Below are positions 1-32,848 of a stretch of DNA of 32,848 nucleotides, piece after piece; the stretch's first letter is position 1; each line of letters starts with the position of its first letter. The translations under genes were made by a program, and so were the position numbers. Where the stretch lies: positions 1-32,848 of the IMG/VR virus record IMGVR_UViG_3300048837_000699; one strand, given 5' to 3'. The notes under the pieces are model-generated. The model had not been told where the DNA came from and searched no databases. It worked only from the letters and a program-made list of their open reading frames with translations. This DNA comes from a virus.

Positions 1-268
1 GGGCGGGGCGAAGCAGTACGCCAACACCCGCCAGAACCGACGCCAGCAGCGGGTGGGCCGGACGTACAAGACCGCCGGGAGCAAAAACAACCCGGGCGGT
101 GACACCTGGTACTGGCGGTTCCTCGAGTTCGGCACCCAGCGCACGAGCGCCCAGGAGTTCCTGGTGCCGGCGCTGCAGGAGAACGCGCAGCTCATCGAGG
201 GGCTGCTCGCCGAGTACCTCGAGCGAGAGATCGAGAAGCTGACACCCAATGTACCCACCGCTGTTTGA
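1..268 (+). CDS. HK97 gp10-like tail completion protein, 5' partial
   Basis: The reading frame is open to the left edge, so this is the C-terminal part of a longer gene; the GTG at 53 is unlikely to be the true start. The segment WYWRFLEFGTQRT (about residues 40-52 of the visible part) is the signature of the HK97 gp10 family, followed by the usual PALQEN-type helix. Family members sit at the head-tail junction and help complete or terminate the tail. The stop overlaps the start of the DUF3168 gene, the normal order in HK97-like tail operons. The call rests on the motif and on gene order. Confidence 0.8.
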   Translation, partial: GGAKQYANTRQNRRQQRVGRTYKTAGSKNNPGGDTWYWRFLEFGTQRTSAQEFLVPALQENAQLIEGLLAEYLEREIEKLTPNVPTAV

Positions 269-617
269 AGCCTGCGCCGGCGATTCGAGCGTCTCCGGAC
301 TGCTCGAGGACGCGACCGGCCTGCGCATGTACCCGTTCGGCGAGGCGCCGCAGAAGGCCGTGTTGCCGTACGCGGTGTGGGCGATCGGCAGCGGCGAGCC
401 CGAGAACTACCTCGGCGCGGCGCCGGACGCGGACGCGATCACGACGCACCTGGACGTATACGGGGCGACGGCGACCGAGGCGCGCGAGGTGAGCGACGCG
501 CTCGTCGCCGTGCTCGAGGCGCTGGCGCACGTCGTCTCCTGGGATGGCGAGGGCCGCGACACGGAGACCCGCGCCTACCGCAAGTCCTTCACGGTCGACT
601 GGATCGTGAATCGCTGA
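249..617 (+). CDS. DUF3168 tail completion / terminator protein
   Basis: This is a 122-residue protein beginning MYPPLFEACAGDSSVSGLL, which matches the DUF3168 pattern of a short N-terminal helix followed by a strand with PYAVW and a later ETRAYR-type segment. Members of this family resemble lambda gpU/HK97 tail-terminator proteins that cap the tail tube where it joins the head. The start at 249 overlaps the end of the gp10-like gene by 20 bases, suggesting translational coupling. The next gene is the tail tube, as expected. Confidence 0.8.
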   Translation: MYPPLFEACAGDSSVSGLLEDATGLRMYPFGEAPQKAVLPYAVWAIGSGEPENYLGAAPDADAITTHLDVYGATATEAREVSDALVAVLEALAHVVSWDGEGRDTETRAYRKSFTVDWIVNR

Positions 618-659
618 CCTGTTTCGACCACTGACCACTGCTGACGAGAGGTATTTTCG

Positions 660-1124
660 ATGGCCATGAAAACCCAGGGCACCAAGCTCTATTTCATCGA
701 CCCGGACGGCGATGTCATCACGACGGTCGGCTGCATCACCGGCATGACGGGCTTGACCGCGGCGCGCGACCAGATCGAGACGACCTGTCTCGACTCGGAC
801 GCCCGCACCTACGAGCCCGGCATGGCGACGCCCGGTGCCGCGTCGTTCACGATCAACTTCGACACCAGCGACGCGAGCCATGTGCGCATGCACGAGCTCT
901 ATCGCGCCGGCACGAAGCTGCAGTGGGCGCTCGGCTGGTCCGATGGCGCCCTGCCGCCTTCGGGCGCGTCGGGCGGACAGTTCAACCTGCCGACCAGCCG
1001 CTCCTGGATCGAATTCGAGGCCTACATCAGCGACCTGCCGTTCGACTTCGCGCTGAACAGCGTCGTCAGCAGCAATATCTCGGTCCAGGTGTCGGACTTC
1101 CCGATCCTGCACCCGAAGGTCTGA
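660..1124 (+). CDS. Major tail tube protein
   Basis: This 154-residue protein should polymerise into rings that form the tail tube. It has the tail-tube pattern: N-terminal KTQGTKLYFID, a GCITGMTGLT turn, and a charged DQIETTCLDSD segment leading into alternating strands. It is a little shorter than lambda gpV and lacks an obvious C-terminal Ig domain. GAGAGG at 646-651 lies 8 bases before the ATG, fitting strong translation of a structural protein. Upstream is the terminator gene and downstream the frameshifting chaperones, the standard order. Confidence 0.85.
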   Translation: MAMKTQGTKLYFIDPDGDVITTVGCITGMTGLTAARDQIETTCLDSDARTYEPGMATPGAASFTINFDTSDASHVRMHELYRAGTKLQWALGWSDGALPPSGASGGQFNLPTSRSWIEFEAYISDLPFDFALNSVVSSNISVQVSDFPILHPKV

Positions 1125-1136
1125 TCCGAGGCCGGC

Positions 1137-1502
1137 ATGGACCTGAAAACGCTGAGGGAGAAGGGCGGGTTCGTCCCGTCCGTGCCCGAGAAACGGGAAG
1201 TGTCCTGGACCCACATCGCCGAAGACGGAACCGAGGTCACGGATACCTTCACGGTATTCATCCGCAAGGTCTCCTGCGGCGTGATCGATCGCATCCAGGC
1301 AGCGGCCCGCGCCGCAATTACGGGTGGCGGCCCCGGGATCAGCCAGCGAGCGCTGGTGATCAGCGAGGCCGTGCTGCTCGGCGAGGATGGCACTGAGCGG
1401 CTGTCGTACGCCGAGGCCGAGGCGCTCGATCCGTCGCTGGCCGAGGTCCTGACCGGTGCAATCAATGCCGTCAACAGCGGCGAGGCCTCCTCAAAAAACT
1501 GA
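1137..1502 (+). CDS. Tail assembly chaperone, short form (gpG-like)
   Basis: This 121-residue protein lies between the tail tube and tape measure genes, the position of lambda gpG. Such chaperones bind the tape measure and recruit tube subunits during tail assembly and are absent from the finished virion. The visible N-terminus (LREKGGFVPSVPEKREV) and an acidic C-terminal helical region fit this family. The final sense codons are TCA AAA AAC followed by TGA, which form a classical slippery site, so the same start also gives a longer GT-like product. Confidence 0.8.
   Translation: MDLKTLREKGGFVPSVPEKREVSWTHIAEDGTEVTDTFTVFIRKVSCGVIDRIQAAARAAITGGGPGISQRALVISEAVLLGEDGTERLSYAEAEALDPSLAEVLTGAINAVNSGEASSKN
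1493..1499 (+). promoter_or_regulatory. -1 ribosomal frameshift site A AAA AAC
   Basis: The heptamer A AAA AAC is in the correct X XXY YYZ phase for a -1 slip. The zero-frame stop TGA (1500-1502) follows directly. After slippage, reading resumes at 1499 with CTG ACG GCC and stays open to 1801. A palindrome GCACGAGCTCGTGC at 1522-1535 could form a short downstream stem, though no strong pseudoknot was worked out. This is the standard way G and GT chaperones are made in long-tailed phages. Confidence 0.85.
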
Positions 1503-1801
1503 CGGCCGCCGACGAGTTCTGGCACGAGCTCGTGCTGAACGGAATCGGCGGCAGGACGATCGAGGAAGCCAAGGAGCGCTTATCCTTCGTCGAGGCTCAG
1601 CAGTGGTCGACCTACATGGCGCGCCGCGGGTCGCTGAATGTAGGTACACGCCTCGAGTGGGGATTCGCGCTCATCGCCGCGGCGATCAACAACGCGCTGG
1701 GCGGGACCGCGCGGCAGGTCGACTTCATGCCGCACACGCAGGACAGCCAGCAGCCGGGTTCGATTGACGACGTCATGAAAATTCTTTCAGGTAAGAAGTA
1801 A
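1499..1801 (+). CDS. Tail assembly chaperone T extension, made by -1 frameshift (GT form)
   Basis: This frame has no good initiation signal of its own; the first ATG/GTG/TTG-type start (1532) has no Shine-Dalgarno. It joins the short chaperone through the slippery site at 1493-1499, giving a fusion of about 221 residues with the junction SSKN-LTAADEFWHEL. The T part contains FVEAQQWSTYMARRGSLNVG, which resembles the gpT-like region that contacts the tube protein. The stop TAA overlaps the tape measure ATG as TAATG. The function is inferred from gene order and from the frameshift. Confidence 0.8.
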   Translation: MTAADEFWHELVLNGIGGRTIEEAKERLSFVEAQQWSTYMARRGSLNVGTRLEWGFALIAAAINNALGGTARQVDFMPHTQDSQQPGSIDDVMKILSGKK

Positions 1802-3936
1802 TGGCCACTCGCAGTCTGGGCAGCCTCACCGTCGACCTGCTGCTCAAGATGGGCGGCTTCAAGAAGGGCGCGGACCAGGCGACGCGCGAGATGGACGCGC
1901 TCACCCGGAAGATGAAGTCCGGGTTCCGCACGCTGCAGGGCGTCATCACGGGCCTCGTGGCGGGCGTCGGGTTCGGCAAGATCGTCCAGGCGACGATCGA
2001 GGCAGAGCAGGCGACGGCCAAGCTCGAGCAGGTGCTGAAGTCGACGGGCGGCGTCTCCGGGTTCACCTCGAAGCAGCTGCAGGCGGTTGCCGGCCAGCTG
2101 CAGCGTGTCACGGCGTTCGGCGACGATGCCGTCGTCGCGATGCAGGCCGTGCTGCTCACGTTCACGAACGTGCGCGGCGACCAGTTCACGGCCGCCACCG
2201 AAGCCGTGCTCGACCTGTCGACGGCGCTCAACATGGACCTGCAGTCCGCGGCGCTGCTGGTTGGCAAGGCGCTCAACGATCCGGTGAAGGGTGCGACGGC
2301 GCTGCAGCGCTCGGGCATCCAGCTCAGCGAATCGCAGAAGGAGCTGATCAAGACCTTCGTCGAGACCGGCGAGGTCGCAAAGGCGCAGGAAATCATCATC
2401 CGCGAGCTCGGTACGCAGTTCGGCGGCCAGGCGCGGGCGATCCGCGACACCTTTGGCGGCGCGCTCAAGTCCGTGCAGAACGCCTTCGGCGACCTGCTCG
2501 AGGTCAACACCGGCGTGCCGGCCGCGACCCGGGCGCTGAACGAGCTCTCCGACGTGCTGATGGACCCGCAGACGAAGGCGGGTGCCGACGCGCTGTTCTC
2601 GACGCTGATCCGCGGCGCGGCCACGGCGACCAAGTTCATTGCCGACACGCTGAACACGACACGCTTTCTCGCCGAGGAGCTCGCCGCGATCCGGTTCGGC
2701 GCCGCGGCTGGCGACCAGGTCCGCATCGAGAACGACATCGCCAAGGTCGAGTCGGCACTCAAGAATCCGTCCGAGCGGCTGCGATTCTTCGGTCGCGAAG
2801 GCATCGTCGAGTGGTGGTCCGAGGACGAGCTCAACGCCGAGCTGAAGCGGCTCAAGGGCCTGCTCGACGAGTACGGCCAGAACGTCGAGGCGCCGTTCGT
2901 CGCGCCGGTGCCGAGCCTCTCGAATACGCCCTACTCTCTGTGCGGCGGCGACGACGGCAAGGCGGCCGCGAAGTCCGCGCGCGATACCGCCGACGCGCTG
3001 CGCGACCAGGCCAAGGCCTACCAGGACATCTACGCCGCGGGCATTGCTGCGATCGAAGGCCTGCGCACGCCGGTCGAAGAGCAGATCGCGCAGTACCAGG
3101 AACAGAAGTACGCGCTCGAGCAGCTCGCCGCGACCTACCCGAACCTGGCCGCCGAGGCGAGCGGCGCGCTCGCCCGCCTCGAGGAGACGGTGAAGCTCGA
3201 GCCGCTCGAGATCACCGCGAAACCCATCACCGCCGCGCTCATCTTCCCGGAGAAAGAGCAGGAGCAGCTCAGCGTGTTCTTTGAGGAGGCCAGCCGCAGC
3301 GTGCAGGGGATCCTGTCGGACTTCATCTTCGATCCGTTCGAGAACGGACTCGAGGGGCTCGCCGATTCGTTCGCGAAGATGCTGCAGCGCATGGCCGCCG
3401 AGGCCATCGCGGCTGACATCGCCGGCAAGATCTTCGGCACCGGTGGCGTGAGTTCCGGGGGCGGTTGGCTCGGCAAGGCGGCCGGCGTCTTGGGCGGACT
3501 GTTCGGTGGCGGGTCCGCAGCCAGCGCCAGTATCGGCACGATCAACGGCTTCGACTTCTCGTCGATCGGCCTGGCGAGTGGCGGCTACACCGGCGACGGC
3601 GGCAAGTACGAGCCCGCCGGCATCGTGCACGCCGGCGAGTTCGTGACGCGCTCGGAAGTGACCCGCCAGCCTGGCGCGATCGGCTTCCTAGAGGCGTTCA
3701 ACCGCGTCGGCATGCAGGCGCTGCACGCGATGCCCGGGTTCGCCGAGGGCGGACTCGTGGCCGCGATGCCTTCGCCGATCCGCAGCCCGACGCTCGGCAT
3801 GCGCTCGTCGGGCATGACCGTCCAGAACAACTTCACGATCAACGCACCGAACGGCACCGTCTCGCGGGCCACGGAACAGCAGATCGCGGCGGCCGCGGCG
3901 CGCGGTGCTTCCCGCGCCAACGTCCGGAACAACTGA
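1801..3936 (+). CDS. Tape measure protein
   Basis: This 711-residue protein should sit inside the tail tube and set its length. The N-terminal third is helical and begins MATRSLGSLTVDLLLKMGGF; hydrophobic and glycine-rich stretches lie around residues 540-580. The C-terminus has repeated motifs of the GGYTGDGGKYEPAGIVHAGE and GFAEGG type that are common in lambda-type tape measures. At roughly 0.15 nm per residue the tail would be about 105 nm (inference). The start overlaps the chaperone stop, and the stop overlaps the next ATG. Confidence 0.9.
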   Translation: MATRSLGSLTVDLLLKMGGFKKGADQATREMDALTRKMKSGFRTLQGVITGLVAGVGFGKIVQATIEAEQATAKLEQVLKSTGGVSGFTSKQLQAVAGQLQRVTAFGDDAVVAMQAVLLTFTNVRGDQFTAATEAVLDLSTALNMDLQSAALLVGKALNDPVKGATALQRSGIQLSESQKELIKTFVETGEVAKAQEIIIRELGTQFGGQARAIRDTFGGALKSVQNAFGDLLEVNTGVPAATRALNELSDVLMDPQTKAGADALFSTLIRGAATATKFIADTLNTTRFLAEELAAIRFGAAAGDQVRIENDIAKVESALKNPSERLRFFGREGIVEWWSEDELNAELKRLKGLLDEYGQNVEAPFVAPVPSLSNTPYSLCGGDDGKAAAKSARDTADALRDQAKAYQDIYAAGIAAIEGLRTPVEEQIAQYQEQKYALEQLAATYPNLAAEASGALARLEETVKLEPLEITAKPITAALIFPEKEQEQLSVFFEEASRSVQGILSDFIFDPFENGLEGLADSFAKMLQRMAAEAIAADIAGKIFGTGGVSSGGGWLGKAAGVLGGLFGGGSAASASIGTINGFDFSSIGLASGGYTGDGGKYEPAGIVHAGEFVTRSEVTRQPGAIGFLEAFNRVGMQALHAMPGFAEGGLVAAMPSPIRSPTLGMRSSGMTVQNNFTINAPNGTVSRATEQQIAAAAARGASRANVRNN

Positions 3937-4577
3937 TGTCTTTCCTCGAAACACCTCGCTTCCCGGGCTGCCCGCGCTACGGATTCATCTCCGAGCCGAT
4001 GTACTCGGTCACCACGATCGAGCGGGCGAGCGGTGTCGAGCGGCGCAACCGCAACTGGGCGTACCCACTCACGCGCATCACGCTCACGGTGGGGCCGAGC
4101 GAGGGCGGCGACCCGGCCGTGCAGGAGCTTCTGCGCTTCTATCACGCGGTCGGCGGCCCGGCCTACGGGTTCCGGGTCAAGGACTACACCGACTTCAAGT
4201 CGTGCGCGGTCGGCAGCACCCCAGCGTCGACTGATTGCCCGCTGCTCGCGGTCGTCGGCGAGAGCCCCGCCGAGTACCAGCTCGTCAAGCGCTACACCTA
4301 CGGCGTGCTGTCACAGGACCGGCCGATCTTCAAACCGGTCTCCGGTACGATCCTGATCGCCGACGGTGGCACGCTGAAGACCGAGACCACGCACTACACC
4401 GTCGACTACACGACCGGCCGCGTATCGCTGTTGTTCACGCCCGCCGGGACTTTGACCTGGGGCGGCGAGTTCGATCTGCCGATGCGCTTTGACGGTTCCT
4501 TTCCAGTCGAGATCATCAGTCACCGACAGCAGGCTGTCTCGTTCTCGCTAAAAGAAATCCGCCTCGAGGTGGATTAA
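3936..4577 (+). CDS. DUF2460 distal tail / tail-tip protein
   Basis: This 213-residue protein starts at the ATG overlapping the tape measure stop (TGATG). It has the DUF2460 layout: FLETPRFPGCPRYGF near the N-terminus, then a segment with PAYGFRVKDYTDFKS, and a C-terminal half with WGGEFDLPMRFDG. This family matches the first tail-tip protein after the tape measure in gene transfer agents and related siphophages. It is normally followed directly by a DUF2163 gene; here about 5 kb of cargo separates the two. Confidence 0.85.
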   Translation: MSFLETPRFPGCPRYGFISEPMYSVTTIERASGVERRNRNWAYPLTRITLTVGPSEGGDPAVQELLRFYHAVGGPAYGFRVKDYTDFKSCAVGSTPASTDCPLLAVVGESPAEYQLVKRYTYGVLSQDRPIFKPVSGTILIADGGTLKTETTHYTVDYTTGRVSLLFTPAGTLTWGGEFDLPMRFDGSFPVEIISHRQQAVSFSLKEIRLEVD

Positions 4578-4599
4578 AATTCCTGCTTGAGAGGTGATG

Positions 4600-4890
4600 A
4601 TGGCCAGTCCCGAATCTTTGACGCGGTTCCGCGTGCCTCTCGGATCGCTGATCGTCGACGGCGCCCTGGTGCTGTCGCTGGTGTTCTCGACCGGCCAGAT
4701 GATGGAGCGGTTCGACACGATGGACCGCCGCATGCAGCAGATCGAGCACCTCGAGGCGGCCACGCGCCTCAACGCGCTGGAGATGCGCTCCGCGCAGATG
4801 GAGCGTTACCAGGCGGAGCTCAAGGTCGACATCGTGAAGCGACTCGATCGCATCGAAACGCTGCTGGACGACGCTGCTCGGCGGCCGTGA
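4600..4890 (+). CDS. Small membrane-anchored coiled-coil protein
   Basis: This is about 96 residues, with one hydrophobic segment (GSLIVDGALVLSLVFSTG) followed by a long charged helix rich in M, E, R and Q that should form a coiled coil. GAGG at 4591-4594 best serves the ATG at 4600; the GTG at 4594 and ATG at 4597 lie too close to it. The stop overlaps the GTG of the next gene. It opens the glycan cassette and could be a membrane tether or a small structural protein. No function is recognised. Confidence 0.6.
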   Translation: MASPESLTRFRVPLGSLIVDGALVLSLVFSTGQMMERFDTMDRRMQQIEHLEAATRLNALEMRSAQMERYQAELKVDIVKRLDRIETLLDDAARRP

Positions 4891-5690
4891 GGGCGTACGT
4901 CGCCGTCCGCGAGGCCCCGCACTACCGGCGGGACGCCTTCTGCGACGGCCTGCGTGCCTGTGGCTACGAGATCGGGCCCCTGGACCCACGCCCCGGCAAC
5001 GCGCTGCTGATCTGGAATCGGTACGGCGCCGGGCATCAGATGGCGCTGCAGTACGAGGCCGCCGGCGGGACGGTCATCGTCGCCGAGAATGGCTACCTCG
5101 GCCGCGAGTGGGGCGGCCAGGTCTGGTACTCGCTCGCACTCAACTGGAACGCAGGCGCGGGCCGCTGGCCGATCGGCGGGCCCGAACGTGCGGACATCTT
5201 CGACGCCGACTGGTGGCCGTGGCGCACGGGTGGCGACTACGCCCTGGTGCTCGCCCAGCGCGGCATTGGCTCCCCGCCAGTGGCGCAGCCCTCCGGCTGG
5301 CATCAGCGGGCCGCCAAGCACCTGCAGGCCATGGGACACCGCGTCGTCGTCCGCGGGCACCCGGGCGCCAAGCAGCACAATGAGACCCTGTATCCCCAGC
5401 TCGCCGGCGCGAAGTTCGTCGTCACCTGGGGGAGCGGGGCAGCGATCAAGGCGCTGCTCTACGGCGTGCCGGTCTATCACGGACTGCCGAAGTGGATCGG
5501 GGCGCCCGCGGCACGGCCATTCGGCAAGGTCCTCGGCGAGCCTTTCCGGGGCGACCGGGGCGAGTTCCTGACCCAGCTCGCCTGGGCGATGTGGTCCGTC
5601 GAGGAGATCGGCTCTGGTCACGCCTTCCGTCACCTGCTACGCGGACCATCGCAAGCCGTACAGCCTGAGCCTCTGCAACGCACTGGCTGA
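4887..5690 (+). CDS. Putative GT-B-like glycosyltransferase
   Basis: This 267-residue protein starts at a GTG overlapping the previous stop (GTGA). Residues about 150-210 contain RVVVRGHP and then FVVTWGSGAAIKALLYGVPV, the kind of Gly-Ser loop followed by GVPV found in the nucleotide-sugar half of GT-B folds and capsule-type transferases. No full GT family signature is visible, so the reaction is unknown. The next gene carries a similar loop, suggesting that the two are relatives. The last 15 or so residues overlap the start of the next gene. The membership in a glycan pathway is inferred from the neighbours. Confidence 0.5.
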   Translation: MRAYVAVREAPHYRRDAFCDGLRACGYEIGPLDPRPGNALLIWNRYGAGHQMALQYEAAGGTVIVAENGYLGREWGGQVWYSLALNWNAGAGRWPIGGPERADIFDADWWPWRTGGDYALVLAQRGIGSPPVAQPSGWHQRAAKHLQAMGHRVVVRGHPGAKQHNETLYPQLAGAKFVVTWGSGAAIKALLYGVPVYHGLPKWIGAPAARPFGKVLGEPFRGDRGEFLTQLAWAMWSVEEIGSGHAFRHLLRGPSQAVQPEPLQRTG

Positions 5691-6375
5691 CGGCTGCGGC
5701 GGCCAGGTCGTCATCGACTGGCAGGCGCGGGGCAACACCGGGTTCATTTCCGGCATGGCCACCCGGCAGGCGGCGCTGATGCAACCCGGCGTCCTGCCTG
5801 ACTGGTATCAGGTCGACCACGGCTACTGGCGCCGCGGCGAGTATTACCGGATCAGCCACAAGCGGCTCTGGTGCGACGGTCGGGGTCAGCCCGACTTCGC
5901 GCGCCTGGACTTGCTCGGCGTGAACGTGGCCCCAACGCACACAGGCGGCCGGCACGTCCTGGTCGCGATGCAGTCGCCGGGCTTCTACCAGCTCTGGGCC
6001 GGCACCTCCCCGGTGTGCTTCAGCGAGCGCATCACGAAGAAGGTCCGGCAGCACACCGACCGGCCGATCGTGTTCCGGCAGAAGCCGAACCGGTGGGGCC
6101 GGCTGCAGCCGATCGAGGTCGCGCTGCGGGACGCCTGGCTGGTGATCACCCACTCCTCGGCCGTGGCGCTCGATGCGCTGGCCGCCGGGGTGCCGGTGAT
6201 CGTCACCGAGGCGACGTTCTGCGCCGCCCGCCTCGGGACGTTGTGGGAACAGATCGAGAATCCTTACCGACCGACGCAGGACGAGCGCCGCGACCTGTTC
6301 GCCCGTATCGCCGGTCACCAGTGGACTCTCGCGGAGATGCGCTCTGGCGAGGTCTGGGAGCGACTGAAGCCGTGA
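5614..6375 (+). CDS. Putative glycosyltransferase with probable non-ATG start
   Basis: From the ATG at 5755 the protein is 206 residues, but the frame upstream to about 5614 reads like protein (VTCYADHRKPYSLSLCNAL, then GGQVVIDWQARGNTG) and has no ATG, GTG or TTG. GAGGAG at 5601-5606 is 7 bases before a CTG at 5614, which is proposed as the start (253 residues). The C-terminal half has WLVITHSSAVALDALAAGVP, similar to the sugar-nucleotide binding loop of GT-B enzymes and to the previous gene. The substrate is unknown. If CTG is not used, the gene may begin at 5755 and lack its N-terminal fold. Confidence 0.5.
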   Translation: MVTPSVTCYADHRKPYSLSLCNALADGCGGQVVIDWQARGNTGFISGMATRQAALMQPGVLPDWYQVDHGYWRRGEYYRISHKRLWCDGRGQPDFARLDLLGVNVAPTHTGGRHVLVAMQSPGFYQLWAGTSPVCFSERITKKVRQHTDRPIVFRQKPNRWGRLQPIEVALRDAWLVITHSSAVALDALAAGVPVIVTEATFCAARLGTLWEQIENPYRPTQDERRDLFARIAGHQWTLAEMRSGEVWERLKP

Positions 6376-6992
6376 AGGTCGTCTACTACCACGCCGACGC
6401 CAAGCCCCTGTGGGACGCGCCGGCCGGACTGTACAAGCGGATCGCCGAGAAGTTCCTTCGCAATTGCGAGGAGCTCGACCTCGAGGTGATTCACCTGACG
6501 CTCGACGGCCACGAGGGATGGGGGCACCGCACCATCCGCTTCAGCGGACTCGACCCGGCCGAGGTGGTCTACAATCGCGAGGTCTGCTTCTCGACGTTCC
6601 TCGCTGAGGCAGGCACGGACGATTACCTGTTCACGGAGCCGGACTCCGAGATCCTGCGGCCGGTTCAACCGACCGAAGCCGACTGCATGCTGCTGTATCG
6701 GCAGGACAGCGGGCCGCACATCTGCCCGGCGCTGCGCCTGGCGCGGCGCTCGGCGCTGCCGGTGTTCGAACGGGTCCTCGAAGCCATCGAGCCGATGACG
6801 ACCGACCGCAAGGCCTGGCACGGCGATTCGATCGCCTTCGCCGAGCTGTACACCGCGCTCGGCCAGCCCACGGCGCTCGGCACGTATCCACTGGGCGCGG
6901 TCTCGATCGAGCTGCGCCGCTACGCCGAGTACATGAAGGGCCCGGCGATGCGCTTCTGGAAGAACAGCCAGAAATTAAGGATGGTCGATTAG
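6372..6992 (+). CDS. Putative nucleotide-sugar transferase-like phage protein
   Basis: This 206-residue protein starts at a GTG overlapping the previous stop. It begins VKVVYYHADAKPLWDAP. It has an acidic segment YLFTEPDSEI (about residues 85-94) in the place where GT-A enzymes carry DxD, and later AWHGDSIAFAELY. I know this type only as an uncharacterised phage protein. Its place among transferase-like genes suggests a role in glycan building, but this is inference. The C-terminus QKLRMVD ends two bases before the HNH gene start and may include sequence altered by that insertion. Confidence 0.45.
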   Translation: MKVVYYHADAKPLWDAPAGLYKRIAEKFLRNCEELDLEVIHLTLDGHEGWGHRTIRFSGLDPAEVVYNREVCFSTFLAEAGTDDYLFTEPDSEILRPVQPTEADCMLLYRQDSGPHICPALRLARRSALPVFERVLEAIEPMTTDRKAWHGDSIAFAELYTALGQPTALGTYPLGAVSIELRRYAEYMKGPAMRFWKNSQKLRMVD

Positions 6993-6993
6993 C

Positions 6994-7467
6994 GTGACAC
7001 TGAAACGGCTAACTGATCGCGAACGATTCGAAAGGGCATACGACGCTTTGCCAAATGGATGTTGGCAATGGCGAATGGCTCTGGATCCAGACGGCTACGG
7101 GCACATTCGCTTGGGCAGTCGATCCGATGGCTCTCGAAGTCGAAAGAGTGCCCATCGGTACGCTTACGAACTACTGGTTGGGCCAATTCCAGACGGATTG
7201 ACCATCGATCATTTGTGCAGAAACCGGGCTTGCGTGAATCCGGCTCACCTCGAGGCGGTGTCGGGCCGCGTGAACACACAGCGAGGGGCGCGCGCCACAG
7301 CCACGCACTGCAAGTCCGGCCACGCGCTATCGGGGGAGAATCTCTACGTCGCGCCAGATGGTCGGCGGGCCTGCAAGATCTGTCGTCGTCGCTGGGTCCA
7401 CGCTTACGAACGGCGAACTGGCTACGCCGCTCACAAGCGCTACCGGGAGCGACTCAAATCGGCTTAG
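6994..7467 (+). CDS. HNH homing-type endonuclease
   Basis: This 157-residue protein starts at GTG. It has a compact HNH core, HRYAYELLVGPIPDGLTIDH followed by LCRNRACVNPAHLEAV (about residues 50-88), preceded by NGCWQW as is usual in this family. C-terminal CKSGHAL and CKICRRR pairs may bind zinc. Its DNA is visibly less GC-rich than its neighbours (AAA, TTG and AAT codons near the start), a sign of separate origin. Its 3' end overlaps the coding sequence of the next gene and seems to have displaced that gene's start codon. Confidence 0.85.
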   Translation: MTLKRLTDRERFERAYDALPNGCWQWRMALDPDGYGHIRLGSRSDGSRSRKSAHRYAYELLVGPIPDGLTIDHLCRNRACVNPAHLEAVSGRVNTQRGARATATHCKSGHALSGENLYVAPDGRRACKICRRRWVHAYERRTGYAAHKRYRERLKSA

Positions 7468-7478
7468 GCGACGAAGTG

Positions 7479-8195
7479 ATGGTCCTCGGCCAGGCGCGCC
7501 GCGCTGGCTGCAAGGTGCAGATCCACGGCAAGGGCGGCGCCCGGCGCTGGCACTGGCTGTGGGAGCGGGCGCCCTATGTGGCGCGACTCGGCGAGCCGGG
7601 CGAGTTCCCGGCGATCGTGAACGGCCCGAGCTGCCGGCCCTACATCGACTACAAGCGCACGACGAAAGATCGCTGGGCGTTCACCAGCTGGCGGGCCAGT
7701 CCCGGCGAGCTGTTCGACGTGCGCCCGGACCCGCGCGCCGAGGGCCTCGTGCTCGTCGAGCCTCACATCAAGGCCACGGCGAGCCCGAACAAGCAGTGGG
7801 GCCGATGGCAGGAGCTCGTCCACGACTATCCGGACGTGCCCTGGGCGCAGCTCGGCAACCCGGGCACGAAATGGCTTGGCGGCGTGATGAAGCTCGAGAC
7901 GCGGGACTTCGCCGACGCCTGCAACCTGATGGCGGGCTGTGCGACGGCCGTGCTGCCCGAGGGCGCGCTGCACCACGTCGCCGCCGCGCTCGGCCGGCGG
8001 GTCGTCGTGCTGTTCGGCGGCTACCTGCGGCCGGTGACGACCGGTTACGAGACACACATCAACCTGGCGGTCGACGACCCCGAGGCACTTGGATGGCGAA
8101 TTCGGCACCCAGCCTGCACCCGCGCGTGGTCACGGATCACGCCGGCAACTGTTCGGACCGCCGTGGCTTCGGTCCTCCGGACTCCCAGCTCGTAG
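7479..8195 (+). CDS. Putative GT9 (heptosyltransferase)-like transferase, start displaced by HNH gene
   Basis: From ATG 7479 the product is 238 residues, but the in-frame codons just upstream (7458-7478) spell IGLGDEV. This resembles the G-x-GD motif near the N-terminus of GT9 family enzymes, so the true protein should start earlier. GGGAG at 7445-7449 lies 8 bases before ATC 7458, which could be a rare start. Later segments PHIKATASPNKQWGRWQELV and AGCATAVLPEGALHHVAAAL fit the C-terminal donor-binding half of GT9. The end overlaps the FkbM gene by about 100 bases. Confidence 0.55.
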   Translation: MVLGQARRAGCKVQIHGKGGARRWHWLWERAPYVARLGEPGEFPAIVNGPSCRPYIDYKRTTKDRWAFTSWRASPGELFDVRPDPRAEGLVLVEPHIKATASPNKQWGRWQELVHDYPDVPWAQLGNPGTKWLGGVMKLETRDFADACNLMAGCATAVLPEGALHHVAAALGRRVVVLFGGYLRPVTTGYETHINLAVDDPEALGWRIRHPACTRAWSRITPATVRTAVASVLRTPSS

Positions 8196-8824
8196 GCCGG
8201 GTCTGGCTGCCGCTCAGCGAGCAGCACCTCGTCGAGATGATGACCACGGGCGCCGTCCGCGAGGTGAACGGGCGGTTGACCTACCAGTACCGAAAGCTCG
8301 AATACGCGATGAAGCACGTCAAGCAGCGCCGCAGCGCGGTCGACATCGGCGCCCATGTGGGCCTGTGGTCGATGCACCTGGCGGACCTGTTCGAGACCGT
8401 CTGGGCGTTTGAGCCGAACCCGGTGACCGCGGACATCTGGCCCTGGAACGTCCCGAACCCGAACGCCACGCTTGTGCGCTGTGCGCTCGGCAACCGCTCC
8501 GGCGCCGTCGGACTCGCGCTCCAAGAGGGACACACCGGGCATACGCGCATCGCCGGCGACGGGCCTTTCCCGATCGATACGCTCGACTCGTTCGACCTGA
8601 AGGACGTCGACCTGATCAAGATCGACGTCGAAGGCTACGAGCTCGACGTGGTGAAGGGCGCCGAGCAGACGCTGCGCCGCTGCCGGCCCGTGGTCGTCGT
8701 CGAGCAGAAGGGCGAGGACGGGCGGCTCGGCATGGAGCCGGACGGCGCGCTGCACTGGCTCGAGCGGCTCGGCATGCGCTCGGAGTTCTGCATCGGCGGC
8801 GATCACTTCATGGTCTGGGAATGA
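8093..8824 (+). CDS. FkbM family SAM-dependent methyltransferase
   Basis: This 243-residue protein has SAM-binding motif I as SAVDIGAHVGLWSMHLA (about residues 81-97), then FEPNP after strand 2, and the FkbM hallmark DLIKIDVEGYELDVVKGAE (about 176-194). FkbM enzymes methylate hydroxyl groups, often on sugars. Within this cassette the likely role is O-methylation of a glycan. The ATG at 8093 lies inside the end of the preceding transferase gene, and the stop overlaps the next ATG (ATGA). Confidence 0.85.
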   Translation: MANSAPSLHPRVVTDHAGNCSDRRGFGPPDSQLVGRVWLPLSEQHLVEMMTTGAVREVNGRLTYQYRKLEYAMKHVKQRRSAVDIGAHVGLWSMHLADLFETVWAFEPNPVTADIWPWNVPNPNATLVRCALGNRSGAVGLALQEGHTGHTRIAGDGPFPIDTLDSFDLKDVDLIKIDVEGYELDVVKGAEQTLRRCRPVVVVEQKGEDGRLGMEPDGALHWLERLGMRSEFCIGGDHFMVWE

Positions 8825-9531
8825 AGATCTACATCGGGTTCGATCCACGCGAGGAGCAAGCCTATCGGGTGGCGGAGTTCTCGCTGCGCCGGCATTCGAC
8901 CCGGCCCCTCGTGGTCACCCCGCTGGTGCTCGATAAGCTGCAGGCCTGCGGGCTGTCGCAGCGCCCGTACCGGATCCACCGCAACAGCCTCTGGGACGTG
9001 CTCTCGGACGCGCCGTGCTCGACGGAGTTCTCGAACAGCCGATTCCTTACACCGATCCTCGCGCAGACCGGCTGGGCGTTGTTCATCGACTGCGACATGC
9101 TGTTCCTCGGCGACGTCGCGCGCCTCTTTGCCCTGGCCGACCCGAAGTACGCGGTCATGTGCGTCAAGCACGACCACGCCGGCGACGAGGGCACGAAGAT
9201 GGACGGCTGCGAGCAGACCCGCTACCGGCGCAAGAACTGGTCCAGCGTGATGCTGTTCAACTGCGATCACCCGTCCAATCGCAGCCTGACGCTGCGCCTG
9301 GTCAACGACGTGCCGGGCCGCGACCTGCACCAGTTCTGCTGGCTGACGGATGCCGAGATCGGCGCGCTGCCGAACACCTGGAACTGGCTCGTCGGCGTGC
9401 AGCGGAAGCCGGCGGGCGTTCAGCTCGCGCACTACACGCTCGGCATGCCGTTCATGCCGGGATACGAACGGGCCGAGCACTCGGATCTGTGGTGGGCCGA
9501 GCAGCACCTGATGAAGGATCGCGTGGCGTGA
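8821..9531 (+). CDS. GT-A / GT8-like glycosyltransferase
   Basis: This 236-residue protein begins MKIYIGFDPREEQAYRVAEF, as in glycosyltransferases that act on cell-surface sugars, and has a clear DxD metal and nucleotide-sugar motif in ALFIDCDMLFLGD (about residues 88-100). A later segment KNWSSVMLFNCDH and the terminal LAHYTLGMPF fit GT8-like enzymes. It is expected to be a metal-dependent, retaining-type transferase; donor and acceptor are unknown. It starts by ATGA overlap with the methyltransferase and ends by GTGA overlap with the next tail gene, so it is transcribed with the structural genes. Confidence 0.75.
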   Translation: MKIYIGFDPREEQAYRVAEFSLRRHSTRPLVVTPLVLDKLQACGLSQRPYRIHRNSLWDVLSDAPCSTEFSNSRFLTPILAQTGWALFIDCDMLFLGDVARLFALADPKYAVMCVKHDHAGDEGTKMDGCEQTRYRRKNWSSVMLFNCDHPSNRSLTLRLVNDVPGRDLHQFCWLTDAEIGALPNTWNWLVGVQRKPAGVQLAHYTLGMPFMPGYERAEHSDLWWAEQHLMKDRVA

Positions 9532-10511
9532 GGACACTGCCAGTCGCATTGCAGGCTCACCTGCAGGGCGAGGTCACCACGCTCGCCGTCTGCTGGCGCA
9601 TCACCCGCCGCGACGGCGTGCTGATCCTCGGCACCGAGCACGACCAGGACGTGACCATCAGCGGCCTTGGCTCTCCGACGGTTCCCTACGCCGGCACCTA
9701 CGTCGCGCACGCCGGCATCACCGGCTCGGACGTGCGCTCGACCTCGGACATGAGCGTCGACAACATGGAGGTGACAGGCGCGATCAACCAGGGCGACCTG
9801 AGCCTGATCGACCTGTCGGCCGCGGACATCGAGGCGGGGCTCTTCGACGACGCCTCCGTCGTGCTGTTCATGGTGAACTGGCAGGCGCCAGACGACGGCC
9901 AGATCGTACTCAGGACCGGCAACATCGGCGAGATCCGCCGCACGGCCGAGGGCCAGTACCGCACCGAGCTGCGCGGCCTCGCCCAGCGCCTGACGCAGAA
10001 CATCGTCCGTACCTATGGCTCGAGCTGCGACGCGGAGCTCGGCGACACGCGCTGCGGCATCGACATCGACGCGCTCACGATCACCGGCACCGTGACGGCC
10101 GTGGACAGCAATCGCCAGTTCGCAGCCAGCCTCGCCTATGGCTCGCCGGCGATCGGTGCCGAGACCGGCTACTTCAACGGCGGGCTCGTCACCTGGACCT
10201 CGGGCGCGAACGACACCTTCAGCATGGAGGTGAAGCAGGATGCGTTCGGCAGCCCAGCCGACATCCTGCTGTACCTGCCGATGCCCTACGACATCGAGGT
10301 CGGCGACACGTTCACGATCCGCCCGGGCTGTGACAAGTCGGCGGCAATGTGCAAGGGCCGCTTCGCGAACCTCGTCAACTTCCGGGGCCACGGCGCGTGG
10401 GTGCCGGGCATGGGCGAGCTCGCGGCATTCGGCGGCCAGACGGCCGAGAAGAAGCCGCGGCCGGCGCGCTTCCTCAACTGGCCGCGCGACGTCGAATTCG
10501 AGGAACCATGA
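9528..10511 (+). CDS. DUF2163 (BR0599-like) tail-tip protein
   Basis: This 327-residue protein starts at the GTG overlapping the glycosyltransferase stop. It opens with LPVALQAHLQGEVTTLAVCW, matching the DUF2163 N-terminus. It has cysteines at CDAELGDTRCGIDI and at CDKSAAMCKGRFANLVNFRG, the latter being the conserved C-terminal motif of this family. In related phages and gene transfer agents this protein belongs to the tail hub or iron-sulfur tip complex; the clustered cysteines would allow metal binding. It is followed by NlpC/P60 and J-like genes in the usual order. Confidence 0.9.
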   Translation: MRTLPVALQAHLQGEVTTLAVCWRITRRDGVLILGTEHDQDVTISGLGSPTVPYAGTYVAHAGITGSDVRSTSDMSVDNMEVTGAINQGDLSLIDLSAADIEAGLFDDASVVLFMVNWQAPDDGQIVLRTGNIGEIRRTAEGQYRTELRGLAQRLTQNIVRTYGSSCDAELGDTRCGIDIDALTITGTVTAVDSNRQFAASLAYGSPAIGAETGYFNGGLVTWTSGANDTFSMEVKQDAFGSPADILLYLPMPYDIEVGDTFTIRPGCDKSAAMCKGRFANLVNFRGHGAWVPGMGELAAFGGQTAEKKPRPARFLNWPRDVEFEEP

Positions 10512-10912
10512 TCCCGGCGCGCGTCATCGACGAGGCCCGCGGCTGGGTCGGCGTGCCGTTTCGGCACCAGGGCCGGGACTACACCGGCATCGACTGCGTC
10601 GGGCTGCCGATCGTGGTCGGGCAGTCGCTCGGGATCTTCGACCAGCGACTCGACATCGCGAACTACGGCCGCCTGCCGACCGGCGAGCTCGTCGAGCGGC
10701 TGCGCGAGCACTGCCAGCCGATCCCGAAGGCCGTGCCCGGTGCGCTCGTCGTGATCGCCTGGACGAAGATCGCCGCGCACGTCGCCATCTTCACTGGCGA
10801 GACGCTGATCCACGCCTATGAGTCCGTGGGCCGCGTCGTCGAACACGGTTACCGCGGACGCTGGATCCGCATGACCCACAGCGCGTGGGCGCTGCCGGGC
10901 GTGGAGTACTGA
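10508..10912 (+). CDS. NlpC/P60 family tail-tip peptidase
   Basis: This 134-residue protein has the NlpC/P60 catalytic cysteine in YTGIDCVGL (Cys30) and the histidine in AAHVAIF (His91), with a third polar residue expected after it. Family members cut peptide bonds in peptidoglycan stems; as a tail component it should open the cell wall locally during DNA entry. The size is normal for the phage form (about 130-150 residues). It overlaps the DUF2163 stop and ends one base before the J-like gene. Confidence 0.88.
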   Translation: MIPARVIDEARGWVGVPFRHQGRDYTGIDCVGLPIVVGQSLGIFDQRLDIANYGRLPTGELVERLREHCQPIPKAVPGALVVIAWTKIAAHVAIFTGETLIHAYESVGRVVEHGYRGRWIRMTHSAWALPGVEY

Positions 10913-10913
10913 C

Positions 10914-13900
10914 TTGTCGAATTTCGGCCAGGCCGCACTGACGATCGGCGGAGCTGCGCTTGGCGTTGTGCTGCCTGGTGTCGGCTGGGCGATCGGCGCC
11001 ACCATCGGCAGCATGGCCGGCTCGGCGCTGTTTCCGACCGACCTCGGCACCGTCAGCGGCCCGCGCCTCAACGATCTCAACGTGCAGTCCTCGGCGGTCG
11101 GGGCACCGATCCCGATCGTCTATGGCACGTATGCGATTGCGGGAAACGTGATCTGGTCGAGCGGGATCATCGAGAAGGTCTCGCGGAAGAAACAGGGCGG
11201 CAAGGGCGGGCCCACCCAGACGACCAAGACCTATAGCTATTCGGTCAACTGCGCAGTCGGGGTATGTGAAGGACCAGTCGACGGGATCTCGCGGATCTGG
11301 GGCGATGCAAAGCTGCTGTACGACGCCCGCGAACAGCAGGCTGACGAGACGGAGGCGCAGTACCTCGATCGCCTCGCGGCCTCCGCTGCCTTCCTGGCCA
11401 ATTGTGAGATCTACACCGGCACCGAAGTCCAAGCCGAAGACCCGACGATCGAGAGCTTCGAGGGCGTCGGCAACGTCTCGGCATACCGCGGGCTGGTGTA
11501 CGTGGTGTTCTCGGAATTCCAGCTCGAGGATTTCGGCAACCGCGTCCCTAATTTCCGTTTCGAGGTCTCCACGCAGAACGCGCCGGCGTTGCAGATCTTC
11601 ACGACGAGCGGGACCTGGTACAAGCCGGCCGCCAGCGGCACGCTGACTGTAACCGCCATCGGCGCGGGCGGCGGCGGTGGATCCGGCGGCTGCGGCACTG
11701 CCGAATACATCATGGGCGGCCAGGGCGGCGGCGGTGGTGGCATTTCCATCGTCGACCTGGATCTTGCGACCTTGCCCGACACGGTCGAGGTGACTGTGGG
11801 CATCGGTGGGGCCGGTGGCGCCAGCATTACTGGACGCCAGAACTTCGCAAATGACGGTAGCGATGGTGGCGACAGCTCGTTCGGGGCATACGTCACGGGC
11901 GGTGGTGGTGGTGGTGGTGCGATGGGCGAGATCGGCGCCTATACGCTGCTCTACGCAAACGGCGGCACCGGGACGACGTCGACCGGCGGTCAGGGTCGCA
12001 GGCAAGGCGCTTCGGTTGGCTTCGACGGCGGCGGAAACGGCGACAACGTCCTCGGCGCCGGCGGTGGTGGTGGTGGTGGCAGCTGGGGCGGCACCCTCGG
12101 ATTCCCGCGTCGCGACGGCACCGCGGGAACGAGTGCACCCAGTGGCACGCCGGCGGGTGGCGCGGGCGGCCTGAGCAGTGACACGAATTCGGCAACGGCC
12201 GGCACGGCAGCTCCAGCGAATACTTCATACGGCGTTGGCGCTGGCGGTGGTGGCGGCGGACTCGGCGGCTACTTGCCGGTGCAGGCGCCTGACGCCCAGG
12301 GCAAGGATGGCGGCGCCGGCGGCCTGTACGGCGGCGGCGGCGGCGGCGGCGGCGGCGCGATGGACTATGGCCCACCGGAGAGCGTGAGCGGTGCCGGTGC
12401 AGTCGGAGCGAGCGGCCTCGTCATCGCGTACCTGGCCGCCGGGAACGAGGGCGCCTGTATCACCCTCGGGCAGATCGTATCGGACATCTGCCGGCGCGTT
12501 GGGCTGGCGGCCGAGCAGATCGACGTCTCCGACTTGACCGAATGCGTCGACGGCTACGTGATTACGCGGGTGATGAGTGCGCGCGACGCGATCTCGCCGT
12601 TGCGCTCCTATGGTTGGTTCGACTGTGTCGAATCGGACGGGATCCTGAAATGGCCCACCCGCGGTAAGACCGGGGTATTCGATTTCACCGCGGACGACCT
12701 CGCAGCGCACATCGCCGACGACAGCAGGCCATCGTCGGCCGAGATCGATCGCCAGCAGGAGGTGGAGCTGCCACGGCGCCTGCGCGTTCACTACGCCCAG
12801 ACCCTGCAGAACTATGAGCCGGGCGAGCAGAGCGCCTCGCGGCTGACCGCGGGTGACGTCGAAGTGCGCGACATGGAGATTGCGGTCGCCATGAGCGACA
12901 CAAAGGGCGCGCGCATTGCGGACGTCGTGCTCTACGACCTCTGGGTGTCTCGCAACCGGATCCGAGCGATCGTCGACCACTCCTGGCTCGACCTCGAGCC
13001 CGCGGATGCTGGCACGATGCCGCTCGACGGCCGCCAGGAGCGGGTCCGGATCACAAACATCGACCATTCGCTGCCGGGTCTGCTGCGGCTCGATTTGGTC
13101 CGTGATGACGACGGCGTCTATCAGTCGTATGCGCTCGGCGCGCCGGCGGCCTACGCGGGCACCGGTGGCGCATCGATCCCCACTCCGGGCACGGCCGAGC
13201 TCGTCCTGCTCGATCTGCCGCTGCTGCGCGACGCCGACAACGACGCCGGCTACTACGCGGCCGTGCACTCGATCGGCGGTACGAACTGGGCCGGGGCCGC
13301 GCTCTATCGCTCGCCCGACGGCGGTTCGACGTACGAAGAAGTCGCCGTGACGTCCGAGGAGGCCTCGGTCGGCCGCCTGGTCTCGGCGCTCGATGCGGGC
13401 CCGACCACGATCATCGATGAGGGCAACGAGCTCTTCGTCGACATGGACTCCGGCGAGCTCGAATCGGTCTCCGAGGCGTCACTCCTGGCGGGCCTGAATG
13501 CCGCGGCGATCGGCGCCGACGGTCGGTGGGAGATCATCCAGTTCCGCGACGCCGTGATCTCGGGGAGCCCGAACAGCTGGCAACTCACGGGCCTGCTGCG
13601 CGGGCGCCGTGGCACCGAGTGGGCGGTCGGCACCAGCCAGGCGGGTGATAAGTTCGTGCTGCTCGACTCAGCCCTCATGCGCGTGCCGATGAACATCGCG
13701 GCGATCGGCGTCGAGCGGCCGCACAAGGGCGTGCTGGTCGGCACCAGCCTCGAGGCAACGTCGGCAGCCGATTTCACCGGCAACGCCGTCGCGCTCGAGC
13801 CGTTCGCCCCGGTTTCGGTCGAGGGCGCCTGGAGCGGTGGCGACCTGGTCATCACCTGGCTGCGTCGCGGACGCATCGGCCAGGAGCTGCCGAGTGGTTC

Positions 13901-14120
13901 CGATATCCCGCTTTCTGAGGAAACCGAGGCGTACGAGGTCGACATCCTCGACGGCCTCACCGTCGTACGCACGCTCAGCAGCTCGACGCCGACGGCAACC
14001 TACACCGCCGCACAGATGGCCGCCGACTTCGGCAGCCCGACACCCGCGTCGATCGACGTTCGTATCTACCAGCTCTCGGCCGTCGTCGGTCGGGGCTATG
14101 CCGCCGAGGCCACGCTATGA
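10914..14120 (+). CDS. J-like tail-tip / host specificity protein with polyglycine insertion
   Basis: This 1068-residue protein begins at a TTG one base after the peptidase stop. Residues 1-220 have a hydrophobic Gly/Ala-rich start and the segment VGAPIPIVYGTYAIAGNVIW, typical of tail proteins at this locus in phages and gene transfer agents. Residues about 228-508 are a glycine-rich domain (separate entry). Residues about 520-760 resume the hub fold, including VRITNIDHSLPGLLRLDLVR, and the C-terminus has Ig/FN3-like strands. It should form the central tip and contact the receptor. The function is inferred from place, length and architecture. Confidence 0.85.
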   Translation: MSNFGQAALTIGGAALGVVLPGVGWAIGATIGSMAGSALFPTDLGTVSGPRLNDLNVQSSAVGAPIPIVYGTYAIAGNVIWSSGIIEKVSRKKQGGKGGPTQTTKTYSYSVNCAVGVCEGPVDGISRIWGDAKLLYDAREQQADETEAQYLDRLAASAAFLANCEIYTGTEVQAEDPTIESFEGVGNVSAYRGLVYVVFSEFQLEDFGNRVPNFRFEVSTQNAPALQIFTTSGTWYKPAASGTLTVTAIGAGGGGGSGGCGTAEYIMGGQGGGGGGISIVDLDLATLPDTVEVTVGIGGAGGASITGRQNFANDGSDGGDSSFGAYVTGGGGGGGAMGEIGAYTLLYANGGTGTTSTGGQGRRQGASVGFDGGGNGDNVLGAGGGGGGGSWGGTLGFPRRDGTAGTSAPSGTPAGGAGGLSSDTNSATAGTAAPANTSYGVGAGGGGGGLGGYLPVQAPDAQGKDGGAGGLYGGGGGGGGGAMDYGPPESVSGAGAVGASGLVIAYLAAGNEGACITLGQIVSDICRRVGLAAEQIDVSDLTECVDGYVITRVMSARDAISPLRSYGWFDCVESDGILKWPTRGKTGVFDFTADDLAAHIADDSRPSSAEIDRQQEVELPRRLRVHYAQTLQNYEPGEQSASRLTAGDVEVRDMEIAVAMSDTKGARIADVVLYDLWVSRNRIRAIVDHSWLDLEPADAGTMPLDGRQERVRITNIDHSLPGLLRLDLVRDDDGVYQSYALGAPAAYAGTGGASIPTPGTAELVLLDLPLLRDADNDAGYYAAVHSIGGTNWAGAALYRSPDGGSTYEEVAVTSEEASVGRLVSALDAGPTTIIDEGNELFVDMDSGELESVSEASLLAGLNAAAIGADGRWEIIQFRDAVISGSPNSWQLTGLLRGRRGTEWAVGTSQAGDKFVLLDSALMRVPMNIAAIGVERPHKGVLVGTSLEATSAADFTGNAVALEPFAPVSVEGAWSGGDLVITWLRRGRIGQELPSGSDIPLSEETEAYEVDILDGLTVVRTLSSSTPTATYTAAQMAADFGSPTPASIDVRIYQLSAVVGRGYAAEATL
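11594..12437 (+). repeat. Polyglycine-rich domain with in-frame triplet microsatellites
   Basis: This stretch codes for about residues 228-508 of the J-like protein. It starts at FTTSGTWYKPAASG, the known entry to Gly-rich tail-fibre domains, and ends at GLVIAYLA. In between are six or more runs of five to nine glycines separated by variable segments. At DNA level there are pure triplet runs: six GGT units at 11901-11918, five at 12063-12077 and nine GGC units at about 12331-12357. The domain resembles polyglycine adhesin tips such as T-even gp38 in composition only. Confidence 0.75.
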
Positions 14121-15337
14121 CCACGCCGAACCTGTTGCTGTCGGAACTTTCTGCGAGCCAGGCGCAGCCCCACCTGACCGTGAATTCAGCACTGCGCCGG
14201 ATCGATGCGGCGGTGCAGCTGTCGGTGACCTCGATCACCAACACCCCGCCAGGCTCGCCGACGGACGGAGATCGTTACATCGTCGGCACTGTGCCGTCGG
14301 GCGTCTGGGTCGGCCATGAGGACGAGATCGCGGTCTATGTCGGCACGGCCTGGGCATTCCTCGCGCCGGCCATCGGCTGGCTCGCGTATGTGCGGGCGGC
14401 CGCAGAATTCTATGTCTACGGCACTGGCTCACCGATTGGTTGGGAAGTGTTCACGCCCGGCGGGACGGGGTCGTCTGATCCGTTGACGCTCGCGGACCGA
14501 GCGCAGCCCGCCAGCCCCAGCGCCGCAAGCGCCCTGATTTACAGCCACGACGTCGGCAACGTCGGCGTACCGATGTTACTCATGCCACTCGCCGACCCGC
14601 TGCCGCTCACGCTCTTCGGCGGCCTGCTCAAGAAGTGGTCACTGATCGGGGACGGATCTCAAGCGGATCTTCTTCATTATTCCAACCCAACATTCAGCGG
14701 CTCGACAAGCGGCGTTTCGGTGTCGATGACCGGATCAAATCTTCTGCAGTTTCATCCGCATCAGTCAACAGCCACGTCCGCCTCGACGAATCAGGTCGCC
14801 GGAGTCCGCTGGACAGGTTCGAACAGCCTCGGTTTTTATCGAAACTACACCACCAACGCCAACGTGGGCGGAGGATATTTCCACTTCCGCTTCGCGTACG
14901 AGAACGCCCTTTCAACCGGGAAGCTCGCGGTCGGACTGGTCTCGACGACGGCCACGGTCGGCATGGGCTCAGGCGTGGATCCGAGCGCGCAGGTGAACTG
15001 CATCATGCTGGGCGCGGACGAGGGCGACACCAACCTGCAGTTCATGCACAACGACGGCACCGGCACCTGCACGAAGGTGGACTTGGGCGTCGCGAAGACC
15101 GCACTCAGCAGCAGCCTGCTCGATCTCTATATCCTGCTCGACCGCAACGGCAACGCGAAGATCTCGCTGCACAATCTCGAGAACGGGAACAAGTACAGCG
15201 CGGACATCACGACCGACCTCCCGGCGGACAACACCCTCATGTACCCGAAGATGTTCACCGGGAATGGCGCGACCGCGACCGCAGTGACGATGCGCATGTA
15301 TGGCTTTACTGCGCTCGACCAGATCGGCGCGCTCTAA
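14117..15337 (+). CDS. DUF2793 tail fibre / receptor-binding protein
   Basis: This 406-residue protein starts by ATGA overlap with the J-like gene. The first 120 residues match DUF2793: TPNLLLSELSASQAQPHLTV, then PPGSPTDGDRYIVG and GTAWAFLAPAIGWLAYV. This domain usually anchors a fibre or adhesin to the tail tip. The rest (about 150-406) is strand-rich with no recognised enzyme motif and ends in MRMYGFTALDQIGAL; it is the likely variable receptor-binding part. DNA at about 14640-14900 is less GC-rich than the anchor, suggesting domain exchange. Confidence 0.8.
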   Translation: MTTPNLLLSELSASQAQPHLTVNSALRRIDAAVQLSVTSITNTPPGSPTDGDRYIVGTVPSGVWVGHEDEIAVYVGTAWAFLAPAIGWLAYVRAAAEFYVYGTGSPIGWEVFTPGGTGSSDPLTLADRAQPASPSAASALIYSHDVGNVGVPMLLMPLADPLPLTLFGGLLKKWSLIGDGSQADLLHYSNPTFSGSTSGVSVSMTGSNLLQFHPHQSTATSASTNQVAGVRWTGSNSLGFYRNYTTNANVGGGYFHFRFAYENALSTGKLAVGLVSTTATVGMGSGVDPSAQVNCIMLGADEGDTNLQFMHNDGTGTCTKVDLGVAKTALSSSLLDLYILLDRNGNAKISLHNLENGNKYSADITTDLPADNTLMYPKMFTGNGATATAVTMRMYGFTALDQIGAL

Positions 15338-15495
15338 TGGTGCCAGCGACCGAGATCATCGCCCGCACCTACGCAGACGTTCTCCCCGGCAGATTCGCGA
15401 GCCTCGAGGCCACCGTGCTCCTGGTCGCGATCGGACTGCAGGAATCGCGCTTCAAGTACCGCCAGCAGATCGGCGGGCCGGCGCGCAGACCTTAG
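15337..15495 (+). pseudogene. 5' remnant of a phage protein cut by the HNH insertion
   Basis: The ATG overlaps the fibre gene stop (TAATG). The 52-residue product contains LLVAIGLQESRFKYRQQIGG followed by PAR. From memory this is the N-terminus of a longer phage protein that normally continues GFWQFE and has a transglycosylase-like look. Here it reads PARRP and stops at 15493-15495, exactly where the convergent HNH gene ends. No later part of the gene is seen before the endolysin at 16079, so the 3' part is lost or was moved. A short peptide may still be made. Confidence 0.65.
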
Positions 15496-16052
15496 CGCCA
15501 GGTGTTGCCCTTGGAGATGTGCCAGACGGACATGTACGGCACGCCAACGGCCGCTGCGACGTCCTTGACTCGGGCACCTCCGGCTAGCCGCTTCTTGATC
15601 TCCGCGGCCTGTTCAGCGGTGCAGCGAGCATTGCTGCGGCGCCGTGAGTTCTCAGCGTGCGGCAGGAACCGGCAGTTCCACGGGGCGTATGGACCATCGA
15701 TGTCGATGCGGTCAATTTCCAGGCCCGGGCGGTAGCCGTTCTTGCGGGCCCACTCGACGAATGCGGCCGGATCGTTGGCCCACTCGTCGCAGACCTTCAC
15801 ACCCTTGCCGCCGTAGTACTCATAATGCGAGGCGCTCGGGTAGTCGCAGCGGATCTGGATGCCTTTTAGGAGGCGGTATAACGGGTGCTTCGACAGACCA
15901 TGAGTTCTGCGCCGCACCGCTGAGCATGCCGGACACGGTTTGCCCAACTTCCGTCTGTCTTGAATCCGAACCTTTCCGCAGTCCGGGCACACGCACTCGA
16001 AGAGCGGCGTGTGATTCGACGAACGGGCGACGACTGGCGGTAGCTGATCCAT
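15492..16052 (-). CDS. HNH-type homing endonuclease with C-terminal HTH, antisense in lysis region
   Basis: The ATG at 16052 (codon 13 of the longest frame, which opens with TTG at 16088) gives about 186 residues. N-terminal CVCPDCGK and CPACSAVRR pairs suggest zinc binding. The core YRLLKGIQIRCDYPSASHYE, YYGGKGVKVCDEW and GLEIDRIDIDGPYAPWNCRF is typical of phage HNH proteins of this type. The C-terminus (TAEQAAEIKKRLAGGARVKD and a VPYMSVWHI helix) is a helix-turn-helix like those that place homing enzymes on DNA. It is the only minus-strand gene in the late operon, and its end abuts the truncated gene. Confidence 0.82.
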   Translation of the reverse strand: MDQLPPVVARSSNHTPLFECVCPDCGKVRIQDRRKLGKPCPACSAVRRRTHGLSKHPLYRLLKGIQIRCDYPSASHYEYYGGKGVKVCDEWANDPAAFVEWARKNGYRPGLEIDRIDIDGPYAPWNCRFLPHAENSRRRSNARCTAEQAAEIKKRLAGGARVKDVAAAVGVPYMSVWHISKGNTWR

Positions 16053-16078
16053 ATGTCCGCTTCCAATTCGACCGACCC

Positions 16079-16591
16079 ATGATACCAACCATCAACAGCA
16101 TCCTCGACGAGATCCTGCGTCGAGAGGGTGGCTATGTGGACCACGCCGCCGATCGCGGCGGGTGCACGAACTTCGGCATAACCCGCGCCGCGCTCGCCAC
16201 GTACCGCCAGCGCCCGGTGACCTGCGACGACGTTCGATCACTCACCCGCGAGGAGGCGCGGCGGATCTACTGGAGCCAGTACATCACCTCGCCGGGGCTG
16301 GACCGGATCCGCGACCCCTACGTGCTGGCGCTCGCCGTCGACTGCTCGGTGAACCACGGGCCGGTGCGGGCCGTGAAGTGGCTGCAGGAGATCGTCGGTG
16401 TGAAGGTCGACGGCAAGCTCGGGCCGATCTCCGAGATGGCCATCAGCTCGATGGAGCCCGTGCGGCTGTACCAGAAACTGCTCGCCCGCCGGGTCGTGTT
16501 CTACGGCGAGATCGTCAACCGCGACCGCAGCCAGGCGGCGTTCATTCTCGGCTGGCTCCGGCGAGCGGCTGAGTTCATCGAGACCCCGTAG
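16079..16591 (+). CDS. Endolysin, GH108-type N-acetylmuramidase
   Basis: This 170-residue protein has the GH108 signature EGGYVDHAADRGGCTNFGIT at residues 16-35, with Glu16 as the expected catalytic acid. It also has a C-terminal PG_binding_3-like region (about 110-165) containing VKVDGKLGPI. It should cut the glycan strands of peptidoglycan at lysis. No signal peptide is seen, so it needs the holin downstream. The length is normal for the family. The start lies 26 bases from the antisense HNH start, so the insertion may have changed its upstream control. Confidence 0.9.
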   Translation: MIPTINSILDEILRREGGYVDHAADRGGCTNFGITRAALATYRQRPVTCDDVRSLTREEARRIYWSQYITSPGLDRIRDPYVLALAVDCSVNHGPVRAVKWLQEIVGVKVDGKLGPISEMAISSMEPVRLYQKLLARRVVFYGEIVNRDRSQAAFILGWLRRAAEFIETP

Positions 16592-16599
16592 GAGGGACC

Positions 16600-17241
16600 A
16601 TGGAACAGATCAAGTGGTATCAGTCGACCACGCTGCGGGCGCTGCTCGTGGCGCTCGCGTCGCAGGTCATCGTCTGGACCGGTGTCGCCGAGCAGCTGCC
16701 CGATGGCGCCGCGACGCTCGCGGTCGACGCGCTGCTGCAGGTGATCGCGATCGCCGCCACGGCCTACGCCGCCTGGGCGCGGGCGAACCGGGCGAACCCG
16801 CCGATCACGGACACGGCCGTCCGCAAGACCGAGGAGCGCCAGACCGGTGCGGTCGAGGTGTCCAAGCAGTCCCAGGGCGGATTCGTCCGTCCGATCATGC
16901 TGGGCATCCTCCTGGCCGTGAGCATCCCGGTCACCGTGGGGCTCAGCGCCTGCGCCGTCGGTCTGCAGCCCGCGAAGTCCTTCGACCAGCAGCTCGCCTA
17001 CGCCTACTCGACGCACACGGCCGTGCTGTCCTCGGCCGGCAACGCGCTCGAGGCGGGCGACCTGACCGTCGAGGACGCCGAGGCCGTGCTCGAGCTCGCC
17101 GACCAGTCCCGCACGCTGCTCGATGCCGCCCGGCTCGCCTCCGGCGCCGGTGACGTCGCAACCGCCGAGGGCCGCCTGGCGCTCGCCACGAACGTGCTCG
17201 AGCAGCTGCTCGCCTACCTGCGCACCCGAGGTGTGAAATGA
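16600..17241 (+). CDS. Holin fused to a lipoprotein (spanin-like) domain
   Basis: This 213-residue protein has AGGAGG at 16590-16595, 4 bases before ATG. Residues 1-62 look like a small holin: KWYQSTTLRALLVALASQVI, a second hydrophobic segment, then basic residues. After a polar linker, residues 100-118 read MLGILLAVSIPVTVGLSAC, a lipoprotein signal with a good lipobox (LSAC, Cys118), followed by a helical domain of about 95 residues. In related phages, as I recall, these are two genes. Either they are fused, or a second start at 16897 also gives the lipoprotein; only a weak GGGCGGA lies upstream of it. Confidence 0.7.
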   Translation: MEQIKWYQSTTLRALLVALASQVIVWTGVAEQLPDGAATLAVDALLQVIAIAATAYAAWARANRANPPITDTAVRKTEERQTGAVEVSKQSQGGFVRPIMLGILLAVSIPVTVGLSACAVGLQPAKSFDQQLAYAYSTHTAVLSSAGNALEAGDLTVEDAEAVLELADQSRTLLDAARLASGAGDVATAEGRLALATNVLEQLLAYLRTRGVK

Positions 17242-17444
17242 GCGTCACCGCCGCCCTGGAACTGCTGCTCGCCCTGCTGGCCCGCACGCAGGAGATCTCC
17301 ATCCTGATCGCCAAGCTCAACGCCGAGGGGCGCACCGAGCTCACGGACGAGGAATGGGCCGTGATCGTGGCTGCGGATGACCTCGCGCGGGCACGGTTGC
17401 AGGCGCTGATCGATGCCAGGAAGGCGGGCGGCACTGGCAAGTGA
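17238..17444 (+). CDS. Small phage protein of the lysis region
   Basis: This 68-residue acidic helical protein begins MSVTAALELLLALLARTQEI and overlaps the previous stop by ATGA. It has a leucine-rich N-terminal helix but no convincing membrane span. Its position after the holin-lipoprotein gene suggests a lysis or end-of-operon role, yet no family is recognised. It is the last gene before attP. Confidence 0.65.
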   Translation: MSVTAALELLLALLARTQEISILIAKLNAEGRTELTDEEWAVIVAADDLARARLQALIDARKAGGTGK

Positions 17445-17467
17445 CCCCCGGCGGGCTGTTCAATAAA

Positions 17468-17552
17468 TCCCGCGACTGCTCAACATTCCCGCCGCTTTTC
17501 CGCTGGTTCAAAGCCAAAAATATTGACCAGCTCCCGCCGATTTAATCCCGCC
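17468..17552 (+). repeat. TCCCGCC repeats, candidate integrase arm sites (P arm)
   Basis: The 7-mer TCCCGCC occurs three times exactly (17487-17493, 17532-17538, 17546-17552) and once as TCCCGCG (17468-17474), all on one strand, in the non-coding stretch between the lysis genes and the tRNA-like core. Repeated short sites beside attP are where tyrosine integrases or their helpers bind. The assignment is inferred from place and repetition. Confidence 0.4.
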
Positions 17553-17554
17553 AT

Positions 17555-17629
17555 TCAGCCGGATAGCCGCGTTCGTCTTACCGCCTCCTAAGCGGTAGGT
17601 CGTCGGTTCAACTCCGGCCCGGGGCGCCA
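17555..17629 (+). other. attP: attP core: 3' half of a tRNA-Arg(CCT) gene
   Basis: From 17580 to 17629 the sequence folds as the 3' half of a tRNA. There is an anticodon stem ACCGC/GCGGT around loop CTCCTAA (anticodon CCT), a variable loop, a T arm GTCGG-TTCAACT-CCGGC, a 3' acceptor strand CCGGGGC, a G discriminator and CCA. Upstream, TCAGCCGGATAG (17555-17566) still looks like a D loop, but the spacing to the anticodon stem is too long and the 5' acceptor strand is missing. It is therefore not a working tRNA but the piece that rebuilds the host gene after integration. The integrase lies 23 bases downstream on the other strand. Confidence 0.75.
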
Positions 17630-17643
17630 TTCCAGCGCAGCCC

Positions 17644-17673
17644 TGTCCAATATCACCCCGCACTGTCCAATAT
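17644..17673 (+). repeat. TGTCCAATAT direct repeat, candidate integrase arm sites (P' arm)
   Basis: TGTCCAATAT occurs at 17644-17653 and again at 17664-17673, 20 bases apart (about two helical turns). It lies between the att core and the 3' end of the integrase gene and overlaps the integrase stop. Placement and spacing fit arm-type binding sites. Binding itself is inferred. Confidence 0.45.
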
Positions 17674-18642
17674 TCTGAGCGGCACCGCTCGCCGCGGGCG
17701 CCGCCGGTAGACCGCCCGGGTCATGGCCGGATCCTTGTGGCCGAGCCGATCGGCCGCTTCCTGATCGCTGTCCGCGTCGCTCGCACTCTTGGCCCGCAGA
17801 TCGTGAAAGTGGAACGCCTCAGCCAGTCCGGCAGCCTTTGCTTTTCGCATGAGGCGCTGCCACGCGCTCTGAAAGCCGTTCAGGCTGTAGGGCGAGCCAG
17901 TACGAGTGCAGATCACGTATCGGCGCACCTGCGGCTTCTCCCGCAGCGCGGCGTCCACGATCATGCGTAGCTCGTCGCTCCAGCCGATCCCCTGCGACTC
18001 GCCCGTCTTGCTGCGGTCGAACTCAATCCCGGTCGCCGTCATGTGGCGCCGTTCGAGCTTGCGGATGGTGCCTTGGTCCATGCCGGCCACGAAGGCAAGA
18101 TCCATCGCGCAGCCGATCATGGGCGGCGCCAGCTCGCGCACTAGCAGGTATTCGTCGTCGGTCACGTATCGCCGCCGCGGGCCGCCGGACGGCAGGTTGA
18201 GGCCGAAGCACGGATTCGGGTGGCTGAACACGCCGAGCTTGCGGCCGTAACTCAAGACGGCCGACAGCGCCCGGATCTCGTGGCGGGCCTGCTCGATCTG
18301 TTCCCGGGCCATCCAGTATTTCCATACGTCGGACGGCTCGATGTCGCCCGGGTGAACCGGCCCGAAGGACTGCCGGATGCGCCGGAACTCCTGCGCCCGG
18401 GTCTGCCGGGTCCGCTCGGCCTGCTTGGCGAGCACGTCCACTTCGTAACGGGCGATCAGGGTATCAACCGTGACCGGCGGATCGTCGGACTTCACGAGCA
18501 GAGCCAGGGCGCGCAGGGCGCCCGGATAGTCCTTTGCCAGCCGGTGCCACTTCCCGCCCGGCGCGGCGTAGTAGTAGGCGCCGTGGCGATGGTAGACCCG
18601 CCGCGGAAGGTGCTTATCCGACTTCCGCCGCCTCCCCATCAT
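17653..18642 (-). CDS. int: Tyrosine recombinase (phage integrase)
   Basis: This 329-residue protein has an N-terminal arm-binding region, a core-binding domain (about 55-150) and a catalytic domain (about 155-320). Visible catalytic features are Lys212 in RSKTG, the HxxR pair in HFHDLR (His280, Arg283), His302 in RLGH and the nucleophile Tyr312 in AVYRRRP. The first catalytic arginine is not where expected: the usual G-x-R segment reads AGMDQGTIRKL with Asp189. It should integrate the phage at tRNA-Arg(CCT) through the adjacent attP. It is the last gene of the leftward operon, 6 bases after the DUF4224 gene. Confidence 0.9.
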   Translation of the reverse strand: MMGRRRKSDKHLPRRVYHRHGAYYYAAPGGKWHRLAKDYPGALRALALLVKSDDPPVTVDTLIARYEVDVLAKQAERTRQTRAQEFRRIRQSFGPVHPGDIEPSDVWKYWMAREQIEQARHEIRALSAVLSYGRKLGVFSHPNPCFGLNLPSGGPRRRYVTDDEYLLVRELAPPMIGCAMDLAFVAGMDQGTIRKLERRHMTATGIEFDRSKTGESQGIGWSDELRMIVDAALREKPQVRRYVICTRTGSPYSLNGFQSAWQRLMRKAKAAGLAEAFHFHDLRAKSASDADSDQEAADRLGHKDPAMTRAVYRRRPRRAVPLRILDSAG

Positions 18643-18648
18643 CGCAGC

Positions 18649-18846
18649 CTACCTCACCGGGGCAAGGTTCGAGAAATTCGGCCGGACCCGGGGCGGCTCG
18701 TGGCCGGACAGGTCCGACGACAGGACGACCGGGCGTCCGTCCTTGCGGACGTGGTGGCGGATGCCTTGGCGCCGCAGCCAATTCACTTGCAGGCTCGACC
18801 GCTTGTAGCCGGTTAGCTCGATCAGTTGTTCGGCCGTCAGGAACAA
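18649..18846 (-). CDS. DUF4224 small protein next to integrase
   Basis: The best start is TTG at 18846, with GGAAG 7 bases upstream, giving 65 residues; longer frames only run through the preceding gene. FLTAEQLIELTGYKRSSLQV followed by NWLRRQGI is the DUF4224 signature. These proteins are commonly found beside phage integrases and are thought to help recombination or its control, but their function is unproven. The gene begins two bases after the stop of the excisionase/GIY-YIG gene. Confidence 0.8.
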   Translation of the reverse strand: MFLTAEQLIELTGYKRSSLQVNWLRRQGIRHHVRKDGRPVVLSSDLSGHEPPRVRPNFSNLAPVR

Positions 18847-18847
18847 A

Positions 18848-19471
18848 TCAGCGCTTCCGGTTCTCGATCGGCTGGAATTGCTCGATGTAGACCGCCTCGA
18901 CGGCCAAGTGATACGGCCACGGCACGGCCAGCCAGGTCTGGGCGTCGAACTCAATCGGGCGACCCCATACCTTCGACGTAGTGATGTCGCGCGAGTTGTC
19001 GCGGTTCAGTCGGTGGTGGCTAACCCGCTCGCCAACGCTTCTCGATTGGCCGATGTAAACAAGGTCGCCGCTTAGCCAGAGAAGATAAACACCGGGCTCG
19101 CAAGCGTACATATCGTCGCGCGTGAGCGGATCGGGCAGCACGCGCAACTGTCCGATAGGCAGCAGTTCGATTGCCGGCCAGACGACGGGTGGCGGCTCGA
19201 TGGTCGCGCCCTGAGCAAACGCCTTGACCTGGTCAACCCTAAACCGGACATGACGGCCGACGCGAATGTACCGTATCCGCCCAGCCCGCCGCTGGCGGGC
19301 GACCGTGGCCTCGCTGACGCCCAGGTACTCCGCGGCGTCCTTCTCGGTCCACTGCCGCCAGCCGCGGTCCTGGCTGACCTGCCAGGTTTGCCGATACATC
19401 AGGCGCCCGCCGTCCGCGACCGCCCGCAGCAGGGCGCACACGGAGCGGATCAGGGGAATGCGCTCGGTCAC
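18848..19471 (-). CDS. Excisionase-like HTH fused to a GIY-YIG nuclease domain
   Basis: Starting at GTG 19471, which overlaps the upstream stop (GTGA), the product is 207 residues. Residues about 40-82 are an excisionase-type HTH (WTEKDAAEYLGVSEATVARQ then IRYIRVGRHVRF). Residues about 125-207 form a GIY-YIG domain with GVY (127-129), YIG (139-141), an Arg in GERV, a Glu in AVEAVYIEQ and a terminal Asn in PIENRKR, so all key residues appear present. The HTH may direct excision and the GIY-YIG part may nick DNA, or the nuclease may have fused onto the excisionase as a homing element. No frameshift is needed to join them. Confidence 0.8.
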   Translation of the reverse strand: MTERIPLIRSVCALLRAVADGGRLMYRQTWQVSQDRGWRQWTEKDAAEYLGVSEATVARQRRAGRIRYIRVGRHVRFRVDQVKAFAQGATIEPPPVVWPAIELLPIGQLRVLPDPLTRDDMYACEPGVYLLWLSGDLVYIGQSRSVGERVSHHRLNRDNSRDITTSKVWGRPIEFDAQTWLAVPWPYHLAVEAVYIEQFQPIENRKR

Positions 19472-19869
19472 TGCGCGGTAAGGGCTGCCAGCCGCTCGGA
19501 CCGGCTGCGGTGCAGCTCCTCCGGCACCTCGGCATGCAGCTCGCCGAGCTCCTTGCAGACGGCCGCGTAGATCCGCTCGACGGTGTCGGCGTCGTCGGCC
19601 TCGCTGATCGCCAGGCGCGCGTCGGCGACGTGGTGGAACGTGGTCGACTCGTAGGACGCCGGGTCGGGCAGCTCGGCGTGGCGCAGCTGGTCGGCAATCT
19701 GCGGGGCGAGCTCGCGCTCGACCACCGGCACCGCGTTCAGGTATCGATCCATCTCGGTCGAGGAGGGCAGGCGCTTGTAGAGCCGGCGAATGACCGTCTT
19801 GCGGGCCATCTCGTCGGGCCACTTCGCCCAGGGGCCGTCGTCGCTGGTGGCGCGGCTCACGGCCTGCAT
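19468..19869 (-). pseudogene. C-terminal remnant of a RecT-type single-strand annealing protein
   Basis: The 133-residue frame begins MQAVSRATSDDGPWAKWPDE and continues MARKTVIRRLYKRLPSS. This is the conserved C-terminal block of RecT proteins (DEMARKT-IRR-KYLP). A complete RecT is about 250-350 residues; the whole annealing core upstream is missing, replaced by an unrelated zinc-finger gene that ends 3 bases before. The remaining frame is intact and coupled to its neighbours, so a short protein may still be made. No partner exonuclease is seen. Confidence 0.7.
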
Positions 19870-19872
19870 CGT

Positions 19873-20220
19873 TCACGACCCAGCCCACTCGGAGAACTGC
19901 GCGAACAGCACCTTCGCCTCGGTCTGCGACAGCGCCACCACGTCGTCGCCCTGGTTGACCTGCAGGCAGCCGTTCTCGATCCACGCTTCGAGACCAAGCC
20001 CCGGCGCGATCGATAGCGCGGGGCCGGCGGTCAGGCCGGTGTCTGGCGGCGCTTCGGGCGCGGGCTCGGCTTTCGCCTTCGTCACGCGCTTACCCCCCCC
20101 CGATTTCTTTTGGAACGACGCCGAGAAGCACGCCTTGCAGGTCTTCGACGGCTTGCCGCCGCGGACCACCATGTCGTCGGCGCCCTTCGCCTCGCCGCAG
20201 CGCTGGCAGGTGTGACTCAC
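19873..20220 (-). CDS. Small zinc-finger phage protein
   Basis: This 115-residue protein has HTCQRCGEAKG near the N-terminus and KTCKACF further on (two CxxC pairs), so it probably binds zinc. A low-complexity basic/proline linker follows, then a C-terminal segment ending LSQTEAKVLFAQFSEWAGS. The gene contains a run of nine G (minus strand, 20092-20101), read as Gly-Gly-Gly, which is a likely site for sequencing error or slippage. It overlaps the upstream gene by ATGA. Function unknown. Confidence 0.65.
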   Translation of the reverse strand: MSHTCQRCGEAKGADDMVVRGGKPSKTCKACFSASFQKKSGGGKRVTKAKAEPAPEAPPDTGLTAGPALSIAPGLGLEAWIENGCLQVNQGDDVVALSQTEAKVLFAQFSEWAGS

Positions 20221-20441
20221 GCGACACCCCGCGGCATCGGGTGGATGACCAGCCCGTGCACCTGGTCCGATGAGATCGTCAGCCCGTGGCTGGCCAGCGC
20301 CTCGACGAGGGTCGTGATCGGCACGTCGTCGCGGACCGCCGCGCGCATGTGCGAGACGACCGGCAGTTCGAGCTTCGGCGCCACCTGGACGGGTCGCAGG
20401 TCAGCGCGCCGCCGGCGCCACAGCGGAATGACGTTCTTCAT
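20217..20441 (-). CDS. Hypothetical early phage protein
   Basis: This 74-residue protein begins MKNVIPLWRRRRADLRPV, with a basic start followed by a compact helical region (ITTLVEALASHGLTISSDQV) that could be a small DNA-binding fold. It overlaps both neighbours by four bases, so it is part of the leftward operon. No family is recognised. Confidence 0.55.
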   Translation of the reverse strand: MKNVIPLWRRRRADLRPVQVAPKLELPVVSHMRAAVRDDVPITTLVEALASHGLTISSDQVHGLVIHPMPRGVA

Positions 20442-20644
20442 CGGGTGCTCCTGGCCATCGCACGACGGCCGCGGGTGTTGCGGTGGAGGTTGTAGAACTG
20501 CCGCTGGTGGCGCGGCTGCATCAGGCCCCGGACGAGCCAGAGACCGCCGATCAGGGCGCCGAGAAACAGCGCCAGCACCATGACCAGCATCCCCCAGCCG
20601 GCGATGTCGCCGAGCACCATCGAGATCCTGTCGTATTCGTTCAT
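20438..20644 (-). CDS. Small single-span membrane protein
   Basis: This 68-residue protein has one long hydrophobic segment (GWGMLVMVLALFLGALIGGL, about residues 16-35) and a strongly basic tail with many Arg and His. The predicted topology is tail in the cytoplasm. It overlaps the previous gene as TGATG. It could protect the lysogen or interfere with the host membrane early in infection, but nothing in the sequence fixes a role. Confidence 0.55.
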   Translation of the reverse strand: MNEYDRISMVLGDIAGWGMLVMVLALFLGALIGGLWLVRGLMQPRHQRQFYNLHRNTRGRRAMARSTR

Positions 20645-20856
20645 CAGGCAGCCCTCGTGTAGGTCAGGTCGGCGAGCTCGTCGACGATGGCGGCAAGCTC
20701 GAGGAAGGCCCGCAGCCGGGCCCGGGGATCCCGCGCGGCGATCGCTTCCTCCAGCGCATCGGCACGGCCGCGCAGGCGCGACAGTGCGTTCAGCGCCTGA
20801 CCCATGCGCGGGTCACTGGCGGCGGCGACTTGGGCGGTGGTGAGTGAGGTCGTCAT
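20644..20856 (-). CDS. First gene of leftward operon, small helical protein
   Basis: This 70-residue protein begins MTTSLTTAQVAAASDPRMGQ and is helical with many Ala, Arg and Leu. Its ATG is 8 bases after the -10 of the leftward early promoter with no Shine-Dalgarno, so it is probably read from a leaderless transcript. No family is recognised. Confidence 0.6.
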   Translation of the reverse strand: MTTSLTTAQVAAASDPRMGQALNALSRLRGRADALEEAIAARDPRARLRAFLELAAIVDELADLTYTRAA

Positions 20857-20864
20857 GGGGCGGG

Positions 20865-20906
20865 ACGTTACGCTTTCCCGTAATCCATGTCAACGGGATA
20901 CCGTAA
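20865..20906 (-). promoter_or_regulatory. Leftward early promoter with two repressor operators (PL/OL)
   Basis: On the minus strand, -35 TTGACA (20893-20888), a 17-base spacer and -10 TAACGT (20870-20865) form a good sigma70 promoter. Operator OL1 (20868-20883, plus-strand TTACGCTTTCCCGTAA) covers the spacer and -10. OL2 (20891-20906, CAACGGGATACCGTAA) covers the -35. Both fit the TNACGG-N4-CCGTNA pattern seen at the rightward promoter. The predicted transcript starts at or next to the ATG of the 20644-20856 gene. Confidence 0.75.
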
Positions 20907-20945
20907 TCCCGGGACGCACGTCACAGCGGGGCGATCAGCCGCCTG

Positions 20946-21452
20946 TCAGCGATGCTTGTAGAGGTGCTTGGTCTCGAGCCCGCTTCGGCCGGCGCACTCG
21001 CGGTTCCAGACCGCGGTGAAGCCCGGATCGTTGCTGCTCAAAGCCTTCGTCTGCGCGGCGTTCAGGACCGCCTGCTCGACGTTGATGCCGCCGAATCCGT
21101 TCTCGGCCCGGTACACCGCGCAGACCGCGCCGGCCTCGGTCACCAAGACGCTTTCGGCCTCGAAGCTGTCCGGGTTGCGCAGCGATTTCTTGATCGCGAG
21201 CACCAGAGTTTGTGAGCGAATCGATTTCTCGCGGGAGGCCGCGTCCTCGGCGCGCTCGGCGGGCGTCGCTGGCGCTTCGTCCTGTGACAGGTTGCCAAAC
21301 ATGATCGAGCTGATCAGTACTGCGCCGAAGATGACGACGGTCGCGCCCAGGCAGCCAACGTTGCGGGCCTTGATCGGTGCCCCGCACTTCGGGCACGCGC
21401 TCGCCTTGCTGCTGACTTCCGTCGAGCATTCCTTGCACTTGATCATTGCCAT
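20946..21452 (-). CDS. Zinc-ribbon membrane protein expressed with the repressor (candidate lysogenic conversion gene)
   Basis: This 168-residue protein has an N-terminal zinc ribbon (CKECSTEVSSKASACPKCG), one membrane span (about residues 32-52, GCLGATVVIFGAVLISSIMF) and a C-terminal domain with LRNPDSFEAESVLV and NGFGGINVEQAVLN, a type also seen in bacterial zinc-ribbon proteins. It starts 4 bases after the repressor stop and so is transcribed from the repressor promoter in lysogens. This setting suggests superinfection exclusion or another trait given to the host; the molecular action is unknown. Confidence 0.7.
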   Translation of the reverse strand: MAMIKCKECSTEVSSKASACPKCGAPIKARNVGCLGATVVIFGAVLISSIMFGNLSQDEAPATPAERAEDAASREKSIRSQTLVLAIKKSLRNPDSFEAESVLVTEAGAVCAVYRAENGFGGINVEQAVLNAAQTKALSSNDPGFTAVWNRECAGRSGLETKHLYKHR

Positions 21453-21456
21453 GGCG

Positions 21457-21909
21457 TCATCCTTGGTGTTTCGGCGGTTGGTTCGGCTTCCCGTCTTTTT
21501 TCGATCGCTTCCGTCGAACCTGCTCGGCCACCAGCAACATCACCTGCTCGCGCACCAGGCTGCGAGCTGGCTCGTCGAGCTTGCCCCATTCAATTCCAAA
21601 CTCCACTTCCTCGGGTGTCGTCTGCATTCCGTGCACTGTGTACTGAGGTTTTGCTTCGGCCACGCCCCGGCTGGGAGTGACTTCGGATAGTAGCCGCGGC
21701 AGGCGTCCCGTCTCTACGTACTCGACGCGCAGATTGAGGTGCTTGCACAGCGCGTGCATCCGGGTCGATCCGCGCTGCCTGCCGTTTTCGATTTCGTAGA
21801 GCGTCGAGACGCCGAGCCCAACATGCTGCGCGACATCCTTCACGCTCAGCTTGAGTTCCTCCCGGCGACTTCGTAATCGCTGGCCGGGGCTATCCGCGTA
21901 TTTGCTCAT
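21457..21909 (-). CDS. CI-like phage repressor (XRE family)
   Basis: The ATG at 21909 gives 150 residues; the longer frame upstream runs through the operators and is not used. Residues about 10-65 form an XRE helix-turn-helix (LRSRREELKLSVKDVAQHVG then GVSTLYEIENGRQRG). The rest is helical and charged with no S24/LexA-type protease domain, so it cannot self-cleave as lambda CI does. The -10 TATAAC lies 6 bases before ATG and no Shine-Dalgarno is seen, so the mRNA is probably leaderless. It should bind the 16-bp operators on both sides of its own transcription unit. Confidence 0.85.
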   Translation of the reverse strand: MSKYADSPGQRLRSRREELKLSVKDVAQHVGLGVSTLYEIENGRQRGSTRMHALCKHLNLRVEYVETGRLPRLLSEVTPSRGVAEAKPQYTVHGMQTTPEEVEFGIEWGKLDEPARSLVREQVMLLVAEQVRRKRSKKDGKPNQPPKHQG

Positions 21910-21915
21910 GGCGAC

Positions 21916-21974
21916 GTTATAACGGCAGACCGTAACGGTATGCCGTTGACAGGCATTACGGGAAAGCGTAATTT
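21916..21974. promoter_or_regulatory. Rightward early promoter PR and repressor promoter PRM with three operators
   Basis: PR (plus): -35 TTGACA 21946-21951, 17-base spacer, -10 TAATTT 21969-21974; predicted start at the ATG of the Cro-like gene. PRM (minus): -10 TATAAC 21921-21916 with a poor -35. Operators are O3 TAACGGCAGACCGTAA (21920-21935) over PRM, O2 TAACGGTATGCCGTTG (21933-21948) over the -35 of PR, and O1 TTACGGGAAAGCGTAA (21956-21971) over the PR spacer and -10. O1 is a near-perfect copy of OL1. This matches the lambda pattern of repressor and Cro control. Confidence 0.78.
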
Positions 21975-21982
21975 CTCCGGCC

Positions 21983-22189
21983 ATGACCACCTGGGCATCC
22001 CGAATTCAAGATCTCAAGGACCATGGCCTGACACTCGCCGAGATCGGCGAACTCGTGGGCCTGGCGACATCCTCGGTCGGCGACCTGGCCACCGGCCGCA
22101 CGGAATCGCCGCGAGGAGAAGCGGCGCTGAAATTGCACGATCTGCACCGACAGCGGTGCAAGAAGACCGCCAAGGCATCGGCGGCTTGA
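21983..22189 (+). CDS. Cro-like helix-turn-helix protein
   Basis: This 68-residue protein has an HTH at about residues 15-40 (LTLAEIGELVGLATSSVGDL). Its position as first gene of the rightward operon, facing away from the repressor, fits a Cro-like role at the shared operators. ATG 21983 is 8 bases after the -10 with no Shine-Dalgarno, suggesting leaderless translation. Confidence 0.75.
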   Translation: MTTWASRIQDLKDHGLTLAEIGELVGLATSSVGDLATGRTESPRGEAALKLHDLHRQRCKKTAKASAA

Positions 22190-22193
22190 TCGT

Positions 22194-22415
22194 ATGAGCC
22201 TCGAGCGCCAGGACATCCGCGCGAAGCTGGATCCCGACGACCATCGCGCGCTCGTCGCCATCTGCAACATCGACGGTCTGACGATCGCCGAGTTCATAGA
22301 GCGAACGGTCGTTCCGGTGATTCGTAAGCGAGTCCATGACGCCAACGTACTCGCCCACGATTTCCCTATCCCGGGAATTTCAGGGAATGGCCGGGAATGC
22401 AGGAGGTCGGGGTGA
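22194..22415 (+). CDS. Ribbon-helix-helix-like small protein
   Basis: This 73-residue protein starts 4 bases after the Cro-like stop. The segment IRAKLDPDDHRALVAICNID followed by GLTIAEFIERTVVPVI has the strand-helix-helix pattern of Arc/MetJ DNA-binding proteins. The C-terminal 20 residues look unstructured, and the stop overlaps the next start (GTGA). It may be a second early regulator, comparable in place to lambda CII, but no direct homology is claimed. Confidence 0.6.
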   Translation: MSLERQDIRAKLDPDDHRALVAICNIDGLTIAEFIERTVVPVIRKRVHDANVLAHDFPIPGISGNGRECRRSG

Positions 22416-23209
22416 GCGTCATAACGCAGGGGCAGGGCGACTGGACCGAGCATAAGCAGCGCGGCATCGGCGCCGCATGTGCGGTCAGTCTTTCGATCTT
22501 CCGGGCGAAATTCGGTGCAAGCCGGTGGCGTTACTGGCACTTCGATCTGAATGCCGGCACGGGCTTTAACGATCAAGCGCACTGCATCGGCAGCCCGATC
22601 GCGTTCCTGCGTCAGGCCTCAGCGTGCGGCGTCGGAAACTTCCAAGCGCACTTCGTCGATATTCAGGCGACGTCCTGCGCCCAGCTGATGATCCGGCCCG
22701 AGCTCGTCAACGAGCCGCGCGCATTCGTACACCACGGCGACAACCGGGAGTTCGTGCTGGCGATCCCGGAGATCCTGCGGCGCTATCGGGATAAGGCCAG
22801 CTATGCGATGGGCACTGTCCTAGTCGACCCGAATGACAGTCGAGTCCCGCTCGCCGAGCTCGAGACGCTGTCGAAGCAGTGTCCGCGGCTCGATCTGATC
22901 ATCAACTGGAATTCCACAGCGCCTAAGCGAGTGAACGGCGCGGCTGCAAAAGGTCTCGCGGATCCAATGCCGACCTTGGCCGAGGTCATCGAACGATCGG
23001 GAAAAAGCTCCTGGCTGATTCGAGAACCGATCGGCGGCGCACATGGATTCACGCTCCTCGTCGGCCGGAACTGCCGCGTCGGCGATCACAAGGTCATGGG
23101 CTTTCATCACCTCGACAGCCCGAAGGGCCGGGCGATTTTCGAGGACTGCCACTTCACTCGGGCGCAACTCGCTGACATAGCGCGCGGGCGCCAGGCGTCG
23201 CTGCTGTGA
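22412..23209 (+). CDS. TcmP-like protein (three-Cys-motif partner)
   Basis: GTG 22412 is chosen because a perfect AGGAGG (22401-22406) lies 5 bases upstream and the start overlaps the previous stop; the ATG at 22397 is upstream of that site. The product is 265 residues. The N-terminus GDWTEHKQRGIG, then WRYWHFDLNAGTGFN (about 39-53) and GSPIAFL, resembles the TcmP family, which has a SAM-methyltransferase-like fold. This family is normally found beside a three-cysteine (Gp37/Gp68, DUF5131) protein, which is indeed encoded at 23399. The reaction is unknown. Confidence 0.7.
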   Translation: MSVITQGQGDWTEHKQRGIGAACAVSLSIFRAKFGASRWRYWHFDLNAGTGFNDQAHCIGSPIAFLRQASACGVGNFQAHFVDIQATSCAQLMIRPELVNEPRAFVHHGDNREFVLAIPEILRRYRDKASYAMGTVLVDPNDSRVPLAELETLSKQCPRLDLIINWNSTAPKRVNGAAAKGLADPMPTLAEVIERSGKSSWLIREPIGGAHGFTLLVGRNCRVGDHKVMGFHHLDSPKGRAIFEDCHFTRAQLADIARGRQASLL

Positions 23210-23445
23210 AGCACTTCCACACATACCCGGAGTACCTGGCGCACCCGGTCTTTCTGGCGATGCGCGAGACCCGAATCAGGCTCGCTCGTGGGATCTGCGA
23301 GGGCTGCGGCGAGCATCCCGTCACGGAGGTCCATCACGTCGAGTACCCGAAACCGTGGGGCGCGTTCGACACGCCTTCAAACATCAGAGCCGTCTGTCAT
23401 GAATGCCATTGCGAAGAACATCGTCAGCATCGACTCCAAGACTGA
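23206..23445 (+). CDS. Small HNH-like zinc protein
   Basis: This 79-residue protein starts by GTGA overlap with the TcmP-like gene. It has CEGCGEHPVTEVHHVEYPKP and then SNIRAVCHECHCEEHRQH, a C-x2-C...HH...N...C-x2-C pattern typical of small HNH or HNH-derived zinc proteins. It has no extra DNA-binding domain, unlike the homing-type enzymes in this genome. Its 3' end overlaps the start of the DUF5131 gene by 47 bases, so the three genes form one tightly packed unit and it may act with them. Confidence 0.7.
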   Translation: MKHFHTYPEYLAHPVFLAMRETRIRLARGICEGCGEHPVTEVHHVEYPKPWGAFDTPSNIRAVCHECHCEEHRQHRLQD

Positions 23446-24715
23446 CCTGCTCCCTGCGGACTCGCGGGAGGCCGTCGAGCTGATCGAGCGCGAGGGGCGC
23501 ATCGAGCGTGCGCAGCGAAACGCCTATTACGAGATCGGACTTGAGCTCGCCGCGATCCGCGACCGTAAGCTCTACAAGACTGACTTCGACACATTTGAGG
23601 AGTACGTCGAGCAGCGGTGGGAGTGGAAGCAGTCACGCGCATACCAACTCATTGAGGCTGCGGCCTTCGCGAAAAGACTTTCCACAATTGTGGAAGTTTC
23701 GCCCCAGCGCGAATCGCACATCCGCCCGCTGCTCGAGCGGCTGGAATCGGACGTGGAGCGAGCTGCAGTCTGGCAGCAGGTGGTCACGCAGGCGAGCGGC
23801 GCCAGGATCACCGCGAAACTGGTCGACGACGCAATCGAGCGGCACCTAGCCGTGAAGTCGCAGGATTGGATCACGCTCGACAAATGGAAGTCGCTGGAGC
23901 CTGCCGATCGCGAATCGGCGCTGGCCTACGTTGGCGACCGCAAGTTCAACGAGCAGGACAACAGCAGCATCGAATGGGCGCGCTGGTCGTGGAATCCGAT
24001 CACCGGCTGCAAGCATGACTGTCCGTACTGCTACGCGCGAGACATCGCCGAGCGGTTCTACCCGCAGAAGTTTGAGCCGAGCCTGTATCCGTCGCGATTG
24101 AGCGCCCCTGCGAATACCCAAGTGCCGGCCCGCGCCGTATCGGACATCAGCTACAAAAACGTCTTCACCTGCTCCATGGCCGATCTGTTCGGGCGATGGG
24201 TGCCGCAAGACTGGATCGCCGCGGTCCTGAGTTCGATCCACCAGGCGCCGCAGTGGAATTTCCTGCTGCTGACAAAGTTCCCGAAGCGCATGAGCGAGTT
24301 CGCGTATCCAGAAAACGCTTGGCTCGGGACATCCGTCGACCTGCAGGTGCGAGTCAACAACGCAGAGAAGGCAATGGCGAACGTCGAGGCGGGTGTTCGC
24401 TGGCTGTCGATCGAGCCGCTGATCGAGCCGCTGTCGTTCAAGAACCCTGGGCTCTTCCAGTGGGTAGTGATTGGCGGCGCCAGTCGCTCCACTCAAACGC
24501 CCGCCTGGGAGCCGCCGTTCGAGTGGATCGCGCGGCTTTACTGCCAGTTCAAGGACGCGGGAGCACGGGTCTACCTGAAGGACAACGTCGGATTTGACGG
24601 GCCAAACCGTCCGAAAGGATTTCCCACATGGGCAGACCCTGACGCGCGAAGTGCAGCCGATGTCATGCACTACCTGCGAAACGCGAAGGACGCCGACAGA
24701 AAGGCGGAGGGCTGA
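23399..24715 (+). CDS. DUF5131 (Gp37/Gp68) radical-SAM-motif protein with N-terminal helical DNA-binding-like domain
   Basis: From ATG 23399 the protein is 438 residues. Residues about 30-150 form a charged helical domain (RIERAQRNAYYEIGLELAAI and EEYVEQRWEWKQSRAYQLIE) of the kind seen in ParB-like or DUF3102-like phage proteins. Residues about 185-420 match the Gp37/Gp68 family: WNPITGCKHDCPYCYARDIA holds Cys204, Cys208 and Cys211 in CX3CX2C, the cluster-binding spacing of radical SAM enzymes, followed by WNFLLLTKFPKR and WLGTSV. It likely binds an iron-sulfur cluster. The substrate is unknown; the TcmP-like partner lies just upstream. Confidence 0.75.
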   Translation: MNAIAKNIVSIDSKTDLLPADSREAVELIEREGRIERAQRNAYYEIGLELAAIRDRKLYKTDFDTFEEYVEQRWEWKQSRAYQLIEAAAFAKRLSTIVEVSPQRESHIRPLLERLESDVERAAVWQQVVTQASGARITAKLVDDAIERHLAVKSQDWITLDKWKSLEPADRESALAYVGDRKFNEQDNSSIEWARWSWNPITGCKHDCPYCYARDIAERFYPQKFEPSLYPSRLSAPANTQVPARAVSDISYKNVFTCSMADLFGRWVPQDWIAAVLSSIHQAPQWNFLLLTKFPKRMSEFAYPENAWLGTSVDLQVRVNNAEKAMANVEAGVRWLSIEPLIEPLSFKNPGLFQWVVIGGASRSTQTPAWEPPFEWIARLYCQFKDAGARVYLKDNVGFDGPNRPKGFPTWADPDARSAADVMHYLRNAKDADRKAEG

Positions 24716-24902
24716 TTTCCGGCCCCTCGCCAAGGGCCTGAACAACTGGCGCGAGTGGGGTAATTCGGGCGCTCGTACTCCGGCCCGATAGCGCAACGCG
24801 AGAGGTCGTACCGACTCGCTGAGCGCCTGCCACCCCAGTGGGGGTAGGGGGCGCTTTGCTCAAGGTCCCCCGACTGCATGAAGACAAGAGGGGGAACGAT
24901 CG
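24716..24902 (+). other. Intergenic region with hairpins between DUF5131 gene and next gene
   Basis: About 190 bases hold no convincing gene. They contain a strong GC-rich hairpin (separate entry) and TCCCCC (24866-24871), which can pair with GGGGGA (24890-24895). The second element includes the ribosome binding site of the gene at 24903, so folding could hide it. No clear promoter was seen. Confidence 0.5.
24822..24858 (+). terminator. Possible terminator hairpin
   Basis: AGCGCC (24822-24827) pairs with GGCGCT (24850-24855), and CCCC (24833-24836) with GGGG (24840-24843) around loop AGT, with a few mismatches between. Only a short T tract (CTTTGCT) follows, so it could be a weak or partial terminator, or a structured leader. 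Confidence 0.4.
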
Positions 24903-25229
24903 ATGGATCTGGAAGGGCTGGGGATCACCGTGAACACGCCGCGACTTCGACTCACCGTGCCGCCTGAGTGCGTCCGTGACCTGCAGAAGCTGTTGGCGCT
25001 AGAGGCGGACGGATTCCTGCCGGCCTCGCGTGTGCACTACGACGCCGACGAGGGCGGATTCGTTCTCGAGCTCCACGGCAACGCCGTCGGCCAGGTGCTC
25101 GACCTGCTCACGATCGCCACGGACTGCCGCGATGCGGAGACCTGGGCGGAGCGTGTCGAGCGCGAACGATCGCAACTCAGCCTGACCTTTACCGCCGCGG
25201 ACGAGCCTCTCGATACGGTCTGGCCATGA
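24903..25229 (+). CDS. Hypothetical early phage protein
   Basis: This 108-residue acidic protein starts after GAGGGGGA (24889-24895). It contains TVPPECVRDLQKLLALEADG and a strand-rich middle (VHYDADEGGFVLELHGNAVG) and ends DEPLDTVWP. The pattern suggests a small alpha-beta fold. It is coupled to the next gene by ATGA overlap. No family is recognised. Confidence 0.6.
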   Translation: MDLEGLGITVNTPRLRLTVPPECVRDLQKLLALEADGFLPASRVHYDADEGGFVLELHGNAVGQVLDLLTIATDCRDAETWAERVERERSQLSLTFTAADEPLDTVWP

Positions 25230-25543
25230 GCTCAAGCGCGGACCTCTTCAGCCAGGACCTCGTGCAGCCCGATCTGCGAGGGAGCGCTGCCTGGCGTGAC
25301 ATCCCGGATCCGCAGGACCCCAGCAAGACCCTCGAGTGGGTCAAGGAGTCCTTCTGCGGCCGCTACACGATCACCTGGTCGGCGCGGCCGATTGCGGAGG
25401 ATCCAGAGGCCAAGATCTTCCTGCTGTGGCGCCGGCACCCGCTGGTCAACGGTCGCAAACCCACGCCGAGCCTGATCGGCGGGTTCCTGACGGCGAGGGG
25501 AGCGCGCCTGGTGGCAGCCGAGCACGCGGATGCCAACCCGTGA
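25226..25543 (+). CDS. Hypothetical early phage protein
   Basis: This 105-residue protein contains GRYTITWSARPIAEDPEAKI followed by FLLWRRHPLVNGRKP, which looks like strands and a loop, and ends in a helix. It overlaps both neighbours by four bases. No catalytic motif or family is recognised. Confidence 0.6.
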   Translation: MSSSADLFSQDLVQPDLRGSAAWRDIPDPQDPSKTLEWVKESFCGRYTITWSARPIAEDPEAKIFLLWRRHPLVNGRKPTPSLIGGFLTARGARLVAAEHADANP

Positions 25544-25788
25544 ACCGCCAGAACCCTTACCGGGCACCCTTCGATCGCTGGTGCGACGAGGTGCGCCAGG
25601 CACATGCGGCCATGCCGACGAACCGCGAGGGCATGGTGATCAACCCGAGATACCTGCCAAGCCGTACCGAGCAGCGCGCCATGACGGCCCGCTGGCGCGA
25701 GTGGAGCCGGCGCTTCCCGGCCTGGCTGCACCCGACCTGGCTCGAGGGCTGGTTCGCCGAAGCCTCAGCGGGCGGGCTCACCACATGA
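25540..25788 (+). CDS. Small Trp/Arg-rich phage protein
   Basis: This 82-residue protein starts by GTGA overlap and begins VNRQNPYRAPFDRWCDEVRQ. It is helical with many Trp and Arg (ARWREWSRRFPAWLHPTWLE). No family is recognised; it may bind nucleic acid or another protein. It ends by ATGA overlap with the next gene. Confidence 0.6.
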   Translation: MNRQNPYRAPFDRWCDEVRQAHAAMPTNREGMVINPRYLPSRTEQRAMTARWREWSRRFPAWLHPTWLEGWFAEASAGGLTT

Positions 25789-26150
25789 GCCTGCAGCAGC
25801 TCGACTGGCTGGCTGACGCACGCGCCGAGCGCAAGCGCGGCACCAAGGGATTGCTCACCGATACCCCGCGAGCGCGCCGCAGGGACCCGCAGACGAGCCA
25901 CCAGGCCGCGGAGGGTATCCGACGCTCAGGCGAACTCGGCAAGCAGCAGCGCGCCGTCCTGGAGGCCGTACGGGCTCACCCGGGCCGCACCGCCGTGGAG
26001 CTCGCGCACCTGGCCGGGCTCGATCGCTATGCCGTGAGCCGGCGCACAGCCGAGCTATCGCCGGTGCACATCCGCCGCGGGCCTCCCAGGATCTGCACGG
26101 TCAACGGGCGCCCGCAAACGACCTGGTTCATCGTCCACAGGGAGCCGTGA
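25785..26150 (+). CDS. Winged-helix-like DNA-binding protein
   Basis: This 121-residue protein has a basic, flexible N-terminus, then a probable winged helix at residues about 50-90 (QQRAVLEAVRAHPGRTAVEL followed by AHLAGLDRYAVSRRTAEL), with a wing ending in TTWFIVHRE. Such proteins in the delayed-early part of phage genomes often act in gene control or replication. The exact role is unknown. It shares one base with the following small gene. Confidence 0.65.
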   Translation: MSLQQLDWLADARAERKRGTKGLLTDTPRARRRDPQTSHQAAEGIRRSGELGKQQRAVLEAVRAHPGRTAVELAHLAGLDRYAVSRRTAELSPVHIRRGPPRICTVNGRPQTTWFIVHREP

Positions 26151-26278
26151 TGCAAGACCCCGACCAGCAGGACGACTTCGACAACGGCCGCCGGTTCTTC
26201 ACCGGCCTGATGAATTCGATCTGGATCACGGCGTCGATCGGCGCCCTGGCGTGGATGATCTGGCGGATCTTCGCCTGA
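26150..26278 (+). CDS. Small membrane protein, 42 residues
   Basis: The ATG at 26150 overlaps the previous stop (TGATG) and the TGA at 26276-26278 overlaps the next ATG, so this frame is locked into the operon. The N-terminal half is acidic (MQDPDQQDDFDNGRRFF) and the C-terminal half is one membrane span (IWITASIGALAWMIWRIF). It is too short for standard gene cut-offs and its function is unknown. Confidence 0.6.
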   Translation: MQDPDQQDDFDNGRRFFTGLMNSIWITASIGALAWMIWRIFA

Positions 26279-26673
26279 TGCGACGCCACCTCGAGGATCA
26301 GGAGCAGATCGCGCTGATGCGCTGGGCCGGGCTGGTCCGGGTGGGCGAGGGCACCCTGGCCGATCTGTTGGCCCACTACCCGGCTGGCGGCTGGCGCAAC
26401 CCGATCGAGGCCGCCCGGTTCAAGGCGATGGGCGTCAAGGCCGGCATTCCCGACATCCTGCTCCCCATGCGCACCGAGACCTACGGCGCCGGCTGGTGGG
26501 AGCTCAAGGTCGGCCGCAACAAACCCACCGAGGAGCAGCTGCGCTGGCATGCCCTGCTGCGCTCCATGGGCCACTACGTGCAGACCTACTGGCACTGGGC
26601 CGAGGCCGCGAAGGACATCCTCCGCTACCTCGAGAAGGGCCCGTTCCCGGTCGTCGTGAGGGCCAAGCTGTGA
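26278..26673 (+). CDS. VRR-NUC domain nuclease
   Basis: This 131-residue protein has the VRR-NUC pattern: FKAMGVKAGIPDILLPM (the GxPD motif), then WWELKVGRNKPTEEQLRWHA (the ExK motif followed by Gln) and GHYVQTYWHWAEA. This stand-alone domain of the PD-(D/E)XK group cuts branched or structured DNA and is common in delayed-early phage regions. The length is normal. ATGA and GTGA overlaps couple it to its neighbours. Confidence 0.88.
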   Translation: MRRHLEDQEQIALMRWAGLVRVGEGTLADLLAHYPAGGWRNPIEAARFKAMGVKAGIPDILLPMRTETYGAGWWELKVGRNKPTEEQLRWHALLRSMGHYVQTYWHWAEAAKDILRYLEKGPFPVVVRAKL

Positions 26674-26879
26674 AATGGTACGGCCGCCCGCCCGCCATCA
26701 AGGCCGAGTGTGTCGACGAGCTCCTCCAGCTGCGCGCCACGCTCGATTCCCTGCCGTTCCGGGTGCGGATTTGCGGAGCGGACCTCGAGGAGCTGGCCGC
26801 CAGATGGGGTGTCAGCGTGCAGACGGCGAGGGACTACCTGGGCAGCAGGATGCCGAAACGCTTCTGCTCGCGCATATGA
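26670..26879 (+). CDS. Small HTH protein
   Basis: This 69-residue protein starts at GTG 26670, overlapping the nuclease stop. Its C-terminal half contains ADLEELAARWGVSVQTARDY, a helix-turn-helix of the NinH or sigma-region-4 type. It is placed just before the putative antiterminator, where lambdoid phages also keep small DNA-binding genes. The function is inferred only from the HTH. Confidence 0.6.
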   Translation: MKWYGRPPAIKAECVDELLQLRATLDSLPFRVRICGADLEELAARWGVSVQTARDYLGSRMPKRFCSRI

Positions 26880-27259
26880 CGGTCCGAGACGGCAGCGTCA
26901 AGGAATGGCTCGAACCAATGATCGACAGCTGGGTCACGCAGTCGCGGCATCTGCTGTACGGCAGCGATGGATGGCCACTTCGCACAGTTCTGGCCAGGGT
27001 GATCGATGACGGTGCCGGTGCCAGCCACAGCGCGCCGAACCAGCGTACGTTCGAGGTATATCACCGGGATGGGCTGACGATCCGCCGTGCCATGGAAGGC
27101 ATGCCATTGCTGCAGCGTCAGGTGTTCGTAGCCCACTACCTCGCCAGCGGAAATGCGGGTGAGAAAGCCAAGATTCTCGGACTGTCGAAAAGCCGCTATT
27201 GGGCTATTCTCGACACCGCCTATTACTACCTCGCCGGCCGCATCGACGCGACTGCATGA
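26876..27259 (+). CDS. Putative late antiterminator (Q-like) or sigma-like regulator
   Basis: This 127-residue protein has a C-terminal region with MPLLQRQVFVAHYLASGNAG, EKAKILGLSKSRYWAI and LDTAYYYLAGRI, an HTH pattern like that of antitermination proteins and sigma-region-4-like phage regulators. It is near the end of the rightward early operon and about 500 bases before two terminators that guard the late genes, as expected for lambda Q. The assignment rests on place and on the HTH, not on a clear family match. Confidence 0.6.
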   Translation: MTVRDGSVKEWLEPMIDSWVTQSRHLLYGSDGWPLRTVLARVIDDGAGASHSAPNQRTFEVYHRDGLTIRRAMEGMPLLQRQVFVAHYLASGNAGEKAKILGLSKSRYWAILDTAYYYLAGRIDATA

Positions 27260-27741
27260 GCATCGGTAATTTCGGGTTGTATCGTCAGGACGGTCGCCTT
27301 CGCGGCTCGTACGTGTACATGCTGCTGTGCAGGGACGACGGCCCGATTTACGTGAAGGTCGGGATTACCGACCGCCCAGATAGTCGGCTGCTGGCGCTGC
27401 GGCTCGGGTGCCCGGTGGTTCCGCGGCAGTTCTGCACCATGGAGGTGGTGTCCAGGCGAAAAGCTCGTGCAATCGAAATCGATCTGCACGCGGCGTTCGG
27501 GCAGTGGGCGGCGCACGGCGAGTGGTTCAAAGTCGATACGAGCCACAAGGCGGAATTCAACGAGGCATGGAAGCAGGTGCTTGCCCGCCACGTCATGTCC
27601 GGGTGGCCCGCCGCCTGGTCGCGAGTCGCCGTTCAGCCAGTCATCGACGCGAAGCAGCGCGCGAGCAAATATCGACGCAAGGTTCTCAGGCAGCGCGGTC
27701 CGGCATATCGAGATTTCACGAGGGACGCTAGAAACCATTGA
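27256..27741 (+). CDS. GIY-YIG family nuclease (T5orf172/MUG113-like)
   Basis: This 161-residue protein begins by ATGA overlap. It has YVYMLLCRDDGPIYVKVGIT (GIY-like and YVKVG), then RPDSRLLALRLGCP, EIDLHAAF and GEWFKV, the pattern of the T5orf172/MUG113 branch of GIY-YIG proteins. The C-terminal 40 residues are basic. It may be a homing enzyme or a phage repair or restriction nuclease. It is the last gene before the terminators. Confidence 0.8.
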   Translation: MSIGNFGLYRQDGRLRGSYVYMLLCRDDGPIYVKVGITDRPDSRLLALRLGCPVVPRQFCTMEVVSRRKARAIEIDLHAAFGQWAAHGEWFKVDTSHKAEFNEAWKQVLARHVMSGWPAAWSRVAVQPVIDAKQRASKYRRKVLRQRGPAYRDFTRDARNH

Positions 27742-27778
27742 CGCTGTGCGGACAGTTCTGTATCTAACGACCTATCTT

Positions 27779-27807
27779 GGGGCTGGCATTTGTGCCGGCC
27801 CCCTTTC
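27779..27807 (+). terminator. Rho-independent terminator 1
   Basis: GGGGCTGGCA (27779-27788) and TGCCGGCCCC (27793-27802) form a 10-bp stem (one G-T pair) around loop TTTG, followed by CTTTCATTTG. The T tract is broken, so efficiency may be moderate. Confidence 0.75.
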
Positions 27808-27858
27808 ATTTGTGTAGTCCGGCCCCCTGTTGCCGTCATCTCCCGACGTCAACGTCTT

Positions 27859-27882
27859 CGCCGCCTTCGGGCGGCGTTTTTT
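27859..27882 (+). terminator. Rho-independent terminator 2
   Basis: CGCCGCC (27859-27865), loop TTCG and GGCGGCG (27870-27876) form a perfect 7-bp stem followed by six T. This is a textbook terminator. With terminator 1 it separates the early operon from the late genes and is a likely target of the upstream antiterminator. Confidence 0.92.
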
Positions 27883-27967
27883 CTTCCCGGTCCCGATCAG
27901 GACACGCCACAGCTTGTCTCCTGAAACCTGAGCCTGCGCTCGGGACCGGATCTATTGCGAGGTCAGC

Positions 27968-28759
27968 ATGCGCACCTTCAGCCCGCCGTTCAGGATCTTC
28001 CTGGCTGCCCTGTTCCTGCTGTCATTCAGCGGGCCTCTGCTGGCCGCCCCGACGGTCTCCCTGACGGCCTCGCCCTCGACGGGCGTCGGATCGGCAGATG
28101 TGACGCTGACCTGGTCGAGCACCGGTGCAGCCTCGTGCGTCGCATCGGGTGCATGGTCGGGCGCCAAGGCCACCACGGGAACGCAGGTAGTGAGCGGCGT
28201 CACAGCGACCTCGACGTTCACCCTGACGTGCACCGAGGGCAGCGCCAGTGCAGTGCTCACCTGGACGCCACCGACCCAGAACACCGACGGCTCAGCCCTG
28301 ACCAACCTGGCGAGCTACAAGATCTACCACGCTGCGACCAGTGCAGGCGTGGCCGCTGCTACCCCGACGACTGTTGCCGCCCCGGCGACGACCTTCACCG
28401 TGACGGGCCTGGCTGCGGGTACGCGCCACTTCGGCATCAAGGCCGTGAACGCAGCGGGCATCGAGTCGGATATGTCGAACCTGGCCAGCAAGGCGATCGT
28501 CCTGGCATCGGCAGCCACGAGCGCGACTGTGACCATCTCCACGAAGCCGAATGCTCCGACCCTGCTGACGGTCGACCAAGTGGCCCGGCTGTGGCTGTTC
28601 GACAATCCCTCGATGGTAGCCGGCAAGATCGCCTTGGGCGTCGAATGCGGCGAGGTCAAGCAGGGCCAGTGGGCCAAGGTTGACCGCGACGACGTGCGGC
28701 TCAACTTCTGGGGCAAGCTGGTGCGCGGGACTGTCGTCGCGAAGTGCGCCGCCGCCTGA
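27968..28759 (+). CDS. Exported protein with Ig-like and FN3-like domains
   Basis: This 263-residue protein has a signal peptide (residues 1-27, RIFLAALFLLSFSGPLLAAP). A strand-rich Ig-like region (about 28-98, with paired Cys and the SLTASPSTGVGSADVTLTW pattern) follows, then an FN3-like domain (about 100-180, LASYKIYHAATS ... TFTVTGLAAGTRHFGIKAVN) and a C-terminal domain with CGEVKQGQWAKV. It follows the terminators and a GAGG site. An exported adhesive protein is not needed for phage assembly, so a host-altering role is possible. Confidence 0.75.
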   Translation: MRTFSPPFRIFLAALFLLSFSGPLLAAPTVSLTASPSTGVGSADVTLTWSSTGAASCVASGAWSGAKATTGTQVVSGVTATSTFTLTCTEGSASAVLTWTPPTQNTDGSALTNLASYKIYHAATSAGVAAATPTTVAAPATTFTVTGLAAGTRHFGIKAVNAAGIESDMSNLASKAIVLASAATSATVTISTKPNAPTLLTVDQVARLWLFDNPSMVAGKIALGVECGEVKQGQWAKVDRDDVRLNFWGKLVRGTVVAKCAAA

Positions 28760-28923
28760 CGGAAACCGATCTGCACCTGATCTGGCTGGACGGCCGCGCG
28801 CCTTCCGCGGCTTTGGTCGAAGACTACGAGCGCGACTTCTCTGCATCACCGATCGGGCGCTGGGTCGAGCGCAGGCCGAAGCGACGCAGGCAAGCCAGAC
28901 CGCAGGTGAAGGACAAACGCTGA
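28744..28923 (+). CDS. Small basic protein, 59 residues
   Basis: GTG 28744 lies inside the end of the FN3-like gene and the frame runs to TGA 28921-28923, which overlaps the next ATG. The protein reads VRRRLTETDLHLIWLDGRAP, then acidic and basic helices, and ends in a strongly basic tail (ERRPKRRRQARPQVKDKR). Both overlaps and the amino-acid pattern suggest a real gene. Function unknown. Confidence 0.5.
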   Translation: MRRRLTETDLHLIWLDGRAPSAALVEDYERDFSASPIGRWVERRPKRRRQARPQVKDKR

Positions 28924-29132
28924 TGGGATGCGGCTGTGCAGAACGCAGACAGAAGCTCGTCAAGTGGCTCGAACGGCAAGAGCAGCGACGCCTCGCCCGG
29001 CTCGTGCAGCGATTGCCAGCGCCTCATAGCCAGCCTGACCCGGCAAGCGGAAGCGATGGAGAGGCTGGCGGATCTGCTGCCCCAGCTGGTAGCGGTCAAC
29101 CAGGCACTGCTCGAAGCGATGGCCGCGGATGA
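28923..29132 (+). CDS. Small MGCGC-type phage protein, overlapping the next ORF
   Basis: The ATG overlaps the previous stop. The N-terminus MGCGCAERRQKLVKWLERQE looks like real protein and resembles short phage proteins that begin with clustered cysteines. After about residue 30 the sequence turns into low-complexity Pro/Ser/Gly, as expected of a frame lying over another gene. The true product may be shorter, or joined to the next frame by a frameshift. Confidence 0.4.
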   Translation: MGCGCAERRQKLVKWLERQEQRRLARLVQRLPAPHSQPDPASGSDGEAGGSAAPAGSGQPGTARSDGRG

Positions 29133-29166
29133 CGAGCAGGGCGATGGCGAGCCTCAGTACCTTTGA
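28936..29166 (+). CDS. Small helical phage protein
   Basis: The 76-residue frame starts at GTG 28936. Its first 25 residues are Ser-rich and may not be coding. From CSDCQRLIASLTRQ onward it is a clear amphipathic helix (AMERLADLLPQLVAVNQALL) with an acidic end. It is likely a small coiled-coil protein. The overlap with the 28923 frame is resolved only by comparison with related phages. Confidence 0.5.
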   Translation: MQNADRSSSSGSNGKSSDASPGSCSDCQRLIASLTRQAEAMERLADLLPQLVAVNQALLEAMAADDEQGDGEPQYL

Positions 29167-29180
29167 CGGACTGATGAGCA

Positions 29181-29549
29181 GTGCCAAAGGCGCCGCCCGT
29201 TCATAAGCCCTTCGGCAAGCGCCGAGTCGCAACATCGCAGCGAAAGGATGATGCGGGCGCGAGGCTCACGCGCAAGGTGCACAACTCTGCACGCTGGCGC
29301 TACCAGGTGCAGCCGATGCAGCTCAGACATCATCCCCTGTGCTGCATGTGCCAGGCCGAAGGCAGGGTCGAGGCAGCCAAGCACGTCGACCACATCCGGC
29401 CGCTGCGTGACGGTGGTGCAGCGTTCGATCCGTCGAACCTTCGCAGCCTTTGCCATGCACACCACTCGTCTGTGACACGCCAATGGCAGAACCAGCGAGG
29501 CGATCAGGAGTCGTCTGCGGCGCCCGCCCCGGCCTATGTCATCGCATAG
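29181..29549 (+). CDS. HNH endonuclease next to terminase (gp74-like)
   Basis: This 122-residue protein starts at GTG 29181. It has CCMCQAEGRVEAAKHVDHIR, PLRDGGAAFDPSNLRSLCHA and HHSSVT, a complete HNH core with flanking CxxC. HNH proteins of this type directly upstream of terminase genes (as HK97 gp74) stimulate terminase cutting at cos and are needed for head morphogenesis. Place and motif support this role, unlike the other HNH genes here, which look like homing elements. Confidence 0.85.
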   Translation: MPKAPPVHKPFGKRRVATSQRKDDAGARLTRKVHNSARWRYQVQPMQLRHHPLCCMCQAEGRVEAAKHVDHIRPLRDGGAAFDPSNLRSLCHAHHSSVTRQWQNQRGDQESSAAPAPAYVIA

Positions 29550-29647
29550 GGCAGGGGGGGCGGTCCGAGACTTTTTCTGGTCGGTCGGACGAGCGCGCCC
29601 CCAGGACGATTTTTGCACTTCCGAAATAGGATCTCCGGTTCGCACTT
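29550..29647 (+). other. Candidate cos region with inverted repeats
   Basis: This non-coding stretch between the HNH gene and the small terminase holds GTCCGA (29563-29568) pairing with TCGGAC (29585-29590), and an outer GGGGGGCG (29555-29562) pairing with CGCGCCCCC (29594-29602). HNH-TerS-TerL phages usually carry cos here. No cohesive end can be read directly, so this is an inference from place and symmetry. Confidence 0.35.
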
Positions 29648-30058
29648 ATGGCGAGGCCCCGCACACCATCCAACGTCCTCGAGCTCCGGGGGTCGTTCAA
29701 GACGCACCCCGAGCGACGTCGTGAGGACGCCGAGGGCGCCGCCCCGTGGTCCGATGAGCCTCCCGAACACCTGACCGGCCCGGAAATCGCCGCCTGGCGC
29801 GAGGTGGTCGCCTCGCTGCCGAAGGTGGCGGTCTCCTCGAGCGAGCGATTCGGAATCGCACAGATGGCCCGACTATGGGCGACGCTGAAGACGACCCACC
29901 CGTCATCGCCGGATTTTAAGAAGCTCGACGACAGCTTCCGGCAGTGGGCGATCCAGATGGGCATGACCCTACAGGCCAGGACGAAACTCGGCACCAGTGG
30001 CGACAAGAGCGAAGGCAACAAGTTCGCGAAGTTCAAGGCGAGCGCAGAAACCGGCTGA
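29648..30058 (+). CDS. Terminase small subunit (P27/Terminase_4 family)
   Basis: This 136-residue protein begins MARPRTPSNVLELRGSFKTH, the hallmark of P27-type small terminases, followed by HLTGPEIAAWREVVASLPKV and a C-terminal helix. It should recognise the packaging site and load the large subunit. The length is normal. Its end overlaps the large subunit frame by about 60 bases. Confidence 0.85.
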   Translation: MARPRTPSNVLELRGSFKTHPERRREDAEGAAPWSDEPPEHLTGPEIAAWREVVASLPKVAVSSSERFGIAQMARLWATLKTTHPSSPDFKKLDDSFRQWAIQMGMTLQARTKLGTSGDKSEGNKFAKFKASAETG

Positions 30059-31718
30059 TTACGTCGCGGTCGCGATCGCCTATGCGGAGACGGTCGTCGA
30101 GGATCGTCGCGGCCAACGCTACGGCAGATGGGCCCGCCTCGCGGCCCGGCGGTTCCTCGCTGACCTGAAGCGGGCCCGCCGCAAGCGCCCGCCGTTCAGC
30201 TGGTCACCCGACCAGGCGAACGCGGCCTGCGGGTTCATCGAGCAGCTGCCGCACGTCGAGGGCGTGTGGGAGTCGCCGACGATCACGCTCGAGCCTGCCC
30301 AGGTGTTCTTCCTGTGCAACCTGTTCGGGTTCCGCAACCCCGACGGGTCGCGGCGGTTCACGACGGCCCTGTTCGCCGTGGCCCGCAAGAATGCGAAATC
30401 GGCCCTGGCTGCGGCGATCCTGCTGTACGTGTTCTGCACGGAGCCGGAGGTCGGCCCGCAGGTGCTCTCGGCCGCCACGACCGGCGACCAGGCGCGGATC
30501 GTCTGGGGTGTGGCGAAGCGCATGGTCGAGAAGACGCCGGACCTGCGGGAGGCGTTCACGCTCGAGCCATTCGCCAACGCGATCGCGCGCTACGAGGTCG
30601 GCGGCACGTTCCGCCCGATCAACGCAAAGGCCTCGACGCAGGACGGCCTGAACCCGTCGGCGCTGTGCTTCGACGAGCTCCACGCGCACAAGACGCGCGA
30701 CCTGTTCGACGTGCTGCGCTCGGCAGCCGGCGCCCGAAAGTCGCCGCTGTTCCTGTACACGACGACCGAGGGCTTCGAGACCCCGGGCCCCTGGCCGGAG
30801 GTGCGGACGTTCGCCTTCCAGGTGCTGCAGGGCGTCGTCGAGGCGGATCACTTCCTCGCGGTCTACTACGCCCTGGACGAGGCCGACGACGACTTCGACG
30901 AATCGAAGTGGGGCAAGGCGAACCCGCTGCTCGACGTGTCGGTCAGCCTTTCGGAGCTGCGCAAATACGCGATCGAGGCGAAGCAGCAGCCGTCGGCGCT
31001 GGCCGAGTTCCGCATCAAGCGGCTGAACCGCCAGGCGTCGTCGGCCGAGGGGCATATCAACCTGCTGCGCTGGCAAAAGTGCGCCGGCGCGGTCGATCTC
31101 GAGGCGATGGTCGGCGAGCCCTGCTGGGCGGCATTCGACCTCGCGAGCACACGGGACATGACCGCCTGGCGGCTCCTGTGGCTGAAGGACGAGATCTGGT
31201 GGACGTGGGGCCGGTGTTGGGTGCCGGAGCACGCGGTCGCGCAGCGGAACGAGCGTGGGACGGTTCGGTATGCCCCATGGGTAGCGTCGGGTCACCTGAC
31301 GGTCACCGAGGGCGACGTGACGGACTTCCGGGTGATCGAGCGCGAGATCCTCGAGGACTGCGCCCGGTTCAATCCCCGGAAGATCGCCTACGACCCGTGG
31401 AACGCCTCGCAGCTGGTGAACCAGCTCACCGAGCACCGTCTGCCGCTCGAACAGTTCCGCCAAGGTCCGCAATCGTACAACCCGGCCATGCAGGCGCTCG
31501 ACCGGGCCTACACCGCCGGCAACTTCCGCCATGGCGGCGACCCGATCCTGCAGTGGAATGCAGCCAACCTGGTCGCGCGGCGGGACGTGAATATGAACAT
31601 GGCGCCGGATCGCAAGCGCAGCGCCGAGAAGATCGACGCGATCGTAGCGCTGCTGATGGCGTTCGGCGTGGCGTCCGTGCCGGAAGAGCGGCGCGAGTAC
31701 GAGGCCTTTTTCCTCTGA
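29997..31718 (+). CDS. Terminase large subunit
   Basis: This 573-residue protein is counted from GTG 29997, the first start in frame; the conserved part begins around residue 20. Walker A is ARKNAKSALAAA (about 129-140) and Walker B with the catalytic Glu is ALCFDELHAH (about 222-231); the C-terminal nuclease begins at CWAAFDLASTRDMTAW and continues with conserved Asp residues. It is the HK97-type ATPase-nuclease that packages and cuts phage DNA. The stop overlaps a GAGG that serves the protease gene. Confidence 0.93.
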   Translation: MATRAKATSSRSSRRAQKPADYVAVAIAYAETVVEDRRGQRYGRWARLAARRFLADLKRARRKRPPFSWSPDQANAACGFIEQLPHVEGVWESPTITLEPAQVFFLCNLFGFRNPDGSRRFTTALFAVARKNAKSALAAAILLYVFCTEPEVGPQVLSAATTGDQARIVWGVAKRMVEKTPDLREAFTLEPFANAIARYEVGGTFRPINAKASTQDGLNPSALCFDELHAHKTRDLFDVLRSAAGARKSPLFLYTTTEGFETPGPWPEVRTFAFQVLQGVVEADHFLAVYYALDEADDDFDESKWGKANPLLDVSVSLSELRKYAIEAKQQPSALAEFRIKRLNRQASSAEGHINLLRWQKCAGAVDLEAMVGEPCWAAFDLASTRDMTAWRLLWLKDEIWWTWGRCWVPEHAVAQRNERGTVRYAPWVASGHLTVTEGDVTDFRVIEREILEDCARFNPRKIAYDPWNASQLVNQLTEHRLPLEQFRQGPQSYNPAMQALDRAYTAGNFRHGGDPILQWNAANLVARRDVNMNMAPDRKRSAEKIDAIVALLMAFGVASVPEERREYEAFFL

Positions 31719-31727
31719 GGTAACCCG

Positions 31728-32309
31728 ATGGATCGCGCATACAGCCAGTTCGAAGTGAAGGCGATCGATGACGCCGAGGAGCGCATCGTCACGGGCATCG
31801 CCTCGAGCATCAGCGCCGATCGCATGAGCGACGTCGTGGTGCCGGCGGGGGCCAAGTTCGTGCTGCCGTTGCCGCTGCTGCACCAGCACCGCCGCGACGC
31901 ACCGATCGGCGAGGTGTTCGAAGCCTCGGTCACCGGCAAGCGGATTACCGTGAAGGCGCGCATCGCGAAGGACAGCGGCCTCGACTACGTCGAAACCGCC
32001 TGGAAGCAGATCAAGGCGAAGCTCGTGAAGGGCTTCTCGATCGGCTTTCGCTCGCTCAAGCACGAGCCGATCGACCCCGAGCGCCCGTGGGACGGCTACA
32101 AGTTCCTGGAATGGGAGTGGCTTGAGCTCAGCGCCGTGACGATCCCGGCCAACGCCGACGCCACCATCCAGACCATCAAGATGTACGACTCTGCTGCGCG
32201 GGCCGCGACTGGCCAGGCGCGCGGCGGGGTCATTCTCGTGCCCGGCGTTTCGGGCGAACCCTCCACCGTCAAGCGCGGTGGCATCCCCCTGATTCCCCGA
32301 GGTAAGTGA
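31728..32309 (+). CDS. HK97-type prohead protease
   Basis: This 193-residue protein starts after GAGG (31717-31720). It has the family features: ADRMSDVVVPAGAKF, the histidine region LLHQHRRDAPIGEV (His52/His54), KLVKGFSIGFRSL with the likely catalytic Ser104, and ELSAVTIPANADA. It should cut the capsid delta domain during maturation. It directly follows the large terminase; the portal gene normally found between them is absent. Confidence 0.92.
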   Translation: MDRAYSQFEVKAIDDAEERIVTGIASSISADRMSDVVVPAGAKFVLPLPLLHQHRRDAPIGEVFEASVTGKRITVKARIAKDSGLDYVETAWKQIKAKLVKGFSIGFRSLKHEPIDPERPWDGYKFLEWEWLELSAVTIPANADATIQTIKMYDSAARAATGQARGGVILVPGVSGEPSTVKRGGIPLIPRGK

Positions 32310-32310
32310 A

Positions 32311-32848
32311 ATGAAGACGGTTACCGACCAGATCAAGGATCTGGAAAACACCCGCGCGGCGAAGGTCGCCCGGATGGAGGAGGTCTCGCGCAAGTCGATC
32401 GACGAAGGTCGTTCGATGGACGAGGCCGAGGCCGATGAGTTCGACAGCATCGAAGTCGAGATGAAGGCCCTCGACGCCGACCTGGTGCGCCTGCGCCGGC
32501 TCGAGCAGCTGACCGGCCAGCGTGCCAAAGCCGTGAGCCAGGAGCCGACGGCGAAGGCCGCCGGCGAGTCCCGCGGTGCGGGTCCGGCCATCATCGTCAA
32601 CCGCGAGGCCGACGAGAAGTTCCGCGGCCAGAACTTCACCCGCAAGGTGATCGCCCGCACGCTCGCGCAGCTCGAGAACGAGAGCCTCGGCGGCGAGGTT
32701 CGCACGGCGGCCGACATCGCCCAGCAGCGCTGGGGCCGCAGCAACCCGCAGCTCGTCGAGGTGATCCGCGCCGGTGTGGCCGGTCACGGGTCGGGCAGCG
32801 GCGAGCCGGGCGCGGAGCTCGTCTCGGCGGACAACCGCTACACGGGCG
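32311..32848 (+). CDS. HK97-type major capsid protein, 3' partial
   Basis: The ATG at 32311 follows GAGG (32299-32302), and the frame is open to the right edge (about 179 residues seen). The first 80 residues are a charged coiled coil (IKDLENTRAAKVARMEEVSR), the delta scaffold domain removed by the protease. The beginning of the N-arm and fold follows, with FRGQNFTRKVIARTLAQLEN. The protease upstream supports the call. The shell-forming part lies outside the window. Confidence 0.88.
   Translation, partial: MKTVTDQIKDLENTRAAKVARMEEVSRKSIDEGRSMDEAEADEFDSIEVEMKALDADLVRLRRLEQLTGQRAKAVSQEPTAKAAGESRGAGPAIIVNREADEKFRGQNFTRKVIARTLAQLENESLGGEVRTAADIAQQRWGRSNPQLVEVIRAGVAGHGSGSGEPGAELVSADNRYTG

Follow-up and report, generated by a model that had tools for sequence, protein, structure and literature searches.

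Three-Cys motif proteins (DUF5131, Gp37/Gp68) are encoded in bacteria beside TcmP, and the bacterial pair is already a candidate defence system in PADLOC (PDC-M41/PDC-M30), from gene neighbourhood alone. In a survey of 100 P. aeruginosa strains, 32 had PDC-M30 and 68.8% of these 32 were phage-resistant, the relationship being a correlation only (PMC10855318). No experimental work on TcmP/DUF5131 pairs and no function for them was found in the open-access papers searched.

Among 246 sampled actinobacterial genomes, 33 encoded a TcmP above the curated cut-off of the TcmP model (TIGR04474, 53 bits). At the best 20 of these loci a DUF5131-type or related radical-SAM gene adjoined TcmP in every case (20/20), which confirms the statement, made in an earlier reading of the DNA letters (here called the sequence-only reading), that three-Cys proteins are found in company with TcmP. 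An HNH gene was found at none of the 20. In PADLOC, the TcmP of such bacterial pairs corresponds to PDC-M41A or M30A.

The DNA analysed here, referred to as the window, is the 32,848-nt IMG/VR virus record IMGVR_UViG_3300048837_000699. It carries a three-gene cassette in which a remote TcmP homologue likewise lies beside DUF5131. The cassette is a variant of this known, uncharacterised gene pair and is not categorically new on present evidence. It differs from the bacterial pair by an added HNH-like gene, by an N-terminal module on the DUF5131 protein, and by the cysteine spacing of that protein, which is CX3CX2C whereas most bacterial partners have CX6CX2C. The cassette most likely encodes an undescribed enzyme complex for the chemical modification of nucleic acid, the phage's own DNA being the probable target; a probability of about 45% is given to the full reading, in which the complex is directed to DNA and serves the phage.

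Organisation of the locus

The source phage is temperate and long-tailed, with genes for a tape measure protein and tail proteins in addition to those listed in Table 1. A Cro-like regulator opens the rightward early operon. A small gene sits between it and the cassette, so that the Cro-like gene lies two genes upstream of the TcmP-like gene. The small gene overlaps the TcmP-like start by 4 nt, the TcmP-like and HNH-like genes overlap by 4 nt, and the HNH-like and DUF5131 genes by 47 nt; the description of three genes overlapping end to end downstream of a Cro-like gene was thus accurate. Open frames on the opposite strand across the cassette region are presumed incidental.

Table 1. Features of the window in and around the cassette
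Feature	Position	Strand	Basis or remarks
Integrase	17653-18642	minus	
Cro-like HTH regulator	21983-22189	+	PHROG transcriptional repressor, E 4.3e-12
Small gene between Cro-like gene and cassette	22194-22415	+	phrog_7146 transcriptional regulator, weakly, E 0.004
Shine-Dalgarno AGGAGG of TcmP-like gene	22401-22406	+	Read from sequence
TcmP-like gene, divergent, 265 aa	22412-23209	+	Predicted class I SAM-dependent methyltransferase fold; GTG start 22412, 5 nt past AGGAGG; stop 23207-23209
HNH-like zinc protein gene, 79 aa	23206-23445	+	Pfam HNH; GTG start 23206; stop 23443-23445
DUF5131 radical-SAM-type protein gene with N-terminal extension, 438 aa	23399-24715	+	Pfam DUF5131; ATG start 23399; stop 24713-24715
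N-terminal all-helical module of DUF5131 protein	23399-23935	+	DSSP on model
CX3CX2C motif (Cys204, Cys208, Cys211) of DUF5131 protein	24008-24031	+	
Large terminase subunit	29997-31715		

Recurrence and genomic surroundings

A search of viral contigs with the DUF5131 protein of the window returned relatives, five of them (L005-L009) carrying the whole trio in the order of the window. In a second survey, viral contigs were searched with an alignment of the HNH protein alone, which gave 48 loci, with the distant L067-L069 set aside. A TcmP-like gene (by HMM) was located beside all 45 close matches and DUF5131 beside 43 of the 45, the contig ending first in the other two (L027 and L059). The association is far beyond chance, and this HNH-only search rules out that the genes are chance neighbours. 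The same HNH search of approximately 85,000 bacterial and archaeal genomes, made with a narrow search pattern, returned three loci, all with the full cassette. With viral and genome loci pooled there were 39 distinct cassettes at <90% identity and 23 at <70%, and, beyond the window, the trio is present at 38 or more phage or prophage loci. The neighbourhood survey proposed in the sequence-only reading therefore found the HNH-like gene and the N-terminal fusion to be recurrent, in a cassette almost confined to viral contigs.

The gene order TcmP-HNH-DUF5131 holds in most cassettes, with HNH placed first in L037, L041 and L051. TcmP and HNH form a single fused protein in L040 and L049. Three further candidate fusions (L029, L037 and L041) were ruled out, the two matches being in different frames. 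Some phages (L011, L012, L013, L014 and L015) have TcmP and DUF5131 without HNH. A search of 50,697 phage records returned no relative of either the TcmP-like or the HNH protein of the window, nor any of the TcmP of an actinobacterial cassette (L042), and DUF5131 itself was present in 149 of these records. A search of 72,556 plasmids likewise returned no relative of the window's TcmP-like protein. HNH proteins of other gammaproteobacteria (L117-L125) showed no TcmP or DUF5131 match in the stretches fetched and represent a different context.

The flanking frames of 29 cassettes (n=138) included genes for DnaB, primase, O-like, RecT and RecE proteins. DNA methylases were matched by seven of the 138 frames (four C5 and three N6/N4), a raw count; the early regions of phages often contain methylases. 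DUF5131 was also inspected in ten records of cultured or named viruses, and an annotated DNA methyltransferase lay within 2.5 kb in six of them (L101, L103, L104, L105, L107 and L109; again a raw count), where DUF5131 occurs without the HNH gene. An ordinary TcmP adjoins DUF5131 in L106 and L108, and in Fairfaxidum the methyltransferase neighbouring DUF5131 is TcmP itself and so was not counted among the six.

N-terminal module of the DUF5131 protein

An extension ahead of the core is present in all cassette DUF5131 proteins, and it is a swappable module. In 24 of 37 the N-terminus carries a ParB-type motif (e.g., ISGHRR, DGRNR); the three best (L025, L028 and L009) exceed the Pfam ParB_N cut-off, and that of L034 has sub-threshold HTH matches. 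In the window and L005-L007 the module is of another kind, helical and unmatched in Pfam. In the window this module is about 180 aa long and all-helical in the model, and no library used here identified a DNA-binding domain in it. The extra N-terminal helical domain of the sequence-only reading was therefore found, as was its helicity, but the DNA-binding look ascribed to it went unrecognised. For the cassette family as a whole, DNA targeting by the N-terminal module appears well grounded in these motifs, and the window's own module may act in the same way.

The HNH-like protein and a possible role in defence

The HNH-like protein matched the HNH endonuclease family of Pfam (PF01844) with an E-value of 1.3e-5 and 25.7 bits against a cut-off of 21.4. 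Its residues follow the pattern CxxC...HH...N...CHxCH, and the His, Asn and His residues and the zinc cysteines are all present in the window. By alignment column, none of the 39 cassettes departs from the four zinc cysteines or the histidines, and the HNH asparagine is kept in 31 and lost in eight. Despite the conserved zinc and histidine residues, the cassette proteins differ from typical HNH endonucleases in this loss, in a YP-WG-F-D signature of their own, and in the fusion to TcmP in two phages. Since such natural fusions exist, the protein may be a nucleic-acid-binding zinc subunit of TcmP, and this and a putative nuclease role are equally possible.

An alternative function is that of a prophage-borne anti-phage or inter-phage system, in which the complex would modify, damage or (via HNH) cut incoming foreign DNA and so protect the lysogen. 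The phage is temperate, having an integrase, 31 of the 39 cassettes retain the full set of HNH catalytic residues, and the P. aeruginosa figures for PDC-M30 fit this explanation. PADLOC also identified the DUF5131 protein of the window as PDC-M41B/M30B (E 7.6e-37), but it found no A component for the window, which thus falls short of the two-component PDC-M41/PDC-M30 definition; the PDC label is itself based on gene neighbourhood. The cassette is, however, located in the rightward early operon after Cro and not with the lysogenic genes beside the repressor, it appears in only three of the approximately 85,000 genomes (narrow pattern), and the eight cassettes without the asparagine do not favour cleavage. 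A role in defence is a serious rival explanation but is considered the less likely one.

The TcmP-like protein

The TcmP-like protein of the window has a motif I of FDLNAGTG and a motif IV of DPND. No convincing family was found for it in Pfam, NCBIfam, PHROGs or PADLOC, nor was there a match in the TIGR04474 search, in which the phage relative L014 passed with 61 bits and L045 just missed the cut-off with 52.1 bits. As the HMM did not place the window protein in TcmP, a profile-profile comparison was used. An alignment of the phage TcmP-like family (30 sequences) was compared to bacterial TcmP with hhalign, which gave a probability of 98.6 and an E-value of 1e-15 over 161 columns. By this comparison the window protein shares descent with TcmP as a remote member. 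The DUF5131 gene is found two genes downstream, as expected for the three-Cys partner of a TcmP.

An AlphaFold model of the protein had a pLDDT of 92.8. With Foldseek, its best match in the PDB was RlmJ, the 23S rRNA m6A2030 methyltransferase (E 7.1e-10, probability 1.00, TM about 0.5), the RlmJ structures being followed by many class I methyltransferases. The protein is thus predicted to have a class I methyltransferase fold, and the methyltransferase-like partner suspected from its N-terminal sequence is supported by this fold as well as by the profile match to TcmP. It differs from RlmJ in having partner genes, in an identity of just 12%, and in DPND in place of DPPY. Within the TcmP-like family T12, K15, L92 and DP139-140 are invariant, and D45, G49, S61 and P62 nearly so. 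Motif IV in most members is DPN(A/G/S/D/N), replacing DPPY, according to an approximate tally made with a simple pattern. Because motif IV is of this DPN type, the acceptor chemistry is probably unlike adenine N6 methylation.

The radical-SAM core of the DUF5131 protein

Pfam DUF5131 (PF07505) was matched by the window protein with an E-value of 1.3e-39 and 136.6 bits against a cut-off of 28.9, and by all 34 aligned family members. The match of the window copy to Pfam Radical_SAM was sub-threshold (0.013), and 25 of the 34 relatives matched at E ≤0.01, the best at 7.6e-8. Sequence searches of the PDB returned nothing useful, and no DUF5131-RlmN sequence match was detectable. The model of the core had a pLDDT of about 97, and its first 15 fold matches in the PDB (Foldseek) were all radical-SAM enzymes, headed by spore photoproduct lyase (E 3.9e-4) and then RlmN (5.4e-4). 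These scores are modest (TM about 0.3-0.4), in part because the query includes the extra N-terminal domain. The structure prediction suggested in the sequence-only reading thus recovered a radical-SAM fold, and the core is predicted to be related to radical-SAM enzymes with a partial TIM-barrel.

The CX3CX2C motif had been correctly located at Cys204, Cys208 and Cys211, numbered from Met 23399. It is invariant in all 41 cassette-type DUF5131 proteins, in which no other cysteine is invariant. In a tree of the core, bacterial TcmP-paired DUF5131 proteins and most cultured-phage copies, all CX6CX2C, were split with a support of 100/100 from proteins with CX3CX2C, among them those of the cassettes. 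At L094-L096 and L100 the partner of the bacterial TcmP is another type of radical-SAM protein, with CX3CX3C. The term three-Cys motif therefore covers at least three spacings, the phage cassette having the canonical radical-SAM one. As the CX3CX2C proteins do not form one clade in the midpoint-rooted core tree, a single origin of the cassette is not claimed.

RlmN is a radical-SAM RNA methyltransferase with the same CX3CX2C motif, and with RlmJ and RlmN among the nearest solved folds the two proteins could form an RlmJ-like and RlmN-like enzyme pair which modifies RNA (tRNA, rRNA or mRNA) during infection. Some phage DUF5131 proteins have indeed been annotated as RNA methyltransferase by their depositors. 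The DPPY of RlmJ is, however, exchanged for DP(N) or other residues, and the cassette proteins have no invariant counterparts of RlmN's extra cysteines. The ParB-type modules and replication-gene neighbours also favour DNA. RNA modification is nonetheless a serious rival, of marginally lower probability than defence.

With spore photoproduct lyase as the top fold match and CX3CX2C common to both, DNA repair by a radical enzyme guided to lesions was also considered. A cysteine in the motif F(T/V/A)CSMAD (Cys257 in the window) occurs in 33 of the 41 proteins and lies about 46 residues past the cluster, which by motif spacing we take to be roughly the position of the catalytic cysteine of the lyase. 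This cysteine is, however, absent in the other eight. The lyase model TIGR04070 did not match the window protein at E-values up to 1, and a lyase-like profile (L111-L115, an automatic pick in which L113 is probably in the wrong frame) aligned with DUF5131 over only 22 columns with a probability of 52%. The cassette protein also has partners and an N-terminal module, and a lyase would not be expected to need an obligate methyltransferase partner. The repair function offered as one option in the sequence-only reading is thereby weakened and appears improbable, and host takeover, another of its options, found no support. That the enzymes act on a small molecule or protein and merely travel as a mobile unit is very improbable, as the many substrates of the radical-SAM and class I methyltransferase superfamilies would permit it but the ParB-type and HNH modules, and nearest folds that act on nucleic acids, point elsewhere.

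Proposed function

The reading of a modification complex is drawn from the fixed, recurrent gene unit, the modelled folds of two SAM-using enzymes, the fusions in L040 and L049 and the near confinement to viruses. Nucleic acid is suggested as its substrate because of the nearest folds (spore photoproduct lyase, RlmN and RlmJ) as well as the ParB-type and HNH modules, and DNA rather than RNA because of the ParB-type modules and the replication and methylase neighbours. The earlier proposal of DNA or RNA as substrate is consistent with this evidence, while staying an inference.

It should also be noted that some observations run against the DNA reading. RNA is the substrate of RlmJ, the closest methyltransferase of solved structure, and of RlmN, one of the two closest radical-SAM folds. 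The window's own N-terminal module is not recognised as DNA-binding, and the bacterial pair has its PADLOC listing as candidate defence.

In a DNA-directed modification complex, recruitment to DNA would fall to the HNH-like protein and to the N-terminal module, which is helical in the window and ParB-type in most relatives. The CX3CX2C core would bind a [4Fe-4S] cluster and use S-adenosylmethionine to generate a radical, by which an otherwise unreactive position would be activated. A further S-adenosylmethionine would be bound by the methyltransferase fold of the TcmP subunit, which would transfer a group or complete the chemistry. The phage genome would be marked at chosen sites in this way and may so be protected from host nucleases. 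A more specific version, in which a ParB-type module steers the radical-SAM enzyme, its obligate methyltransferase-fold partner and the zinc HNH subunit to install an undescribed base or backbone modification at selected positions in the phage genome, is put forward tentatively.

TcmP/DUF5131 pairs are widespread, and the phage form adds parts which hint at the substrate. With its canonical CX3CX2C motif and compact overlapping genes, the cassette is a good choice for reconstitution. It makes the function of TcmP and DUF5131 directly testable and could reveal a new DNA chemistry or defence principle.

Intein-like inserts and radical-SAM partners of TcmP

The HNH match at L068, a distant locus from the viral search with the HNH-like protein only, was traced to an insert within a QueE-like gene. 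This insert, which looks like an intein carrying an HNH domain, lies at the last Cys of the QueE-like cluster motif, starting past ...CRW, with the host protein resuming at CDTKYAQ. At the actinobacterial locus L090, the intein-like stretch ends with ...ATHN and DUF5131 continues from CYAMTLSKR, whose Cys is the third and final one in its three-Cys motif. As active sites are frequent intein locations, this position would fit a functional cluster.

Table. Coordinates of intein-like features at L068 and L090 and of two genes of the window
Feature	Location	Strand	Matches
QueE-like radical-SAM protein split by intein-like insert with HNH domain	L068:601-2247	+	
DUF5131 adjoining TcmP, same-frame intein-like stretch ahead	L090:1486-2955	-	
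Small protein with N-terminal zinc ribbon and likely membrane segment, downstream of repressor	window 20946-21452	-	
Relative of Holliday junction resolvase/endonuclease families	window 26251-26673	+	phrog_5702 (4.6e-10), phrog_93 (3.5e-8)

Within the window, the small zinc-ribbon protein is perhaps a lysogeny or exclusion gene, and the resolvase-related gene lies in the same early region as the TcmP-HNH-DUF5131 cassette.

At five loci (L094, L095, L096, L099, and L100), the TcmP partner was a PA0069/Rv2578c-like radical-SAM protein (CX3CX3C) and not a typical DUF5131, which suggests that several radical-SAM enzymes have TcmP as partner. A single Actinomadura genome (three match pieces: L073, L079, and L080) holds two separate DUF5131 loci, one of CX3CX2C type with the HNH cassette, the other of CX6CX2C type and spread over two overlapping frames. 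Gordonia phage Fairfaxidum (L106) and Synechococcus phage Ssp-JY39 (L108) carry convergent TcmP and DUF5131 genes without the HNH gene; both being cultured, they offer practical experimental material.
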